From: Flavivirga sp. 57AJ16
GTDB lineage: Bacteria; Bacteroidota; Bacteroidia; Flavobacteriales; Flavobacteriaceae
Direction: 5' to 3'
NCBI RefSeq assembly: GCF_028736925.1
Contig: NZ_JAQZAT010000008.1
Location: forward strand, 62,001-126,000
DNA: 64,000 nucleotides
The translations under genes were made by a program, and so were the position numbers. The notes beneath the pieces were generated by a model, which ran no database searches, was not told the DNA's origin, and saw nothing but the letters and a program-made list of their open reading frames with translations. Position 1 is the stretch's first letter, and each line of letters begins with the position of its first letter. Positions 1 through 64,000 of the stretch are shown here, piece after piece.

Positions 1-441
1 GTCAAAGAATCCTTTGATGTCTAAATCGATTACCCAGTCTGTTTTCCAGCAGTTCTCTCTAACTTGTTTGAGCGCTTGATGCGCACTTTTGTTAGGTCTG
101 TACCCAAAGGAATTAGGACTGAATATCTTCTCTAAACGAGGTTCTAAAAACATTTTAACCACCATTTGCCCAACCCTGTCGCTAATGGTGGGGATGCCCA
201 ATTTACGGATGCTTCCATCTGTCTTTGAGATTTCTACTTCTTTAACAGCAGGAGGAAAATAGCTTCCTGATGCCATACGATTCCAAAGTTTGTAAAGATG
301 TTGACTGCGATTGGCATCGAATGCTTCCATGCTAATCTGGTCAACGCCCGCACTCCCTTTGTTGGCTCTTACCTTTTTATAAGCCTGCCAAACCATTTGC
401 CGGCTTATAGGTATTGATTTTGTTTCATTCCATAAATTCAT
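1..441 (-). CDS. ltrA: Group II intron reverse transcriptase/maturase, N-terminal part (runs off window)
   Basis: I read this frame directly from the sequence: an ATG at 441-439 opens 147 codons with no stop before the window edge. The product carries the N-terminal reverse-transcriptase blocks of group II intron-encoded proteins: RANKGSAGVD near residue 30, then LYKLWNRMASGSYFPP, KLGIPTISDRVGQMVVKMFLEP, a fingers-type FGYRPNKSAHQAL and WVIDLDIKGFFD at the cut edge. The last Asp is the first catalytic Asp of RT domain 3. Such proteins splice their host intron and copy it into new DNA sites. The remaining RT, X/maturase and any endonuclease domains lie outside the window. The class (C, D or other) cannot be set from this fragment. 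The 575 bases upstream look like the intron RNA. Confidence 0.9.
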   Translation of the reverse strand, partial: MNLWNETKSIPISRQMVWQAYKKVRANKGSAGVDQISMEAFDANRSQHLYKLWNRMASGSYFPPAVKEVEISKTDGSIRKLGIPTISDRVGQMVVKMFLEPRLEKIFSPNSFGYRPNKSAHQALKQVRENCWKTDWVIDLDIKGFFD

Positions 442-1016
442 CCTCTAAAAAAAATTGAGTTGATACATAAAATGCAACTGTATTATCTAATCCCTTCGCT
501 CCATTTCCATTACAGAAACTTCATCACTACTACAGATTAGTCCGCCTTTGCCTATAACGTTGGTATTCCACCTCTCGATTGTTTCGATTGTGTGTTTCTC
601 TTTGCATTTATAGGCAATTTCCCGAGTTCCATAAATAAGCCCAAATAAAGGTCATGCCATCTGAATGACGCCAGCCATACGGAAAGTAAACAGGTAACCT
701 CCGTATTTAGTATTGTAATAATACTACTTTTCACTCCGTATCATACTTCGCAGCTTTTGACTGGGTGTTCGCAACTTCTCGACACCTCTTCAATGGTTCA
801 CTTGCGTTCATCTCCTTTATTAATACCTTCTAATCTCGTGGATTGGATTCTCCTAAACGCTCAATACCATAACTCTTAATTACAGCACCTTTAGGTGGTT
901 TAAAGCCATTGCCTGTACAACGACTTTGGTGGGTCGTCTTTCTAAAAAAAAGATTCCACCATCTTATTTACAGCATGCAATAGGTAATTGTTGCCGCCTA
1001 TTGCTTCTCGGCACAC
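442..1016 (-). ncRNA. Group II intron RNA, 5' domains upstream of the ORF
   Basis: Minus strand, from the presumed 5' splice site to the maturase start. The stretch has no credible ORF but is rich in short helices and begins GTGTGCC, matching the GUGYG start of group II introns. It contains GAACGCAAG and GGTGTCGAGA-like blocks that resemble domain I segments of bacterial introns. The 5' boundary was set by comparison: bases 1017-1020 onward match the array repeat at about 4954-4966, and similarity stops where GTGTG begins. The 3' end (domains V and VI) lies outside the window. I recognise the class of element from ORF position and 5' sequence only; no full folding was done. Confidence 0.65.
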
Positions 1017-1130
1017 TATGAGTAGTTGCGTGGGTTAGTACTTAATTTTGCAAGTACACACGGAACTGAAAATCCGCGAGGATTTTCAGAAGTGGGTGAA
1101 AACTAGCAATTACTTATAGTCATTGTGGCT
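1017..1130. repeat. Array palindrome E1 (attC-like), interrupted by the group II intron
   Basis: Outer arms AGTAGTTGC (1021-1029) and GCAATTACT (1106-1114) pair imperfectly. The centre is a perfect 10-bp hairpin, CTGAAAATCC (1066-1075) with its complement (1080-1089), closing a GCGA loop. The sequence is closely related to E3 (4946-5061), sharing the CAAGTACACAC block. The distal end of the left arm, which should read on to a CAAC core, is replaced by the intron at about 1016. Confidence 0.7.
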
Positions 1131-1269
1131 GTTGCACAACTATAAAACACTCTAATTCCTGCTTAATTTTTTTTGCTTTCAAAACAGCAATACGCTGATT
1201 TTAAATTAGTTATAGTTATTCGTTGCTGTCAAAATTTATTACTTTATTTAAAATTATGAGTTGTGCAAC
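1131..1269. repeat. Gene-free 139-bp mini-cassette, copy 1
   Basis: Bounded by perfect 11-bp inverted ends GTTGCACAACT (1131-1141) and AGTTGTGCAAC (1259-1269); an imperfect match extends to about 1125 and 1275. About 93 percent identical and equal in length to the copy at 4219-4357. No ORF. The interior can fold: ACAGCAA (1184-1190) can pair with TTGCTGT (1223-1229), or CAGC (1185-1188) with GCTG (1194-1197). It may be a cassette carrying a structured RNA, or a small non-autonomous element that prefers array sites. Confidence 0.75.
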
Positions 1270-1399
1270 GGCTACCGGTGTTGTAAAACGTTTTTATACA
1301 TTCTATAATTATCACCAACCAAATTTACTTTTAATTAAACGTAATATATCAAATCATAAAGCTAGCTATAATCGTTAAGATTAAAGCAGTCAAAAAAAA

Positions 1400-2086
1400 C
1401 TAAATTGGAATTGCAATACCTAAACCAGTTCTTAAACCAGACCAATTAGTTTTTACTTTGTCTCCATTATTATTTTCTAAATAAAAGTCATTATTCTCTT
1501 TAAATTTTAATGTTCCACCGAAGGTCATATCAAAACCTAAAGAAGCCTTAATAATAAAAAATGACATAGGATATTCATAAATCAATCTGCCTCCAACCCC
1601 TAAGTTAATAGATTGAAACTTTATGTTCTCATTAGTGATATTATCTGAAATTTGAGTGTAATTTTCTAATCTCAAATTTGACAACATACTAAATCCTCTA
1701 AGTCCCAAGCTAAAGTTATTATTAGTCTTGGATAGTTTAATTTGATATTCGCCTCCAAATGTATAGGCATTCAAAGGCTGAGTTATTCTTATAACTCCAG
1801 AATAATCTGAATACGATATTTTTCCTCCTGTTGAATTATAACTAAAAAATAAGGACGTATTAATTTGATTTAGTTTATAACCTAAAGTAAAACCAATATT
1901 TGACGGGAAATTATCATTAACTTCGATGGGTACTTCAGGGATATCTTCAATAAATTCTTGCTGAAAAGACTTTAAAGAAGCATGTGAAAATGTATTGTAA
2001 TTAAGTTCAATAATAATATTACCATTTTGACTATAAATCATGAAAGAAAAACAGATAAATAAAAGTAAGGCTATTTGCTTTTTCAT
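1400..2086 (-). CDS. Outer-membrane beta-barrel family protein (array cassette, second gene)
   Basis: A 228-residue protein with a signal peptide (MKKQIALLLFICFSFMIYSQ) followed by alternating hydrophobic/aromatic strands typical of small outer-membrane beta-barrels. It ends in a barrel-like strand (GLRTGLGIAIPI). There is no catalytic motif and I do not recognise a named family. It lies 4 bp downstream of the lipoprotein gene at 2091-4004, so the two are surely co-transcribed within one cassette-like unit (1280-4094). A role at the outer membrane, perhaps anchoring or exporting with the lipoprotein, is inference from signal and pairing. Confidence 0.7.
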   Translation of the reverse strand: MKKQIALLLFICFSFMIYSQNGNIIIELNYNTFSHASLKSFQQEFIEDIPEVPIEVNDNFPSNIGFTLGYKLNQINTSLFFSYNSTGGKISYSDYSGVIRITQPLNAYTFGGEYQIKLSKTNNNFSLGLRGFSMLSNLRLENYTQISDNITNENIKFQSINLGVGGRLIYEYPMSFFIIKASLGFDMTFGGTLKFKENNDFYLENNNGDKVKTNWSGLRTGLGIAIPI

Positions 2087-2090
2087 ATTG

Positions 2091-4004
2091 TTATTCGTTT
2101 ATATAATGATCTAAATAAAACCCCAAGCCATATGCATAAATTAGTTTATCGCTTTGTAACCAATAACCTCTAGGGATTTCATTTGGACTCCATATAGAAA
2201 CAACATTTTTTACTTCAATTCTTTTGAAGTTTGTGCTTGTAAGATCATAAACGTATGCATAAGAGGGTTGTGTATTACTTAGACCAAATTCACTTCTTAC
2301 AAATAACAACTTATTTGTTCCGTTGTCATAATCCATAATGTTAATTCTTGTAAAATCACTTAAAGTTGATTTTGTTCTGGTCATCAAATCAAATATAATT
2401 GGATTTCCATCATACGAATTGTAAACACATTTGTTTTGATTTACGATGAATTCAACCAAATTGACATTGTCGTTGGTATTAGTTTTAACTATTTCATTTA
2501 TAACTTTACTATTTATTTCGAAAAAAGCATTGTTGATGTAGAAATATCTACCATCATCAGACATTTTAAAATAACCTGATTTACTGGTATTATAAAATAA
2601 TTCTTTAGTTGTTGAATCATAAAAGCTTATCTGATTATCTTGCTCAATAACTATGGTATTATTTCGATATTTGATACTTCCAGTTTGTACTCCAAAGTCT
2701 GATAGTTTCCATTGATTTATAATTGAAAGACTATTACCCTCGACTAGATATGAAATATCTACTACATCTATTATTAAGTTACCTGTAGAAGTAATTGTTA
2801 AATCTCTAGCATAATTAACACCTTTTGTAGTAATGAATTTCGTTTCAACGAGTGCTAAAGTTTCGGAATCTAGTTTTTCAATAGTAATATAATCTGGAGA
2901 AGTTCTACTTGAACCCGTTCTTAACACATAAATAAGATTATCAAATTGATTATAAAGAAACTCTCCATAACTACTGCTAGGATCATAATCAAATTGTTTG
3001 TTATAGGATTCAGGTATAAATAACGACCCCTTATATATGTTTTGGCCTCCAGATTCTTCATATAAAGTTAAGTTAGTACCAACATCATTATAATCAGGAA
3101 ATATAATAAGTTTATCCACTATTATTTCTCCCCCTAAAGAGCTTACTTTGTGTGTGTTACTCATGGAATCGGTAAACAAATAGTAATCAAAATTGCTATA
3201 CAAAGTATGTTGAGGAATAATTAATTTGTATTGATTTTCATTTAAGATTAGCTTTTCAATTTCAAATTTCTTTATAAATATATTTACTTTATTACTAACT
3301 GTATTTCCTCTAGTATTTTTAAGCTGGATTTGATATTCTATGTCATGATCCATTTGTTCTTCTCCTGCAGGAATGAATGTATGCACATTTGTGTCATTAT
3401 AATTCAATTTTAACATTTCTTGTTCAGTGATTTCAAAGTAGTTTGGAGAACCATTATTAGTAATTACCAGCGTAGCACTATCAAAATTTAATTTAGTAAT
3501 TGGTTCCCATGACAGATAAATAGAACCATCGATAATTTCAGCACTTTTCATAACAATAGTCTCTGGAGGAGATTTATCAACTATAAAATTATATTCTTCA
3601 GTTTTTATATAAGCCTCAACACCACTTACGTCAGCTAAACTGCCAGATCCTGAAGAAAAAATATATTCAACTTTTAAAATATGATTTCCATCTTCTAATG
3701 ATTCTGTATTAATATTAAAATCACCCGAATTGATTGAGCTAGTTTTGATTTCAACGTTATCAATGTAAATTTTTATTTCATAAAGGAGATGCTTGTTATT
3801 TCCATTATAATTAAAAATGATTTTTGTAGTGACATAAAAAGTTTGATTATCACTTAAGTCATTTAAACTAATAGATGCAGTTGGAGGGTTTTGGCTAACT
3901 TCTATGAATGAATCTTCAGAAAATTCATAAGCGCAATTTGATAAAATAATTAATGTGGTAAAAATTAATAAAGACTTATTAAATTTCTGGAGTGGTGATT
4001 TCAT
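2091..4004 (-). CDS. Secreted lipoprotein with beta-propeller-like C-terminal half (array cassette, first gene)
   Basis: A 637-residue protein whose N-terminus is a lipoprotein signal ending LSNC (Cys24). Residues about 35-245 look like Ig/fibronectin-type beta modules (PPTASISLNDLSDNQTF, a PPETIVM linker, IYLSWEPI). Residues about 300-610 contain repeated strand patterns (LYNQFDNLIYVL, YDSTTKELFYN, VYDLTSTNFKRIEV) like a degenerate WD/YVTN-type propeller. No enzyme motif was seen. It is the first gene of a two-gene unit with the beta-barrel at 1400-2086. It is unusually long for a cassette gene. Function unknown; cell-surface binding is the simplest guess. Confidence 0.7.
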   Translation of the reverse strand: MKSPLQKFNKSLLIFTTLIILSNCAYEFSEDSFIEVSQNPPTASISLNDLSDNQTFYVTTKIIFNYNGNNKHLLYEIKIYIDNVEIKTSSINSGDFNINTESLEDGNHILKVEYIFSSGSGSLADVSGVEAYIKTEEYNFIVDKSPPETIVMKSAEIIDGSIYLSWEPITKLNFDSATLVITNNGSPNYFEITEQEMLKLNYNDTNVHTFIPAGEEQMDHDIEYQIQLKNTRGNTVSNKVNIFIKKFEIEKLILNENQYKLIIPQHTLYSNFDYYLFTDSMSNTHKVSSLGGEIIVDKLIIFPDYNDVGTNLTLYEESGGQNIYKGSLFIPESYNKQFDYDPSSSYGEFLYNQFDNLIYVLRTGSSRTSPDYITIEKLDSETLALVETKFITTKGVNYARDLTITSTGNLIIDVVDISYLVEGNSLSIINQWKLSDFGVQTGSIKYRNNTIVIEQDNQISFYDSTTKELFYNTSKSGYFKMSDDGRYFYINNAFFEINSKVINEIVKTNTNDNVNLVEFIVNQNKCVYNSYDGNPIIFDLMTRTKSTLSDFTRINIMDYDNGTNKLLFVRSEFGLSNTQPSYAYVYDLTSTNFKRIEVKNVVSIWSPNEIPRGYWLQSDKLIYAYGLGFYLDHYINE

Positions 4005-4094
4005 GTTTTTTTTAATAAGTTTAAAATCATTTGGATAGTTATTAAAATTAATTAATATCTATCTTAATTTATTTTTTTGTAAATGTTTTACAAC

Positions 4095-4218
4095 GGTTTC
4101 GTATAAGAATAGTGCGGTTTTGTGTGCGAGGATTTTCCACAGGAAAATCAGACGTAACAAAATTGCACTAACCTTTGATTAAGCGCCTAATTTAGCATTA
4201 TTTTTATACAATGTGGCT
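4095..4218. repeat. Array palindrome E2 (attC-like)
   Basis: Arms 4101-4115 (GTATAAGAATAGTGC) and 4195-4209 match in reverse complement at 13 of 15 positions. Central hairpin GATTTTCC (4131-4138) and GGAAAATC (4142-4149) with a 3-base loop, preceded by the shared motif GCGAGGATTTTC. It follows the CAAC core of the lipoprotein/barrel cassette (4091-4094) and precedes mini-cassette copy 2. Length 124 bp. Confidence 0.75.
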
Positions 4219-4357
4219 GTTGCACAACTATAAAACACTCTAATTCCTGCTTAATTATTTTTGCCTTCAAAACAACAATACGTTGATTTTAAATGAGTTA
4301 TGATTTTTCGTTGTTATCAAAATTTATTACTTTATTTAAAATTATGAGTTGTGCAAC
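4219..4357. repeat. Gene-free 139-bp mini-cassette, copy 2
   Basis: Same 11-bp inverted ends as copy 1 (4219-4229 and 4347-4357) and the same length, with about ten substitutions. Several are compensatory: CAGC...GCTG in copy 1 is CAAC (4273-4276)...GTTG (4282-4285) here, and the longer helix ACAACAA (4272-4278) with TTGTTAT (4311-4317) changes on both sides at one position. It is followed by the same GGCTACC spacer, then the GTTGGCA end of the next cassette at 4368. Confidence 0.75.
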
Positions 4358-4381
4358 GGCTACCATTGTTGGCAGTAGTTT

Positions 4382-4933
4382 TTATTTTATCTGGTTTATG
4401 CTATAATCCATTTGAGTTAAATCCACCACAACCTCATATTCTGCGTTCCATCTTTTTTCAGGGTATTTCTCCGAGTTTAAGCAATAAATGCTCCACGAAT
4501 AAACACCATCTCCCAACTTATTATTAAGGCTAATTGTTGAACCCTCATTTTCTCTTTTTTCTTTACGCAATAATTTTTTGATGTCTTTTTTATCTTTTAT
4601 TATGTCATAGGATTTCTGAATTTGGGCAAGTTCGAGCTCAACATTTTTTTCATACCTTTTTTTGGCTCCAATTCCATAAATACTATCCATTTTTCTCCAA
4701 AGCCTTAAATGAACAGATTTAACACTGTCAACAAGTTCATGGCTAACCATACAGCCAGCAACTCCTTTGACCTCAAGATTGTATTCTTTTGCAGTAAATT
4801 CCATTGCTTTAATTCTCAAATAACTCATTAATCCGTAATAAAGAATTTGACCTTGATTGTCAGAGTCGGTTGATTCCTGCGAAAATCCGCCAAATGAAAT
4901 CAAAAGAATTAATATGTAGATTATCTTTTTCAA
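4382..4933 (-). CDS. Secreted hypothetical protein (array cassette)
   Basis: I place the start at TTG 4933-4931, giving a clean signal peptide (LKKIIYILILLISFGGFSQ) and a mature protein of about 165 residues. A longer GTG-initiated reading from 4978 would begin inside the neighbouring palindrome and cross the cassette end (TGCCAAC, 4939-4945), which is unlikely. The mature part is rich in Lys/Glu with a helical middle (KRYEKNVELELAQIQKSY) and a two-Cys pattern (GCMVSHE, YCLNSE). No known family recognised. It is alone in its unit (4368-4945). The initial TTG is unusual, though the gene lacks an in-frame ATG near the signal sequence. Confidence 0.65.
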   Translation of the reverse strand: MKKIIYILILLISFGGFSQESTDSDNQGQILYYGLMSYLRIKAMEFTAKEYNLEVKGVAGCMVSHELVDSVKSVHLRLWRKMDSIYGIGAKKRYEKNVELELAQIQKSYDIIKDKKDIKKLLRKEKRENEGSTISLNNKLGDGVYSWSIYCLNSEKYPEKRWNAEYEVVVDLTQMDYSINQIK

Positions 4934-4945
4934 ATTATTGCCAAC

Positions 4946-5061
4946 GTTTGGGCTAAGAGTAGTTGCGTGGGTTAGCACTTAACTTTGCAAGTACACACCA
5001 AACTGAAAATCCGTGAGGATTTTCAGAAGTAGGTGAGAACAAGCAATTACTTATAGCCATT
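4946..5061. repeat. Array palindrome E3 (attC-like), best preserved
   Basis: Outer arms GGCTAAGAGTAGTTGC (4951-4966) and 5043-5058 agree at 13 of 16 positions in reverse complement. Central perfect 10-bp stem CTGAAAATCC (5003-5012) / 5017-5026 with a GTGA loop; the sister element E1 has GCGA, so the loop keeps a GNRA pattern. Flanked by CAAC (4942-4945) and GTTG (5062-5065). Length 116 bp, within the size range of long attC sites such as those of Vibrio. Confidence 0.8.
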
Positions 5062-5072
5062 GTTGTATGCCA

Positions 5073-6593
5073 TTATTTTTGTTTTCTCCTTTTCAATCTA
5101 TGTCTCCTCATCATCCTTTCCATAAATGACATTCCTTTATTATACTCATTCATCCATTCATTTATATATTCTCTAAATTCGTCAGTAGTCATTTTATTAT
5201 GACGACCATCATAAGTAGAAGAAGTCAAATTATATGTTGACCTCTTATTAAAAATAACAAATGAACCTCTAAAAAATCTAGACACGTGTCTTGCAGTTTC
5301 AGGAATTTCATATCCCATTTCATTGTAATCGTAGCGATGCTCAACTAAATCGTATTTATCATAACTTCCTGGATAAATTTCGGACACACTTTCTCTATCG
5401 TGATTTTTTTCGTATGGTATTTTCTCGTCTTCATTTTTGTAAACTCCTGAAGATTCCAATTCATCAAGCTCCAATCTGAAATAATTCCACTCTGGGTCAG
5501 CTCCAAAAGATTCAAAGACTAACCTTTTTGGTTTAACAATATCTGTAAGACCACCAAAATCTAATTCTATGCAATCTCTTTCATATGATTTTTTTGTTCC
5601 TTCTAAATCTAAACCACCACCATCTGGGAAAAATAAGTGATTTAAGTTATCATATGAGCCAATGACATTAAGCACCTTAATTATATCCTCATTTTCTTCC
5701 CAGATTACTCTTTTAGGAAATGAGGTTGGAAAAAGTTTAGTTTGAATTTCAAACCACTGCTCTAGATTTTGTTCGTGAAAATTCTCGTTTAATAATTTCC
5801 AATCTTCGAGCTCATTTATGAATTGCTCCATAGTAGGCCTTTTTTCCGGGTCATTATCTGTTGAAGCAGTTAGTAACTTGTCAATTGGACTTGTATAGTG
5901 AGAATTGTAAAATTGTCTTAATTCGATGATTGAGTCAGTTGAATATTGTCCATCAAATCCTTTCTGATTTTCAGTTAAGATAATCCAAAGTGTTTTAGCG
6001 AGAGAATATACATCTGCTTTTAAGCTATCAGCCGAAGATGACTCTCTTTTCATTTCAGGTGCCATTGTCCATTTAGCACCTATGATTTCATTTTTATGTG
6101 AGATATCCTTTTTGTTTGGAAAGTCAACTAATCCAAAATCAGCTATACAAAATCTTGAATTAAACAAAAGAATGTTGGGAAGCTTGATATCTCGATGTGA
6201 TATTTTTCTATCGTGTAGATTTTTTAGTGTATTAGCAATTTCAATGACTGCATCAACTTTATTTTCAATTGATTTGCCATTTAGCTCCCTTTCAGCGTTA
6301 CTAGCAACTGGCATAACAAAATAAGGAATGTCAGTTTTTGAAAGTTTTTTTGGTAAGTTTTTATCAATTATTGGAATTATTCCTTCAATATCAGAGTTTG
6401 CTTCTATTACGCTTATTTCATCCAAAAAGCGATTATACGATTTTTGCTTAAGAGTTTTAATGAGTTTCATAGCTCCAAATTCACCTTTTGAATTTACACA
6501 TTTCCATACTTCACCATTCCCACCTCCACCAAGGTAGGAAACCAAAGTCCAATCATTAAATTTTTGATTTTTTTTAAATAGTTTTTTACTCAT
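5073..6593 (-). CDS. Hanks-type Ser/Thr protein kinase with unknown C-terminal region (array cassette)
   Basis: A 506-residue protein. The kinase domain covers residues about 15-270: glycine loop LGGGGNGEVW (21-30), ATP-binding Lys43 in AMKLIK, catalytic HRDIKLPN (133-140, Asp135), metal-binding DFGL (152-155), APE (178-180) and DVYSLAK. All key residues are present, so it should be active. Residues about 275-506 have no family I recognise; they are acidic, then strongly basic at the end (MRRHRLKRRKQK). There is no membrane segment, so the protein is cytosolic. It is the only gene of the unit 5062-6614, and its TAA stop lies inside the unit's terminal repeat. Possible roles include stress or phage-responsive signalling, but nothing here proves that. 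Confidence 0.85.
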   Translation of the reverse strand: MSKKLFKKNQKFNDWTLVSYLGGGGNGEVWKCVNSKGEFGAMKLIKTLKQKSYNRFLDEISVIEANSDIEGIIPIIDKNLPKKLSKTDIPYFVMPVASNAERELNGKSIENKVDAVIEIANTLKNLHDRKISHRDIKLPNILLFNSRFCIADFGLVDFPNKKDISHKNEIIGAKWTMAPEMKRESSSADSLKADVYSLAKTLWIILTENQKGFDGQYSTDSIIELRQFYNSHYTSPIDKLLTASTDNDPEKRPTMEQFINELEDWKLLNENFHEQNLEQWFEIQTKLFPTSFPKRVIWEENEDIIKVLNVIGSYDNLNHLFFPDGGGLDLEGTKKSYERDCIELDFGGLTDIVKPKRLVFESFGADPEWNYFRLELDELESSGVYKNEDEKIPYEKNHDRESVSEIYPGSYDKYDLVEHRYDYNEMGYEIPETARHVSRFFRGSFVIFNKRSTYNLTSSTYDGRHNKMTTDEFREYINEWMNEYNKGMSFMERMMRRHRLKRRKQK

Positions 6594-6614
6594 TTGGTTT
6601 TAATGGCATACAAC

Positions 6615-6735
6615 GGTCTTGTGTAAGGAACGTTGCGTGTTTGAGTGCGAGGATTTTCCGAAGGAAAATCAGAAGCTAGCAAACAAAGCAACGACCAAAC
6701 GATTAAACTAAAATAAGCAATGTTTTTTACACGGT
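6615..6735. repeat. Array palindrome E4 (attC-like)
   Basis: Arms GTGTAAGGAACGTTGC (6621-6636) and 6717-6732 agree at 13 of 16 positions in reverse complement. Central hairpin GATTTTCC (6652-6659) and GGAAAATC (6663-6670) with a GAA loop, again led by GCGAGGATTTTC. It lies between CAAC (6611-6614) of the kinase unit and GTTA (6736-6739) of the next. Length 121 bp. Confidence 0.78.
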
Positions 6736-6736
6736 G

Positions 6737-7282
6737 TTACCCAACGTTTTTATTTCTGTTATACAATTCGGTTTCTTTTCTTTCAAATGCTGGAATTGCT
6801 ATAATACTTTCCCAATTTTTATCTATTTCGGGAAATTTATTTAGCAATTCGGTCATAAAAATCCGCCAACCTTCGAATTCCTCTGTCGCAAAAGATATTT
6901 TATTATCAGATTCAATTTTTAAACAAATATCATCTGTTGTAATTCGGTCAACTTTAAATCCAGTCAGTTTTTCAATCTCTGACCATTTGAATTGAGTAAT
7001 TTCTTCATCATAATTGATCTGAAATCCGTTTTTAGTCAGTTCAATTTTTTCAATTTTTTTTCTTTTTTTGGTTTTCTTTTTTCTTAAAATAAAAATTAAG
7101 CAAGATATAAGCAGGACAATAAATATAAAAGCTATTCCAAAAATCACAAGAGTTATCCAAACTGTAACATAATTTAAATCAGGAGCAAAGGTTTTTAAAA
7201 TTGACTCAGCGGAGAAGAAAAAAACTAATGATAATAAAATAAATAATACAAAATGGATTAGAATTATTTTTGATTTCTTCAT
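6737..7282 (-). CDS. Two-helix membrane protein, hypothetical (array cassette)
   Basis: A 181-residue protein with two transmembrane helices (residues about 7-28 and 38-66) followed by a basic stop-transfer stretch (RKKKTKKRKK). A cytosolic domain of about 110 residues has a beta-rich start (KNGFQINYDEEITQFKWSEI), which looks like a pleckstrin/YcxB-like fold, then a helix. I cannot name the family. It is alone in the unit 6736-7303. Its last codons read through the unit's terminal repeat (GTTGGGTAA gives Val-Gly-stop), so the cassette end supplies the stop codon. Confidence 0.7.
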   Translation of the reverse strand: MKKSKIILIHFVLFILLSLVFFFSAESILKTFAPDLNYVTVWITLVIFGIAFIFIVLLISCLIFILRKKKTKKRKKIEKIELTKNGFQINYDEEITQFKWSEIEKLTGFKVDRITTDDICLKIESDNKISFATEEFEGWRIFMTELLNKFPEIDKNWESIIAIPAFERKETELYNRNKNVG

Positions 7283-7309
7283 TCGGTTTAAATGTTGGGT
7301 AACAATTGT

Positions 7310-7331
7310 ATATGCGTACCGGTACGCATAT
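7310..7331. repeat. 22-bp perfect palindrome at the outer end of the array
   Basis: ATATGCGTACC followed directly by its exact reverse complement. It comes 6 bp after the last GTAAC core (7303), where an array palindrome would be expected to start. A second short hairpin, CCGCT/AGCGG with a 5-base loop, follows at 7348-7362. Together they may be a divergent or truncated array site, or a protein-binding operator. The full left and right arms seen in E2-E4 are missing. Confidence 0.6.
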
Positions 7332-7362
7332 TTCTTATTTGTCGATACCGCTAATCTAGCGG

Positions 7363-7574
7363 ATTTTTAATTGTTTTGAAAGTGTTTTTTGCTCCAGTAT
7401 GTAATTTCTGTCCTACTACTAGAACCAAGTACCTAAGAGCACTTGTGTTTGTCTTAAGTCTACCCGCAATTCCAAAAGACGTGGACACACCGTAGCTGCC
7501 GACGAAGCAGGGATTGGGTATGAAGCGAGCGAAATACTTCTATGGCCCTGCCAAGGATGGCTCATTTCAATAAA
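7363..7574. other. Non-coding, GC-richer stretch of unknown role
   Basis: No ORF of note on either strand. Bases about 7430-7560 are clearly GC-richer than the surroundings (CCGTAGCTGCCGACGAAGC, GGTATGAAGCGAGCG), which is unusual in this AT-rich genome. It may be a remnant of a mobile element or an RNA gene; I could not match it to tmRNA, RNase P or a tRNA by eye. Confidence 0.35.
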
Positions 7575-7928
7575 TTATTTTATTTCTCCATTTTTAATCT
7601 GTGGAAATAAATTTCTCAAAATTATTAACATCATTCCAATAACATTTATGGTGGTGGTCGTAAGCAAGGCTATAATAACATTATCGGAAAGACAAACAAA
7701 AGAATTATTTAAAAAGACAATGATTATAACTGAAGCTAACCATAGGACTATGATAGCAGAAAAAATATACACAAGATTTGTTCTTAATGTAGTATCCTTT
7801 AAAAAACGCTGAATCTCTGCCTCTTTTAAATGTAAGTTTAAAGTTGCAGTATTATTTTTTGCAACCTCTAAACTTTCAAAATCGGGTACCTCTATTTGGT
7901 CAGGTAGTGTATTTAAATCAATGCTCAC
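7575..7928 (-). CDS. Small two-helix membrane protein, candidate toxin partner of a Panacea-domain antitoxin
   Basis: A 117-residue protein with a soluble N-terminus (about 48 residues, mostly helical) and two membrane helices (about 49-73 and 82-106: TNLVYIFSAIIVLWLASVII, VIIALLTTTTINVIGMMLII). It starts 2 bp after the stop of the Panacea-like gene upstream, so the pair forms one operon in antitoxin-toxin order. In the PanAT toxin-antitoxin systems several toxins are small membrane proteins that disturb the membrane. That family knowledge plus the context supports the call; the sequence alone does not show toxicity. Confidence 0.55.
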   Translation of the reverse strand: MSIDLNTLPDQIEVPDFESLEVAKNNTATLNLHLKEAEIQRFLKDTTLRTNLVYIFSAIIVLWLASVIIIVFLNNSFVCLSDNVIIALLTTTTINVIGMMLIILRNLFPQIKNGEIK

Positions 7929-7930
7929 TT

Positions 7931-8380
7931 TTAAGCAGTTTTTAGTTTTGAACCATAATGCTGTAAAATATCATCGTCGTTAATTTCTGAATTAGAGCCT
8001 TGGCGATAAACTTTTTGCCAGGGTGTTTCCATTTGGTGAGTAAGTGCACTTAAATAAACCCCATCGTATTTCCCATACATGGACCAGATTTTCTCTAAAA
8101 ATTTTTTGTCTTCTGGAGATATATTTTCTTTTACGTGGCTTGGTATTTCTTTTTTTATGGTGCTTTTTCCGTAATCTTTTATGCTATTGTACAAAGAAGG
8201 AAAAACAGGTCCAAAATCCCACGCAACAGCCTTTTCATTTAGAAGTCTTTCTTTTTTGGTTAATGCCAAATACCAACAGTAGGAGAGATAAGTCAGTTTT
8301 ATAACTTTCATAGGGGTCATATCATCAGACGTATGCTCCTTTATAAAATAATTAGCTATTGTAGTCGGATTATAGGGCAT
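7931..8380 (-). CDS. Panacea-domain (SocA/GepA-like, DUF4065) protein, candidate antitoxin
   Basis: A 149-residue protein with the hallmarks of the Panacea/DUF4065 domain: an N-terminal TTIANYFI, then MTPMKVIKLTYLSYCWYLAL (about 21-40), the WDFGPVFPSLYNSIKDYG segment (about 54-71) and a C-terminal LSALTHQMETPWQKVY. Members act as antitoxins that neutralise very different toxins, or as adaptors in phage and plasmid proteins. The gene is immediately followed by a small membrane protein, the usual layout of PanAT pairs. It is flanked on one side by the cassette array, which fits an accessory location. Confidence 0.75.
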   Translation of the reverse strand: MPYNPTTIANYFIKEHTSDDMTPMKVIKLTYLSYCWYLALTKKERLLNEKAVAWDFGPVFPSLYNSIKDYGKSTIKKEIPSHVKENISPEDKKFLEKIWSMYGKYDGVYLSALTHQMETPWQKVYRQGSNSEINDDDILQHYGSKLKTA

Positions 8381-8466
8381 AGTATCAAAATTTTAGGTTT
8401 TCTAATTTGTTATACAAAGATACTAAAAATCAGAACTGTAATCTAAATTTATTTAGATCACAATGT

Positions 8467-9003
8467 TTACCATAAGTCATCTTCCGATAGCTTATTAAAG
8501 TCTGTTATTTTTTGAAAAGTGAAATCTAATATTTTTGAAGGTTTCTTAAAAAAATCCCTCTTAAATCTTTTATTATTTTTATTTAAGACCATATACTCAA
8601 TATCTTCCACTGCTCGTTTGCCCAAAGTATCACTTTGTTTTTCAACCAATTTAATGGATTTGATGGTAACTCTATATTGTCTTTCTTTAAATTCTATGAC
8701 AGCGAATGCCTTTATATAATTATGGGAAACCATACTTGGTGTAGATAAATATGTGGATCCGTAGGTTTTGTAATCTGGTGAAAGTTGATTGATTTTAGCC
8801 GTTAGTTTTTTTTCATTAACCACTATGATATTTTCAAAATAGCCAGAAGTTTTAAGGGTTTCCTCAACTTGTTCCTTTGTTAAGTCCGTATCATAAACCT
8901 TTTGCCAAATAACTTGTCCGTTATTGATTTTAAAATTGCTTAGTTTGGAGGCACTAAACCCAAATATGACTACAGAACAAAGGAGGAAAAAAAGAGATTT
9001 CAT
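8467..9003 (-). CDS. Secreted DUF4468-like (TBP-like fold) protein
   Basis: A 178-residue protein with a signal peptide (MKSLFFLLCSVVIFGFSASK). After it comes the pattern of the Bacteroidota DUF4468 family: VIWQKVYDTDLTKEQVEETLK early, a conserved AFAVIEFKERQYRVTIKSIKL strand pair in the middle, and a polar tail. The family is periplasmic or surface-exposed and its function is unknown. Single gene; about 190 bp of AT-rich sequence separate it from the divergent SprT-like gene. Confidence 0.65.
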   Translation of the reverse strand: MKSLFFLLCSVVIFGFSASKLSNFKINNGQVIWQKVYDTDLTKEQVEETLKTSGYFENIIVVNEKKLTAKINQLSPDYKTYGSTYLSTPSMVSHNYIKAFAVIEFKERQYRVTIKSIKLVEKQSDTLGKRAVEDIEYMVLNKNNKRFKRDFFKKPSKILDFTFQKITDFNKLSEDDLW

Positions 9004-9157
9004 ATATAGACTTATTAAAAGTTATTGTTTTTTCAAAAACTATACCATGATTTTAAGACAAAAGCAGGATTTGGTTTTGGACGGCATATTATAAAGCACA
9101 TAGCGCTCGGTATTGTTTATCATTGATTAAATATTTTTATTTTTTTGTGAGAAAACG

Positions 9158-9190
9158 TTTGAGAAAGAAAGCATAAAACCTTTATTTTTG
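9158..9190 (+). promoter_or_regulatory. Predicted sigma-A type promoter, TTTG-N21-TATTTTTG
   Basis: TTTG (9158-9161) and TATTTTTG (9183-9190) match the Bacteroidota -33/-7 consensus TTTG and TAnnTTTG with 21-nt spacing. Transcription would begin near 9196, on or next to the ATG of the SprT-like gene, predicting a leaderless or nearly leaderless message. Confidence 0.55.
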
Positions 9191-9195
9191 TCTTA

Positions 9196-9792
9196 ATGGA
9201 GAACCTGCTTCAAAATTATATTCCAGAAACAGCCATGTCTCAAGTTTTAAAACTTTTAGAGCATGATAACTTAGTAGTGAAAATTAAAAGTGAACGTAAA
9301 ACCCGTCATGGTGATTACATGCGTTTACCAAATGGAAAACACCAAATAACCATTAATTCCAATTTAAACAACTATCGGTTTTTAATCACATTAGTACATG
9401 AAATTGCCCATTTTGAAGCCTATAAAACCTATGGTAAATTTATAAAGCCACATGGCATAGAGTGGAAGCGTACATTTCAGCATTTAATGCTGCCATTTTT
9501 AAATCCAGGGATTTTTCCAGATCATTTGTTGCCGCTTTTAGCAAAACATTTTAGAAACCCGAAAGCGAGTAGCGATACCGATACCGATTTAGCATTGGCA
9601 TTAAAACAGTTTGACGCACCAAATAATAAAACCTATATTTTTGAAGTTCCTTTAGATAGCACTTTTAAGCTGTATAATGGTAAAGTCTTTAAAATGGGGC
9701 GAAAACGTGTCAAGCGTTTTGAGTGTATCGAAATAAGCACAGGAAGAGTTTATTTGTTTAACCCTAATGCTGAAGTTAGCTTAATAAATTAA
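9196..9792 (+). CDS. SprT-like zinc metalloprotease-fold protein
   Basis: A 198-residue protein with the SprT-like metalloprotease core: HEIAH (68-72) and a downstream His86 in KPHGIEW as likely third zinc ligand. The family includes eukaryotic Spartan, which cleaves DNA-protein crosslinks; the bacterial members are poorly studied. Residues 120-198 form a beta-rich tail (FEVPLDSTFKLYNGKVFKMGRKRVKRFECIE) in place of the zinc-ribbon Cys cluster seen in some relatives. It starts at ATG 9196, within 6 bases of a strong -7 promoter element. It is separate from the genes downstream. Confidence 0.8.
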   Translation: MENLLQNYIPETAMSQVLKLLEHDNLVVKIKSERKTRHGDYMRLPNGKHQITINSNLNNYRFLITLVHEIAHFEAYKTYGKFIKPHGIEWKRTFQHLMLPFLNPGIFPDHLLPLLAKHFRNPKASSDTDTDLALALKQFDAPNNKTYIFEVPLDSTFKLYNGKVFKMGRKRVKRFECIEISTGRVYLFNPNAEVSLIN

Positions 9793-10156
9793 ATTAGCAT
9801 AAATTTGGTTGCAGGGCGTAGTCGGAGCAAAAACAGGAAAGTAGTATAGCTGAGTCGCTATAAAATAGCATAGAATATTTAGAAATAAAAAATTGAAGTT
9901 CAAGGCAAAAAGCGTAGGCATAGCCTAGTTACGGCGAGTATTTTTAACGAAGAAATTCGGTTTTTTACTCTGAAGTTTCATGTTATTTTATATGGATTTA
10001 GCTATAGCTTTTCAACGCTAAGGTAGAAGTTGAAAAGTCTTATTCCTGCAAAGGCAGGAATCTTATGAAACGAAACTAAATATAATGATTTGTAGGTTTT
10101 TTCTTTAAATTATAACAAGTAAACCCTTATTTTTATTGTAAATAAAAAATAAATAA
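9793..10156. other. Intergenic repeat-bearing stretch before manC
   Basis: No gene. It contains a dispersed motif GCATAGCCTAGTTA (9918-9931), shared with 26448-26461, and an ATTCCTGC/GCAGGAAT hairpin near 10042-10062 that recurs at about 36252 and 59390. The final 60 bases are AT-rich and should carry the manC promoter. Confidence 0.5.
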
Positions 10157-11236
10157 ATGAATAAAAACTATTATGCTATTTTAATGGCTGGTGGTGTAGG
10201 TTCCAGATTTTGGCCTGTAAGCACTCAGGACTTTCCTAAACAATTTCACGATATGTTAGGAACTGGTGATACGTTGATTCAGAAAACCTTCCATCGTTTA
10301 GCAAAATTAATACCAGAAGAGAACATTTTTATTTTAACTAATGAGCGCTATAATGGTTTGGTGATGGAACAATTGCCAAGTGTTACAAAAAGACAGGTTG
10401 TTTTAGAGCCCGCCATGCGAAATACAGCGCCTTGTATATTATATGCATCGTTAAAGATTCAAAAAGAAAATCCAGAGGCAGTTATGATTGTAGCTCCCAG
10501 TGATCATTGGATTGAAGATGAAACGGCTTTTTCTAATAATGTGCAGCAGGCATTCCATTTTTGTTCTAAAAATAATGCATTAATGACTTTAGGTATTCAA
10601 CCTACATTTCCTAATACGGGATATGGATATATAGAATACGGCAAGACTTCTAAAGAGGTTGTAAAACCCGTTAGCCAGTTTAAAGAAAAACCTGTTTATG
10701 AAGTAGCGAAACAATACCTTGAACAGGGTAATTTTTTATGGAACGCGGGTATTTTTATGTGGAGCGTAAAAAGTGTTGTAGAAGCTTTTAAAATTAATCA
10801 ACCAGACCTGTTTACTTTATTTGAAAGTGGAATGGATGTTTACAATACCGATTTAGAAGATGGCTTTATCCGGGATAACTATGGCAAAGCAGAAAGCATT
10901 TCGGTAGATTATGCCATTATGGAAAAATCCAGTAATGTTTATGTCATTGCCGCGGATTTTGATTGGAATGATCTTGGTACTTGGGGGAGTTTATACGATA
11001 AGTTAGATAAAGATAAAGCCGAAAATGCCATAGTGAACGCCAGAACCTTAGTAGAGGATGCTTCTGGAAATATGATTCGTACTAAGAATGACAAAATAGT
11101 AGTGGTTGATGGCTTGAAAGATTATATTATTGTAGACAAAGATGAAGTTTTGCTTATCTTTCCTAAGAAAAAAGAGCAGGATATTAAAAAAGTACTTCAA
11201 AAAGTAAAGGATAAATTTGGAGAGCATTACGGTTAA
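10157..11236 (+). CDS. manC: Mannose-1-phosphate guanylyltransferase
   Basis: A 359-residue cytosolic enzyme making GDP-mannose from mannose-1-phosphate and GTP, for glycan synthesis. The N-terminal nucleotidyltransferase signature MAGGVGSRFWPVS (10-22) with Lys in FPKQF, VLEPAMRNTAPCI, VAPSDHWI, FKEKP and WNAGIFMW are all in order. It lacks the phosphomannose-isomerase half found in many proteobacterial ManC proteins, as usual in Bacteroidota. The stop is 9 bp before the DUF389 gene, so the two may be co-transcribed. Confidence 0.93.
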   Translation: MNKNYYAILMAGGVGSRFWPVSTQDFPKQFHDMLGTGDTLIQKTFHRLAKLIPEENIFILTNERYNGLVMEQLPSVTKRQVVLEPAMRNTAPCILYASLKIQKENPEAVMIVAPSDHWIEDETAFSNNVQQAFHFCSKNNALMTLGIQPTFPNTGYGYIEYGKTSKEVVKPVSQFKEKPVYEVAKQYLEQGNFLWNAGIFMWSVKSVVEAFKINQPDLFTLFESGMDVYNTDLEDGFIRDNYGKAESISVDYAIMEKSSNVYVIAADFDWNDLGTWGSLYDKLDKDKAENAIVNARTLVEDASGNMIRTKNDKIVVVDGLKDYIIVDKDEVLLIFPKKKEQDIKKVLQKVKDKFGEHYG

Positions 11237-11245
11237 AATATAATT

Positions 11246-12709
11246 ATGAGCGAAGAAAGCAAATTCAATTTTTCGGAAGAAGAGACCAATCAGGATAAAG
11301 CCGTTGAGCAATCAAAAGAAGCTGTAAAAAAAGACGCTAAAGGTTTGTTTCAAAGTATTAAAACCTTTTTTAGTGAGTTACTTGATTTTAGAGATGACAC
11401 AGACAGAGATGCTACCGTTGAGGCTATTAAAAAAGATATTTCTTTTAAAGGAGCCACTGCGTGGATTTTAATTTGCTCAATCTTTGTGGCTTCCGTTGGT
11501 TTAAATGCCGACTCTACTGCTGTTGTTATCGGAGCCATGTTAATTTCTCCATTAATGGGACCTATTCTTGGTGTCGGGCTTTCTATAGCTATTAATGATA
11601 TTGATACCTTAAGAAAATCGTTAATAAACTTGGCAATTATGATTGTTTTAAGTTTGTTAACTGCTTTTTTATTCTTTTGGCTGTTTCCTTTAAGCGAAGA
11701 CAATTCTGAACTTTTAGGCAGGGTTAAACCAGATATTCGAGATGTTTTAATTGCATTTTTTGGAGGACTGGCATTAATTATTGCGCGTACCAAAAAAGGA
11801 ACCATAGCTTCGGTTATTTTTGGTGTAGCCATAGCTACAGCTTTAATGCCGCCATTATGTACTGCGGGTTATGGACTGGCAAAAGGTAATTGGGAATACT
11901 TTTTAGGTGCTATGTATTTGTTTACAATAAATACGATTTTTATTGCTTTGGCAACATTTCTTGTACTGAAGGTCCTGCGTTTCCCTATGCTTAAATATGT
12001 TAATTCCAAGAAGCGTAATCGTATTTCTAAATTGGCAACATTATTAGCCGTGGTAGTCATGGTTCCAGCTGTATGGACATTTTTAAATGTTTTAAAAGAA
12101 AGTAATTTTAACAGAGACGCTAAGAACTTTGTGAACAGTGAGTTGAATTCTTTGCCTCATGCCGAATATTTAAAAAATAATGCAGGATACAAATATTTAG
12201 GAAAGGAAGGATCTGTTATTGAATTAAATACCTTTGGTTTAGACGAAATTCCTGAATCGACTATCTCACTTTTACAGGGTAGAATGAAAGATTATAATGC
12301 CTTAACAACAAGTCGGCTTATAGTAAATCAAAATAAATCTAAAAATTTAGATAATTTTAGGTACATGGAAGAGTTGCGTACGCGCGATTCCCTTGATCTA
12401 CTATCTCAAACTCAAAAAATAGCTTATTTAGAGAATAAGGTAAAACAACTTTCAAAATTAGAACGTAACTATATTGCTTTTGATGAATTAATAAAAGAGG
12501 TTAAAATTAATTATGAAACGATTGAGCAATTTTCTTATGCCAATGTTATAAATTCTAATTTTACCAAAATGGATACATTATCTGTTTTTTCGGTAAAATG
12601 GACAGATGCTTCTAAAGAGGAAATAAGAAAAAAGGATAGGGACAAGCTTGAAAAGTGGTTGAAACTAAAACTGGACTTAGACACTTTGATGGTAAAAAGA
12701 ATGAACTAG
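11246..12709 (+). CDS. DUF389-family membrane protein (TIGR00341-like)
   Basis: A 487-residue protein. Acidic soluble N-terminus (1-60), then five to six membrane helices forming the DUF389 core (about 70-285) with the signature ADSTAVVIGAMLISPLMGPI and a second pattern GVAIATALMPPLCTAGYGLA. The C-terminal third (about 295-487) is a charged, coiled-coil-like soluble domain. The family is widespread and its function is not settled. It sits between manC and a lipoprotein propeller gene on the same strand, with short gaps. Confidence 0.85.
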   Translation: MSEESKFNFSEEETNQDKAVEQSKEAVKKDAKGLFQSIKTFFSELLDFRDDTDRDATVEAIKKDISFKGATAWILICSIFVASVGLNADSTAVVIGAMLISPLMGPILGVGLSIAINDIDTLRKSLINLAIMIVLSLLTAFLFFWLFPLSEDNSELLGRVKPDIRDVLIAFFGGLALIIARTKKGTIASVIFGVAIATALMPPLCTAGYGLAKGNWEYFLGAMYLFTINTIFIALATFLVLKVLRFPMLKYVNSKKRNRISKLATLLAVVVMVPAVWTFLNVLKESNFNRDAKNFVNSELNSLPHAEYLKNNAGYKYLGKEGSVIELNTFGLDEIPESTISLLQGRMKDYNALTTSRLIVNQNKSKNLDNFRYMEELRTRDSLDLLSQTQKIAYLENKVKQLSKLERNYIAFDELIKEVKINYETIEQFSYANVINSNFTKMDTLSVFSVKWTDASKEEIRKKDRDKLEKWLKLKLDLDTLMVKRMN

Positions 12710-12732
12710 TTTTTAAATCTAAAAAGAATAAA

Positions 12733-13617
12733 ATGAAAAATAATGTTTTAGGTATTGTTTTAACGGTTCTTTTGTTAGGGGTTTCATGTAAACAAAAACA
12801 AGAAGGAAATCAGGTTAAAGATGGTTCGAAGAACAAGCTAAGTTTAGATTTAGTTTGGCAAACAGATACGCTTCTAACTACCAGCGAATCTGTTCTTTAT
12901 AATAAAAAACTAGATATTATTTTTGTCTCGAATGTTAATAATTCTCCATGGGAAAAAGATAACAATGGCTTTTTGTCAACTATAGATGTGAAAGGGAATA
13001 TTTTAGAGCTAAAATGGCTTGAAGGTTTAAGCGGCCCCAAAGGAATGGGTATTTTTAATGATAAATTATATGTAACCGATATTGATAGAATTATTGAAGT
13101 AGATATAAAAACACAAAAGATAATTAATAGCTATGCTGTAGAAGGGGAGCCTCATTTAAATGATATTACGGTGAGCACAGAGGGTGTTGTATATGCATCT
13201 GGATCTAATACAAATTCGATGTATGTTTTAAAAAATGGAAGAGTAAGTATTCTTGAAATGGATACAGAGGGGCGATTAAATGGACTGCTACATCAAAATG
13301 AGCATATATTTTTTGCAGACGCTGGGAAACAATGTTTTGGAAGCTATAATTTAAAATCAAACACTTCTAAAATTCTTACAGAAGGCGTTGGATATGGAGA
13401 TGGTGTTGTAAGATTGGAAAATGGAAATTTTATTGTGTCTGATTGGAAGGGACAAATTTTTTATATTGATGCAGCCAATTGGCAAAAAATGCTATTGCTA
13501 GATACGCGTGAAGCTAATATTAATGCGGCGGATATTGATTATATTCCTGAAACACAGATGTTGTTAGTGCCTACCTTTTTTAATAATAGGGTCATGTGTT
13601 ATAAGCTTAATTTGTAA
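12733..13617 (+). CDS. Lipoprotein with SMP-30/NHL-like beta-propeller
   Basis: About 294 residues from ATG 12733, which gives a lipoprotein signal ending LGVSC; an upstream start at 12655 would overlap the DUF389 gene and hide the signal, so I reject it. The mature part has repeated blades: FVSNVNNSPWEKDNNGFLSTID, PKGMGIFNDKLYVTDIDRIIEVD, YASGSNTNSMYVL, GYGDGVVRLENGNFIVSDW and AADIDYIPETQMLLVPTFFNNRV, the last typical of SMP-30/gluconolactonase-like propellers. No clear catalytic site was assigned. It probably sits in the envelope, bound by the lipid anchor. Confidence 0.75.
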   Translation: MKNNVLGIVLTVLLLGVSCKQKQEGNQVKDGSKNKLSLDLVWQTDTLLTTSESVLYNKKLDIIFVSNVNNSPWEKDNNGFLSTIDVKGNILELKWLEGLSGPKGMGIFNDKLYVTDIDRIIEVDIKTQKIINSYAVEGEPHLNDITVSTEGVVYASGSNTNSMYVLKNGRVSILEMDTEGRLNGLLHQNEHIFFADAGKQCFGSYNLKSNTSKILTEGVGYGDGVVRLENGNFIVSDWKGQIFYIDAANWQKMLLLDTREANINAADIDYIPETQMLLVPTFFNNRVMCYKLNL

Positions 13618-13642
13618 TAACAAACACATAAAGAAGAAACCG

Positions 13643-14410
13643 TTATTTATTTTCCTCTAAGTACATTTTACGAACTTTCTTAAATAAGTTTGAAGAATAT
13701 ACAAAGTCTGTAACCGCTTCATTATCAGTTTTAAAAATGGTTTGATTAGAGCCTTCCCAGGCTTTTAGTCCATTTTTTAAAAACACAATTTTTTCGCCAA
13801 TCTCCATAACGGAATTCATGTCATGTGAATTAATAACCGTAGTAATTTGGTATTCATCGGTAATTTCTTGAATAAGATTATCTATAACGATGGCCGTTTT
13901 AGGATCAAGCCCCGAGTTAGGTTCATCACAAAACAAGTATTTCGGATTGTTTACTATGGCTCTGGCAATCGCAACACGTTTTTGCATGCCTCCAGAAGCT
14001 TCACTAGGCATTTTGTTATGGGCATCGTCTAAATTTACACGCTTTAAAACAAAGCTGACACGGTCTTCCATTTCACTTTTATTTTGATTAGTGAACATTT
14101 GCAACGGAAACATAACATTTTCTGCAATAGTCATAGAATCAAATAAAGCGCTTCCCTGAAATACCATACCAATTTCGGCACGTAGATTTCGTTTTTCATC
14201 TTCAGTTAATTGTGAAAATATTTTTCCATCGTAAGAGATAGAGCCTTCTTCGTAATCAAACAAGCCAAGTAAACATTTAAGAAAAACAGTTTTACCAGAA
14301 CCACTTTGCCCAATAATAAGATTCGTTTTTCCTTTTTCAAAGCTTGTGCTAATGCCTTTTAAAACCTCAACACCACTAAACGATTTATGTAAATTTTTTA
14401 CTTCTATCAT
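13643..14410 (-). CDS. mlaF: ABC transporter ATP-binding protein, Mla/MlaF type
   Basis: I start at ATG 14410, which overlaps the TGA of the permease gene by four bases (ATGA), the usual coupled arrangement; the 20 extra residues upstream are not family-like. About 255 residues. Walker A GQSGSGKT, signature SGGMQKRVAIARA, Walker B YLFCDEP with NSGLDP, and the H-loop INSHDM are all intact. It powers lipid transport across the periplasm together with the MlaE-like permease. The substrate-binding MCE protein (MlaD) is not next to it, so it is likely elsewhere in the genome. Confidence 0.88.
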   Translation of the reverse strand: MIEVKNLHKSFSGVEVLKGISTSFEKGKTNLIIGQSGSGKTVFLKCLLGLFDYEEGSISYDGKIFSQLTEDEKRNLRAEIGMVFQGSALFDSMTIAENVMFPLQMFTNQNKSEMEDRVSFVLKRVNLDDAHNKMPSEASGGMQKRVAIARAIVNNPKYLFCDEPNSGLDPKTAIVIDNLIQEITDEYQITTVINSHDMNSVMEIGEKIVFLKNGLKAWEGSNQTIFKTDNEAVTDFVYSSNLFKKVRKMYLEENK

Positions 14411-15147
14411 GAGCCTAACATCATATCGGTTAATATATAATTTAACAGTATAATGACTACCGATGTCCAAACAAAGGCCGTTGTACTCGCTTTTCCAACC
14501 TCAAGCGCTCCACCTTTCATATAATAACCATGAAAAGAAGGAACAGTGGCAAGAATAAAAGCAAATACAAACGTTTTTATAAAAGAATAAATTATATGAA
14601 AAGGTTGAAAGTCGGTTTGAATCCCTAAAACATAATCCTCTAATGATGTATAACCTCCAAAAACACAAGCAGCCATACCGCCAAGGATTCCTAAGAACAT
14701 CCCTATAGCGATGGCAAAAGGGTATAAGGATAACGCAATTGTTTTAGGTAAAACGAGATAATTTAAAGAGTTTATTCCCATGACCTCTAAAGCATCTATT
14801 TGCTCGGTAACACGCATGGTGCCTATACTGGATGTTATGAAAGAACCAACTTTTCCTGCCATGATTATAGAGGTGAATGTTGGCGCGAACTCCAATACAA
14901 TAGATTGTTTAGTAGCAAATCCAACCAAATATTTAGGAATGAGAGGATTGTTTATGTTTAAAGCAGTTTGAATCGTTATAACACCACCAACAAAAAATGA
15001 TATAAAGGCCACAATACCAAGTGAGCCTATAATCAAATCGTCAATATCTTTTAATATTAATTTCTTCATCACAGACCATTTAGTAGGTTTGCGAAACATC
15101 TCAAAGATCATTAAAAAATAAGCACCAATATTATGAAGATATGTCAT
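14407..15147 (-). CDS. mlaE: ABC transporter permease, MlaE family
   Basis: A 246-residue inner-membrane protein with five to six helices and the MlaE family signature: GGVITIQTALNI, ATKQSIVLEFAPTFTSIIMAGKVGSFITSSIGTMRVTEQIDALEVMG (central EQIDAL motif), and a C-terminal YYMKGGALEVGKAST. It pairs with the ATPase gene downstream through a 4-base overlap. The likely role is phospholipid trafficking that keeps outer-membrane asymmetry. The short gap to the divergent phosphatase gene (about 110 bp) must hold both promoters. Confidence 0.9.
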   Translation of the reverse strand: MTYLHNIGAYFLMIFEMFRKPTKWSVMKKLILKDIDDLIIGSLGIVAFISFFVGGVITIQTALNINNPLIPKYLVGFATKQSIVLEFAPTFTSIIMAGKVGSFITSSIGTMRVTEQIDALEVMGINSLNYLVLPKTIALSLYPFAIAIGMFLGILGGMAACVFGGYTSLEDYVLGIQTDFQPFHIIYSFIKTFVFAFILATVPSFHGYYMKGGALEVGKASTTAFVWTSVVIILLNYILTDMMLGS

Positions 15148-15255
15148 ATAAAAATTTGTTAGTGCTAAAGTAAAAAAAGTTAATGGTATTTAACCTTAAT
15201 TTTAAATTTTGATGTATCAAAATATGTATTTTTGAGTTGTAAAAATAAGATTGTC

Positions 15256-16923
15256 ATGATAAAAAATACATTCTCACTCTTTTTTGTTTTCTTTTTTTGT
15301 TTGTCCTGTAAGACACAAAACCAAGTGGTAGAGAAGGAAATGGCACATATAATGGCGTCTAATCCAAAGTTGGTAGTAGGTATTGTAGTAGATCAAATGC
15401 GATATGATTACTTAACACGGTTTTATAATAAGTTTGGTGAAGGTGGTTTTAAACGTATGATGCGTGAAGGTTTTAATTGCAAGAACAACCATTTTAATTA
15501 TATCCCGACCTACACGGGGCCTGGTCATACCTCAGTGTATACAGGTACAACACCAAAATATCATGGTATTATTGGGAACCACTGGTATGATAAAGAAATT
15601 AAGAAAACAGTGTATTGTGCTGGGGATGATGCTGTGCAATCTGTAGGAACTAAAAGTGCAGCAGGGCAAATGTCCCCTCACAGAATGAAAACGACGACAT
15701 TTGCTGATGAAAATAGATTGTTTACTCAAATGCGAGGAAAAACTATTGGTATTTCAATTAAAGATAGAGGCGCTATTTTACCTGCCGGGCATACGGCAAA
15801 TGCAGCCTATTGGTTTCATGGATCCAAAGAAGGCCATTGGATTTCCAGTTCGTTTTATTTGAATGATTTACCAAACTGGGTGAAGGATTTTAATGCCTCT
15901 AAAACAGCAGAATCTTATTTAAAAGTTTGGAATACGTTGTATGATATCGATTCGTATACAGAGAGCGGAAGTGATTTAAATACTTTTGAAGGTGGGTTTA
16001 AGGGGAAAGAAACGGCAACCTTTCCTTATGATTTAGATGCCTTAAAAGAAGAGAATGGTAACTTTGATATTTTAAAAACAACTCCTTATGGAAATAGCTT
16101 GACTACAGATTTTGCTTTAGCGGCATTGGACGGGGAGCAATTAGGGAAAGATGCGATTACAGATGTTTTGACAATTAGTTTCTCCTGTACAGATTATATT
16201 GGACATAATTTTGGAGTAAATTCAAAAGAAGTAGAAGACACCTATCTACGTTTAGATAAGGACTTAGAAAGATTATTAGCTGTACTTGACACCAAAGTAG
16301 GGAAAGGGGCGTATACTGTTTTTTTAACTGCAGATCATGGAGCGATAGACGTGCCGGCATATTTACGGTCTGTTAAAATTCCTGCGGGATATTTAAATAA
16401 TACTGAGCGTAAAGAAAAATTTCAAGAGTTTCTGAAGGCTAGTTTTGGAACAACAGATGTTCTGGAAAATATTAGTAATAATCAGATTTTCTTAAATAGA
16501 GAAAAAATAAAAATACTAGGATTAGACTTGAATGAGGTTCAGAACGCTATCGTAAATGAGCAGATAACCTATAAAAACATTTCAAAAGCTTATACGGCAA
16601 CAACGATGGGCTCTGTTGATTTTACTACAGGAATCGAAGCTTTATTACAGAACGGATTTAATCAAAAAAGATCGGGAGATGTATTGTTAGTAGATGATCC
16701 TGCCTACATTTCTTATGGAAAAACCGGATCAACCCATGGTAGTGGTTTAAATTATGATACCCATGTACCGCTTTTGTTTTTTGGAAAAGGGATAAAGAAG
16801 GGACAGACCTTTCAAAAAACACACATAACGGATATAGCTCCAACGATGTCTGCGCTTTTAGGGATTAGTTTTCCTAACGGAGCAACGGGTCAACCTTTAG
16901 AGTTTGTTTTAGATTTTAATTAG
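15256..16923 (+). CDS. pafA: PafA-type alkaline phosphatase/phosphodiesterase, lipoprotein or secreted
   Basis: About 555 residues from ATG 15256, giving a signal peptide with a lipobox-like LSC. It belongs to the PafA group of the alkaline phosphatase superfamily: metal ligand Asp46 in VVDQMRYD, nucleophile region YIPTYTGPGHTSVYTGT (Thr87), DYIGHNFG and TADHG in the middle, and THGSGLNYDTHVPLLFFGKGI near the end. These enzymes remove phosphate from many monoesters in the periplasm and are strong phosphate scavengers in Bacteroidota. The nuclease gene starts 1 bp downstream, so DNA breakdown and phosphate release may be coupled. Confidence 0.88.
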   Translation: MIKNTFSLFFVFFFCLSCKTQNQVVEKEMAHIMASNPKLVVGIVVDQMRYDYLTRFYNKFGEGGFKRMMREGFNCKNNHFNYIPTYTGPGHTSVYTGTTPKYHGIIGNHWYDKEIKKTVYCAGDDAVQSVGTKSAAGQMSPHRMKTTTFADENRLFTQMRGKTIGISIKDRGAILPAGHTANAAYWFHGSKEGHWISSSFYLNDLPNWVKDFNASKTAESYLKVWNTLYDIDSYTESGSDLNTFEGGFKGKETATFPYDLDALKEENGNFDILKTTPYGNSLTTDFALAALDGEQLGKDAITDVLTISFSCTDYIGHNFGVNSKEVEDTYLRLDKDLERLLAVLDTKVGKGAYTVFLTADHGAIDVPAYLRSVKIPAGYLNNTERKEKFQEFLKASFGTTDVLENISNNQIFLNREKIKILGLDLNEVQNAIVNEQITYKNISKAYTATTMGSVDFTTGIEALLQNGFNQKRSGDVLLVDDPAYISYGKTGSTHGSGLNYDTHVPLLFFGKGIKKGQTFQKTHITDIAPTMSALLGISFPNGATGQPLEFVLDFN

Positions 16924-16924
16924 T

Positions 16925-17731
16925 ATGACTAAAAAGACTTTTTATTCGCTAATAGCCATCCTTATTGTTTTTGGGATTTATGGCTATGAGTTTTTTTTAA
17001 ATCAAGAGGAAGTACTTGATATTGTTAATAAGGGTAAAGAAGTAAAAAATAATACGAATGCATATTTTCTGCCTACAAGTACTACAAATCAAATAATTCA
17101 CCATGAAGGGTATTCATTGTCTTATAGTGAACCGCATGAACAGGCCGAATGGGTTGCTTATGAATTAAAAAAGGCACATGTATCCAATAGCCATTTTAAG
17201 CGCCCATATTTTGAAATAGACAAAGGCGTTGAAACAGGTTCAGCCCATTGGAGAAACTACAAAAACTCTGGATATGATCGCGGACATTTGTGCCCGGCAG
17301 GAGACAGGAAGTATAGTCAAAAAGCTCATGATGAAACATTTTTAACAAGTAATATTAGTCCCCAAGAACATCAATTTAATTCTGGTATTTGGAATAAGCT
17401 TGAACAGAAAGTGCGTTATTGGGCAGGTAAGTATGATGGTGTTTTTGTTGTTACTGGGGGTGTTTTAAAAGGCCATATGAAAACTATTGGAGAGGAGGCT
17501 GTTTCTGTGCCTAACCAGTTTTATAAGGTTTTAATAGATAACAATTCGGGTAAAACGAAAATGATTGCATTTTTAATACCACATAAAGCTTCGGAAGGAC
17601 CATTATATGAATTTGTTGTTTCTGTGGATGCTATTGAGGCTTTAACCGGTATAGATTTCTTTCCTCAATTAGACGATACTTTAGAAACTCAGCTTGAAGC
17701 ATCCAGTAGTTATAAAGGTTGGAGTTTTTAA
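16925..17731 (+). CDS. DNA/RNA non-specific endonuclease (NucA/NUC1 type)
   Basis: A 268-residue protein. N-terminal membrane anchor or signal (about 5-24), then the beta-beta-alpha-metal nuclease domain with the catalytic DRGHLCPAGD (118-127, His121), the Asn-bearing TSNISPQEHQFN and the WNKLEQKVRYWA helix. It degrades DNA and RNA outside the cytoplasm, supplying nucleotides or phosphate. ATG is separated from the phosphatase stop by a single base, so the two are translated from one message. A partnership in phosphate scavenging from nucleic acids is inference from that coupling. Confidence 0.9.
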   Translation: MTKKTFYSLIAILIVFGIYGYEFFLNQEEVLDIVNKGKEVKNNTNAYFLPTSTTNQIIHHEGYSLSYSEPHEQAEWVAYELKKAHVSNSHFKRPYFEIDKGVETGSAHWRNYKNSGYDRGHLCPAGDRKYSQKAHDETFLTSNISPQEHQFNSGIWNKLEQKVRYWAGKYDGVFVVTGGVLKGHMKTIGEEAVSVPNQFYKVLIDNNSGKTKMIAFLIPHKASEGPLYEFVVSVDAIEALTGIDFFPQLDDTLETQLEASSSYKGWSF

Positions 17732-17745
17732 TAATATGTTTTGTC

Positions 17746-17765
17746 ATTCCCTCGAAGGAGGGAAT
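17746..17765. repeat. REP-like hairpin ATTCCCTC/GAGGGAAT
   Basis: Perfect 8-bp stem with a GAAG loop between two convergent genes. It belongs to the dispersed GTCATTCC...GGAATC hairpins seen at several intergenic places in the window; it could serve as a bidirectional terminator but has no T-run. Confidence 0.5.
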
Positions 17766-17804
17766 CTTATAAATTGGACTTCTTTTGTTCTTTCTGAAAA
17801 TTCT

Positions 17805-18653
17805 CTATCTAAATTTATTTAGAATCCCTTTCCAACGCAAGTCGCGAATAAATACACCTTCTTGCTCAGAAACTAAATAGGGAATATTATTTTTCTTAGC
17901 TTTAAAATAGCCGGATATATAGTTTTTGAATAACGTAAAACTTCTTTTTTTATAAGCTAATTTCATTGCAGAAATTAGGGTAATAATAAAACCATAGCGC
18001 ATTTTGTACATGGCTTCTCCCTGCAAATATTTTGAAGCCTTATTGTAACTCATCCCTGTTGGTTTTAAGTGCTTTACTTTTAAAGATGCATCGGTTAAAA
18101 TATCCCAATTATAAAATTTGGCTAATAGCTCATCAACAGTATCCCAACCCATAGATGGTTTGAGTTTTCCAATTTGGAGAAAACAGTTTTTTCTATATGC
18201 CTTTAATGCACCACGAATATGGTCTTTTCTTGTTAAGTTTTCCAATACCCAATCATTATTCTTTTCTATATAGCAAAAGCCTGAAACCATCCCCAGTTTT
18301 TTATTTGCTTTATAGTGATTGGATAGTTGTTCTAAATAGTTATTAGGAAAAATGAGATCGGCATCAAATTTACAGATCACATCATAGTTATCATCTAAAG
18401 TGTCATAGCCTTTGTAAAAGGCATTAATAATTTTTGAGCCAGGTAAATGTTTGTTGGACGATTTAGAATTTACTAAGGAAATCCAAGAGTATTTCTCTGT
18501 GTAAACTTCAACGATATCCTGTGTTTTATCAGTAGAATTATCATTAACAACTACGATACGTTTTGGCAATAGTGTTTGTTTGGTCAATGAATTTAACGTA
18601 AGATCTATAGAACTTTGCTCATTGTGCGCAGGAATAACGATATAGAAATTCAA
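17805..18653 (-). CDS. Family 2 glycosyltransferase
   Basis: A 282-residue cytosolic or peripheral membrane enzyme. GT-A fold, with the N-terminal VIPAHNEQSSIDLTLNSL, VVNDNSTDKT and the DXD-type CKFDADLIFPN (about 96-98). WDTVDELLAKFY follows in the acceptor region. No membrane helices beyond a weak hydrophobic patch. Last gene of a three-gene run (KAS III, methyltransferase, glycosyltransferase) with a 23-bp gap from the methyltransferase. The product may decorate a lipid-linked or secreted molecule made with the two enzymes upstream. Confidence 0.85.
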   Translation of the reverse strand: MNFYIVIPAHNEQSSIDLTLNSLTKQTLLPKRIVVVNDNSTDKTQDIVEVYTEKYSWISLVNSKSSNKHLPGSKIINAFYKGYDTLDDNYDVICKFDADLIFPNNYLEQLSNHYKANKKLGMVSGFCYIEKNNDWVLENLTRKDHIRGALKAYRKNCFLQIGKLKPSMGWDTVDELLAKFYNWDILTDASLKVKHLKPTGMSYNKASKYLQGEAMYKMRYGFIITLISAMKLAYKKRSFTLFKNYISGYFKAKKNNIPYLVSEQEGVFIRDLRWKGILNKFR

Positions 18654-18676
18654 AATAGAAGTTTATTTATTCAAAG

Positions 18677-19198
18677 TTAAACTCTTTCGGCATAAATAAT
18701 ATAATATCTAGGCGTAAACCAGCGTAGAATGGGTCTAATTCCTATTTTTTTTACAGGATTTGTCCATTTTTTACTATCTATAATTTTCCAACCAGCCTTT
18801 TCTAACAACCAGTCGAATTGCCAATCTTCGAACTCGTGGTAGTGCCTGTCCAACATATCTGTTTTACTTCTATACGCTGAAGAAAACCATAATTTAAGGG
18901 GGACACTCGCTACTAATTTATTCGCTTTTATAGATTGTAAAACAGTAAAAGGGGATAGTAAGTGTTCAAAAATCTCAAATGCTGTAACGACATCGGTCTT
19001 AGAGTTTTCAATTGTGGAAGTGTCTAGATCAATATCCTCACCAAGCGTATTTTTAACAGAATAACCATTTTCTTGCATGATTTTTGTAAACGGGTTTACG
19101 ACACCTAAATCTAAAATAGTTTCGGAATTAGAAATGTGTTTTTGCAAAAATTGAATGGTAAGCTCAAAGCGCTTGTTTGGATAGTTTTTCTCGTACAT
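18677..19198 (-). CDS. SAM-dependent methyltransferase, class I
   Basis: About 173 residues from ATG 19198, one base after the KAS III stop; a start at 19222 would overlap that gene. SAM-binding glycine-type motif ETILDLGVVNPF, acidic motif II, TDVVTAFEIFEHLLSP (motif IV region with the usual FEHL) and a C-terminal FDWLLEKAGWKI. The motif I is weaker than usual (DLGVVNP rather than DxGxGxG). Substrate unknown; placed between a KAS III and a glycosyltransferase. Confidence 0.75.
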   Translation of the reverse strand: MYEKNYPNKRFELTIQFLQKHISNSETILDLGVVNPFTKIMQENGYSVKNTLGEDIDLDTSTIENSKTDVVTAFEIFEHLLSPFTVLQSIKANKLVASVPLKLWFSSAYRSKTDMLDRHYHEFEDWQFDWLLEKAGWKIIDSKKWTNPVKKIGIRPILRWFTPRYYIIYAERV

Positions 19199-19199
19199 T

Positions 19200-20258
19200 T
19201 TAATGTTTGTAAACAATGGCATTTATATTCATACCTGCCCCAACACTTGCAAAAATAATAACATCACCTTTGTTTATTTTTTGGTTTTGCATATTTCCTT
19301 TTAATACCATGTCGTATAAAGTAGGTATGGTGGCAACACTTGAGTTGCCTAATTTCCCAATGGTCATGGGCATGATACCTTCAGGTATTTCCGAATGATA
19401 TAATTTATAGAAGCGTTTTACGATAGCTTCATCCATTTTTTCATTAGCTTGATGGATGAGTATTTTTTTTACGTCTTTTATATGAACACCGCTTTTTTCA
19501 AGACAGGATTTCATAGCCAAAGGCACATTGTTTAATGCAAATTCATAAATCTTTCTACCATACATTTTTATGTATCGGCGCTTTTCATTTACATCCTGAT
19601 TGTTAGTTTCACCGAAATAAATAAAATGAGCTTCGTCTAAGGTGTAGGTTGCCGTTTCATGAGCCATAATACCACCTGTTTCATTGGTGTTTTCAATAAC
19701 TACGGCTCCAGCACCATCACTATAGATCATAGAATCTCTATCATGCTTGTCAATAACACGCGATAAGGTTTCTGCTCCAATAACCAGACATTTTTTTGCC
19801 ATTCCCGAGGCTATAAAAGCATTTGCATGAATAACACCTTCTATCCATCCCGGACATCCAAAGAGTAGGTCGTATCCAACACATTTAGGTTTCTCAATTT
19901 TTAAAAGATGCTTTACTCTAGAGGCTATACTTGGCACGGTATCACTTTGCTCAGTATTATGTTTTATATCACCATAATTATGGGCAACAATGATATAATC
20001 TAAATCTTCTTTGTTGATTTTTGCATCTTTAATAGCCTTTTCAGCAGCGAAGAAAGCAATATCTGATGTGTTTAAATTGGGCTTGGCATAACGTCTTTCA
20101 TTAATGCCGGTTATGGCCTCAAATTTTTTAACAATAACTTGATTGGGAGCCTTAATTACGGAGCCATCACTGTTTAAAAATTCATGCTCGTAGAAAGCTT
20201 CATTTTTTTCAATGGTTTTTGGAATATAACTCCCTGTTCCCGTGATCTTAATATTCAT
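19200..20258 (-). CDS. 3-oxoacyl-ACP synthase III-like protein (KAS III/FabH family)
   Basis: A 352-residue thiolase-fold enzyme with the full Cys-His-Asn triad: Cys135 in LLFGCPGW, His269 in LIHQANEKM, Asn305 in GKLGNSSVAT. The N-terminal GTGSYIPKT and EAITGINERRYA are typical. It is longer than housekeeping FabH and sits in an operon with a methyltransferase and glycosyltransferase, so it more likely primes a special lipid or small molecule than general fatty-acid synthesis. The Cys135 context FGCPGW rather than ACAGF also suggests a special acyl donor. Confidence 0.82.
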   Translation of the reverse strand: MNIKITGTGSYIPKTIEKNEAFYEHEFLNSDGSVIKAPNQVIVKKFEAITGINERRYAKPNLNTSDIAFFAAEKAIKDAKINKEDLDYIIVAHNYGDIKHNTEQSDTVPSIASRVKHLLKIEKPKCVGYDLLFGCPGWIEGVIHANAFIASGMAKKCLVIGAETLSRVIDKHDRDSMIYSDGAGAVVIENTNETGGIMAHETATYTLDEAHFIYFGETNNQDVNEKRRYIKMYGRKIYEFALNNVPLAMKSCLEKSGVHIKDVKKILIHQANEKMDEAIVKRFYKLYHSEIPEGIMPMTIGKLGNSSVATIPTLYDMVLKGNMQNQKINKGDVIIFASVGAGMNINAIVYKH

Positions 20259-20366
20259 ATATAAAAATTTGCCTTTAATTATTTACGGTCGTAATCAAAC
20301 TAAGGTACTCGTTTTTAATTAAAGGCAGGCTTGGTTTTATTTTAATTTACGATGTTCAAAAGCTAT

Positions 20367-23216
20367 TTACGCTTCTGCATAAGCCTCGATTGGGATACAG
20401 GAGCATATTAAGTTTCTGTCCCCATAAGCATCGTCAACACGTCTTACACTAGGCCAAAATTTATTATCCCTAACATATTCTAAAGGAAAGGCCGCAGTTT
20501 CGCGAGAGTATGGAAGATACCATTCGTCTGATGTTATCATATCTAACGTATGTGGCGCATTCTTTAAAACATTATTATCATCATCTTTAGAAGCACTATC
20601 GATTTCCTTTTTTATAGAAATCATAGCATCACAAAACCTATCGATCTCTGCTTTGCTTTCACTTTCTGTAGGTTCGATCATTAAAGTGCCGGCTACAGGA
20701 AAGGATACCGTTGGCGCATGGAAACCATAATCCATTAAGCGTTTAGCAATATCTGTTACTTCGATGCCATGTGCTTTAAATGGTCTACAATCTACAATCA
20801 TTTCATGTGCAGCACGTCCTCGTTCACCAGAATATAGGGTGTCAAAACTACCTTCTAATCGGTGTTTGATGTAGTTTGCATTTAAAATCGCAATCTTAGT
20901 AGATGCTGTTAAACCTTCAGCCCCTAGCATTTTTATATAGCCGTATGATATTAAGCACGCTAATGCAGATCCAAATGGTGCTGCCGAAATAGCCGTAATT
21001 GCCTTTTCTCCTCCCGTTTTAATAATGGGGTTTCCAGGTAAAAATGGCACCAGTTGTTTCGCAACACAAATAGGACCAACTCCTGGGCCTCCACCACCAT
21101 GTGGAATGGCAAATGTTTTGTGTAGGTTTAAATGGCATACATCGGCTCCAATGTTACCTGGGTTTGTTAATCCCACTTGAGCATTCATGTTGGCGCCGTC
21201 CATATAAACTTGTCCACCATTGTCATGAATGATTTGAGTAATCTCTTTAATGGCAGATTCATAAACCCCATGCGTAGACGGGTATGTTACCATTAAAGCA
21301 GACAGATTATCTTTATGTAATTCTGCTTTTTCACGTAAATCGTCAACATCAATATTTCCTTCCGCTGTCGACTTTGTTACGATCACTTTCATGCCAGCCA
21401 TCACTGCACTGGCCGGATTTGTACCATGAGCGGACGATGGAATTAAGCAGATATTTCTATGGTGATCACCACGAGATTCATGATATGCTTTAATAACCAT
21501 GAGTCCAGCAAATTCACCTTGTGCCCCAGAATTTGGCTGTAATGAGGTCGCGGCAAAACCTGTTATTTCAGTTAATTGATTTTCCAGTTCTTTTAAAATG
21601 GTTAAATAACCTTTGGCTTGTTTTAAAGGTGCAAATGGATGAATATTGCCCCATTTAAACCAGCTTAAAGGAAGCATTTCTGAAGCAGCGTTCAATTTCA
21701 TGGTACAAGACCCTAAAGAAATCATGGAATGGTTTAATGCTAAGTCTTTACGTTCGAGACTTTTTATATAACGCATTAATTCGGTTTCAGAATGGTATGT
21801 GTTGAAAACATCCAATGTTAAGAAGTCGGACGTTCTCTGCATGGATTTTATAATATTATTAGCCTTGCTAATAGCAGAAATAGTAATAGTGTCTTTTTTG
21901 GCAGCCTCAGCAAACACAGAAATTAAATAATTAATGTCTCTAATAGACGTTGTTTCATTAATTGAAATAATGACCGTTTTTTTATTTGGGTAATATAAAT
22001 TTACTTTCTTCTCTTTGGCAATGGCTTTTATTTTTTTAGCATTGGTCTTTATTTGGATCGTATCAAAGTAGGATGTATTGATTTGATCGTATCCTAATTG
22101 AGTTAAAGCATTTGCTAATTCGGAAGCTTTGTTGTGAACTTTGTCGGCAATAAACCGTAAGCCCTTAGGGCCATGATATACAGCATACATACTCGCCATA
22201 ACAGCCAATAAAACCTGAGCTGTACAAATATTGGAGGTGGCTTTATCTCTTTTTATATGTTGTTCACGTGTTTGTAAAGCCATACGCAAAGCTCTATTGC
22301 CGTTTTTATCTTTAGTGACGCCAATAATTCTACCTGGTAAATCACGTTTATAAGCTGTTTTGGTCGCAAAGAACGCAGCATGAGGGCCTCCATATCCCAT
22401 TGGAATACCAAAACGTTGCGTCGTGCCAACAACAACATCTGCCCCGAATTTTCCAGGAGCTTCCAGTTTTATTAAACTCAGGATATCGGCAGCAACGGCG
22501 ACTTTAATTTGAGCGTCATTTGCTTTGGCAATAAACGTTTTAATATCGGTTACTTGACCGTCCTTTCCTGGGTATTGTAATAGGGCTCCGAAAAATCCTG
22601 ATGAAAAATCAAAAGTTTCCTCATTACCAACTACTAATTCAATACCAATAGGCGTTGCTCTGGTTTGCAATAGCGACAGGGTTTGAGGCAATATATTTTC
22701 GGAAACAAAAAATTTATTGATTCCTTCTTTTTTCTGTTGACGTTCACGAACTGCAAATAGTAAGCTCATAGCCTCGGCAGCAGCAGTACTCTCGTCAAGA
22801 AGTGATGCGTTTGCAATTTCCATCCCCGTTAAGTCTATGACCATGGTTTGAAAATTTAAAAGAGCCTCTAATCTCCCTTGGGCAATTTCAGCTTGATATG
22901 GGGTATAAGCCGTGTACCAACCTGGATTTTCAAGGATGTTTCTTTGAATAACAGCTGGTAAAATGGTAGGGTGGTACCCTAAGCCAATATATGTTTTATA
23001 AGCTTTATTTTTTTTAGACAACTCATGGATATGAAGTAGATATTCATGCTCGGTCATAGGTGCTTCTAAATTTAGCCCATTTTCCAAGCGAATATCATCT
23101 GGAATTGTTTCATAAATCAATTGATCTAAAGATTCAACACCAAGGGTTTTTAACATGAGATTTTGGTCATCTTCTCTAGGACCAATATGACGCAATGCAA
23201 AAGCGTTTGTATTCAT
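20367..23216 (-). CDS. gcvP: Glycine dehydrogenase (aminomethyl-transferring), P-protein
   Basis: A 949-residue enzyme of the glycine cleavage system that decarboxylates glycine with PLP and passes the aminomethyl group to GcvH. Both halves of the P-protein are fused: N-terminal [33 protein letters not shown]; then C-terminal [25 protein letters not shown], and the PLP Lys in [19 protein letters not shown]. Full length and intact. No gcvT or gcvH nearby, as is common in Flavobacteriia. A TATTTTTG -7 element precedes it. Confidence 0.97.
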
Positions 23217-23242
23217 TAAAATAGAATTAATTATATAATTCG

Positions 23243-23250
23243 CAAAAATA
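23243..23250 (-). promoter_or_regulatory. Predicted -7 element (TATTTTTG) of gcvP
   Basis: TATTTTTG on the minus strand, 27 bases before the gcvP start. It matches the Bacteroidota TAnnTTTG. No good TTTG at -33 was seen. Confidence 0.4.
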
Positions 23251-23336
23251 CATAATATTTAATGTGTTTTATTGCATAAAACGGAAATTTTTCAACCATT
23301 TGAAAGGGTTATCAACACTTTGATTATTTTTACACT

Positions 23337-24179
23337 ATGAGGTTTGTAAAACAGCTTTTTAATTTCTATTTAAACAGTAGTATTCATGTCGCTTTATCGG
23401 TGTTTTCGTTAACATGGATTACGCTTATAGAGTTTGGTGTTCCGTATGATAAAAGCCTGCTCTACTTCGTGTTTTTTGCTTCTATAACCGGGTATAATTT
23501 TGTTAAGTATTTTGGGATCGCAAAATTTCATCATAGAAGCCTGACAAATTGGTTAAAATGGATTCAAATATTTTCTTTTTTTTGCTTTCTTTTTATGTGT
23601 TATTATGCCTTTAAGTTGAATGCAAAAACCCTGATTTGTATCGTTGGTTTTGCTATCGTGACATTTCTATATGCGATTCCCTTTTTGCCAAAACGTTTCT
23701 TTTTGGATAAGCAGCATAATTTAAGAAGTATTGGAGGGCTTAAAATTTATTTGATAGCTTTAATTTGGTCTGGAGTTACTGTATTACTGCCCTTAATAAA
23801 TAATGATTATGGTATAAATATGGATGTTATATTAACAGCGATCCAAAGATATCTTTTCGTTATCGTTTTAATGTTGCCTTTTGAAATTAGGGACTTAAGG
23901 TACGATAGCTTAAAATTATCGACCATTCCTCAGAGAATAGGCGTGAAGCAAACAAAGATAATGGGGGGGATACTGTTGCTATTATACTTCTTTTTAGCTT
24001 TTTTTAAAAGCGAAAAAAGTGGCGTACAATTAATTGTTTTAATGATGATTACATGTATAACACTGTTGTTTCTTATGTTTTCTAAAATAGAGCAAGGAAA
24101 AAATTATAGTGCGTTTTGGGTAGAAGGTATACCCATGGTATGGCTAATATTGTTATTTTTATTCTATGAGCTCATTTAA
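23337..24179 (+). CDS. UbiA-like prenyltransferase-family membrane protein
   Basis: A 280-residue protein with eight or nine membrane helices (for example VALSVFSLTWITLIEFGV, YFVFFASITGYNFVKYFG, IVGFAIVTFLYAIPFLP). The NF.KY.G position and the later DLRYDSLKLSTIPQRIGVKQT loop resemble the second Asp motif of UbiA-type prenyltransferases; the first NDxxD motif is not clean. The family makes quinones and other prenylated lipids. The Bacteroidota subgroup is usually annotated only as hypothetical, and the substrate is open. Confidence 0.65.
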   Translation: MRFVKQLFNFYLNSSIHVALSVFSLTWITLIEFGVPYDKSLLYFVFFASITGYNFVKYFGIAKFHHRSLTNWLKWIQIFSFFCFLFMCYYAFKLNAKTLICIVGFAIVTFLYAIPFLPKRFFLDKQHNLRSIGGLKIYLIALIWSGVTVLLPLINNDYGINMDVILTAIQRYLFVIVLMLPFEIRDLRYDSLKLSTIPQRIGVKQTKIMGGILLLLYFFLAFFKSEKSGVQLIVLMMITCITLLFLMFSKIEQGKNYSAFWVEGIPMVWLILLFLFYELI

Positions 24180-24243
24180 AGTTTTTCAATTGGCTAAAAA
24201 TGACTCATTTTCGCTATCATTCTAAAACGTTAAATGCGTTCTA

Positions 24244-24504
24244 TTAACTTGAATGTTCTTTTAAGGCCTTTTCGAAATTTAGTTTCATAGCTTCTTTGCG
24301 CTTTTGATCTAAACATGCTACTTCAGATTTTTGTATAGCCTTAGTAAGTTTCGTATTGTTTTTTGTGTATTCCCTACAGGCCCTACAATATATAAGGTGT
24401 ATATTGAGTTTTATTTTCTCCCATAGTGTAGCTTCTTTGTACTGTGTTTTATCACATACATGATTTGCATCTTCACAAGGAATAAAAAATTTAATTTCAC
24501 TCAT
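24244..24504 (-). CDS. Small anti-sigma-like zinc-finger protein
   Basis: About 86 residues from ATG 24504; the longer reading upstream overlaps the sigma gene. It has a Cys/His set (PCEDANHVCDKTQ, then HLIYCRACREY) resembling the HxxxCxxC zinc motif of anti-sigma factors. It starts 2 bp after the ECF sigma gene stop, the usual sigma/anti-sigma operon. There is no membrane segment, so it would be a soluble ZAS-type anti-sigma sensing redox or metal. Confidence 0.7.
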   Translation of the reverse strand: MSEIKFFIPCEDANHVCDKTQYKEATLWEKIKLNIHLIYCRACREYTKNNTKLTKAIQKSEVACLDQKRKEAMKLNFEKALKEHSS

Positions 24505-24506
24505 AA

Positions 24507-25061
24507 TTAAAACCAATTTTCTTTTAAGCAATCTGCCATAGCAGTACGTGCTCTGTGAATGATTACCCAAAGATTAGACGCAGTAATATTTAATTCATTA
24601 CATATGACTTCGGTTTCAAACCCTTGAATGGTTTTCATTTTAAAAACGTCTGATTGTTTTTTTGGTAATTTTCCTAAACAGTTATGAATGGCCTGGCCTA
24701 ACTCACTATTTTGCATAGTATCTTCTGCCGTTTTATCAAATGGATCTGCAACACGTTCTTCCAACCAATCACCTTCTGTTTCAGAGTCGCCATTATAGTT
24801 AATGCGTACTTCTGCTTTCCCTTTTTTTGAATTTATTTTACGGTAATGGTCTATAATTTTTCGCTTTAAAATAGAGATAAGCCAAGTACGTTCGCTGGCT
24901 TCTCCTTTAAAGTTTTTCATAGACTTTAAGCCAGCCAAAAAAGTATCTTGTACTAAATCTTGTGCTACCTCTCTATCACTAACACGTGAAATAGTATAGT
25001 TATATAGGTAATCGGAATATAAATCGATCCATTGATTAGGATTAATTTGATGATTGGGCAT
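24507..25061 (-). CDS. ECF-type RNA polymerase sigma factor
   Basis: A 184-residue protein with sigma region 2 (YLYNYTISRVSDREVAQDLVQDTFLAGLKSMKNFKGEASERTWLISILKRKIIDHYRK, residues about 18-75), an acidic linker, and region 4 (ALPKKQSDVFKMKTI-like LGKLPKKQSDVFKMKTIQGFETEVICNELNITASNLWVIIHRARTAMADCL). The helix-turn-helix ends in NLWVIIHRAR. It will direct RNA polymerase to its own regulon, controlled by the small Cys-rich protein encoded right after it. Confidence 0.92.
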   Translation of the reverse strand: MPNHQINPNQWIDLYSDYLYNYTISRVSDREVAQDLVQDTFLAGLKSMKNFKGEASERTWLISILKRKIIDHYRKINSKKGKAEVRINYNGDSETEGDWLEERVADPFDKTAEDTMQNSELGQAIHNCLGKLPKKQSDVFKMKTIQGFETEVICNELNITASNLWVIIHRARTAMADCLKENWF

Positions 25062-25111
25062 TATCTATGCAATTATTTTGAATTTCAAAAATAAGATAAA
25101 AAAATGACTTT

Positions 25112-26014
25112 TTAAGGGTTTAGCAAATTGAACAAAGCACTTTCAATGTTTATGTATTTAAAGGCGTAACCATTGATTAACAATCGTTTTGGTATAACAT
25201 TTCTGCTTTTTAGAACGAGCTCTGTTTCTGTACCAATAAGTTTCGCGCCCAATTCTAATAAAGGTTTTGAATGGGGCATTCCAAAAGGAGCTTTTAAAAC
25301 TTTTCTGAGTGATTTCATCATAGTGCAATTATCTGTGGGTTTTGGAACGCATATATTAAAAACACCGCTTAGGTTTTTATGTTCTATTAAAAAATCAAGA
25401 ATTTTTACAAAATCAAGTTCATGAATCCAACTTACTTTTTGATTGCCTATCCCATGTTTTCCACCCAATCCAAATTTGGTCATTTTTTTTAGTGGCATCA
25501 ACGCCCCGCCATTTTTACCCAAAACGATTGACGTTCTTAAAATAATTTTTCGTGTTTTTGGGTTTGTTATGGCATTAAATGCTTTTTCCCACGATTTAGC
25601 AATGTTCATGGAAAAATCATCACCAATGTCTCCATGTTCTTCAGTCATTTCTTTATTCATTGAATGCTTGTAAATAGTTGCTGTTGATGAATTCATCCAG
25701 ATTTTTGGTGGGTTTTCACAAAGGTTAATTGCTAGCCCAAGTACATGGGTAGAGTTGATTCTAGAACTGTAAATTATTTTTTTGTTTTTTTCGGTGTACC
25801 TACAATCCACAGATTTTCCTGTAAGATTTATGAGACCCTCAATATTTTCCAATTCTTTTGTCCATTTACCCAAATCTTTTGCATTCCAGTATATGTCGTT
25901 TTCGTGTTTAGGGTTTCTAGTTAATATTTTTACTAAATATTCTTTTTTAGAGAAATACTCCTTTAAAATTTGTCCAAGAAACCCACTGCCTCCAGCTATA
26001 ATAATTGTTTTCAT
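25112..26014 (-). CDS. SDR39U1/TIGR01777-family epimerase
   Basis: A 300-residue NAD(P)-binding Rossmann protein. Starts IIIAGGSGFLGQILKEYF (GxxGxxG), then TRNPKHENDIYWNAKDLGKW, ALINLTGKSVDCRY-like LINLTGKSVDCRY, MNSSTATIYKH and LRTSIVLGKNGGALMPLKKMTKFGLGGKHGIGNQKVSWIHELDF, all diagnostic for TIGR01777. A C-terminal DUF1731-like segment ends the protein. The exact substrate is unknown for the family. ATG overlaps the stop of the small membrane-protein gene upstream by 4 bases. Confidence 0.9.
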   Translation of the reverse strand: MKTIIIAGGSGFLGQILKEYFSKKEYLVKILTRNPKHENDIYWNAKDLGKWTKELENIEGLINLTGKSVDCRYTEKNKKIIYSSRINSTHVLGLAINLCENPPKIWMNSSTATIYKHSMNKEMTEEHGDIGDDFSMNIAKSWEKAFNAITNPKTRKIILRTSIVLGKNGGALMPLKKMTKFGLGGKHGIGNQKVSWIHELDFVKILDFLIEHKNLSGVFNICVPKPTDNCTMMKSLRKVLKAPFGMPHSKPLLELGAKLIGTETELVLKSRNVIPKRLLINGYAFKYINIESALFNLLNP

Positions 26015-26358
26015 TGTTTTTGAATTAAGTAAGTTATATAAACAAAGTAACTAGCAATGAGCATTGGAATTATAAAAACACATATTATTTGTATGCTATT
26101 ATTACCAATATTATTTGAATTAGAAAGAAGAAAGATCGTAAACAGAATAATTAAGACCGAAGACCAATAGTAAGAAATATGCCTTTTAATGCTTTTGTTG
26201 TACTTTTTTATATAGAATAAAATAATGATTGCTATTAATACTTGAACAATGCCAAGCACGAATTGAGCATACATGCCTACCATGGCGAAGTATATGGTCA
26301 AATAAGGTATAATGGTTATTAGGTAAAAAAAACTGTTAATATAATGGAGCGTTTTCAT
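26011..26358 (-). CDS. Four-helix small membrane protein, hypothetical
   Basis: A 115-residue protein made almost only of four membrane helices (about 8-27, 29-52, 66-84 and 91-110). No known family. TGA overlaps the ATG of the SDR39U1 gene, so both come from one message. Confidence 0.65.
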   Translation of the reverse strand: MKTLHYINSFFYLITIIPYLTIYFAMVGMYAQFVLGIVQVLIAIIILFYIKKYNKSIKRHISYYWSSVLIILFTIFLLSNSNNIGNNSIQIICVFIIPMLIASYFVYITYLIQKQ

Positions 26359-26436
26359 CTTCTTTAAAGGGGTTATACCAAATAAATTTCAAAATGATTG
26401 GTAATAAATTTGAATTATATTTTCTTTAGATGAGAT

Positions 26437-26476
26437 AAAAAACATAAGCATAGCCTAGTTATGGTTACGTTTTTTA
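26437..26476. repeat. Dispersed repeat with core GCATAGCCTAGTT
   Basis: Core 26448-26460 with flanking A-rich and T-rich arms that pair loosely (AAAAAACATAA / GTTACGTTTTTT). A related copy is at about 9907-9945. It is intergenic and may act as a terminator-like hairpin. Confidence 0.4.
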
Positions 26477-26524
26477 TTGAAATATAAAGGAAATAGAAAC
26501 GGATTTAACCAGTTATTTTGAAGT

Positions 26525-26926
26525 TTATTTGGTATTAGGTTGAGATTTTATATTTGATTTCAATGATTGTCTGGATTTACTTCTCCCTCTGAAAAAAAAG
26601 AATAAATTGATAAATAACATGAGGCCTAAATAAATAGAAAAACCACCTATTTTTTCACTCAATATTTCAATGAGTGATTGATAGTCCATTCCATTGACAT
26701 GGTGATAAGAAATTTTAAGAATTAACAGGGCCCAACCTATATTGATGAGATAGAACCCAATTTCGAATAATTTGTTTGTTGCTAGCGCAATGTCTGCTTT
26801 CCCTTTAAAAATGTCAATCATAAATAGTTTTCCATTTTTAAAAAGCATTTTTGAGACGTAAATGGTCAGTAATACAACTATTGGTAAATACACTAAATAA
26901 CCGATAACAATTTTTGAATTTTCCAT
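26525..26926 (-). CDS. Small membrane protein, paralogue of the next gene
   Basis: A 133-residue protein with three helices (about 5-25, 49-70 and 95-115) and a basic tail (RGRSKSRQSLKSNIKSQ). Aligns by eye with the protein at 26933-27283: shared YLVYLPIVVLLTI, LF.NG..F..D.F, GFYLINIGWALL/GYYLVNLGYAII. Tandem duplication 6 bp apart. Function unknown; part of a run behind the GbsR-type regulator. Confidence 0.65.
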   Translation of the reverse strand: MENSKIVIGYLVYLPIVVLLTIYVSKMLFKNGKLFMIDIFKGKADIALATNKLFEIGFYLINIGWALLILKISYHHVNGMDYQSLIEILSEKIGGFSIYLGLMLFINLFFFFRGRSKSRQSLKSNIKSQPNTK

Positions 26927-26932
26927 GATTTA

Positions 26933-27283
26933 TTATTTTAAAAGTTTTGATTTTATAATATATGTTAAGACGAAGACATTGTTGTAATGCAAAACTGCCA
27001 AAAGCATTATAATGCTTCCAAGTGTTGTTGATAGGGTGTTTATTAATTGGTTTATTGATTCGATATAATCCCAATAAGCGATAGTAATTATGGCATATCC
27101 GAGATTTACTAGATAATATCCAATGAGTAGTATATTGTTAATGCCATTTACTAATGAGCGATTGTTTTCGAACATGTTCAGTAAAAATACCTCGCCATAT
27201 TTGTAAAATAGCCAACCAATTTTAATCGTAATGAAGCATATTATAGGAAGATAGATACAGTATGTGATTATGTTATAATTCAT
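26933..27283 (-). CDS. Small membrane protein, paralogue of the previous gene
   Basis: A 116-residue protein with three helices (about 5-26, 49-70 and 85-106). Same pattern as 26525-26926: CIYLPIICFITI, LFYKYGEVFLLNMF, GYYLVNLGYAIITI. The two genes and the upstream GbsR/MarR regulator lie on one strand with gaps of 6 and 51 bp, so probably form one operon. Confidence 0.65.
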   Translation of the reverse strand: MNYNIITYCIYLPIICFITIKIGWLFYKYGEVFLLNMFENNRSLVNGINNILLIGYYLVNLGYAIITIAYWDYIESINQLINTLSTTLGSIIMLLAVLHYNNVFVLTYIIKSKLLK

Positions 27284-27334
27284 TTTAATATTATTGAATT
27301 TTCAGGAATTATTGAAACTATGTTTTAAATTTTT

Positions 27335-27838
27335 TTATTTAATAAGTTTAAGCAAGGATCTAGTCATCCAGTTTTGCTCTTGATTAACTATTTTGTTCAT
27401 CATAGCATCTGCTGTTTCGGCTAAATCGTACAATGCTTTGGTTTGTTTAATAAGTTCCTTTGTTTTTTCTGTACCATCATCTTTAATGGAACTAACATCC
27501 TTTAATATTTTTATTACAGGTTTAATCTCTCTTCTACTTCGTTCTTTAGCGATATGTCTTGCTAATTCTTGTACATCTTTTTCGGTAGTAAAAAACTCTT
27601 TGCGTTCACCAGGAATAAGCTCTTTGGTAACAATGCCCCAATCCATAAGTTGGCGTAAGTTCATGCTGGTATTACCCCGGGAGATTTTTAGTTCTTCCAT
27701 GATCTCTTCCATTGATAATGGTTTTGTTGAAATAAAAAGAAGTGATTGTATTTGAGCCATGGCTTTGTTTATGCCCCATAAAGTTCCTAAACTCCCCCAA
27801 GTGCTTATAAATTTTTCTTTTGCTTCTTGATATTCCAT
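27335..27838 (-). CDS. GbsR/MarR-family transcriptional regulator
   Basis: About 167 residues from ATG 27838 (a TTG two codons earlier is less likely). Winged helix-turn-helix of the GbsR type: WGINKAMAQIQSLLFISTKPLSMEEIMEELKISRGNTSMNLRQLMDWGIVTKELIPGERKEFFTTEKD, residues about 20-90, followed by a helical tail. Bacteroidota members often regulate neighbouring membrane proteins. Here it precedes two paralogous small membrane proteins on the same strand, so those may be its targets. Confidence 0.88.
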   Translation of the reverse strand: MEYQEAKEKFISTWGSLGTLWGINKAMAQIQSLLFISTKPLSMEEIMEELKISRGNTSMNLRQLMDWGIVTKELIPGERKEFFTTEKDVQELARHIAKERSRREIKPVIKILKDVSSIKDDGTEKTKELIKQTKALYDLAETADAMMNKIVNQEQNWMTRSLLKLIK

Positions 27839-28056
27839 ATGCAAATATAATAATAATTTCTAAACTTTCAATAATTTATGAAATATATTTGATTTATTAC
27901 ATGAAAATTAAAAGTTTGGCATACGATTTCTTTATATATAAAAACAATACGCGACCATTTTTCGATCTTGTTAAAAATGATCGCGCTAATAATTAAAAAA
28001 ATATTAAGTTAATATCAAATGTGCTTTAAAAAGAAGTTTGAATGAGTTTATGGTGT

Positions 28057-29208
28057 TTATTGAAAAGAGACAACATCTGCCATGTATTCTACAAGATTAT
28101 TACTGTTGAATATAAATAGGGTAGCTGATTTTGTCCCAGATAAATTACAACGAACCGTAAATGTGACTGGTAATGTCACATTTTTTGAACCATTTCCCGT
28201 ATGCCCTAATAAACTTACCCATATTCCAGTATTATTTTTAACCTCAAACTTATAAGAGCCACTGCCATTTATTGTTATTGATTTTGAGCTAGGGGAGGTT
28301 AGTTGCGTAAATCCAGGATCGAAACCAGGAGGTGGAGGAAGTGGGTATAGGTAATTTACTCCAGCAATGTCGCTAGAAGATAATCCATTTCGTTGCACAT
28401 TAAAAACGGTACCATCTAATCTAGTTATGGTTGGTTGACCGTTACTTGAGAAGAAATGAGAACCGTACATCATTATTGACCCAAAATCAAAATTAGCGAT
28501 ATCCTTACCGGTATTCGTAACAGCAGTGTATTTATCAAAGTTAGAACTAAAACCAGCTTGAATATTATTGTAATGAATTTGTACATGGTTATCCCTGTCT
28601 TTTCTGGTTTGTTCATGATACAAGCCTATGGCATGCCCAATTTCATGTATGGTATTTCCTGTTGTACAACCTGCAGCTAAACCAATTTCTTGCCTACCTC
28701 CTTTTTTACCTATAGAATTCGAATAACAACCAGTGGCAGGAATGAATTCAATATAATTTGATTGTGTTGTTCTAAGCGTGAATGTAAGTTCTGTATTGGC
28801 CTCCCAATGAGCAATGGCATCTGTTACCCTATTTTGTGCAGGAAGGTTGTTATTAATGGTATAATATACTTTCTTATTGGGCCATCTATAAGAGCTTCCA
28901 GTTTCAACAGCTGACTTATTAGACGGCTCATTTTTTTGTTTGTCTAAATCTTCTTGGGTGATTATTATATCTCCTTGGAATATATATTCGTTACCCTTTT
29001 TCATGGCTTTTATATTGTTGCCACGATAATTAATGGTTGTTGTTTCTCCAACATAGTTCGGATACGCCTCTTCAGGAGTTGGATAAATATTTTCCTTTGA
29101 TTGTGTAATTTCAACGCCTTCAATATTATCATTTGAACAGTTTTGAAATAATATAAGGGGACTTACTAACACAAAGAATAATTTAATAATACTAAAATTG
29201 TTTTTCAT
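28057..29208 (-). CDS. Astacin-like zinc metallopeptidase (M12A), lipoprotein
   Basis: A 383-residue protein with a lipoprotein signal (LILFQNC, Cys24). A pro-region of about 80 residues is followed by an astacin catalytic domain: W-P-N-K-K-V-Y-Y start (about 110), the zinc motif HEIGHAIGLYHE (about 188-199), and Met-turn SIMMYG. All catalytic residues are present. Residues about 295-383 form a beta-rich C-terminal domain. It should cut proteins at the cell surface, as flavastacin does. Preceded by 444 bp without genes. Confidence 0.9.
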   Translation of the reverse strand: MKNNFSIIKLFFVLVSPLILFQNCSNDNIEGVEITQSKENIYPTPEEAYPNYVGETTTINYRGNNIKAMKKGNEYIFQGDIIITQEDLDKQKNEPSNKSAVETGSSYRWPNKKVYYTINNNLPAQNRVTDAIAHWEANTELTFTLRTTQSNYIEFIPATGCYSNSIGKKGGRQEIGLAAGCTTGNTIHEIGHAIGLYHEQTRKDRDNHVQIHYNNIQAGFSSNFDKYTAVTNTGKDIANFDFGSIMMYGSHFFSSNGQPTITRLDGTVFNVQRNGLSSSDIAGVNYLYPLPPPPGFDPGFTQLTSPSSKSITINGSGSYKFEVKNNTGIWVSLLGHTGNGSKNVTLPVTFTVRCNLSGTKSATLFIFNSNNLVEYMADVVSFQ

Positions 29209-29652
29209 TTCGATTAGGTTTAGAGTTTAACAATTGCAGTAATAAACTTATATTAAATTAGTCGAAATCCTACATTTAAAATTGAAGGATTTGTGTCATT
29301 AATCGAAAAGCTAAGAATTTCATTGAGGAAAAACCGTAAAATAGTTTTTAAAGATAGCATGGTTTAAGAGTTTTGTTTTAGCTATAAAGGTGGACGCTTA
29401 AATACAAGCTTTTCTAATGATTTTATTTCAACAAATCTCTATCCTAATTATTATATGTTATTAGTGGAATTTTAAAAAAAAACAAATTCAGATGTATGTT
29501 TTTCATGTAATTGTCTTTTTCGCTAAGGGAAACCTTATAAAAAAAAGGTAAAACCCTTATAAATTGTAAGGGCAATTTTTCGCTGTTTTTCATTTCAGAA
29601 TGGTAGTTTTGTGGGAATAATGAAATTTGAGTTTAATTTTTGAAATAATAAT
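29209..29652. other. Intergenic region, promoters for two divergent genes
   Basis: No ORF of note. A CCCTTA/TAAGGG hairpin lies at about 29552-29570. Near the plus-strand gene a -7 element TAGTTTTG (29604-29611) follows a weak -33 box. Confidence 0.5.
29576..29611 (+). promoter_or_regulatory. Predicted promoter of the GIGTTTP-type surface protein
   Basis: TAGTTTTG (29604-29611) fits TAnnTTTG; a TTTCG about 21 bases upstream is a weak match to TTTG. Start of transcription would be near 29618, leaving a 35-base leader. Confidence 0.4.
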
Positions 29653-30420
29653 ATGGTAAAGAAACTTTTTTTATTGCTCTTTTTTATTGGAGGTGTTGGA
29701 TTTGCACAGGTGACAGATACTGGAGATAAGGTTGGTATTGGAACTACTACTCCTTCAGAAAAACTGGATATAAACGGTTTAATAAAAATTAGATCTGCTA
29801 ATAATGTAGAGAATGATTCCCCTGGTATTGTTTTAGTAAGTAATGATGATTTTTTATATGATGGAAAATATTTAAATCATTACGGTTTTGGGTTTCACGA
29901 TTTTGAAGATGCTACAAATACATCTATACAGCGTCCAAATACTTATATTTCTGGTTATTATGGAATTGATTTTTTCTCTGGTGGACAAAATAGAATCCGT
30001 ATAGAGAATAATGGAAACGTTGGCATCGGCACCACAGATACCAAAGGTTTTAAACTAGGTGTTCAAGGAAAAATAGCTGCTGAAGAAGTAAAAGTAGCCA
30101 CCTATGCTAATTGGGCGGATTTTGTTTTTAAAAATGATTACAACTTACCAACACTTAAAGAAGTAGAACAACATATTAAAGAAAAAGGGCATTTAAAAAA
30201 TATTCCTAGTGCCGAAGAAGTGAAAAAAGACGGGTTCTTTTTAGGAGAGATGGATTCTAAACTGCTTCAAAAAATAGAGGAGTTGACGCTTTATACTATT
30301 GAGCAACAAAAGGAAATTGAACGTTTAAAGCGATTAGAAAAACAGAATATTTCCCATGAGCAAAGAATCCAGAAACTTGAAAAAATAATAGCTTCTTTAC
30401 AAAAAAGCTATAAAGAATAA
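29653..30420 (+). CDS. Secreted tail-fibre-like protein with GIGTTTP motifs and C-terminal coiled coil
   Basis: A 255-residue protein with a signal peptide ending GFAQ. It carries VGIGTTTPSEKLDINGLIKI near residue 30 and NVGIGTTDTKGFKLGVQGKIAAEEVKV near 125, repeats that are common in Bacteroidota surface proteins and fibre tips. A chaperone-like LPTLKEVEQHIKEKGHLKNIPSAEEV follows (about 163-188), then a coiled coil (IEELTLYTIEQQKEIERLKRLEKQ, about 210-255). It probably trimerises at the cell surface. Function unknown; single gene. Confidence 0.75.
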   Translation: MVKKLFLLLFFIGGVGFAQVTDTGDKVGIGTTTPSEKLDINGLIKIRSANNVENDSPGIVLVSNDDFLYDGKYLNHYGFGFHDFEDATNTSIQRPNTYISGYYGIDFFSGGQNRIRIENNGNVGIGTTDTKGFKLGVQGKIAAEEVKVATYANWADFVFKNDYNLPTLKEVEQHIKEKGHLKNIPSAEEVKKDGFFLGEMDSKLLQKIEELTLYTIEQQKEIERLKRLEKQNISHEQRIQKLEKIIASLQKSYKE

Positions 30421-31061
30421 TTCGTTTAGGTTCTTGTATTTTTTAACTACTATAAAACAACGTTAGTTTTAGATGTTAAAAATTGACCATCTGGAGCTTT
30501 AATAAAAGCCGTGTCATTCCGACGAGAAACGAGGAGCCTGCCTGCCGCAAAGGCAGGGAATCTCATCATATTAAGATATCTCAAGTTCATCTTGAAGTAT
30601 ACAGGCTTATGCTTTGCTCTGTCGACATAACAAACTACTGTATTTTATATAGTTAACGTGAGTTCGATTTAAAACCTGTCTGCCGACAGGCAGGCAAGGG
30701 AATTTTTAACAATAAATTCACTAATAATGCTATTTGTCGCCTTGAGCGCAGTCGAAAGGACATTAAAACCGCTATTTAAATGGTTTTCGACTGCGCTCAA
30801 CCTGACAATCAAGGTTAAATTGTTGATAATCAGCTTAACAATATTATGCTTACATCGAACTCACGTTAGTTAATTTGTTTTTTTATAAAATTTATGTCGA
30901 GCTGACGTTAAAATAGAGGGCATAAAGTTAAAACATATTATGATTGTGAGATTTTACAGAAGGCGTGGTAATCTATTTAATTTTGGTTTGAATTCAAAAG
31001 ATTACCACGTCGATTCTCTCCTCGTAATGACATTTGATTTTAACTTTTTAGGTCTTAAGGT
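30421..31061. repeat. Repeat-rich non-coding block with nested inverted repeats
   Basis: A 640-bp gap without genes. It holds a GTCATTCC-type REP element (about 30514-30570), an outer inverted repeat TAACGTGAGTTCGA (about 30654) with its complement (about 30856), inside it TTGAGCGCAGTCGAAA and its complement (about 30744-30800) forming a 16-bp perfect stem, and further on CGTGGTAATCT (about 30964) with its complement (about 31000). It looks like an accumulation of REP/BIME-type elements. Confidence 0.65.
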
Positions 31062-33125
31062 TTATTTAAGCAACCCCGCCCGTCGTAACAACGCCTCAGG
31101 CTTAGGTGCTTTCCCCCTAAATCGTTTATAGAGCGTCATCGGGTTTTCTGTGCCGCCTTGTGATAGGATATGCTCTTTAAACTTATCTGCGACCGTTTTA
31201 TTAAAGATCCCCGTTTCTTTAAAATATTCGAAAGCATCGGCATCTAAAACCTCTGCCCATTTGTAGCTGTAGTAACCGGACGAATAGCCTCCTTGAAAGA
31301 TATGTGAAAAAGAGGTACTCATACAATTTTCTAAAACGTCAGGATACAGTGCTGTATTTTTAAAGGCTTCAGTTTCATGAGCTTTAACCGATTTTATAGC
31401 CTCTGGTGATTCATTAGCATGCCAACTCATGTCCAATAACCCAAAGCTTATTTGTCTAAGGGTTTGCATACCTTCATGAAAGGTAGCAGATTCTTTTATT
31501 TTTTCGACTAAATCCATTGGAATAAGGTCTCCAGTTTCATAATGGGTAGCAAACAGTTCCAACGCTTCTTTTTCGTAGCACCAATTTTCTAAAACCTGAC
31601 TCGGTAATTCAACAAAATCCCAAAATACGCTGGTTCCGGATAAACTAGGGTAGGTTGTATTTGCTAACATACCATGTAGCGCATGCCCAAATTCATGAAA
31701 TAGCGTTGTGACCTCGTTAAAAGTTAGAAGAGACGGTTTGCTTTTTGTCGCCCCTTCGACCGAGCTCAGGACAGGTTTTGTAAAGTTGCAAACAATGGAT
31801 ATATGTGGTCTCTCATTGATACCATTTTTTATGGACTGTGGTTTGTACGAAGTCATCCAGGCGCCATTTCGTTTTCCTGCCCTTGGGAAAAAATCGGCAT
31901 AAAAAATGGCAATTAAATCACCATGATTATTAGTAACCTTATAGGTTAAAACATCCTCATGGTAGGTATCTATGCTATCTATTTCTTCAAAGTTTAAATC
32001 GAATAATTTATTGGCAACAGTAAAAGCACCATGAATCACATTTTCTAATTTGAAATAGGGTTTTAACTTTTCATCATCAAGGTTAAACAGTTTTTGTTTT
32101 AATTTTTCAGAGTAATAGGCCCCATCCCATTTTTCAAGCTGATCAATGTTATCTAGTTCTTTAGCAAAACTTTCCAGATTTTTAAACTCTCTTTCGGCAG
32201 CTGGTTTCGCTTTTTCAAGTAATTCATTTAAAAAACTTTCAACGGTTTCAGGCGTTTTTGCCATCCGCTCTTCTAAAACAAAATGCGCATGTGTTTTGTA
32301 ACCTAGGAGATTAGCGCGTTGAAATCTTAGTTTAACTATTTGTAATATATTTTCCTGATTATCTAAGGCATCACCTTTAAAGGCCTTGGCCCCAGCTGCA
32401 AGTGCCAATTTTTTTCTTAATGCACGGTTATCGGCATAAGTCATAAAAGGGATATAGCTAGGGTAATCTAACGTAAATAGCCACCCTTCTTTTTCTCTGG
32501 ATTCAGCTAACTGCTTAGCGGCTTCTTTGGCACCTTCTGGCAAACCCGATAAATCATCTTCATTATTGATAAGCATTTCAAAGGCGTTGGTTTCTGCTAG
32601 TACATTTTCTCCAAACTTTAGCGTTAACTTACTTAATTGTTTGTCAATATCCCGGAGCTCTTGTTTTTTGTTTTCTGATAAGTTAGCACCATTTCTTGAA
32701 AAGCTTTTATATTTTTTATCAAGCAGTGTTTGTTGCTCTACGGTTAAATCTAAGGTATCCTTAATTCCATAAACTGCTTTTACCCGTTTAAATAAATCTT
32801 CATTAAGGGTAATATCGTTACTGAACTCGGATAATAAAGGAGATACTTCTTGTGCTATTTTTTGAATGGTATCGTTAGTTTCGGCAGCGTTCAAATTAAA
32901 AAAAATACTAGAAATTCTGTCTAATTGTTCTCCCGAAAAATCTAAAGCTTCAATGGTGTTTTTAAATGTAGGCGCCTCATCATTTTTAACGATGGCATCA
33001 ATTTCAGATTTAGCTTCAATAATGGCTTGTTTAAAGGCAGGTAGGAAATCATTATTGTCTATTTTGGAAAAGGGAGCCGAATTATATACCGTTTCAAAAG
33101 GTTTTATTAATATGTTTTTTGTCAT
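31062..33125 (-). CDS. M3-family oligopeptidase (Dcp/PrlC-like)
   Basis: About 687 residues from ATG 33125 (a TTG two codons upstream is ignored). Thimet-type zinc metallopeptidase, cytosolic, degrading peptides. The zinc motif HEFGHALHG lies near residue 478, followed by DFVELPSQVLENWCYE. The C-terminal PMTLYKRFRGKAPKPEALLRRAGL is typical of bacterial dipeptidyl carboxypeptidase/oligopeptidase A. An unusual PVLSSVEG stretch before the active site corresponds to a REP repeat in the DNA (31751-31775), inserted in frame; it is likely a surface loop and the enzyme should still work. Confidence 0.93.
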   Translation of the reverse strand: MTKNILIKPFETVYNSAPFSKIDNNDFLPAFKQAIIEAKSEIDAIVKNDEAPTFKNTIEALDFSGEQLDRISSIFFNLNAAETNDTIQKIAQEVSPLLSEFSNDITLNEDLFKRVKAVYGIKDTLDLTVEQQTLLDKKYKSFSRNGANLSENKKQELRDIDKQLSKLTLKFGENVLAETNAFEMLINNEDDLSGLPEGAKEAAKQLAESREKEGWLFTLDYPSYIPFMTYADNRALRKKLALAAGAKAFKGDALDNQENILQIVKLRFQRANLLGYKTHAHFVLEERMAKTPETVESFLNELLEKAKPAAEREFKNLESFAKELDNIDQLEKWDGAYYSEKLKQKLFNLDDEKLKPYFKLENVIHGAFTVANKLFDLNFEEIDSIDTYHEDVLTYKVTNNHGDLIAIFYADFFPRAGKRNGAWMTSYKPQSIKNGINERPHISIVCNFTKPVLSSVEGATKSKPSLLTFNEVTTLFHEFGHALHGMLANTTYPSLSGTSVFWDFVELPSQVLENWCYEKEALELFATHYETGDLIPMDLVEKIKESATFHEGMQTLRQISFGLLDMSWHANESPEAIKSVKAHETEAFKNTALYPDVLENCMSTSFSHIFQGGYSSGYYSYKWAEVLDADAFEYFKETGIFNKTVADKFKEHILSQGGTENPMTLYKRFRGKAPKPEALLRRAGLLK

Positions 33126-33189
33126 TTTCAAGAAATATGTTAAAATATGAATTTGTTATGTATGCATAATAAATTTCTTTGTACTTTTG

Positions 33190-33276
33190 CAGTCAATAAT
33201 GTAAAGAGTGACTAGCTCAAAAAATTATACATAATGGTATAAGTAGGACCTCAAATTTAGTTTGGGGTCTTTTTTT
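33190..33276 (+). ncRNA. Candidate small RNA ending in an intrinsic terminator
   Basis: A -7-like TACTTTTG (33182-33189) precedes about 80 transcribed bases. Hairpins AGTCA/TGACT and TATAC/GTATA lie inside. The end is a strong stem with eight T residues. No ORF. Both neighbouring genes are on the minus strand, so this plus-strand signal has no other owner. Confidence 0.4.
33247..33276 (+). terminator. Rho-independent terminator, plus-strand orientation
   Basis: Stem GACCTCAAA / TTTGGGGTC with a 5-base loop, followed by a T-run (33270-33276). The one imperfect pair is a U-G wobble in plus-strand RNA but an A-C mismatch on the minus strand, so it is built for plus-strand RNA. Confidence 0.65.
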
Positions 33277-33757
33277 ATTTTAAACCTTTAGCAGATTCAT
33301 TTACTTTTTGCTTTAAGCCTTCTTTGTAAATTAAAACTTTATCTAAAACACAGTTGTCACTAGCCCCTATAATTTGTGCTGCCAGGATACCTGCATTTTT
33401 TGCCCCATTAAGAGCAACTGTAGCCACAGGAACCCCCCCGGGCATTTGTAAAATAGATAAAACGGAATCCCAACCATCTATAGAGTTGCTACTTTTTACA
33501 GGTACACCTATAACTGGGAGTGGCGATAATGAGGCAATCATTCCGGGTAAATGTGCTGCACCACCTGCACCGGCAATAATAACTGCAAATCCTCTTGTAT
33601 GGGCATGTTTCCCATAATCAAATAATTTTTCCGGGGTTCTGTGAGCCGAAACAATATCTACTTCAACTTCAATATCGAAACCTTTTAAAATATCAATGGC
33701 GTCTTGCATGACTGGAAGATCACTTTTGCTTCCCATGATTACTCCTACTTTTTTCAT
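33275..33757 (-). CDS. purE: N5-carboxyaminoimidazole ribonucleotide mutase
   Basis: A 160-residue enzyme of purine synthesis that converts N5-CAIR into CAIR. Typical PurE signature: GVIMGSKSDLPVM (about 5-17), SAHRTPEKLFDYGKHA (about 39-54), IIAGAGGAAHLPGM (60-73) and SSNSIDGWDSVLSILQMPGGVPVATVALNGAKNAG. Full length and intact. It follows purK on the same strand with about 94 bp between, in which a REP-like TCGAGCGCAGTCGAA lies. Confidence 0.97.
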   Translation of the reverse strand: MKKVGVIMGSKSDLPVMQDAIDILKGFDIEVEVDIVSAHRTPEKLFDYGKHAHTRGFAVIIAGAGGAAHLPGMIASLSPLPVIGVPVKSSNSIDGWDSVLSILQMPGGVPVATVALNGAKNAGILAAQIIGASDNCVLDKVLIYKEGLKQKVNESAKGLK

Positions 33758-33851
33758 GAATTTTTATTTTATGCCAGGTCGAGCGCAGTCGAAACCTGAC
33801 TATCAAAAACTTAAAATATTGAAGCTCCCTCTACTGCACTTGGGGGAGACA

Positions 33852-35006
33852 TTATTCACTAATTACCTTAATTGATTTTTTTACTTCCTCAGCTATTCTT
33901 CGTGCCTCGTTTAAATCTTGATTTACAATGGTGACATGCCCCATTTTTCTAAACGGACGCGTTTGTTTTTTACCATAAATATGAGGCGTTACGCCATCCA
34001 TGTTCATTATGGTTTCAATGTTTTCATAAACAACATTACCAGTATAACCTTCAGCACCAACCAAATTTACCATAACACCACCCACTTTACTGTCGGTTCT
34101 TCCCAAAGGTAAATTTAAAATAGCTCTTAGGTGTTGTTCAAACTGTGAAGTATAACTGGCTTCAATAGTCTGGTGACCAGAGTTGTGTGGTCTTGGCGCC
34201 ACTTCGTTTATTAAAATATCATCGTTCTGGGTTTGAAACATTTCGACAGCCAACAACCCAACATGGTTAAAAGCTTTAGATGTTTTTAACGCTATTTCTG
34301 TAGCTTTTTTTGCAACCTCCTCTGGTATTCTAGCTGGACAAATAACATACTCTACTTGATTTGCTTCTGGGTGAAATTCCATTTCAACAACTGGGAAGTT
34401 TTTTGTTGACCCCGAAGCATTCCTAACCACAATAACTGCTAATTCATTTTTAAAGGGCACTAATGTTTCAGCAATACACTCTACGTTTGGTAAGCCTTCT
34501 AAATCTTGAAGTGTTTTTACAATCTTCACCCCGGTACCATCATATCCAAATTGAGCACATTTCCAAACAAAAGGCAATGTTAAACCACCATGATTTACAG
34601 CTTCTTTAATTTCAGAAGTATAAGCAAAACGAGAAAAAGGAGCTGTTGGTAAATCATTATCGACATAAAACAATTTTTGGGTTGCTTTGTTTTGAATAGT
34701 ACGTAATGTTTTAGATGCAGGGTATACTTTTATACCTTCTTTTTCGAGTGCTTCTAAAGCATCTACATTGACGTTTTCAATTTCAATGGTCAATACATCA
34801 ACTTGTTTTCCAAAGTTATAAACAACATCATAATCCATTAAATCGCCCAGATGAAACTCATTGCTCGCAATTTTACAAGGTGCTTCATTACTGGCATCCA
34901 AAATACAGGTATAAACATCAAATTTTCTAGTATCATTAAGTAACATTTTGCCTAATTGACCACCGCCAAGAATACCAAGTTTAAAATTCGAAGAAAAGTA
35001 GTTCAT
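33852..35006 (-). CDS. purK: N5-carboxyaminoimidazole ribonucleotide synthase
   Basis: A 384-residue ATP-grasp enzyme that makes N5-CAIR from AIR, bicarbonate and ATP, substrate for PurE. N-terminal LGILGGGQLGKMLL (Rossmann-like), WKCAQFGYDGTGVKIV in the ATP-grasp domain, and INEVAPRPHNSGHQTIEAS with metal ligands. Operon with purE downstream. Start ATG 35006, about 135 bp from the divergent hpt-adk gene. Confidence 0.96.
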   Translation of the reverse strand: MNYFSSNFKLGILGGGQLGKMLLNDTRKFDVYTCILDASNEAPCKIASNEFHLGDLMDYDVVYNFGKQVDVLTIEIENVNVDALEALEKEGIKVYPASKTLRTIQNKATQKLFYVDNDLPTAPFSRFAYTSEIKEAVNHGGLTLPFVWKCAQFGYDGTGVKIVKTLQDLEGLPNVECIAETLVPFKNELAVIVVRNASGSTKNFPVVEMEFHPEANQVEYVICPARIPEEVAKKATEIALKTSKAFNHVGLLAVEMFQTQNDDILINEVAPRPHNSGHQTIEASYTSQFEQHLRAILNLPLGRTDSKVGGVMVNLVGAEGYTGNVVYENIETIMNMDGVTPHIYGKKQTRPFRKMGHVTIVNQDLNEARRIAEEVKKSIKVISE

Positions 35007-35141
35007 TGATTTCTTTTTTACTGGAACTGAATAAGAATACGCAAAAATACACTTAAATATTAATTAGCGCCTAAATCATAATTCAAAAAATCGTTATTTG
35101 TAATCTAATGATTATCTTTGCTCCTTCAAAAATTGATAACC

Positions 35142-36251
35142 GTGATAAAGCTGTATGATAAACATTTTAAGCCATTTATTTCTGCTAAGGAAATTGATGA
35201 TGCCATAGAACGGTTGGTGATAGAGATTTCTGAAGACGTGGGAGATGAAATCCCTGTGTTTGTTGGGATTTTAAATGGATCGTTTATGGTGGTAAGCGAT
35301 TTTGTGAAGAAGTACCCTAAACCATGTGAAGTTACGTTTATAAAATTAGCATCTTATGAAGGGGTCAAGTCAACCGAAGATATTCAAAGACTTATTGGGT
35401 TAACTCAAGATTTAACAGGTCGTACCGTTATTATTTTGGAGGATATTATAGATACGGGAAACACCTTGGCGGAGGTTCATAGGATTTTTGAAAATGAAAA
35501 GGTGAAGTTGCTAAAAATAGCAACGTTATTTTACAAACCAGAGGCATACAAAAAAGATTTTAAACTACATTATGTTGGTATTGAGATTCCTAATAAATTT
35601 ATAGTCGGGTTTGGTTTGGACTATAATGGATTGGGAAGGGATTTACCAGAAATATATCAAATAAAAGAGACACAACACATGACAAACTTAGTGCTATTTG
35701 GCCCTCCTGGTGCTGGAAAAGGAACACAAGCAGATTTTTTAAAAGAGAAATACCATTTGGTACACATTTCTACAGGCGATGTTTTTAGGTACAATATAAA
35801 AAACGAAACGGCTTTAGGCATGTTAGCTAAATCTTATATGGATAAAGGGGAATTGGTTCCAGATCAAGTTACTATTGACATGCTAAATGCTGAGGTGGAA
35901 AAAAATGCGGATGCTAATGGTTTTATTTTTGATGGCTTTCCGCGTACTAATGCGCAAGCAGATGCTTTAGATAAGTTAATGGATAGCAAAGATTCCCAAA
36001 TAAACGCTATGATTGCTTTAGAGGTTGATGATGAAATTTTGGTAGAGCGTTTACTGTCACGTGGTAAGACTAGTGGAAGGGCTGATGATGCTGATGAATC
36101 TATTATAAGAAATAGAATAGCAGAGTATTATAACAAAACGGCCATTTTAAAGGATTTTTATTCGGCACAAAACAAATATTTTGGCGTTGATGGTGTTGGT
36201 AGTATTGAAGATATTACGGTGCGTTTAAGTACTGTTATCGATAAATTATAA
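35142..36251 (+). CDS. adk: Hypoxanthine phosphoribosyltransferase fused to adenylate kinase
   Basis: About 369 residues from GTG 35142; the upstream TTG start (35118) adds a non-family MLLQKLIT tail. Residues about 1-178 are HPRT with the PRPP loop VIILEDIIDTGNTLAEV and the IPNKFIVGFGLDYNGLGRDLPEIY end. Residues about 180-369 are adenylate kinase: LFGPPGAGKGTQADFL P-loop, ISTGDVFRYNIK, FDGFPRTNAQADAL and RADDADESIIRNRIAEYY. It is a short-type Adk without a Cys zinc lid. One polypeptide links purine salvage to ATP/ADP/AMP balance; it lies divergent from purK and purE, so a purine locus. Confidence 0.93.
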   Translation: MIKLYDKHFKPFISAKEIDDAIERLVIEISEDVGDEIPVFVGILNGSFMVVSDFVKKYPKPCEVTFIKLASYEGVKSTEDIQRLIGLTQDLTGRTVIILEDIIDTGNTLAEVHRIFENEKVKLLKIATLFYKPEAYKKDFKLHYVGIEIPNKFIVGFGLDYNGLGRDLPEIYQIKETQHMTNLVLFGPPGAGKGTQADFLKEKYHLVHISTGDVFRYNIKNETALGMLAKSYMDKGELVPDQVTIDMLNAEVEKNADANGFIFDGFPRTNAQADALDKLMDSKDSQINAMIALEVDDEILVERLLSRGKTSGRADDADESIIRNRIAEYYNKTAILKDFYSAQNKYFGVDGVGSIEDITVRLSTVIDKL

Positions 36252-36614
36252 ATTCCTGCGCAGGCAGGAATCCATTTAATAAAGAATTTTTTGAAATCAA
36301 CTTTCTCAAGAAAGAGAGATAAAGATGTATTTCAACGAGTTAAGGAAAGTCTTTGCTGGTTTCATACTTAACTCCTGCCTTGTCGGTAGGCAGTTGGCCA
36401 CAAGGTTTTGACTTTTTGGATCAAAAATCGAAATTCTGTATTTAGATTCTCATGAAAATGAGAATGACCATTTTACTGGAAACCCAGAGGTTACACTGAG
36501 CCTCAAGGAATTCTTTTCAATTAAAAGCTGTACTATTCTATATGAATTGATATGATTTTTTGACAAAGAACTCCATTTAAAAAGATTCCCGTTTTCACGG
36601 GAATAACAGAAATT
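36252..36614. repeat. Intergenic stretch with REP-like hairpins
   Basis: No gene. Short hairpins include ATTCCTGC/GCAGGAAT (about 36252), CTCAT/ATGAG (about 36451) and ATTCCCGT/ACGGGAAT (about 36588) just before obg. They belong to the dispersed families seen elsewhere in the window. Confidence 0.55.
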
Positions 36615-37613
36615 ATGACTGAAGGAAATTTTGTTGATTATGTGAAAATGTATGTCGCTTCTGGTAACGGAGGCAAAGGTTCTGTGCATTTACACCGCGA
36701 AAAGTATATTACAAAAGGGGGACCGGATGGCGGTGATGGTGGACGTGGCGGCCATGTGATTCTTCGAGGCAATTCTAATCTTTGGACGCTCTTACATTTA
36801 AAATTCAAAAAACATATTCGTGCTGGTCATGGTGGTCATGGTAGTAAGAGTAGGAGTTCTGGGGCAGATGGAGAGGATGTCTATTTGGATGTTCCATTAG
36901 GAACGGTTGTTCGGGATACTGAAACCGATGCCATTCTTTTAGAAATCACTGAAGATGGGGAAGAAAAAATTATTGCAGAAGGTGGAAAAGGCGGACTAGG
37001 CAATTGGCATTTTAAGTCGTCGACCAATCAAACACCAAGATATGCACAGCCTGGACTTCCTTTGGAGGAGAAGTATGTGACATTGGAATTAAAAGTACTT
37101 GCAGATGTTGGCTTGGTAGGGTTCCCTAATGCAGGGAAATCTACGTTGTTATCTGTGGTTACTTCTGCGAAGCCAAAAATTGCCGATTATGAGTTTACTA
37201 CGCTCAAGCCTAATTTAGGGATCGTAGAATATCGTGATTTTCAAACTTTCGTGATGGCCGATATTCCTGGAATTATAGAAGGTGCCGCTGAAGGAAAAGG
37301 GTTAGGTCATTATTTTTTGCGTCACATAGAGCGTAATTCCATTCTGTTATTTTTAATTCCTGCGGATGCGGATGATATTAGAAAACAATATGATGTTTTA
37401 TTAGATGAACTTCGTCGTTATAATCCAGAAATGCTTGATAAAGAACGGATCATAGCCATATCAAAAAGTGATATGCTCGATACTGAATTGAAGGCTGAGC
37501 TAAAAAAAGAATTGGATAACGAACTTCCTATTCCATACTTATTCATCTCATCTGTAGCACAGCAAGGTATTACCGAGTTAAAGGATCTTTTGTGGAAAAT
37601 GTTGAATGCGTAA
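36615..37613 (+). CDS. obgE: GTPase Obg (ribosome assembly)
   Basis: A 332-residue essential GTPase helping large-subunit maturation. The Obg glycine-rich domain spans residues 1-158 ([62 protein letters not shown]), then the G domain with P-loop [12 protein letters not shown] (about 166), [25 protein letters not shown], and SKSDM (NKxD-like, here SKSD). The short C-terminal extension of many Obg proteins is missing, as usual in Bacteroidota. Confidence 0.96.
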
Positions 37614-37644
37614 TATATAGATATTCATTTGACCTTATAAAATG

Positions 37645-37679
37645 TAGTTTTTTACTAGGGTCTTTCTAGTAAAATCTAC
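37645..37679. terminator. Hairpin downstream of obg
   Basis: TTTTACTAG (37650-37658) and CTAGTAAAA (37666-37674) form a perfect 9-bp stem; flanking GTAG and CTAC extend it imperfectly. No T-run after it, so a terminator is only possible. Confidence 0.4.
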
Positions 37680-37815
37680 CAAGCTTTGAAAATAATTTGA
37701 TTCCTGATATGAAACGATTTCTATAGATTTATATCTGTGGAATAATTTTTGATTAACTTAGTGAAACTTCAATTTTATAAATTGATTAGTTGAATTTATT
37801 TTAAAATTACTAGCT

Positions 37816-38337
37816 ATGAGATCTTTAAAAATTATTTTATTTGCTTTGTTGGTTATAGGATGTGCACCCATTCGTGTTAGTTACGATTACGATAAGACCG
37901 TTCAATTTGATCATTATAAAACCTATAATTATTATAGTGATATAAATACGGGATTGAGCGAATTGGATACAAAACGATTGTTAAATGCCATAGATACAAA
38001 AATGACAACAAAAGGGTTTAGCTTGTCTGATACTCCAGATTTTTTTATTGATATTAAAAGTAGTGAATACCGCGAAGCACAGCGCAGTTCGGTTGGAGTT
38101 GGCATGGGCGGCGGCGGACGCCATGTTGGCGGAGGCATTTCAATAGGGATTCCTGTTGGGCAGACCCATGTTAACCGACAGATAATAATCGATTTTGTAG
38201 ATGAAAATAAAAAGCAATTATTTTGGCAGGCTGTAAGCGAATCGAATTATAACCCTAACGCTATACCGGGCGAACGTGAGGAACGTTTAAATGCTATAGT
38301 AGAGAAAGTACTTATGGAATATCCTCCTAAACAATAA
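37816..38337 (+). CDS. DUF4136-family lipoprotein
   Basis: A 173-residue protein. Signal with lipobox VIGC (Cys16). Then PIRVSYDYDKTVQFDHYKTYNY, typical of DUF4136 lipoproteins, the TKGFSLSDTPDFFIDIKS segment, a glycine loop GMGGGGRHVGGG, and FWQAVSESNYNPNAIPGEREERLNAIVEKVLMEYPP at the end. The function of the family is unknown; it is an envelope protein. Convergent with the M64 gene, 3 bp apart. Confidence 0.8.
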   Translation: MRSLKIILFALLVIGCAPIRVSYDYDKTVQFDHYKTYNYYSDINTGLSELDTKRLLNAIDTKMTTKGFSLSDTPDFFIDIKSSEYREAQRSSVGVGMGGGGRHVGGGISIGIPVGQTHVNRQIIIDFVDENKKQLFWQAVSESNYNPNAIPGEREERLNAIVEKVLMEYPPKQ

Positions 38338-38340
38338 GAG

Positions 38341-39762
38341 TTATAGCTTTACTAATTTTTTACTTGCCACTAATACTTTATTTGCGTAGAAATTAACGAT
38401 ATAAATACCTTCGCTTAAGTTACTAATATCTACCTGCTGTGTTATGTAGTTAGAGATAGGTACAGTCTTTACTCTTTTACCATCTAAACTAATAATATCA
38501 ACTTTTAAACGGGCATCTCTTTCGCTTTCAATTTTAAAGTTAGCTATGGTGTTTGCTGGGTTTGGATACATGATAAGCTTCAAGTTATTGATGTCACTTT
38601 CAATAGCCTTAACCCCTAAAGAAGAGTTGTCTATAGTCCAGGTGACCATGTATACATGGATGGTTTCATGATTATCGACCTTTAGAAGTGTTGTATTATC
38701 TGTAACGACTACCGTTAGATTATTTATGCCTGTATTTAAATCGGTTTCTAAAATATTGACATCGTCAACATTTGTGGCAAAATTTACAGCGTTAAGTGTC
38801 CATGAGCTTTCTAGGCTATTAGGAATGGGCTTAATGAGGTTTAAGTGAAAATCGATAGGAAAACTTGGGTTTGACACCGTATTTGAAACGGGCGTGTAAG
38901 ACTCAATAGGAGACACCAAACTGTGTATCTTTTCTATGATTCCTTCTTTGCAAACTGAGCAAAAAGGTTGGTCTAATTTTTCCATCTTGCATTTATCTCC
39001 ATCTTGGGGTTTATACCAAGTAGCAGAAACCCCGGTCGCTCCGTATGGATAAATACTAATGCCATTTTCATTGATCCAATTTTTCCATTTGACTAAATTT
39101 GGGTCGGTTTCTTGGGTCATATTAATAGCTTCACTATAGTAAACAGCATCGGATAAAAAATATTCATCTTTTAAATTGAATAAGGAATGTCCTAATTCGT
39201 GTATAGCAATCTCATTTGATGAAATTGAAGCCATAGGGAACTCACCTCCAATGCCTCCATAAATATTAGTATTAACTAAAATTAAAGCTTGGTCGTATGT
39301 AGGGAAATTATCGGCTAAAACGGAACGTATTTTTGCCTCTGCAGGGGCTGCATCAGTATAATCTATTCCATAAAATAAGTACCTATGATAATTAAATGCA
39401 TCAAAAGTAGCATTGAAATAGGTGTCTTTTGTTTCCACTGGGGTTTTGGGCTCTGTAACATCTGTAGCTGTTCCTGGATGGTCTGCACCACTTTCATTAG
39501 ATGGTACTTTTATAATATGTACGTTAAAATAATCTGAATATTCAGCAAATGGAGATTGGGAAAACATATCATTAACTAAACTTTCAGCATCTGTTTTAAA
39601 TTTTGTTAATTCACTAGCTTGGTACCCTTCACTTAAGATAACTAAATTTATTCTTTTGTCAATATCTCCAGGGTTATCCTTAATAATTTCCACATCAAAA
39701 ATTTGAGCCGAAATAAAAAGAGTACTAAAAAAATATAGTATGCAAAATAAAAAATACCTCAT
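38341..39762 (-). CDS. M64-family metallopeptidase with T9SS sorting domain
   Basis: A 473-residue protein with a signal peptide (LYFFSTLFISAQ). Catalytic domain of the IgA-peptidase M64 type: INLVILSEGYQ..E early, the zinc motif HELGHSLFNLKDEY (about 191-204). Residues about 395-473 are a type A T9SS C-terminal sorting domain (LIMYPNPANTIANFKI ... LSEGIYIVNFYANKVLVASKKLVKL). It will be exported across the outer membrane and anchored or released. The Cys-rich CKMEKLDQPFCSVCKEG in the middle could form disulphides. A small lipoprotein gene lies 2 bp upstream. Confidence 0.9.
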   Translation of the reverse strand: MRYFLFCILYFFSTLFISAQIFDVEIIKDNPGDIDKRINLVILSEGYQASELTKFKTDAESLVNDMFSQSPFAEYSDYFNVHIIKVPSNESGADHPGTATDVTEPKTPVETKDTYFNATFDAFNYHRYLFYGIDYTDAAPAEAKIRSVLADNFPTYDQALILVNTNIYGGIGGEFPMASISSNEIAIHELGHSLFNLKDEYFLSDAVYYSEAINMTQETDPNLVKWKNWINENGISIYPYGATGVSATWYKPQDGDKCKMEKLDQPFCSVCKEGIIEKIHSLVSPIESYTPVSNTVSNPSFPIDFHLNLIKPIPNSLESSWTLNAVNFATNVDDVNILETDLNTGINNLTVVVTDNTTLLKVDNHETIHVYMVTWTIDNSSLGVKAIESDINNLKLIMYPNPANTIANFKIESERDARLKVDIISLDGKRVKTVPISNYITQQVDISNLSEGIYIVNFYANKVLVASKKLVKL

Positions 39763-39764
39763 GG

Positions 39765-40271
39765 TTAGTTAAGTTGGGTTTTAATTAGAGGGATTATTTT
39801 GTTTTTGGAATCACTAATATCGTGTATGCTAATATACTCTGTATTGGGGTTTAGTTGTAACCGCAAAGAAAATCGTGAGCTATCCAAATCAATCTTTTTC
39901 ATTTGAAACGATTTGGATGCATCTACGAACTCAAAAGTTTTAGTAAATGGGTTTTTTATAACTGTACTTTGTAAGATGTTTGACTTTTTATCAAGTTGAT
40001 AACACATTAAATCACCAGTAACTGGGTCTTGTTTAGAGTTTTCGTTATGGTTTTTAAGTTTTCCTTCGGTTACTTTTTTATCTATAAAACGAATAGCCTT
40101 ATTACCATCCGGTATTTTTTTAATGGTATAGTTTAGAAAGATGATCTTAGGCGTTTTTTCAATTTTGTCTGTATTTGTAGATAGGCCCTGTTTAGAAACA
40201 CAGCCTAAAAGCATTATAAAGAATAAAAATGCAATAGTAGTTTTGGGGTTGTTTAATTTTTGCTTTTCCAA
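39765..40271 (-). CDS. Lipoprotein upstream of the M64 peptidase, hypothetical
   Basis: I suggest TTG 40271 as start because it gives MEKQKLNNPKTTIAFLFFIMLLGC, a proper lipoprotein signal. ATG 40337 would add 22 hydrophobic residues before it. The mature part of about 145 residues is rich in Lys and beta strands (IIFLNYTIKKIPDGNKAIRFIDKKVTEG, KSFQMKKIDLDSSRFSLRL). No family recognised. It ends 2 bp before the peptidase ATG, so the pair is co-transcribed and the lipoprotein may partner or inhibit the peptidase. Confidence 0.6.
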   Translation of the reverse strand: MEKQKLNNPKTTIAFLFFIMLLGCVSKQGLSTNTDKIEKTPKIIFLNYTIKKIPDGNKAIRFIDKKVTEGKLKNHNENSKQDPVTGDLMCYQLDKKSNILQSTVIKNPFTKTFEFVDASKSFQMKKIDLDSSRFSLRLQLNPNTEYISIHDISDSKNKIIPLIKTQLN

Positions 40272-40354
40272 AGGTTCAAACAAATAATAAAATTTGAGTA
40301 AAGTTAAGAAAATAAAGAGACTGTATAATAGTATCATTCTTAATGCAATAAAGA

Positions 40355-40372
40355 ATCTCTCTTAAGAGAGAT
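40355..40372. repeat. 18-bp perfect palindrome
   Basis: ATCTCTCTT followed by its exact reverse complement, in the gap after the DoxX-like gene, followed by a CTACGCTTTGAATGACA repeat fragment. Part of the REP-like repeats. Confidence 0.5.
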
Positions 40373-40446
40373 AGTGTACAATAACATAATATTCTTCACT
40401 ACGCTTTGAATGACACTTTTATACAGCCTCTATTATAAAAATATTA

Positions 40447-40818
40447 TCAACTTAGTAAATCTTTATACTTGTCTTTATAGCCATAAAGCACAATAATATT
40501 TAAAACTAGTAATATTAATGCACCTGCGATGCTTCCTGGTTCTAAAGTAGCATGAAACAATACAGCATTTACAGATATGCTCATCAATATCAAGGCCAGT
40601 AACGCTCCAAATTTGTTAAAGATAAATGTTAATCCTGCAACAATTTCTACAATAGCTATTAATGTAATTAAATTCACAGAAGCTAATGCTCCGAAATAGG
40701 CTCCCGCCTCGGCAGACATCTCTCCCATATCCATAAAATGAAAGAACTTGTTAAGTCCAAAAAACAAAACGAAAAGCCCGAGAAGTATTCTCACGACCAT
40801 AAAAACTTTTGAATTCAT
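40447..40818 (-). CDS. DoxX-like membrane protein
   Basis: A 123-residue protein with four membrane helices, in the DoxX/DoxD-like superfamily: ILLGLFVLFFGLNKFFHFM (first helix with the GxNKFxHF motif), FGALASVNLITLIAIVEIVAGLTFIFNKFGALLALILM, and a final helix. Relatives take part in thiol or quinone redox chemistry, but this subgroup is uncharacterised. Single gene. Confidence 0.75.
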   Translation of the reverse strand: MNSKVFMVVRILLGLFVLFFGLNKFFHFMDMGEMSAEAGAYFGALASVNLITLIAIVEIVAGLTFIFNKFGALLALILMSISVNAVLFHATLEPGSIAGALILLVLNIIVLYGYKDKYKDLLS

Positions 40819-40898
40819 AATGATGTATATTTATTAGTTATTAGACAGAAAGATAGCAAATTAAAAATTAACTTGCTATCAATTTTGTCAAAACGGTT

Positions 40899-43800
40899 TT
40901 ACTTAACCAATAAACGAATACCTTCACTATGGCTGCTAAACTCTGGTGCATACATGCTTTGTATGGTTGTTATGCCGTTGCTCATATTACCTGCATTGTT
41001 AACTCTTAAATCGTATTCAAAAACATAAATTCCTTTTGGTAAAAAGTCAAAAAAGAAATTAGTCGAAGCATCTTTTGTACTTTCGTAATATCCCAAATCA
41101 TCTTGCCATTTGTATTGCGAGAATACATTAACAGGTTCTAATCCCGCAGCCCTCATGTCTTTCATATGAATAAATTCCATGTTTCGATCACTTCGTAATT
41201 CTATACGAACTCTTACCAGGTCTCCAACTTTTAAAGGGGTGTTTTTTGTGATTTCAGAAATGGTTTCACCGGTATCTGTATTTTGTTTTAGGAATAATTT
41301 TTTCTTTAATTTTAGGGGGGTCTCTGCCAATGTTATCTTATCTAAATCTTCAAAGTATTGCCAATATAAACTTCCCCAGGCAATGCCTTTTCCTTTTTTG
41401 GTAAGTTTTACTTCGGCCATTTCAGGTTTGATTTCAGAAGCACTCCAAGATGTTTTATAATAACCCGTGCCAGCTTCTACTTTTACGTTTTCTAATTTTG
41501 AAGGCGCTATGTTCTGTCCGCCTAAAACAACATCGACCATTTCGGTAACCGATAACCAATCGCTTCCTTGAAGTAACAAGGCATATACGGCATCGGTAGT
41601 TGCTTTGGTGGTTTTCCAACTATTGGTCTGTTTGTTTTTAAGTAACCATATTTTTAAGTTATCTATAATTTCAAGATGCTTCAAGGAGTCTTTACTGGGC
41701 GAAGTCGATGGGCTTTGAAAGGCATGACCAGCCTCTGAAAAAGCCTCAATTAAAAGGGCTTGTGTTTCTATAGGTGCTTGATACCAATGCCAGGAGTTGG
41801 TGTTTTCTTTCCAATACATACCTAATTCATCAGAGGTTATGCTCGTTTCTTTCAACGATTTTAGAATCTTATGGGCGGTTTTGGAATCATTGTTTCTATA
41901 AGATACCAAAGCCATTAACCCTTTTGCATATAAAGGTCGACTTAACCAGTACTTTTGAATTTGAGTTTGGTAGTACTGCATGATTTTATCAACTTCTTTA
42001 GATTTTTTAATGTCTGGATAGAAGCTTCTCATATATAAATAATGTAATTGTGTGTAGCTTAAATGGTCTTTGTTTAAATCTATTTTAGCATTATATTTTC
42101 TAATGTCTTGGTATTCTTTTACGAATTGTGCATCGAGATATTTGACGGCTTTTGAGATCATTTGATTATGAGATTCTTCGGCTGTGCTCAGGGTGACACC
42201 TAATTTATTTAAGTGACCAAAACCAGTAATAATATGTTGCGTGATGTATCTGTTTTCACGTCCACCATCAAACCATGCCCAGGCGCCAGAACTCATTTGA
42301 TTATTTTCTAATTTTCTGAGAGCAGATTGCAATTCATTATTCATCTTGTTTAGATCAAAAAGGAGCGCCATACGTTTTTTCTGTTCTGCTTCACTTTGCG
42401 CATCTCGTAGCCAAGGTGTTTCTTGAATGAGAATGGACTTTAATGTTTCATTTTTTTCTAGGTTAGAGATAAGGACGTCTTGAGATTTCCATTGATTAAA
42501 AACGTCTTGAATTCGAGGATTGGAATTCGCAATATGACTCGCCAAAGCATTGGCATAATAACGACTGAAAGTTTGTTCGTTACAAGCGTAGGGATACTCC
42601 ATTAAATAGGGGAGTGCCTGCACCGCATACCATGCAGGATTGGAAGTTATTTCCAAAGTCAGCTTATGGTTTTTAAGTGTTGTAGGGGAACCTGCACTGA
42701 GCGCAGTCGAAGTGTTCTTTAGTTTATCTAACGTAAATGTTTTTGTTTGATTACTACGAACCCACATGGGAAGTGTTTCGGTGACCAGCATTCTATTGGA
42801 TAGTACGGGCAAGGCGTTTTGCTCACCATCACTAAAATCTTCCGATTTGGCAATAATTTTATATTGAACCGCTTGCACATTGTCTGGGATCGACAAATAC
42901 CATGATACTTGTGTATTGCCTTTGGCATTAACGGTGAAGGCCCTTTCTGGCTTCGCCATCTCTCCCAAAGGGAGAGAAGAATTATCGGAGCTCTTAATTA
43001 ATTTTGTCGAGATATCTTCTCCAGAAATAGGATCTGTTAATATTAATTTTGCTTGCCCCGATAATTGCTTTTCGGTAAGGTTTACAATTTTAGTGCTAAT
43101 CGTAATACGGTCGCCTTCCCTTAGGAAACGTGGTGCGTTTGGTACCACCATTAATTCTTTTTGAGTAACTGCTGTTAAGGTTTTAGTTGTACTTTCTAAG
43201 GTTTGTGTGTGTGCCAATAACTGCAATCTCCATTGGGTTAAAGCTTCTGGAGTTGTGAAACTGAAACTAACATTCCCTTCTGGATCTGTTTTTAATTGCG
43301 GAAAGAAAAAGGCAGTTTCCTGAAGGTTTTTACGGATTTTGATATTCTCTAAGTTTGGTTTTTCGTTTGGGTTAATATTTTCTTCGCTATTTGCTGTAGT
43401 ACTGCTGCCCGTTATTTCTTTTTTTTCCATTGTTCCATACCCAACTGTAACAATTTCATCCAGATTAGCACCATCACTTTCATTCATTAAAGCCACTGAT
43501 TCTTCTACTTCGATTTCGTTTGGAACCATAGATGCACTGGCTGCACGACTAAAGCTATTGACTCCTCTAGTTCTAAATGAGTTATTGTTTCCAAAATAAA
43601 ACCCAAACCAATTCAATTGGTCATAATATTGGGGTGTGTCATTTATTCGAGCATGTTGTTTATTATAAACTCTAAAATAACCTGTGCCAAAACTCTGATG
43701 GGCATTGCTTGGATTATGGGAGTAGTAAATAGGTCTGTTAATTAGATTAGAAGGCCATGTATGTGACTTAAATTGATCTAATGAAGCATCATACATGCTT

Positions 43801-46800
43801 GCCAACAACTCTGCGCTGACTTTATCTCCTTGTGGTCCTTTAACTTTAAAACTCCAGGTTTCTTCGGTTCCAGGTTGTAGTTTGTTTCTAAATGTTGTGG
43901 TTTCAATATCCAAATCCATATTAGGGTAGGGAACAGGGATGTTTATACCTCCTGATTGGAAACTATTAAAAGCTGCAAAACTGTAATTAACTGTAAAACC
44001 ACCAATATCTTCATTGTTTACAGGCACAGAAATGGTTTTTCTGTTATTGCTAAGTTGAATGATATGCGTTTTTACAACCTTGCGATCCTTTTCAATTTGA
44101 ACGCTAACATTTAAATTACTGGCAGCAGACCCTAATGTTATTAAGACGGTTTCGCCTGTCTTATAACTTGATTTATTTGTAGTAATGAAGAATAACTTTT
44201 TATCTGCTACGGTTTTATCTTTAGGACTGTGTAAAGTCGTTTTAATTTCATCTTTAACTAATTGGCCAAATTTGTCTTTACTTTCTAAAATGATAATATA
44301 TGCACCTGATTCCCACTTTTTAATTTTACCAAGATTAAGTTTTTTTGTGGTTTCTGTGTTAAAAGATGCTATGAAAACAAGCGCTCCCTTTTCCCAATTG
44401 CTAGTAAGATGTTCATCTTTGTAAGCATCATGAGGAAACCATTTATTAAAGACTTCTTGTGAAAATTCCTGATAATCTGGTGCCTCCCAAGGTCTTTGCC
44501 TTAAAACGCTTTTAGGGGCATTTAATTTATAAATTTTAACGGTTCCCTTAGCTGGTACAAATGCTCCATTTAAGTTTCTGGTATCTATTTCAAGGACATT
44601 ATTTTTTTTGGTCTTATCTATAAGATTAGCAATAGACATATTTGCTGTTAATGCGTGGTAGCCAACATTAATCGTGGTCGTAGCACTTCTGGTTTCGCCG
44701 TTTAAATCGGTAACATCGGCAGTGACTTCGTATTTAAAAATGGGAAGGTTTGTTTTATCCACACTTTGGTCGGGAATGGCTTTAAAAGTAATTTTGAACA
44801 TGCCTTTGTTATCAGTCATACTTTCACCATGAGTAATCTCTTGGGGCTCACTATTAAACCAAGGGTAATGCCAATAGTACCAACGTGGGTATTCTACTTT
44901 TCTATGAACCCTGTATACTACTTTAGCATCGGTAATATGGCTTCCTGCGTAAGATAGGGCATGTCCTTTTATGGTCACAGAATCGTTAACCTTATAGGTT
45001 TCCGTTACGGGATTGAATGATGTTTCAAACTTTGGACGTTTGTATTCTTCGACCGAGAAGTAAGTGTTTGCATTCATGTTATGGCCTGCCTCTGTACCAA
45101 ATTGGATATAGTATTGACCGTTTAATCCATTGTTTGGTAAAATAAATTCGCCAGAAATGGAACCAAATTCATTCGTTTTAAACTTTAACTGTTTTAATTC
45201 TTCACCATTTGTATTATATAAAATGGCGTAAACTTTTTCGTTGGCCAGAACTTCAGATTTTCCATCTTCTGTTTTTAAGGTTATCGCTTTAAAATGTACG
45301 GTTTGCCCTGGTCTATATATGCTTCTATCCGTGAATAGAAAAGCATTGTATCTCACTTTTTCCTGCTGCTGTTTATAATATCTGCTTACATAATACTCGC
45401 CAAAGTATGCTTTTTCACCATTATAAATAACTTCTATATTTAAATCGTTATAATTTACATTTGATTTTGGAAGTGACATTTCACCAAATTGGTTTGACGT
45501 TTTGGTTTCTGTTATTTTATTATCCTTCTCGTAGTTTTTATGATAAGAGAATTTAACGGTTGCATTTTCAATAGGCTTCCCGTTATTTCTATTTATAATT
45601 TGAAAGATTTTATTGTTTGTGGTTTCCGTATCAACCAAAGCTAAATTAGTCACTTGTACAGTGCTAAAGGCAAAGGTTTCTGCCTCGTTTTTAGGTGATG
45701 CAAAAATTAGGTATGAGCCGTTATTTAGTTTAGGCACTAAAATTTCTGTTGTATGTATTTGGTAATCACTTTCATTTCTTAAAGTATAATCCCAATCTTT
45801 ATATGTGTCTAATTTTTTAATAAATGCCAATTGTTCATCTTCTCTATATATTTTATCGAATTTACTTAACTGGTTTCTGGTGAGCTCAAATATTTTAAAT
45901 TGAAGTTGATTTAAGTTTTTATAACGTATTAATAGCCGTGCATTTTGTTGTATAGGCAGAAATTTTTCTGTGGTGATTTGTAATGTTTGTTGTTTTATTT
46001 GTTGTTTTAAAACCGTACATTTTTTAGCCCCTTTGCTTTTAGGGAACTTTAAAATAGCCTTATTGCAAATATCAATAGCATCTTTAATCTTCCAACGATT
46101 ATCTTCATTGGTTTTAGGTTGGTAATTTGCCCCTTGTTGATTGTAAGCGGTGGCTATTTCATAATCATATAAAGTGGAAACTTCATGACTCTTTAAAAGG
46201 TCTCTTTCTGTTTTTAAAACGTTTAAAAGAAGGGACTCTTTGTCATTAAATGTTGCATGTCGATTCACAAATTTTAAACGTTCAATATTGACATCGGCTA
46301 AAGCAAAAGGTTTTTTGTCCTTTAAATGAAAGTTAATCAGATCTTGATAAATCTTTAAAGCATTTAGTTGTAATGACATCGTATCTTTCGATGCTATTTT
46401 TAATTTTGAAAAGACTTCTGCGTTACCCAGAAAAGTTGGGTCGTCTATCTCAAATTTATAAGCCGGTTTGGTGATATGGGTTTCATCAGTTTTATAAAAT
46501 AGTAATGCATTGTGACTTAAAAGATCGAATAAAGTAGGTCTGTAAATTCTAGAGCTCTTTTGTAGCTTTAAAATAGCATCATAATGGCCTAAAGGTTCCA
46601 ACTGCAATAACAATCCATTTTGTAATGAGTTTTGGTAATGTCTATGAATTTCATCGAATAGTGTTTGTAAATCCCATGTTCTAAAATCCGAGGCGTCTAC
46701 CTTTACGGCAGTTTTTGTTCTATTATAAAGTTTCCATCTATTTTGACTAAAGTACTGCCAATACATATTTGCCAGAATGCTTTCTAAAACATTTTTAGCA

Positions 46801-47096
46801 GGGAACGTGCTTTTTTTAATTTCATCTTTAAAATCCTTGATAATTTTTAACTGTGCATCTTCTTCTAAAACTAAAGCGTATTTGCTTTTAAAAAACATAC
46901 TTTTAATAAGTTGCGGTGTATTCTTGTCTTTTTCTGCTAATAACTTGATATCTTCAACAGTTTTTAAAGCAGATTGTGGTAACCCTTTAGTTTCAAATTG
47001 TTCGATTTGAGTCCATAAATCTTCATATGTATTGTTTTGGGCATTAGAAAATGCAGCGAATAGAATAATCATTAATAAGGATAAAATGTTTTTCAT
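40899..47096 (-). CDS. Alpha-2-macroglobulin-family protein with SusC-plug-like motif
   Basis: A 2065-residue secreted protein with a signal peptide (LMIILFAAFSNAQ). The order is a helical N-terminal region (25-380), MG1-MG2 (YNAFLFTDRSIYRPGQTVHFKAI), further beta domains, an A2M domain (AFFFPQLKTDPEGNVSFSFTTPEALTQWRLQLLAHTQ) and a thioester/complement-like domain with CNEQ (Cys1505), so a covalent trap is possible. At residues 1212-1222 stands LDEIVTVGYGT, the plug motif of SusC TonB-dependent transporters, here in a loop between macroglobulin domains. Three short repeats lie in frame in the DNA (42172-42199, 42691-42714, 42941-42977). Bacterial relatives trap foreign proteases in the periplasm. 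Confidence 0.9.
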   Translation of the reverse strand: MKNILSLLMIILFAAFSNAQNNTYEDLWTQIEQFETKGLPQSALKTVEDIKLLAEKDKNTPQLIKSMFFKSKYALVLEEDAQLKIIKDFKDEIKKSTFPAKNVLESILANMYWQYFSQNRWKLYNRTKTAVKVDASDFRTWDLQTLFDEIHRHYQNSLQNGLLLQLEPLGHYDAILKLQKSSRIYRPTLFDLLSHNALLFYKTDETHITKPAYKFEIDDPTFLGNAEVFSKLKIASKDTMSLQLNALKIYQDLINFHLKDKKPFALADVNIERLKFVNRHATFNDKESLLLNVLKTERDLLKSHEVSTLYDYEIATAYNQQGANYQPKTNEDNRWKIKDAIDICNKAILKFPKSKGAKKCTVLKQQIKQQTLQITTEKFLPIQQNARLLIRYKNLNQLQFKIFELTRNQLSKFDKIYREDEQLAFIKKLDTYKDWDYTLRNESDYQIHTTEILVPKLNNGSYLIFASPKNEAETFAFSTVQVTNLALVDTETTNNKIFQIINRNNGKPIENATVKFSYHKNYEKDNKITETKTSNQFGEMSLPKSNVNYNDLNIEVIYNGEKAYFGEYYVSRYYKQQQEKVRYNAFLFTDRSIYRPGQTVHFKAITLKTEDGKSEVLANEKVYAILYNTNGEELKQLKFKTNEFGSISGEFILPNNGLNGQYYIQFGTEAGHNMNANTYFSVEEYKRPKFETSFNPVTETYKVNDSVTIKGHALSYAGSHITDAKVVYRVHRKVEYPRWYYWHYPWFNSEPQEITHGESMTDNKGMFKITFKAIPDQSVDKTNLPIFKYEVTADVTDLNGETRSATTTINVGYHALTANMSIANLIDKTKKNNVLEIDTRNLNGAFVPAKGTVKIYKLNAPKSVLRQRPWEAPDYQEFSQEVFNKWFPHDAYKDEHLTSNWEKGALVFIASFNTETTKKLNLGKIKKWESGAYIIILESKDKFGQLVKDEIKTTLHSPKDKTVADKKLFFITTNKSSYKTGETVLITLGSAASNLNVSVQIEKDRKVVKTHIIQLSNNRKTISVPVNNEDIGGFTVNYSFAAFNSFQSGGINIPVPYPNMDLDIETTTFRNKLQPGTEETWSFKVKGPQGDKVSAELLASMYDASLDQFKSHTWPSNLINRPIYYSHNPSNAHQSFGTGYFRVYNKQHARINDTPQYYDQLNWFGFYFGNNNSFRTRGVNSFSRAASASMVPNEIEVEESVALMNESDGANLDEIVTVGYGTMEKKEITGSSTTANSEENINPNEKPNLENIKIRKNLQETAFFFPQLKTDPEGNVSFSFTTPEALTQWRLQLLAHTQTLESTTKTLTAVTQKELMVVPNAPRFLREGDRITISTKIVNLTEKQLSGQAKLILTDPISGEDISTKLIKSSDNSSLPLGEMAKPERAFTVNAKGNTQVSWYLSIPDNVQAVQYKIIAKSEDFSDGEQNALPVLSNRMLVTETLPMWVRSNQTKTFTLDKLKNTSTALSAGSPTTLKNHKLTLEITSNPAWYAVQALPYLMEYPYACNEQTFSRYYANALASHIANSNPRIQDVFNQWKSQDVLISNLEKNETLKSILIQETPWLRDAQSEAEQKKRMALLFDLNKMNNELQSALRKLENNQMSSGAWAWFDGGRENRYITQHIITGFGHLNKLGVTLSTAEESHNQMISKAVKYLDAQFVKEYQDIRKYNAKIDLNKDHLSYTQLHYLYMRSFYPDIKKSKEVDKIMQYYQTQIQKYWLSRPLYAKGLMALVSYRNNDSKTAHKILKSLKETSITSDELGMYWKENTNSWHWYQAPIETQALLIEAFSEAGHAFQSPSTSPSKDSLKHLEIIDNLKIWLLKNKQTNSWKTTKATTDAVYALLLQGSDWLSVTEMVDVVLGGQNIAPSKLENVKVEAGTGYYKTSWSASEIKPEMAEVKLTKKGKGIAWGSLYWQYFEDLDKITLAETPLKLKKKLFLKQNTDTGETISEITKNTPLKVGDLVRVRIELRSDRNMEFIHMKDMRAAGLEPVNVFSQYKWQDDLGYYESTKDASTNFFFDFLPKGIYVFEYDLRVNNAGNMSNGITTIQSMYAPEFSSHSEGIRLLVK

Positions 47097-47237
47097 TTTT
47101 TTAAGTTTGTATCTAAAGTACTTTCAAAAGCTATACCAAAAAACAAGGAATGAGTGAACCCGTCTTTTGGTTGAGTGAAGTTAGGTTTTTATGAGTGAAA
47201 TAGAAAGTTTATTTTTACGTTTTCGACTATACACATT

Positions 47238-48191
47238 ATGATGAAGTTTTTGCTCCTTTTCCTATTTCCTATCATGGCTTTTAGTCAATCAGATCTTGAT
47301 GATACAGAAACGCTTTTTCAGAATAAACAATTCAATAAAGCCGAACAATTAGTTAGTAATTACTTGAAAACACATCCCAATGACTTACGGGCCATTGAAT
47401 TATTAGGTGATGCTTATGGGCATCAAAAAAAATGGGATGCTGCTATTTTACAATATAAAAAGTTAGTAAATAATAAAGGGAACCATGCCAACTATCATTA
47501 CAAATATGGTGGGGCATTAGGAATGAAGGCCTTGTCTGTGAGTAAACTAAGGGCTTTGGGTTTTATAGGTGATGTAAAAGAAGCATTTTTAAAGGCTGCT
47601 GAGCTGGACAAAAACCATATTGAAGTGCGTTGGGCGTTAGTGGAGCTTTATATGCAATTACCAGGCATTATTGGTGGTAGTAAAAGTAAATCATTGTATT
47701 ATGCGGAGGAGTTGGAAGCCCTTTCGAAAGTGGATGGCTATTTGGCAAAAGGCTATGTTTATGAATATGATGACGAACCCGAACTTGCCGAAAAGTATTA
47801 TAAGATGGCTATAAAAGAAGGCGGGTCTGTAACTTGTTTTAATAAGTTGACCACTTTATACGAAAATGAAAAAGAACCAGAGAAGGCGATTGAAAATATT
47901 GAAGCTGCCCATAAAAAACATCAGCGAAACGCCATGTATTATCAAATTGGCAAGGTGGCCGCAGAATACAATATAGAACTACAAAAGGGAGCGCAATGTT
48001 TACTAATCTATTTGGAAAATCATTCTGCCAAAGATGGTGTTCCTAAAGCTTGGGCACATTACCGTTTGGCACAAATTTATATGCATAAAAAAAATAAACA
48101 GGAAGCTCTAAAATATATTGAGTTGGCCATTGCCGAACTTCCTAAAATAAAACCGTTTAAGGAGCAAAAGGAAAAGATACTTAGTAGGTGA
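47238..48191 (+). CDS. Secreted TPR protein
   Basis: A 317-residue protein with a signal peptide (KFLLLFLFPIMAFSQ). About six tetratricopeptide repeats from residue 20 to 310 (NKAEQLVSNYLKTHPNDLRAIELLGDAYGHQKKWDAAILQYKKL is the clearest; also GSVTCFNKLTTLYENEKEPEKAIENIEAAHKKHQ and AWAHYRLAQIYMHKKNKQEALKYIELAI). No other domain. It serves as a periplasmic protein-protein scaffold. Divergent from the macroglobulin gene with 140 bp between them. Confidence 0.82.
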   Translation: MMKFLLLFLFPIMAFSQSDLDDTETLFQNKQFNKAEQLVSNYLKTHPNDLRAIELLGDAYGHQKKWDAAILQYKKLVNNKGNHANYHYKYGGALGMKALSVSKLRALGFIGDVKEAFLKAAELDKNHIEVRWALVELYMQLPGIIGGSKSKSLYYAEELEALSKVDGYLAKGYVYEYDDEPELAEKYYKMAIKEGGSVTCFNKLTTLYENEKEPEKAIENIEAAHKKHQRNAMYYQIGKVAAEYNIELQKGAQCLLIYLENHSAKDGVPKAWAHYRLAQIYMHKKNKQEALKYIELAIAELPKIKPFKEQKEKILSR

Positions 48192-48336
48192 TACTAGGTA
48201 TTAGGGATGAGGTATGAGGGATTAGAGGTGAGGAGGTAGATATTAGGTTATTAGAAAATATACCAAACAAACAGTGCTAAATCCGCATTAATACTTTTAA
48301 AACAAAATTTTGGTAGTATCTTTAAATTTGTACTTT

Positions 48337-48501
48337 CCCCAATCCTCAATCCCCAATCCCCAATCCTCAATCCCCAATCCCCAATCCTCAATCCCCAATC
48401 CTCAATCCCCAATCCCCAATCCTCAATCCCCAATCCTCAATCCCCAATCCCCAATCCTCAATCCCCAATCCCCAATCCCCAATCCTCAATCCCCAATCCC
48501 C
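48337..48501. repeat. Heptanucleotide tandem array, unit CCCCAAT/CCTCAAT
   Basis: About 23 copies of a 7-bp unit, alternating CCCCAAT and CCTCAAT, between the TPR and mpl genes, 53 bp before the mpl start. A degenerate lead-in lies at 48195-48240. The unit CCTCAAT recurs in the array at 60422-60493. Confidence 0.9.
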
Positions 48502-48554
48502 ACTTTTACATCGTTTAATTTGGAATTTGAAATCTGGTGTTTGATATTTGCTCT

Positions 48555-49910
48555 ATGAACGTACATTTTATAGCTATTGGTGGTGCTGCCATGCACAATT
48601 TAGCCTTGGCATTGCATAATAAAGGTTATCAGGTCACGGGAAGTGACGATACTATTTTCGAGCCTTCAAAATCAAGATTGGACGCCAAGGGGTTGTTACC
48701 TGAAGCTTTTGGATGGTTTCCAGAAAAAATGACCTCAAATTTGGATGCGGTTGTTTTGGGAATGCATGCTAAAGCAGATAATCCGGAATTGTTGAAAGCT
48801 CAGGAACTGGGTTTGAAAATCTATAGTTATCCAGAGTTTTTATACGAACAATCTAAACATAAAACACGTGTGGTGATTGGAGGGAGTCACGGTAAAACGA
48901 CCATAACTTCTATGATCTTACATGTTATGCATTACCATGATAGAGATGTCGATTATATGGTTGGTGCGCAGTTAGAGGGTTTTGATGTGATGGTAAAGCT
49001 CACTGAATCCAATGATTTTATCGTACTAGAAGGTGATGAGTATTTGAGCTCTCCTATTGATAGACGTCCAAAATTTCATCTATACAAACCTAACATTGCC
49101 TTATTAAGTGGTATTGCCTGGGATCATATTAATGTGTTTCCGACCTATGATAATTATGTGGAGCAGTTTCGCATTTTTGTAGATTCTATTGTTAACGGCG
49201 GTAGTATTAGCTACAATGAGGAAGATCCCGAGGTAAAACGTGTTGTAGAGGCTTCAACAAATGCCATTCGTAAATTAGCATACCATACACCGGAATATAG
49301 GGTAGAAAACGGACAAACCTTATTAGATACTCCTGAAGGTCATTTGCCGATAGAAATCTTTGGAAAACATAATTTAAACAATCTGGCAGGGGCCAAATGG
49401 ATTTGTCAGCACATGGGGGTTGATGAAGACGATTTTTACGAGGCCATAGCTACTTTTAAGGGAGCCAGCAAACGTTTGGAAAAAATTGCTGAAAGTAAAA
49501 ACAGTGTCGCCTATAAAGATTTTGCACATTCTCCAAGTAAAGTAGAGGCGACTACCCATGCGGTTAAAGAACAATATAAAAACAGAACGTTGGTAGCCTG
49601 TTTGGAATTGCATACTTATAGTAGTTTAAATGCCGAGTTTTTAAAAGAATATAAAGGGACATTAAATGCTGCCGATGTAGCTGTGGTGTTTTATTCGCCG
49701 CATGCGGTGGAGATTAAAAAACTTGAAGAAGTGACGCACGAACAAATTGCGAATGCTTTTAAGCGTGATGATCTTATTATTTATACGAATCCAGACGATT
49801 TTAAGAACTTTTTATTTTCACAGGACTTTGATAATAAGGCACTTTTATTAATGAGTTCTGGTAATTATGGTGGTTTGGATTTTGATGCCGTCAAGGGATT
49901 AATTGAGTAA
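48555..49910 (+). CDS. mpl: UDP-N-acetylmuramate:L-alanyl-gamma-D-glutamyl-meso-diaminopimelate ligase
   Basis: About 451 residues from ATG 48555 (an earlier TTG start adds six odd residues). Mur ligase fold: NVHFIAIGGAAMHNLALALHNKGYQVTGSDD (UDP-binding), central ATP loop VVIGGSHGKTTITSM, YKDFAHSPSKVEAT and ACLELHTYSSLNAEFLKEY in the C-terminal domain. It joins the tripeptide recovered from the cell wall back to UDP-MurNAc, thus recycling murein. The Mpl subgroup is suggested by the missing UDP-MurNAc-alanine steps nearby and by HTYSSLN. Confidence 0.92.
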   Translation: MNVHFIAIGGAAMHNLALALHNKGYQVTGSDDTIFEPSKSRLDAKGLLPEAFGWFPEKMTSNLDAVVLGMHAKADNPELLKAQELGLKIYSYPEFLYEQSKHKTRVVIGGSHGKTTITSMILHVMHYHDRDVDYMVGAQLEGFDVMVKLTESNDFIVLEGDEYLSSPIDRRPKFHLYKPNIALLSGIAWDHINVFPTYDNYVEQFRIFVDSIVNGGSISYNEEDPEVKRVVEASTNAIRKLAYHTPEYRVENGQTLLDTPEGHLPIEIFGKHNLNNLAGAKWICQHMGVDEDDFYEAIATFKGASKRLEKIAESKNSVAYKDFAHSPSKVEATTHAVKEQYKNRTLVACLELHTYSSLNAEFLKEYKGTLNAADVAVVFYSPHAVEIKKLEEVTHEQIANAFKRDDLIIYTNPDDFKNFLFSQDFDNKALLLMSSGNYGGLDFDAVKGLIE

Positions 49911-50032
49911 TCCCGTTATTATTGTCAGAGTTTTTTATTTTTTGCCCTTATCTCCATTAGTTTTGGAAACTAGCGGTCCATGTTATTGGGGTAAGGGAAT
50001 TTACTCCTTTTTTGTCACATAGAGAACTTCGG

Positions 50033-50079
50033 CTTTAGTTTATCATGAGCGAAATCGAAAGGTTTAGCATAAACTAAAG
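50033..50079. repeat. Inverted repeat CTTTAGTTTA with REP core
   Basis: CTTTAGTTTA (50033-50042) and its complement (50070-50079) enclose GAGCGAAATCGAAAGG. A degraded CTTCGACTGAGCCCAG follows at about 50117. Dispersed repeat family; intergenic. Confidence 0.5.
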
Positions 50080-50150
50080 GTGAAAAGCTATTAAAAACCA
50101 GAACTTCAATAGGTCTTCGACTGAGCCCAGATAGGTACTATTCAATAATT

Positions 50151-50405
50151 TTAGTCAAATGGTTCCTTGGGGAGTTTTTTTAAATTTTTAATATATCTGG
50201 CATTGTTGTAGGGTTTACCATTTTTAATAACTTCGAATAATTCAACTGATAAACATTGCCCTATCATTTGTCTGGTTTGAAAATCATTATATCCAGCCTT
50301 TAACAATCGGTCAAAGGTGATTTTTGTTTCTGGTGGATCATTGTTTTTGAGTTGATTTTTTATTATTTCAAAAATTTGCTCCCTTAACATGTCATTTGTC
50401 TCCAT
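50151..50405 (-). CDS. Small conserved cytosolic protein (DUF1841-like)
   Basis: An 84-residue soluble, helical protein: EQIFEIIKNQLKNNDPPETKITFDRLLKAGYNDFQTRQMIGQCLSVELFEVIKNGKPYNNARYIKNLKKLP. The NDPPETK...Y.D...R.MIGQC pattern recurs in many bacteria under DUF1841-like annotation, which is my best guess from memory. No catalytic motif. Single gene; its role is unknown. Confidence 0.6.
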   Translation of the reverse strand: METNDMLREQIFEIIKNQLKNNDPPETKITFDRLLKAGYNDFQTRQMIGQCLSVELFEVIKNGKPYNNARYIKNLKKLPKEPFD

Positions 50406-50676
50406 AATGAAGTAGTTTTAACTAGATGTACCTAATTTTGCTAAGTTATAAAATCATTTTAATACTGAAACATTTACCCAGAATTTACCTATGCTGAATT
50501 CATTTCAGTAGTTCAAGGAAATCCAGCACGGGTTATTTTTTATATAAAACACCAAACTAATTTAATTTTTCTTAGATAATGAAGTTTGTGACTTCATCAG
50601 TATGGGAAAGCATTATTTCAAAAAAACTCTTTTAAAGAGTAACATGTTATAAATACATTTATTGTATTTTATAAAA

Positions 50677-51096
50677 CTACCTCCTCAAAAACTGCATAAC
50701 CCCAGCATTTAATTGAAAGTCTAAATCTGAAACAAAATAATCAATCTTGTTATTTGGAAAACAGTTATTGATATCGTTAATAACGTAACAAATATCTTTA
50801 TAGTAATCTAAAAGTTTATGGTTGTCAGGATCCAGCCCCGCTTGCTTGCACCATACCAAAAAATCTTCTGATTCACTTATAGTTACCAAGGCCCTGAAGA
50901 CAATAATGAAATTTAATATTGGGTTATAATAATTAAGGTCTTCATATTCATCCAACACATGAATAGTGAAGGTATTGTTGTTTATTTTTAAGATTACTGG
51001 TGTTAAATTTTTGTCAATAGGAGCCCCTTTGCCTAAGTATATTATTATTCCTTTGGTTGCGATAAAGTTTTGGATATCTATTATCTCAGGGTACAT
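50677..51096 (-). CDS. Hypothetical protein, no recognised domain
   Basis: A 139-residue soluble protein without signal peptide or membrane helix. Composition is balanced, with a helix-rich C-terminal half (ISESEDFLVWCKQAGLDPDNHKLLDYYKDICYVINDINNCF). No family recognised. The gene has about 270 bp upstream and 195 bp downstream with no other gene. Confidence 0.55.
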   Translation of the reverse strand: MYPEIIDIQNFIATKGIIIYLGKGAPIDKNLTPVILKINNNTFTIHVLDEYEDLNYYNPILNFIIVFRALVTISESEDFLVWCKQAGLDPDNHKLLDYYKDICYVINDINNCFPNNKIDYFVSDLDFQLNAGVMQFLRR

Positions 51097-51291
51097 GTAT
51101 TATAGTAAGAGTGTGTGAATTCTGAAATGTATAAATTAAAGCACGTTATTCAAAATGGGATAACGCTTTCCAGTCAATATAGTCTTTTGCTTTCGTGAAA
51201 ATCGGCTAAAATTCCATTAAAAACCTATTTTGCTAAGGCTTTTCTGTTTTTATAATTGAACTCATCTCTGTTCTTTTTTGTTTTTTCATTT

Positions 51292-51888
51292 TTATTTAAA
51301 TACTTTTTCTAAAAACTGTTCAATACTCTCTTGATTTGCACGAATGAGCTCCGCTTTGGCGTTTTCAACATCCCGTGGTTTTTTATCTTGAGAGAGTTTA
51401 AACTTACCCTCCCAATCGGTAATAGTGATTTCAAACATTTTAATAAAATCTAAATAACCTTTCATGCTTCGGTTATTAGGTTCTAAAACATATTTATGTT
51501 CGGGTGCTTCCAAAAATGCAGTCATGTCAATTAATGATGCTTTTAAAGATTCCTTGCTTTCAATAGCCTTAACTGTGGCTTTTAAATGAACGATGATATA
51601 ATTCCAGGTTGGTAATTGTGAGGTGGTATAGATACTTGGGGAAATATAACATTGTGGACCAGAAAATATAATAGTAACCTCGTTATCATCTTTTAATAAT
51701 TCTGCTTGCGGGTTAAATTTATCAATGTGCCCAATAAGTTTACCCTCATCGTTATAAATTAGAGGCAAATGGGTGATTAATGGCTGATTATCCTTTACGG
51801 AAATTACTGTTGCCAATGGGTAGGTTTTAATCACTTCAATCATGTGATTAATATTGTTATCTTGGTGGTATTTTGGAGGATATTTCAA
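51292..51888 (-). CDS. paiB: PaiB-like FMN-binding protein (negative regulator family)
   Basis: A 198-residue protein in the FMN-binding split-barrel group related to Bacillus PaiB: MKYPPKYHQDNNINHMIEVIKTYPLATVISVKDNQPLITHLPLIY, IIFSGPQCYISPSIY, LPTWNYIIVHLKATVKAIES and MFEITITDWEGKFKLSQDKKPRDVENA. PaiB was named a transcriptional regulator in Bacillus; many relatives are simply flavin-binding, so the regulatory role is uncertain. Single gene. Confidence 0.85.
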   Translation of the reverse strand: MKYPPKYHQDNNINHMIEVIKTYPLATVISVKDNQPLITHLPLIYNDEGKLIGHIDKFNPQAELLKDDNEVTIIFSGPQCYISPSIYTTSQLPTWNYIIVHLKATVKAIESKESLKASLIDMTAFLEAPEHKYVLEPNNRSMKGYLDFIKMFEITITDWEGKFKLSQDKKPRDVENAKAELIRANQESIEQFLEKVFK

Positions 51889-52034
51889 TGGGTGTAAATT
51901 AAGAATTGTTGATTTGTAAAATTACAATATTTATTTTCTTGGGTAATTTATTTTAAAAAATAAGACAGAAATAACTTACTTTGCGAATTATTACTTTTCT
52001 TTATATAATTTATACAACCAAGTACATTTAACCA

Positions 52035-52733
52035 ATGCAAGAAAAACTAGTATCATTTCCAATAAAAAATTGGTCGGAAGCCGACCGACCGCGTGAAAAA
52101 CTACAGTATAAAGGCAAAGAGGTATTGAGCGATGCAGAATTGGTGGCTATTTTAATAGGTTCGGGTAACAAAGATGAAAGTGCTGTCGCTTTATGTCAGC
52201 GAATTTTAGCAAGTGTAGATAATAATTTAAGCGAATTAGGTAAATTATCCACTATAGAACTTATGGAATTTAAAGGAGTTGGTGAGGCCAAGGCTGTTAC
52301 TATTGCAGCTGCTATGGAATTAGGAAGACGAAGAAGAGGCGGGGAGGCCTTGGAAAAAAGTAAAATAACATCTAGCAGGTCTGCTTTTGAACTCATGCAA
52401 CCTATAATAGGCGAGTTGAAACATGAGGAATTTTGGATTATCTACTTAAATAATTCCAATAAGGTCATTCAAAAAAATCAATTAAGTAAAGGAGGTATTA
52501 CAGGAACTTTGGTCGATGTACGGTTAGTGCTAAAAAATGCTTTAGAGGTTGGGGCTACAGGATTGATACTGGCCCATAACCATCCGTCGGGAACTTTAAG
52601 GCCCAGTGATGCCGATAGGCAAATTACCTGTAAATTAAAAAAAGCTGCCCAAAATTTAGATATAAAGGTTCTAGATCACTTAATTATAACAGAAAAATCA
52701 TATTTTAGTTTCGCGGATGAATCATTACTTTGA
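52035..52733 (+). CDS. radC: RadC-like JAB domain protein
   Basis: A 232-residue protein. N-terminal helix-hairpin-helix (DAELVAILIGSGNKDESAVALCQRIL, LSELGKLSTIELMEFKGVGEAKAVTIAAAMELGRR), then a JAMM/JAB metalloprotease domain with GVTGTLVDVR-like GGITGTLVDVRLVLKNALEVGATGLILAHNHPSGTLRPSDAD: HNHPSG with the metal ligands present. The role in DNA repair is disputed. Full length. Confidence 0.95.
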   Translation: MQEKLVSFPIKNWSEADRPREKLQYKGKEVLSDAELVAILIGSGNKDESAVALCQRILASVDNNLSELGKLSTIELMEFKGVGEAKAVTIAAAMELGRRRRGGEALEKSKITSSRSAFELMQPIIGELKHEEFWIIYLNNSNKVIQKNQLSKGGITGTLVDVRLVLKNALEVGATGLILAHNHPSGTLRPSDADRQITCKLKKAAQNLDIKVLDHLIITEKSYFSFADESLL

Positions 52734-53096
52734 AAATATCAAAAAAACAAATATTAAAAACCAAGATTAAAACGGGTATTTTGTGTTTGTAATTTGGTGT
52801 TTTTATAATGAAATGGTTTAAACTTTTTATAATTGGTTGTAAAGCTCTCTTTTATCCCCATATTTTGTCTTTTTATTACGCCGTAGCGAAGCTATGCAGT
52901 TCAAAAAAGCCTTTATTTTGGGAATGCCTGCTTACTGGTAGGCAGGAAATTGTTATTTTTCGCTTCAATCAAAAAACATGTGCCCAGCTTGGCAGGGTAG
53001 TTTAAACCACTTCAATTGGAATTTATAAAAATTAATGAATTTTTTAATAATAAATCTTAAGCTACTCACTGCTACTAAAAACTGTTTACTAAAAAT
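52734..53096. other. Intergenic region, no convincing gene
   Basis: A short open frame at 52808-53005 is not supported: no homologue recognised, and it runs through a GCCTGC...GCAGG dispersed repeat. An AT-rich end presumably carries the promoter of the deacetylase-like gene. Confidence 0.4.
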
Positions 53097-54407
53097 ATGC
53101 TGTTAGTTTATACTCATAAAATATCGCCTCGATTAAAGTATGTTTTCAAACACATTTGTATTAGAATTTTAGGTGTTAAAGTAGAGTTTACTACCAAAAT
53201 AGAAGAATTTATTGCACACGATAGTCTAAAGATGTCTTACACAAAACAACAACTTGGGAATGAGTTTTTTGTTAAAAGCCATGATATATTGTTTGAGCAA
53301 GGATTAAGTGATCTGGATATTAATATTCATGATTGGGAAAATACAAAATGCTTCTTTTTTAACGGAGATAAGGGGGCCATTCCTTTCGATATTTTTGCAG
53401 CTTCTTTTTATTTATTATCCCGTTACGAAGAATATTTTCCACATGTAAAAGATGAATTTGGTCGTTTTACCGCAGCGGAAAGTTTAGCTTATAAACACGG
53501 ATTTTTACATCAACCTGTGGTTGATATTTGGGCGTACAAATTTAAAGATGCTTTACAAGCGCAATTCCCGGAATTTAAGTTTCCTGAAAAAAACTATACT
53601 ATCAAACCCATTATTGATGTCCCCAATGCCTATAATTTTAGGCTGAAAGGTATTATGAGAACACTTGGAGGTCTAGTAAAGGACATATTTAGATTTAGAT
53701 TTAAGAACTTGTATATTAGATGTATGGTCATTCTTGGCTTTATGCATGATCCGTTTGATACTTTTAAATATATAATAAATAAGCAAAAGCACACTAAGTT
53801 TAAGTTTTTATTCTTTTTCTTGATAGGTGATTATTCTACTTACGATAAAGGCATTAGCCCCAATAAGAAGAAGTTTGCTTCACTTATAAAGCACGTTGCC
53901 GATTATTGCACTGTAGGTTTAAAAACATCTTATTTTGCTATTGAGGAGATAGCAATTTTGAAGAAAGAAAAATTACGGATGGAAGACATTTTAAATACCA
54001 CATTAAAAGCTTCCAGGCAATCTTTTTCGAGGCTTAATTTACCAGAATCGTACAGAAACCTTATAGCGTTAGAAATTCAAGAAGATTATACTATGGGGTA
54101 TGTAAATTATATAGGTTTTAGAGCAGGATCCTGTACGCCTTTCTTCTTTTATGATTTAGACTACGAAGTACAGACCCCTTTAAAGATTTACTCGTACCAT
54201 CTTATGGATTATGCCCTATTAAAAACACATTCCCTATTGGACAAAAAGAAAGTTGTAAATGAAATTATCCATGAGGTAAAGAAGGTCAATGGAACGTTTG
54301 TTCCGATATTTCATAATTATACTTTTAGTACAGAAAAACAGTGGTATGGGTTTAAAGAGTTATTTAATATTATTTTAGAATCTGCAAATGAAACAAATGA
54401 AAATTAA
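53097..54407 (+). CDS. Polysaccharide deacetylase-like protein with N-terminal DUF7033-type domain
   Basis: A 436-residue cytosolic protein. The N-terminal part (1-165; LLVYTHKISPRLKYVFKHI, IPFDIFAASFYLLSRYEEY) matches the N-terminal domain of Bacteroidota deacetylase-like proteins. The C-terminal NodB-like half starts IIDVPNAYNF where DxDxA is common; the second Asp is Pro here, so metal binding may be impaired. DYTMGYVNYIGFRAGSCTPFFFYDL closes the domain. Coupled to the HAD phosphatase by an overlapping start. Sugar or envelope modification is likely, but the activity is unsure. Confidence 0.75.
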   Translation: MLLVYTHKISPRLKYVFKHICIRILGVKVEFTTKIEEFIAHDSLKMSYTKQQLGNEFFVKSHDILFEQGLSDLDINIHDWENTKCFFFNGDKGAIPFDIFAASFYLLSRYEEYFPHVKDEFGRFTAAESLAYKHGFLHQPVVDIWAYKFKDALQAQFPEFKFPEKNYTIKPIIDVPNAYNFRLKGIMRTLGGLVKDIFRFRFKNLYIRCMVILGFMHDPFDTFKYIINKQKHTKFKFLFFFLIGDYSTYDKGISPNKKKFASLIKHVADYCTVGLKTSYFAIEEIAILKKEKLRMEDILNTTLKASRQSFSRLNLPESYRNLIALEIQEDYTMGYVNYIGFRAGSCTPFFFYDLDYEVQTPLKIYSYHLMDYALLKTHSLLDKKKVVNEIIHEVKKVNGTFVPIFHNYTFSTEKQWYGFKELFNIILESANETNEN

Positions 54408-55086
54408 AGGTATTACAGATGTGTTTTTTGATTTAGACCATACCCTATGGGATTTTGATAAAAACTCTGCGTTAACGTTTGATAAGATATTAAAATTGAA
54501 CCATATTGATATTGACGTCAATGACTTTTTGTATCATTATAAGCCTATAAATTTAAACTACTGGAAACTGTACCGAGAAGAGAAAATAGGAAAAATGGCC
54601 TTGCGTTTTGGAAGATTAAATGATGCTTTTTCTGCCATTGGTTATCAGGTCGAAGAAACAATGATTTATAAATTGTCGGATGATTATATTACTCATTTAA
54701 CAAGGTTTAATTATCTATTTGAAAATACTTTTGAGATTCTGGATTATTTAAATCTCAATTATAATTTGCACATTATTACTAATGGATTCGATGAAGTACA
54801 ATATAAGAAACTAACCCAGTCTAATATTAATAAATATTTTAAAACAGTTACCAATTCTGAAATGGTAGGCGTTAAAAAACCAAACCCTAAAATTTTTAAC
54901 TTCGCTTTACAAGCAGCTAATTCTGTTAGTAATCAAAGTGTTATGGTTGGTGATAGTTATGAGGCAGATATCCTTGGTGCAAAAAGTATTGGTATGGAAG
55001 CCGTTTTTTTTGATATTCACAATACAGTTATTGATGACGATATTAAGCGAATCAACAATTTAATTCAGTTGAAGAAATATTTATAA
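54397..55086 (+). CDS. yjjG: HAD-family phosphatase, YjjG type
   Basis: About 229 residues from ATG 54397; an ATG at 54388 is also possible. Haloacid dehalogenase fold: nucleophile motif VFFDLDHTLWDFD (Asp nucleophile and Asp+2), HIITNGFDEVQYKKL (motif II), VKKPNPKIFNFAL (motif III Lys), and VMVGDSYEADILGAKSIGM (motif IV). YjjG-like enzymes hydrolyse pyrimidine nucleoside monophosphates and help to clean the nucleotide pool. It overlaps the deacetylase-like gene. Confidence 0.92.
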   Translation: MKIKGITDVFFDLDHTLWDFDKNSALTFDKILKLNHIDIDVNDFLYHYKPINLNYWKLYREEKIGKMALRFGRLNDAFSAIGYQVEETMIYKLSDDYITHLTRFNYLFENTFEILDYLNLNYNLHIITNGFDEVQYKKLTQSNINKYFKTVTNSEMVGVKKPNPKIFNFALQAANSVSNQSVMVGDSYEADILGAKSIGMEAVFFDIHNTVIDDDIKRINNLIQLKKYL

Positions 55087-55132
55087 TATACTAATTTTTT
55101 TATTTTAGCATTTTGTCCTTGACACCTAATCT

Positions 55133-55696
55133 ATGCAGAAACAGATAGTCAATTATTCATTTTTAGTCATTATATTATATTTGATTTTTTTTTCCTGTAC
55201 TAAGGAAATTGATTTTGACCAAGCAGATGATTTTGAAATTTCCCCTGTTATGGAATCGAGTCTTGTGTTTTTTGACGAGCCAGCTAATAGTTTTTTGCTC
55301 AATAACACGGAAATAATTTCTATCAAGGACTCCATAAAAATAGATTTTTTTAACAATGAATTTATAGTAGATAACCTTATTAAGGCAGACTTTGTATTTG
55401 AAACTACAAATTCAATTAATAAAGGATTTCAACTACAAGTTGATTTTATTAACGACACAGAGGAGCAATTACATACGTTCACGATTCGGGTTTCACCATC
55501 ATCAGACGGTAGTGATGTCCTATCAAATCATGTAGAAGAATTTGAAGGAGACACTTTAACAGCTTTAAAAAGCACTAGAAAATTGGTATTCACTCTTAGC
55601 CTCTTACCTGGAGGCCCTATTGATCAAACAACACGAGGTAGAATTAAATTAGAATCCAAGGCTGTCTTTTATTTGAATATAGGAGAGGAGATATGA
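55133..55696 (+). CDS. Lipoprotein, first of a three-gene envelope operon
   Basis: A 187-residue protein with a lipoprotein signal (VIILYLIFFSCTKEIDF; Cys in FFSC). Residues about 60-185 are a beta-sandwich (KADFVFETTNSINKGFQLQVDFINDTEEQLHTFTIRVSPS). No named family. It overlaps the next gene by 4 bases (ATGA), and that gene overlaps the third. Probably acts at the outer membrane together with the DUF5723 barrel. Confidence 0.65.
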   Translation: MQKQIVNYSFLVIILYLIFFSCTKEIDFDQADDFEISPVMESSLVFFDEPANSFLLNNTEIISIKDSIKIDFFNNEFIVDNLIKADFVFETTNSINKGFQLQVDFINDTEEQLHTFTIRVSPSSDGSDVLSNHVEEFEGDTLTALKSTRKLVFTLSLLPGGPIDQTTRGRIKLESKAVFYLNIGEEI

Positions 55697-57117
55697 GGCG
55701 TTTCATTTTACTTTTCATAGTCATTTCATGCCATTTTTCCTTTTCACAAAATAAGCAATTACTTTATGGGTTTTCAGATATACCACAGTCTTTATTACTT
55801 AATCCAGGCGGGAACATTAAAAATGATTGGTATTTTGGAATTCCATTACTATCACATATTCATGCTAATGTAGGAATAACGGGAAGTACCGTTTATGACA
55901 TTTTTGCAAATGATGGTATCGATTTTAACACCAAGCTTCAAAATGCTGTTTATGGTATGGGGCCTAGGGACTTTTTTAACGGAAATCAACAATTGGAAAT
56001 TCTTTCTGGAGGGTTTTCTTTTGGAAGCTCTTATGAAAAGAACGAATATATAAGTTTTGGATTATACCAAGAATTGGATTTTATAACGTATTTTCCCAAA
56101 GATTTTGCGGTTTTAGCTTTAGAGGGTAATCAAAATAATATCAATAGACCTTTTAGGGCACATCATTTAAGTGTTGCTGCAGAGGTTATTTCAGTATTAC
56201 ATCTAGGGTACAATAAAAAAGTAAATGACCATTTTACTTTTGGAGTTAGAGGAAAAATATATTCGAGCATCGCAAACATAAGATCTACAAAAAACCAAGG
56301 TCGTTTTATAACTGTAGTTGGACAAAACAATTTTTATGACCATATCTTTAATTTAGATTTAGAACTTAGAACTTCTGGATTGGCCAGTTTAATTGATGAT
56401 GATGATTCTGATACTAATTCTGATGCTGTTGTTAAAGATTTAAAAAGACGTATCTTATTTGGTGGAAATCTAGGACTGGGATTCGATATTGGCTTTACAC
56501 GTCGGTTAAATGAACAATGGATCTGGGATGCCAGTCTATTGGATATAGGTTTTATAAGTCATACAAAAGATGTTGAAAATTACAAAATAGAAGGTGACTA
56601 TGTCTTTGAAGGCATAAACCCTATTTTCCCCGATACGGGAAATGTGCAAACAGCCGAAGCGTATTGGAGTGAAATTGAAGATAACTTTGAGGATTTGTTT
56701 AAACTGGATACTACCACTACTAAGTACATAACATGGCGCCCCTTAAAACTTAATACATCATTGAATTATGCTTTTGGTAAAAAAGGATACGAAGATTGTA
56801 ATTGTACAAGAAGCGAAAATAGTTATCAAAACAGCATAGGATTACAATTATTTGCGATGAGCAGACCTAAGCAACCTCAATTGGCGTTAACAGCATATTA
56901 TTACAGGCGTTTGTTTAATGGCTTACAGATTAAAACGACCTATACGATAGATTCTTATTCTGCAAATAACATAGGTTTAGGAGTATCTGCTAACTTGGGA
57001 GGCCTAAATTTTTATATCATGGCAGACAATTTTTTGGAATTAAAAAACATATATAACGCACAAAGTGTATCTTTACAGTTAGGGTTTAACTATATATTTA
57101 ATAAAAATGAAGACTAA
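55693..57117 (+). CDS. DUF5723-family outer-membrane beta-barrel protein
   Basis: A 474-residue protein with a signal (LLFIVISCHFSFSQ) and the DUF5723 pattern: LLYGFSDIPQSLLLNPGGNIKNDWYFGIPLLSHIHANVGITGSTVYDIFANDG, IFFGLYQELDFITYFPKDFAVLALEGN-like ISFGLYQELDFITYFPKDFAVLALEGN, and a barrel end KNIYNAQSVSLQLGFNYIF. The family is a predicted outer-membrane barrel in Bacteroidota, related to PorP/SprF-like proteins. Function unknown. Overlaps both neighbours. Confidence 0.8.
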   Translation: MRRFILLFIVISCHFSFSQNKQLLYGFSDIPQSLLLNPGGNIKNDWYFGIPLLSHIHANVGITGSTVYDIFANDGIDFNTKLQNAVYGMGPRDFFNGNQQLEILSGGFSFGSSYEKNEYISFGLYQELDFITYFPKDFAVLALEGNQNNINRPFRAHHLSVAAEVISVLHLGYNKKVNDHFTFGVRGKIYSSIANIRSTKNQGRFITVVGQNNFYDHIFNLDLELRTSGLASLIDDDDSDTNSDAVVKDLKRRILFGGNLGLGFDIGFTRRLNEQWIWDASLLDIGFISHTKDVENYKIEGDYVFEGINPIFPDTGNVQTAEAYWSEIEDNFEDLFKLDTTTTKYITWRPLKLNTSLNYAFGKKGYEDCNCTRSENSYQNSIGLQLFAMSRPKQPQLALTAYYYRRLFNGLQIKTTYTIDSYSANNIGLGVSANLGGLNFYIMADNFLELKNIYNAQSVSLQLGFNYIFNKNED

Positions 57118-57979
57118 ATTTTTTTCAGTGATTATAGCCTGTTTTATGGTCACTACTGTTTTTTCACAATCAAATTTAAATGATTATAAATATGTGATTG
57201 TTCCTAATAAATTTGATTTTTTAAAGGAGAAAGACCAATATCAATTAAATTCATTAGCGCAGTTTTTATTTGAGAAATACGGGTTTGAAGCTTTGATGGA
57301 AGGAAGTACTTATCCAGAGGATTTAGCTAGAAATAGGTGCTTGGCATTAAGATCTGATGTTATAAAGGACCCAGGTATGTTTAAAACTAAATTAACAGTA
57401 GCGCTTAAAGATTGTAATGATCAATTAATTTATACATCAGAGTTGGGAGTCAGTAGAGAAAAGGATTATGCTAGATCTTATGCAGGGGCTTTAAGAGCTG
57501 CTTTTAAATCCATAGAGGCCCTTAATTATAAATATGTGCCTAATGAAAACACAACGGCTTTACAAACTCCAAGAACAGATGTAAAGAATGAAGTAACACA
57601 GGAGATTGAGCAATTAAAACAAGAGATTCAAAATCTTAAAAAAGAAAAAGAAGCAGAAATAGTTGCCAATGAGCCGAAAGCAATTGAGCCCGAATCAAAA
57701 ACTGAAGTAGTAGTGCCTTCAATCAAAAAAGAAAATACTATGGGTGCCGGCATAGAAGAGGTATTATCTGGGGTGTTATACGCTCAAGAAATCGAAAATG
57801 GTTTTCAATTGGTCGATAGCTCCCCAAAAGTAGTTTACCGAATCAAACAAACTAAACTGGATCATGTGTTTTTAGTAGAAAATGCAAGTGCTATTATTTA
57901 TAAAAAAGGAGATAGTTGGGTTATTGAATACTATTCAAATAATATCTTAAAACAGGAGGTTTTAAATATTAAATTCTAG
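57107..57979 (+). CDS. Periplasmic protein with coiled coil, third gene of the operon
   Basis: A 290-residue protein with a signal (VIIACFMVTTVFSQ). Residues 20-145 form a small alpha/beta domain (YKYVIVPNKFDFLKEKDQYQLNSLAQFLFEKYGFEAL, DLARNRCLALRSDVI), residues about 155-195 are a coiled coil (EIEQLKQEIQNLKKEKEAEIV), and the tail is beta-rich. The family is common in Flavobacteriia and unnamed. It overlaps the DUF5723 gene by 11 bases. Confidence 0.65.
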   Translation: MKTKFFSVIIACFMVTTVFSQSNLNDYKYVIVPNKFDFLKEKDQYQLNSLAQFLFEKYGFEALMEGSTYPEDLARNRCLALRSDVIKDPGMFKTKLTVALKDCNDQLIYTSELGVSREKDYARSYAGALRAAFKSIEALNYKYVPNENTTALQTPRTDVKNEVTQEIEQLKQEIQNLKKEKEAEIVANEPKAIEPESKTEVVVPSIKKENTMGAGIEEVLSGVLYAQEIENGFQLVDSSPKVVYRIKQTKLDHVFLVENASAIIYKKGDSWVIEYYSNNILKQEVLNIKF

Positions 57980-57983
57980 TTTT

Positions 57984-58064
57984 AGTGAGCAGTGAGCAGT
58001 GAGCAGTGGGCAGTGGGCAGTGAGGAGTAGGCAGTAGGCAGTGATCAGTAGGCAGTGACCAGCA
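57984..58064. repeat. Heptanucleotide tandem array, unit GTGAGCA and variants
   Basis: About 11 units of 7 bp (GTGAGCA, GTGGGCA, GTAGGCA, GTGATCA) in the gap between convergent genes. The left part is regular, the right part decayed. Unrelated in sequence to the CAATCC arrays but with the same 7-bp period. Confidence 0.85.
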
Positions 58065-58078
58065 ACTAACAACAAATA

Positions 58079-59356
58079 CTAATACCCATATTTATCTTTC
58101 CAGCGCTGTTTTAAGAACTCTTTGTGAGCATTCTCACGAGCATTGTTTCCTGGCTCGTAAAATTTTGTGTTTTTAATTTCATCTGGTAGGAACTCCTGAT
58201 TGGCAAAGTTGAGATCGTAATTATGAGCATATTTATAATTATCTCCATAACCCAATTCTTTCATTAATTTGGTAGGTGCATTCCTTATTTCCAAAGGGAC
58301 CGACAAGTCACCTGTTTCTTTGACCAATTGCTGTGCTTTACCAATAGCTTTATAGGCTGCATTGCTTTTAGGGGAGCATGCTAAATAAGTAGCGCACTGG
58401 CTTAATATAATTCTAGATTCTGGATAGCCGATTGTAGAAACTGCTTGAAATGTATTGTTAGCTATGACTAAGGCAGTTGGATTGGCATTACCTATATCTT
58501 CACTAGCTAAAATGAGTAACCGTCGTGCAATAAACTTTACGTCTTCACCGCCTTCCACCATACGGGCTAGCCAATATACTGCGGCATTTGGATCGCTGCC
58601 CCGTATTGATTTTATAAATGCCGAAATAATATCGTAATGCTGTTCACCAGTTTTATCATAATGAACGGTATTACTTTGAATCCTTTCCAAAACGGATTTA
58701 TCGGTAATGGTTATTTTATTGGACTCATAAGAATTTACAATAAGCTCAAAAATATTAAGTAGCTTTCTGGCATCACCGCCAGAAAGCCTTATAAGGGCAT
58801 TTGTTTCTTCTAGCTTGATCGTTTTTTTGGAAATATGTTCATCTTTTTCAATGGCACGTTTTAAAAGCGTCTCTAAATCGTTTTTATTGAATGCATTTAA
58901 AATATAAATCTGACAGCGGGATAAAAGTGCCGAAATAACTTCAAAACTAGGGTTTTCGGTAGTCGCACCAATTAACGTAATCCAACCTTTTTCTACTGCT
59001 TGTAACAAAGAGTCTTGTTGAGACTTACTAAATCTATGAATTTCATCAATGAACAAAATAGGGTTTTTTGTAGTAAATAACCCACCACTTTGTTTAGCTT
59101 TCTCAATGACGTCCCGAATATCTTTAACGCCTGAATTTATGGCGCTAAGTGTATAAAAGGGTCTACCGGATTCTGAAGCAATGATATTAGCAAGTGTTGT
59201 TTTTCCCGTACCTGGCGGTCCCCAGAAAATCATTGAAGGAATCAAGCCTTGTTTTATATGCTGTGTTAAGCTACCCTGTTTACCAACCAAGTGATTCTGA
59301 CTCACATAGTCAGTCAGTGTTTTTGGTCTTAAACGTTCAGCTAAAGGTTCATTCAT
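58079..59356 (-). CDS. rarA: Replication-associated recombination protein A (RarA/MgsA)
   Basis: A 425-residue AAA+ ATPase of the clamp-loader group acting at stalled forks. [21 protein letters not shown] start, Walker [16 protein letters not shown], Walker [11 protein letters not shown], sensor 1 [13 protein letters not shown], sensor 2 [12 protein letters not shown], then the tetramerisation and C-terminal [32 protein letters not shown] and GYKYPH-like NYKYAHNYD. Complete. Confidence 0.96.
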
Positions 59357-59661
59357 AATGTAAAATTAAAAGAATTCCTGCGAAGGCAGGAATCTTATTG
59401 CGGATATTTTTAATAATAATTTATTGATAGACCGTAATATGTCATAAACCTAAAAATATATTGATTTTGTCATCCCGAGGAAACGAGGGATCTCGAGGGA
59501 TCACAAAATCAATATATTATATTTTTCACTTCGTTCAGAATGACAAAAATATCATTATGTATGATTACGGACATTCAGATGATTTATAAATAAAAGGTGA
59601 CAATCTAACATATACGCTCTTTTTGGTCGATTATTTGATATAGACTAGTTAAATTTATAAA
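59357..59661. other. Intergenic stretch between rarA and the rhomboid gene
   Basis: Holds an ATTCCTGC/GCAGGAAT hairpin (about 59374-59392) and a larger palindromic element (59432-59570). No ORF. The last 80 bases should carry the rhomboid promoter. Confidence 0.5.
59432..59570. repeat. 139-bp MITE-like palindromic element
   Basis: Ends CCGTAAT / ATTACGG. Inside, a 15-bp perfect inverted repeat, ATATATTGATTTTGT (59456-59470) with its complement (59503-59517), encloses a CATCCCGAGG...CCTCGAGG REP core. TCGTTCAGAATGACA follows. Compact folded form; no coding content. Confidence 0.65.
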
Positions 59662-60390
59662 ATGATGCAGGATGACCATTTTAAATTCTCAACAGGCGTT
59701 ATTATATACCCTGTTTTTTTTGTACTAGCCATTTGGTTGGTATTTTGGTTTGAAGTACGTTTTGGTTTTAATTTTAGCAGATATGGTGTATACCCCCAAA
59801 CTTTAAAAGGGTTAAGAGGGGTTATTTTGAGTCCTTTTATTCATGGAGATATACAGCACATTTATCACAATACGATTCCATTGTTTGTACTCTCCATGGC
59901 GTTGTTTTATTTCTACAAACCCATTGCCTGGAGGGTTGTGTTATTCGGGATTTTATTTTCTGGATTTTTAACTTGGTGTATAGGAAGACCATCGTATCAT
60001 ATAGGGGCAAGCGGGCTTATTTATGTTTTAGTGAGTTTTACCTTTTTTAAGGGGGTATTTGCCAAACATTTTAGGCTGATAGCATTATCGCTTTTGGTTA
60101 TTTTCCTTTATGGAAGCATGTTGTGGTATGCAGCTCCTGTGAAAGAAGGTATATCATGGGAAGGCCATCTGTCTGGTTTGGTTACAGGCTTATTATTTGC
60201 CTTTTTCTTTAGAAAAGAGATTGCTAAGCCAAAAAAATATGTTTGGGAGCAGGAAAGTTATAATGAAGAGGACGATCCTTTTTTAAAACACTTTGATAAA
60301 GACGGCAATTTTATAGAGCATATCGAAACAGAGGAGGAGCAAACAAAGATCCATTATATTTATAAAGAAGAACCAAAAGACAAAAAATAA
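59662..60390 (+). CDS. Rhomboid-family intramembrane serine protease
   Basis: A 242-residue membrane protein with six helices. Catalytic Ser117 in HIGASGLIY (GASG) and His169 in WEGHLSGLVTG; HGDIQHIYHNTIPLF (HxxxN pattern) in helix 2 supports it. The soluble tail (about 195-242) is acidic. Cleaves membrane-anchored substrates within the membrane; target unknown. Convergent with rlmB, with a heptamer array between. Confidence 0.93.
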   Translation: MMQDDHFKFSTGVIIYPVFFVLAIWLVFWFEVRFGFNFSRYGVYPQTLKGLRGVILSPFIHGDIQHIYHNTIPLFVLSMALFYFYKPIAWRVVLFGILFSGFLTWCIGRPSYHIGASGLIYVLVSFTFFKGVFAKHFRLIALSLLVIFLYGSMLWYAAPVKEGISWEGHLSGLVTGLLFAFFFRKEIAKPKKYVWEQESYNEEDDPFLKHFDKDGNFIEHIETEEEQTKIHYIYKEEPKDKK

Positions 60391-60421
60391 TATATTGTCA
60401 ATAACTTCCAACTTCCAACTT

Positions 60422-60493
60422 CGTCAATCCTCAATCCTCAATCCTCAATCCTCAATCGTCAATCCTCAATCGTCAATCCTCAATCCTCAATCG
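60422..60493. repeat. Heptanucleotide tandem array, unit CCTCAAT/CGTCAAT
   Basis: About ten 7-bp units of CCTCAAT and CGTCAAT between convergent genes; its last copies overlap the 3' end of rlmB. The unit CCTCAAT is the same as in the array at 48337-48501. A short AACTTCC heptamer run precedes it (about 60403). Confidence 0.88.
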
Positions 60494-61230
60494 ACAACCA
60501 TCCTCTGCCTCACTACTTCATATAAAAAAGCACCGCAAGCAACAGAAACATTTAAAGACTCAATGTCACCCAATATGGGCAGTTTTGCTTTGGTATCAAC
60601 AACTTTTAATATAGACGGGTTAATACCTCTACCTTCAGACCCCATAATAATAGCACAGGGCTCTTTAAAAGAAACATCATATAACATGTTATCTGTTTTT
60701 TCGGTAGCGGCGATAACATTGATACCAGATGCCTGCATGTAAAATACAGCATCTTTAATATGATCAACTTTGCAAATAGGCACTTTAAAAACAGCACCAG
60801 CACTTGTTTTAATAGTATCGCCATTTACAGGTGCACCCCCTTTTTTTTGAATAATAATACCATCAACACCAGTACATTCTGCGGTACGTATAATAGCCCC
60901 AAAATTACGAACATCGCTTAATTGATCTAAGAGTAAAAATAAAGGGGCTTTACCAGACTCTGTGGTATTTAAAACCAACGTTTCAATGTCATGAAACTCA
61001 ATTGGAGAAATTTGAGCAACGGCACCTTGGTGGTTTTTTCTAGTAAGTCTGTTCAGTTTTTCGACAGGTACGTAAGAAGTGTTTATTGCTTTTTTTCTTA
61101 AAATAGTTTCCAATTCGCTAAAAAGCTCACCTTTTAGTCCTTTTTGAAGAAACACCTTGTCTATTGTTTCACCTGCATTAATAGCTTCTATAATAGCTCT
61201 AATACCGAATATTTGTGTTTGGTTTTCCAT
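60487..61230 (-). CDS. rlmB: 23S rRNA 2'-O-ribose methyltransferase, RlmB/TrmH (SpoU) family
   Basis: A 247-residue SPOUT methyltransferase. N-terminal substrate-binding domain (QTQIFGIRAIIEAINAGETIDKVFLQKGL), then SpoU motifs: LLDQLSDVRNFGAIIRTAECTGVDGIII, TSAGAVFKVPICKV, ALIMGSEGRGI-like AIIMGSEGRGINPSILKVVD, and KLPILGDIESLNVSVACGAFLYEVVRQR with the Asn of the knot. It methylates guanosine in 23S rRNA, position 2251 in E. coli. The stop codon region runs into the tandem array. Confidence 0.93.
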   Translation of the reverse strand: MENQTQIFGIRAIIEAINAGETIDKVFLQKGLKGELFSELETILRKKAINTSYVPVEKLNRLTRKNHQGAVAQISPIEFHDIETLVLNTTESGKAPLFLLLDQLSDVRNFGAIIRTAECTGVDGIIIQKKGGAPVNGDTIKTSAGAVFKVPICKVDHIKDAVFYMQASGINVIAATEKTDNMLYDVSFKEPCAIIMGSEGRGINPSILKVVDTKAKLPILGDIESLNVSVACGAFLYEVVRQRMVVD

Positions 61231-61244
61231 TGGGGTAAAGGTAT

Positions 61245-61276
61245 AAAAAAACCACCTCTACTGAGGTGGTTTTTTT
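61245..61276 (-). terminator. Strong intrinsic terminator after the SusC/SusD operon
   Basis: ACCACCTC and GAGGTGGT pair perfectly around a four-base loop, with A/T runs on both sides (so it can also work in the other direction). It lies 18 bp after the stop at 61294 and before rlmB. Confidence 0.8.
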
Positions 61277-61293
61277 AATTAAACAAATAGTGA

Positions 61294-61791
61294 CTAATGT
61301 TCATCTTCTAAATAGCCACTACGTTTATAACCTTCAATATGATAGACGTTTCCTGGGTCGTCAGAAAATTCAGCATCAAAAGAAATTAAATCAGCGGGTA
61401 AATTAGTTCCAGATGTAACAGTAGCATTCTTTTCAACTTTTCCATTAGTAATGTCTACTGTGATCTCGTACCCATCCACGTCACTGGCTAAACCAGATCC
61501 TTCAAAAGTTAAATTTTGGGAGTTAGCAGGAACAGCAACATTAAATGTCCATATATGTTCATGGTCAAATATTTGAATCGCTGAGTTGTCATTTGCTGTA
61601 TTTGAAGTGGTTATAACTTCGTAGTCAATTATTTTATTCCCTTCTAAAAAGGTTTCAACGTACCAATCTCCAGATAACTCAATAACCCCTGTTTTTTCAA
61701 CAGTAAAATCTTCATATCCATCTTCTTCACAAGAATTAAATAAAGAGAAGGCAAGAGTTAATATAAGAATATATTTTAAGTGATTTTTCAT
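61294..61791 (-). CDS. Lipid_bd-type lipoprotein of the SusC/SusD operon
   Basis: A 165-residue protein, lipoprotein signal LFNSC. Beta-rich barrel-like body: GVIELSGDWYVETFLEGNKIIDYE, IFDHEHIWTFNVAVPANSQNLTFEG, FDAEFSDDPGNVYHIEGYKRSGY. It matches the small lipid-binding-fold (Lipid_bd) lipoproteins placed last in SusCD operons, such as the fourth gene of the peptide-type BT2264-BT2261 locus. Probably sits on the cell surface with the transporter. Confidence 0.72.
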   Translation of the reverse strand: MKNHLKYILILTLAFSLFNSCEEDGYEDFTVEKTGVIELSGDWYVETFLEGNKIIDYEVITTSNTANDNSAIQIFDHEHIWTFNVAVPANSQNLTFEGSGLASDVDGYEITVDITNGKVEKNATVTSGTNLPADLISFDAEFSDDPGNVYHIEGYKRSGYLEDEH

Positions 61792-61807
61792 GATTTTTTT
61801 ATTTTAG

Positions 61808-62455
61808 TTAATCTTTGAGAAAATTACGGGCGAAGATTCCACAGCACCCAATAAACGTATTAAGAGATATATCTCCTCCTCCTGATATGGTTCCACTACT
61901 ATCAGATACATCACTAGGATCAACAACAATATCTCCAAAACGACTTGACTGTCTTGGTATGATAACTTCTGTGCCTGAAACATGAAATACAAATACAGCT
62001 ATGTTGTTTGTTGGTAAAACATCATCTGCATGATAAACTCCGTCGGCAACCTTTGTTAAGGTCATTACATGTGCGGAATTGGTGTCTCTTGTGTAACTCC
62101 CACTTAAATCACTAGTTTTAATAAAGTCAGGGTCATCTACAACAATTACATATCTAAAGGCAGTTCCATCAAAACCGTCAGCATTAGTGGCGGAATAATC
62201 CAGTTTATAAACACCAGGGGTGGCAGTATTAACAGTTCCGGATGTTGTAAAAGGTAACTCGTCTGTACCAGATAATGCTTTAACTCCAGAATCTGTAAAT
62301 GAAGAACCTGTTTGAATGATCGTATAAGGCTCTTCAATCTCAAAGCTAGGGAATATTGTTACTTCAGACCCAATTAATTTAGCTTCTGAACATGAAGCTA
62401 AAATTAACAAGCAAAGTAAGGAAGATATTCCTATAATTTTATTTTTTATTTTCAT
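61808..62455 (-). CDS. DUF5011/BT_2262-type lipoprotein of the SusC/SusD operon
   Basis: A 215-residue lipoprotein (LILASC signal). An Ig-like repeat of the DUF5011 type (IIQTGSSFTDSGVKALSGTDELPFTTSGTVNTATPGVYKLDYSATNADGFDGTAFRYVIVVDD), then a beta domain (GVYHADDVLPTNNIAVFVFHVSGTEVII). The same two modules occur in the third gene of peptide-type SusCD loci. It may form part of the surface complex. Confidence 0.72.
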   Translation of the reverse strand: MKIKNKIIGISSLLCLLILASCSEAKLIGSEVTIFPSFEIEEPYTIIQTGSSFTDSGVKALSGTDELPFTTSGTVNTATPGVYKLDYSATNADGFDGTAFRYVIVVDDPDFIKTSDLSGSYTRDTNSAHVMTLTKVADGVYHADDVLPTNNIAVFVFHVSGTEVIIPRQSSRFGDIVVDPSDVSDSSGTISGGGDISLNTFIGCCGIFARNFLKD

Positions 62456-62490
62456 TATATTGTATATATTATGTTAATAATGTTTTCTTC

Positions 62491-63948
62491 TTATTTTTGA
62501 TCCCACCACACTTTTTCGGTAATTGACGTTTTTTGAACAATGTTTGGGTTCTTTGTAGTTTCAGTATCTGGATAAAATATAGTATTTGGAGTTTGTGTAC
62601 CTGTTAAAACAGAGCTTTCAGATGCTACAAAATTTCCAACAGTATAATCTTCGTCTCCCAAAGCTACTGTTTCTGGATATAGGGTTCTATTTGTTTCAAA
62701 GAAACCTTCAATATTATTGACATAAGCTAAAGACACCCATTTTTGAATAATTACTTGTCTTATATCATTTTCAATATTTCCAGATGACGTATACTCGTAA
62801 CTACCTCCAGTAGTTGTAAAACTATCTGCTGTTGCGGCATCTTCACCGTAAAGTAAAAATGAATTTAATACACCAGCATCATATTTTGCTTTAGCTCCCG
62901 CACCTGAAGAGTAACGTATTAATGCTTCAGCTTGTAGAAAATTGCTTTCGGCAACTGTCATTAAATACACAGGGGAAGTAGCTATTACATTAGGTCTAGA
63001 AAAATCTGAAGCAACATCTGATGTGTAGTTACCTCTATCGCCTTGATCAATTGCTAAATGAATTCCACCAGAATTTTTTCTGTATATCGCATCTATTCTA
63101 GGATCTGCATAAGCCTGTAAAAACTGAAGTAAAGAATTACTGGCAATATTATTCACATCTCCTAGACGATCGATCTGAACATCGTAAAATGGATTGGCTT
63201 TGTCAATAGCATCTTCATATAAAGCAAATTTAGCATCTGTTGTAATAAAATTATCGTCTGCCAATAATGAATTTACTACAGCTGAATTTGCTTGTGAAGT
63301 ATATGCCATTCTTATATATAACTTTAATTTTAATGTGTTGGCAAATCTAATCCACTCATCCATATCGGCATTATATATAGCATCTTGAGCACCAACATTA
63401 GACGCTACAGGGTCATTATTGTATTTATCCACTGCATTGTCTAACTCAGCAATAATTCCAGCGTAAATATCACTCCCCGAATCGGGATTTGGGGTAATGT
63501 TTTCAGATCCAAGTAAGGCTTCCGAGTAAGGAATATCACCATATAGATCTGTTAATAATTGAAAAGTATAAACTCTCAATAGTGTTGCAATAAGATAAGT
63601 TCCTGTATCATTCTGTTCATCAGACTCTTCTAAAACAAACTTTAAATCATTTAAACAGCCCGCCCAAAGTTCGTTCCATAATCGATCGGAAAAATCAATA
63701 TTCATATTGTAAGTGTCAATATTTACATATTGAGAAGCACTAGGTGGTTGTGTATGGTATTGAGCCAAAAAGCCACCTAAATTTGTTAGTTGACCACCAA
63801 TACCATTTGCCAAGGAAGCTTGTGCTGCTGTTAGCACAAAACTTTTGTCAACATTTACAGGAGTGTTGGGATTGTCATTTATATCCAAATTTTCTTGACA
63901 TGCTGTAATCAGTATGAAGAAAAAGAGAAATTTCATTATATTTTTCAT
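62491..63948 (-). CDS. SusD-like substrate-binding lipoprotein (SusD-like_2 type)
   Basis: A 485-residue outer-membrane lipoprotein, signal ILITAC (Cys17). SusD-like_2 pattern: NTPVNVDKSFVLTAAQASLANGIGG, ATLLRVYTFQLLTDLYGDIPYSEAL, and TPR-like helices (WIRFANTLKLKLYIRMAYTSQA, MTVAESNFLQAEALIRY). It closes the SusC pore like a lid and delivers substrate. The family includes peptide binders as well as glycan binders. Located between SusC (upstream) and the two accessory lipoproteins. Confidence 0.92.
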   Translation of the reverse strand: MKNIMKFLFFFILITACQENLDINDNPNTPVNVDKSFVLTAAQASLANGIGGQLTNLGGFLAQYHTQPPSASQYVNIDTYNMNIDFSDRLWNELWAGCLNDLKFVLEESDEQNDTGTYLIATLLRVYTFQLLTDLYGDIPYSEALLGSENITPNPDSGSDIYAGIIAELDNAVDKYNNDPVASNVGAQDAIYNADMDEWIRFANTLKLKLYIRMAYTSQANSAVVNSLLADDNFITTDAKFALYEDAIDKANPFYDVQIDRLGDVNNIASNSLLQFLQAYADPRIDAIYRKNSGGIHLAIDQGDRGNYTSDVASDFSRPNVIATSPVYLMTVAESNFLQAEALIRYSSGAGAKAKYDAGVLNSFLLYGEDAATADSFTTTGGSYEYTSSGNIENDIRQVIIQKWVSLAYVNNIEGFFETNRTLYPETVALGDEDYTVGNFVASESSVLTGTQTPNTIFYPDTETTKNPNIVQKTSITEKVWWDQK

Positions 63949-63966
63949 GTTTATATTTTTTTATTG

Positions 63967-64000
63967 TTAAAATTTAGCTCTTAAAACTACACTAGCACTT
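63967..64000 (-). CDS. SusC-like TonB-dependent transporter, last residues (runs off window)
   Basis: The minus strand from 64000 ends with ...SASVVLRAKF and TAA at 63969-63967. A hydrophobic/aromatic final strand ending in Phe is the usual end of SusC/TonB-dependent barrels, and the SusD-like gene starts 18 bp downstream. Only 11 codons are visible, so the call rests on the operon order. Confidence 0.6.
   Translation of the reverse strand, partial: SASVVLRAKF

Follow-up and report, generated by a model that had tools for sequence, protein, structure and literature searches.

A probable integron-like cassette system with its own tyrosine recombinase in Flavivirga

Gene cassettes and a platform remnant

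The DNA analysed here (the window) is a stretch of 64,000 nucleotides from Flavivirga sp. 57AJ16. At its left end, gene units on the minus strand are separated by four imperfect palindromes, E1 to E4. All four are present where the first-pass annotation had placed them, and its YAAC/GTTR ends are borne out, with E3 and E4 each bounded by ...YAAC and GTTR. The features are given below in the direction of the array. R1 denotes a covariance model of 42 rows, which include E3 and E4, so that these two match by construction.

7351..7380, minus strand: relic of an integrase gene, encoding a terminal FKTIKNPLD before the stop codon; matches the intact gene on contig 14 at 29 of 30 nt
7351..7358, minus strand: promoter-like box TAGATTAG, ending with the integrase stop codon; uncertain
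7301..7331, minus strand: attI-like site, with a 22-bp palindrome (7310-7331), ACAATT and GTT (7301-7303); read from the sequence
6615..7303, minus strand: cassette 1, 689 bp, GTTACCCAAC ... GTTGGGTAAC and site E4; ends complementary at 10 of 10 nt
6737..7282, minus strand: gene of cassette 1, product of 181 aa without a Pfam family above cut-off
6615..6735, minus strand: E4, attC-like site, 121 nt; sequence and R1 match
4946..6614, minus strand: cassette 2, 1669 bp, GTTGTATGCCATT ... AATGGCATACAAC and site E3; ends complementary at 10 of 10 nt
5073..6593, minus strand: cassette 2 gene, 506 aa, protein kinase domain
4946..5061, minus strand: E3, attC-like site, 116 nt; sequence and R1 match
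4095..4945, minus strand: cassette 3, 851 bp, GTTGGCAATAATT ... AACTACTGCCAAC, repeat E2b and site E2; ends complementary at 9 of 10 nt
4382..4936, minus strand: cassette 3 gene, ~184 aa, no Pfam family
4214..4368, minus strand: repeat E2b, which has inverted ends and separates the E2 stem from the cassette end
4095..4218, minus strand: E2, attC-like site; sequence and R1 match
1017..4094, minus strand: cassette 4, GTTGTAAAACATT ... AACGTTTTACAAC (1280-1292), repeat E1b and the intron-cut site E1; read from the sequence
2091..4004, minus strand: gene of cassette 4, product of 637 aa with a weak, sub-threshold Big_7 match
1400..2086, minus strand: second gene of cassette 4, product of 228 aa without a Pfam family above cut-off
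1126..1280, minus strand: repeat E1b, of the same kind as E2b
1017..1130, minus strand: E1, attC-like site with interrupted right stem arm; sequence and R1 match
1..1016, minus strand: group II intron, 5' portion, inserted into E1 within its right stem arm; Rfam RF01999 at 825-942

Every unit starts with GTTRNNNNNMAT and repeats its start in inverted form at the end, before the hairpin that closes it. The gene units described earlier are best read as cassettes, with these cassette-specific inverted ends as a correction to their description. The first unit begins at the attI-like site, and the array extends to the left of the window, with sites at 58712 and 59902 (contig 51). The kinase domain of cassette 2 is similar to PADLOC mad6 and PD-T4-6.

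The first-pass annotation reported no integrase in the window. An intact gene is indeed absent, but the tail of one is present, together with the attI-like site, at 7301-7380. Since all but this tail has been lost, the window array does not itself supply the enzyme. The same genome holds an intact platform on contig 14, comprising a 375-aa tyrosine recombinase, an attI and a cassette; this recombinase could serve the window array in trans.

The repeat pair E1b and E2b had been overlooked. Its ends pair, and we considered a mini-cassette; this was rejected, as the preceding site is collapsed in 7/7 copies inspected by eye. For the same reason we take E1b and E2b to be an element nested in sites. 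Six of eight genome copies abut an R1 match.

E1 is cut by the intron at 1016/1017. The group II intron is the sole match in an Rfam search of the window; its reverse transcriptase was recognised by eye, and the reading frame continues in L017. More generally, group II introns start within the stem arm of these sites. attC sites are known to take group IIC introns (PMC7923331, in part), which likewise begin in the stem arm. The window intron, placed as group II only, is oriented in the cassette direction, whereas typical group IIC-attC introns run against the cassettes.

Site structure and strand bias

R1 matches E1-E4 at E values from 2.3e-11 to 7.5e-19 and finds no further match in the window at E<=1e-3, with 150 of 4269 genome candidates scored. 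Across a wider set of cassettes, site lengths fall into two fixed size classes of 114-121 or 179-186 nt. This set was obtained by chaining from 25 hand-picked starts, omitting L046, L070 and L089 (L046 and L089 lacked a good partner). By site length, 104 of 114 cassettes were kept; complementary ends were a criterion of their selection, and chaining was biased towards the consensus letters.

In the site stem, 82.5% of cells pair, compared with 22-45% in slid registers. Stem cells altered on both sides number 86, against 21.4 in shuffles (0/500 shuffles reach 86), and such two-sided change occurs in 12 of the 16 stem pairs. Unaided, RNAalifold recovers nine of the 16 pairs, seven of them compensated. 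The stem contains conserved A:C mismatches, which are G:T on the opposite strand, and the bottom strand is the stabler fold in 95/99 arm pairs (control 52/99). The junction of a circle folds stabler than the integrated site, again in 95/99. Strand polarity is set by the mismatches and not by extrahelical bases, in an analysis from which 4/104 sites were dropped as duplicates and then 6/100 for want of an anchor. As in integrons, these are foldable sites with an L stem and strand polarity.

Integrases, attI sites and cassette exchange

A tyrosine recombinase linked to such arrays, proposed as a check on the first reading, was found on contig 14 and in the loci of relatives. The protein combines an Xer-like core with an N-terminal part of ~105 aa, and its alignment, from which L092 and L107 were omitted for their short frames, shows the catalytic residues R, K, HxxR, H and Y. 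The gene is transcribed towards its attI. The nearest integrases (72-78%) belong to Arenibacter, Maribacter, Pricia and similar Flavobacteriaceae.

For comparison, 80 public contigs with integrase relatives were kept, mostly from Flavobacteriales judging by their titles, and 78 of 81 integrase loci were used (three short ones omitted). The attI-like arrangement recurs behind other integrases: judged from the letters alone, a palindrome followed by GTT lies after the gene in 59 of the 69 loci that are long enough, while no GTT follows the best palindrome in the other ten, and nine further loci have too little downstream DNA. The whole attI palindrome precedes the GTT. Of the 59 loci, 39 exceeded 1500 bp and could be tested for cassette ends. 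In 34/39, the reverse complement of the first 10 nt of the first unit recurs within 4.5 kb with at most one mismatch, compared with a mean of 7.9 and a maximum of 12 when starts were swapped between loci (30 rounds). A perfect partner is present in 22/39, against 1.0 with swapped starts.

The Bacteroidota -7 consensus is TAHHTTTG (PMC6847099), and the window box TAGATTAG is uncertain because it departs from it twice. A loose box, TAnnTT[TA]G, occurs in 58/59 loci; it ends with the stop codon in 37, and TTAG is found in 37. The exact TAnnTTTG occurs in 21/59 (shuffled 2.3) and the refined TAHHTTTG in 15/59 (shuffled 1.7). Such a box, placed where the integrase gene ends, might conceivably drive the first cassettes.

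Sequence comparison points to cassette exchange at the GTT. In 9/9 hand-picked pairs of related platforms, identity is 78-97% over the 300 bp that lead to the GTT and falls to 27-38% (ungapped) beyond it; the contents change at the core where the first-pass annotation predicted gain or loss of units. In one array, a cassette is duplicated with 100% identity over 777 bp and GTT at both ends, one copy lying at attI. Because units change at GTT between related platforms, the counter-scenario of the first-pass annotation, constant genes with constant spacers, fails.

The covariance-model scan that had been called for, covering Bacteroidota genomes as did all R1 searches, found sites in 132/149 Flavobacteriaceae genomes and in most sampled genera; at the cut-off, 17/149 had no site and 47/149 no integrase. 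At most 23 candidates per genome were scored in this site scan and at most 11 in another. On these matches the system appears common in Flavobacteriaceae, a large marine Bacteroidota family. Among 21 contigs with an integrase and a listed site, 16 have a site no more than 30 kb downstream of the integrase on its strand (hand count), and five have none nearby downstream.

Relation to integrons, rAID arrays and other repeats

Taken together, the cassette array in the window very probably belongs to an integron-like system with a tyrosine recombinase of its own and no IntI. With class 1 and Vibrio-type integrons this system shares an integrase, an attI, the GTT crossover, cassettes of one or a few genes, and palindromic sites with R and L boxes in which the bottom strand is favoured. 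It differs from them in the absent IntI insert, in other R-box letters, in A:C mismatches where integron sites have extrahelical bases, and in an integrase transcribed towards attI. In Treponema integrons the integrase is likewise transcribed in the cassette direction, but these are described as intI systems (PMC3607928, in part).

It is improbable that the array is an ordinary IntI integron or a CALIN with divergent attC sites and a lost intI. The architecture, the GTT boundary, the L-stem hairpin and the group II introns in sites are indeed as in attC arrays, and reviews count Bacteroidota among the integron phyla. However, RYYYAAC is present in 5/104 sites, GTTRRRY in 7/104 and both in 0/104, in line with the earlier remark that the core is not classical, and mismatches occupy the positions expected for extrahelical bases. 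The linked integrase scores 205.7 bits against a TIGR02249 cut-off of 265, and 137 against 435 for PRK15417; no match in the genome exceeds the IntI cut-off. Residues 202-246 of IntI4 are unmatched by the linked integrase, and the gap at the IntI insert recurs in all 12 such integrases among those listed in the alignment, while it is filled in both IntI. In a tree rooted on two Xer, the IntI pair falls outside 39 other non-Xer rows with a support of 82, a weak result given two IntI only and long branches. The label "divergent attC-type" thus captured the integron-like cassette architecture, but the recombinase without the IntI insert makes the array more than divergent attC. Given this absence and the 0/104 sites with both cores, we place the system outside the IntI/attC family.

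Still less likely are dispersed palindromic repeats that are merely intergenic (REP/ERIC-like, terminators or mRNA stabilisers). Sites could terminate transcripts and are scattered in the genome: of 37 R1 matches, 23 have a neighbouring match no more than 5 kb away and 12 are alone. The proposal that random palindromes away from units would refute cassettes was tested in part, with a mixed outcome, none being found elsewhere in the window while those 12 stand alone. A matching unit start (at most one mismatch in 10) is present for 9/30 genome sites with ~1.5 kb upstream, namely 5/21 clustered and 4/9 isolated ones (chance ~0.7 in each set), and absent within 1.5 kb for 21/30. Some partnerless sites belong to longer units or have decayed ends, and others involve nested repeats or introns. 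Against simple repeats stand the two fixed size classes, the switch of contents at GTT behind an integrase, and unit ends that pair with their own other end far more than with those of other units. Least likely of the three is a transposon family with palindromic ends and passenger genes moved singly by a transposase: unit ends are inverted, some units stand alone and a Chryseobacterium array contains an IS110 transposase, but transposase families, like immunity families, are absent in the 7 window and 10 sampled cassette proteins scanned, 82/84 cassettes with an ORF run head to tail in one orientation (20/104 lack an ORF of 60 aa), and a tyrosine recombinase heads the array.

The nearest known kin are the rAID (recombinase-associated acquired interbacterial defence) arrays of gut Bacteroidales, the subject, reportedly, of a study by Ross et al. 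2019. Their recombinase is related (38.5% identical, also with an N-terminal extension), and their short genes are likewise co-directional. In B. ovatus, cassette-specific inverted ends occur in 10/10 units, against 9/90 when compared with other units. rAID units start with CATTA and have sites of ~50 nt (by eye), whereas here we find GTT and 114-186 nt. Cargo consists of immunity genes in rAID and is mixed here; some of the sampled cargo is defence-like. rAID is defined by a recombinase, co-oriented genes and intergenic motifs (PMC12247911, in part), and the word "integron" is absent from the main text of that paper. A predicted tyrosine recombinase upstream of at least two co-directional genes is present on contig 14 and in relatives, and as a relic only in the window. 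Orphan interbacterial immunity cargo was not found in the 7 window and 10 sampled proteins, and the hosts of the nearest integrases are Flavobacteriaceae rather than Bacteroidales.

For the integron-like system we propose the following mechanism. The 375-aa tyrosine recombinase would insert circular cassettes, each with one or two genes near its ends and a hairpin site, at attI by splitting at GTT, and would also excise them. In the circle, the complementary cassette ends would join, extending the stem. Because of the conserved A:C mismatches the bottom strand folds better, which makes a folded single strand the likely substrate; its insertion would leave the genes read away from attI.

Because the sites deviate from the classical integron pattern, they have probably been overlooked by standard searches. 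IntegronFinder 2.0 recorded one complete integron in Bacteroidetes proper, in Salinibacter ruber M1, where an earlier survey had seen integrases without sites only (both PMC9024848, in part). No published description of this cassette system was found in the titles and abstract openings of the matches listed for the part of the literature searched. tet(X3) is located at an attI of this type. We give an even chance to a broader view, in which Bacteroidota have integrons of their own, a second lineage of folded-DNA capture apart from IntI, present in most Flavobacteriaceae genera with site clusters of 40-60 kb in some genomes, of which gut rAID is a branch, and in which tet(X3) began to circulate as a cassette next to TnpF, an integrase of this lineage.

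If the integron-like reading is true, the chromosomes of a large marine group hold cassette arrays without classical site cores, and integron biology would gain a second enzyme and site code for comparison. Strand choice via mismatches instead of extrahelical bases, and self-complementary R-box barcodes, would become directly testable.

Unit ends and site structure

The window array, read from position 7303 towards lower coordinates, consists of four minus-strand units arranged head to tail.

Ends of the four units in the window array
Unit 1, from 7303, minus strand: GTTACCCAAC...GTTGGGTAAC
Unit 2, minus strand: GTTGTATGCC...GGCATACAAC
Unit 3, minus strand: GTTGGCA...TGCCAAC
Unit 4, minus strand: GTTGTAAAAC...GTTTTACAAC

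Within each unit, one end repeats the other in inverted form, and the end sequences differ between neighbouring units. This is the expected trace of circular cassettes inserted at GTT, the proposed crossover point. In the cassette circle, both ends would come together and pair. The first-pass annotation had described palindromes separating minus-strand gene units, and indeed each unit is closed by one of the four attC-like sites E1-E4. At 5073-6593, a cassette gene encodes a defence-like protein, a kinase that resembles PD-T4-6 in its kinase domain. Two 155-bp repeats (1126-1280 and 4214-4368) are nested ahead of E1 and E2. This element has inverted ends and eight genome copies, six of which directly abut a match to R1, our covariance model of the sites (42 rows, E3 and E4 included); it appears to be a small resident of the sites.

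In 39 loci with enough downstream sequence, we looked for the complement of the opening 10 nt of the first unit. It reappears further downstream in 34 loci when one mismatch is allowed and without mismatch in 22, compared with means of 7.9 and 1.0 when unit starts were swapped among loci. When units were chained onward from 25 starts picked by hand, 114 cassettes resulted. Of these, 104 carry a site in one of two length classes, 114-121 nt in 70 and 179-186 nt in 34; the median cassette is 800 bp. As these 104 were picked for complementary ends, pairing at six or more of seven positions in 103 is by construction; against the next unit's start, it was reached in only 6/104. The longest frame follows the cassette direction in 82 and opposes it in two, while 20 have no 60-aa frame; the start codon lies at a median of 30 nt behind GTT. 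The pattern is less tidy in the window's own genome than in the chained loci: a partner unit start was found within ∼1.5 kb upstream at 9/30 sites (∼1.4 by chance), comprising 5/21 clustered and 4/9 isolated sites. Other defence-like cassette genes, namely an OLD/GajA-like ATPase and a C5 cytosine methylase, were observed at L061:10736-12607 and L034:10174-11220.

Stem positions covary among 100 distinct sites. In 42 aligned sites, 82.5% of stem cells are paired (22-45% in slid registers), changes on both sides of the stem are four times those in shuffles, and RNAalifold, unaided, recovers 9 of 16 stem pairs. A stands opposite C at one stem position in 94/100 sites, where this position served as the anchor, and at a second position in 76 of the 94 anchored sites. 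The bottom strand, in which A:C becomes T:G, folds better in 95/99 (control 52/99), and the circle junction is better folded than the integrated site, likewise in 95/99. The folded bottom strand is thus probably the recombination substrate. At IntI sites, as described in PMC2727003, strand choice is made mainly via extrahelical bases, whereas here the A:C mismatches would set it. The annotation had also noted that the core is not RYYYAAC/GTTRRRY, which agrees with our count: among 104 sites, GTTRRRY occurs in 7, RYYYAAC in 5 and both together in none.

Integrase, platform and promoter-like box

The statement that the window contains no integrase holds for an intact gene; a gene tail with an attI-like site (a palindrome ending in GTT) is nevertheless present at 7301-7380, and an intact gene lies on contig 14 of the same genome. 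The IntI model found no match above its cut-off anywhere in this genome, and its search pointed to the latter gene, a tyrosine recombinase (L026:4890-6017, 375 aa). Behind it follow, in order, CTAGATTAGCGGT, a 22-bp palindrome, ACAATT and GTT. At that GTT starts a two-gene cassette with complementary ends (10/10 nt), followed by a palindrome and, close to the contig end, by the first part of a group II intron. Window 7301-7380 repeats this arrangement, with 29/30 nt of the integrase gene's end matching, so the window array starts at a platform that has lost all but the tail of its integrase gene. A 10-nt motif resembling the 5' end of the window's group II intron starts at one shared stem-arm position, in both orientations, on six contigs of this genome and on a Persicobacter plasmid (window 1-1016; L026:7455-7681; L028, L018, L019, L027, L113); of these, Rfam confirmed the window copy alone.

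The catalytic residues are retained in the contig 14 integrase. It has no IntI insert (the IntI-specific segment of the catalytic domain) and is extended by ∼105 residues at the N-terminus. It passes NF040815 (241 vs 220 bits), named 'site-specific tyrosine recombinase/integron integrase' by NCBI, and stays below the cut-off of both IntI models. With the insert absent and both models failing, the system is integron-like in its working but outside the IntI/attC family as tested. The recombinase lineage is likely separate from IntI, in a tree that is itself weak.

A public-genome scan for integrase relatives, of which the best 80 of 105 were retained, returned loci labelled mostly Flavobacteriales, with some Cytophagales and one Saccharospirillaceae bin. 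Many of these contigs stop shortly behind the integrase gene; a palindrome and then GTT follow it in 59 of the 69 sufficiently long loci. Between integrase end and GTT, TAnnTT[TA]G is found in 58/59 (5.1 in shuffles, 3.0 inside the gene), sits 46-57 nt before GTT in 51 of the 58 and ends with the integrase stop codon in 37. The exact TAnnTTTG, given for Bacteroidota promoters in PMC6847099, is present in 21/59 against 2.3 in shuffles; for the refined TAHHTTTG the figures are 15/59 and 1.7. The window box, TAGATTAG, is two letters off this refined promoter consensus. A promoter for the cassettes between the integrase gene and the attI GTT is possible. Arenibacter hampyeongensis (L030, L073) has two such integrases from different tree branches, each with its own array.

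Distribution and related systems

The proposed covariance-model scan detected R1 sites (E<=1e-4) in 132/149 family genomes, the window's own included (131/148 genera), and in 81/296 genomes sampled from the phylum; the number of candidates scored in each genome was capped at 23 and 11, respectively. Four small genomes of another family of the phylum (f24; G185, G215, G226, G268) have one or two weak R1 matches each, which may be related sites or false positives. The integrase (E<=1e-40) is present in 102/149 family genomes. The annotation had proposed looking for a tyrosine recombinase linked to the arrays, and one was found: among 21 contigs with an integrase and a listed site, a hand count gave 16 with a same-strand site within 30 kb downstream, and none was found within that distance in G001, G070, G085, G123 and G141. 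Listed sites span 173-229 kb on contig 1 of G113 and 2733-2792 kb on contig 1 of G014, with the integrase ∼13 kb and ∼2 kb upstream, respectively.

The nearest described kin of the contig 14 system are the recombinase-associated acquired interbacterial defence (rAID) arrays of gut Bacteroidales, which share the complementary-end rule with window-type cassettes. On a Bacteroides ovatus plasmid (L112:5986-13065), cassette-specific inverted ends occur in 10/10 units (9/90 against other units), so that rAID appears to belong to this lineage as a further integron-like system. TnpF of Acinetobacter plasmids is a related recombinase (55% identical over residues 146-375). Acinetobacter and related plasmids (L109:6043-8090; L110:2967-4988) carry TnpF, an attI-like palindrome, GTTATGTGCCATT, tet(X3) and AACGGCTACTAAC, which places tet(X3) in first-cassette position behind TnpF. 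Both end sequences match the majority cassette-end pattern; because they pair with each other at only 4/7 variable positions, tet(X3) as a cassette is a lead.

Exchange of units and variability of the locus

Nine pairs of related platforms were picked by hand, three of these pairs coming from a single trio. All nine are 78-97% identical over the 300 bp that end at GTT, and ungapped agreement over the following 300 bp is 27-38%. The array of Arenibacter arenosicollis contains two copies of one cassette, the first at attI and the other in fourth place, with 100% identity across 777 bp, GTT to GTT. Units hence change at GTT between related platforms; the annotation had suggested looking there for strain-to-strain gain or loss.

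The window array occupies a variable spot whose flanking genes are conserved throughout the 11 congeners searched. In G149 and G156 the spot is empty, measuring under 100 bp. R1 matches were found there in G000 (6) and G151 (3); the other 10 have none. As the 14.7-kb insert of G000 is wider than the array, what the comparison shows is variation of the place, not of single cassettes. The locus (L157:1430-16141 and L146-L156) is an insertion hotspot ahead of the mannose-1-phosphate guanylyltransferase region; the gap measures less than 100 bp at the shortest and 14.7 kb at the longest among 12 congeners, 10 of which are without the sites.

Taken together, the window array is very probably an array of cassettes gathered by a recombinase-driven capture system.
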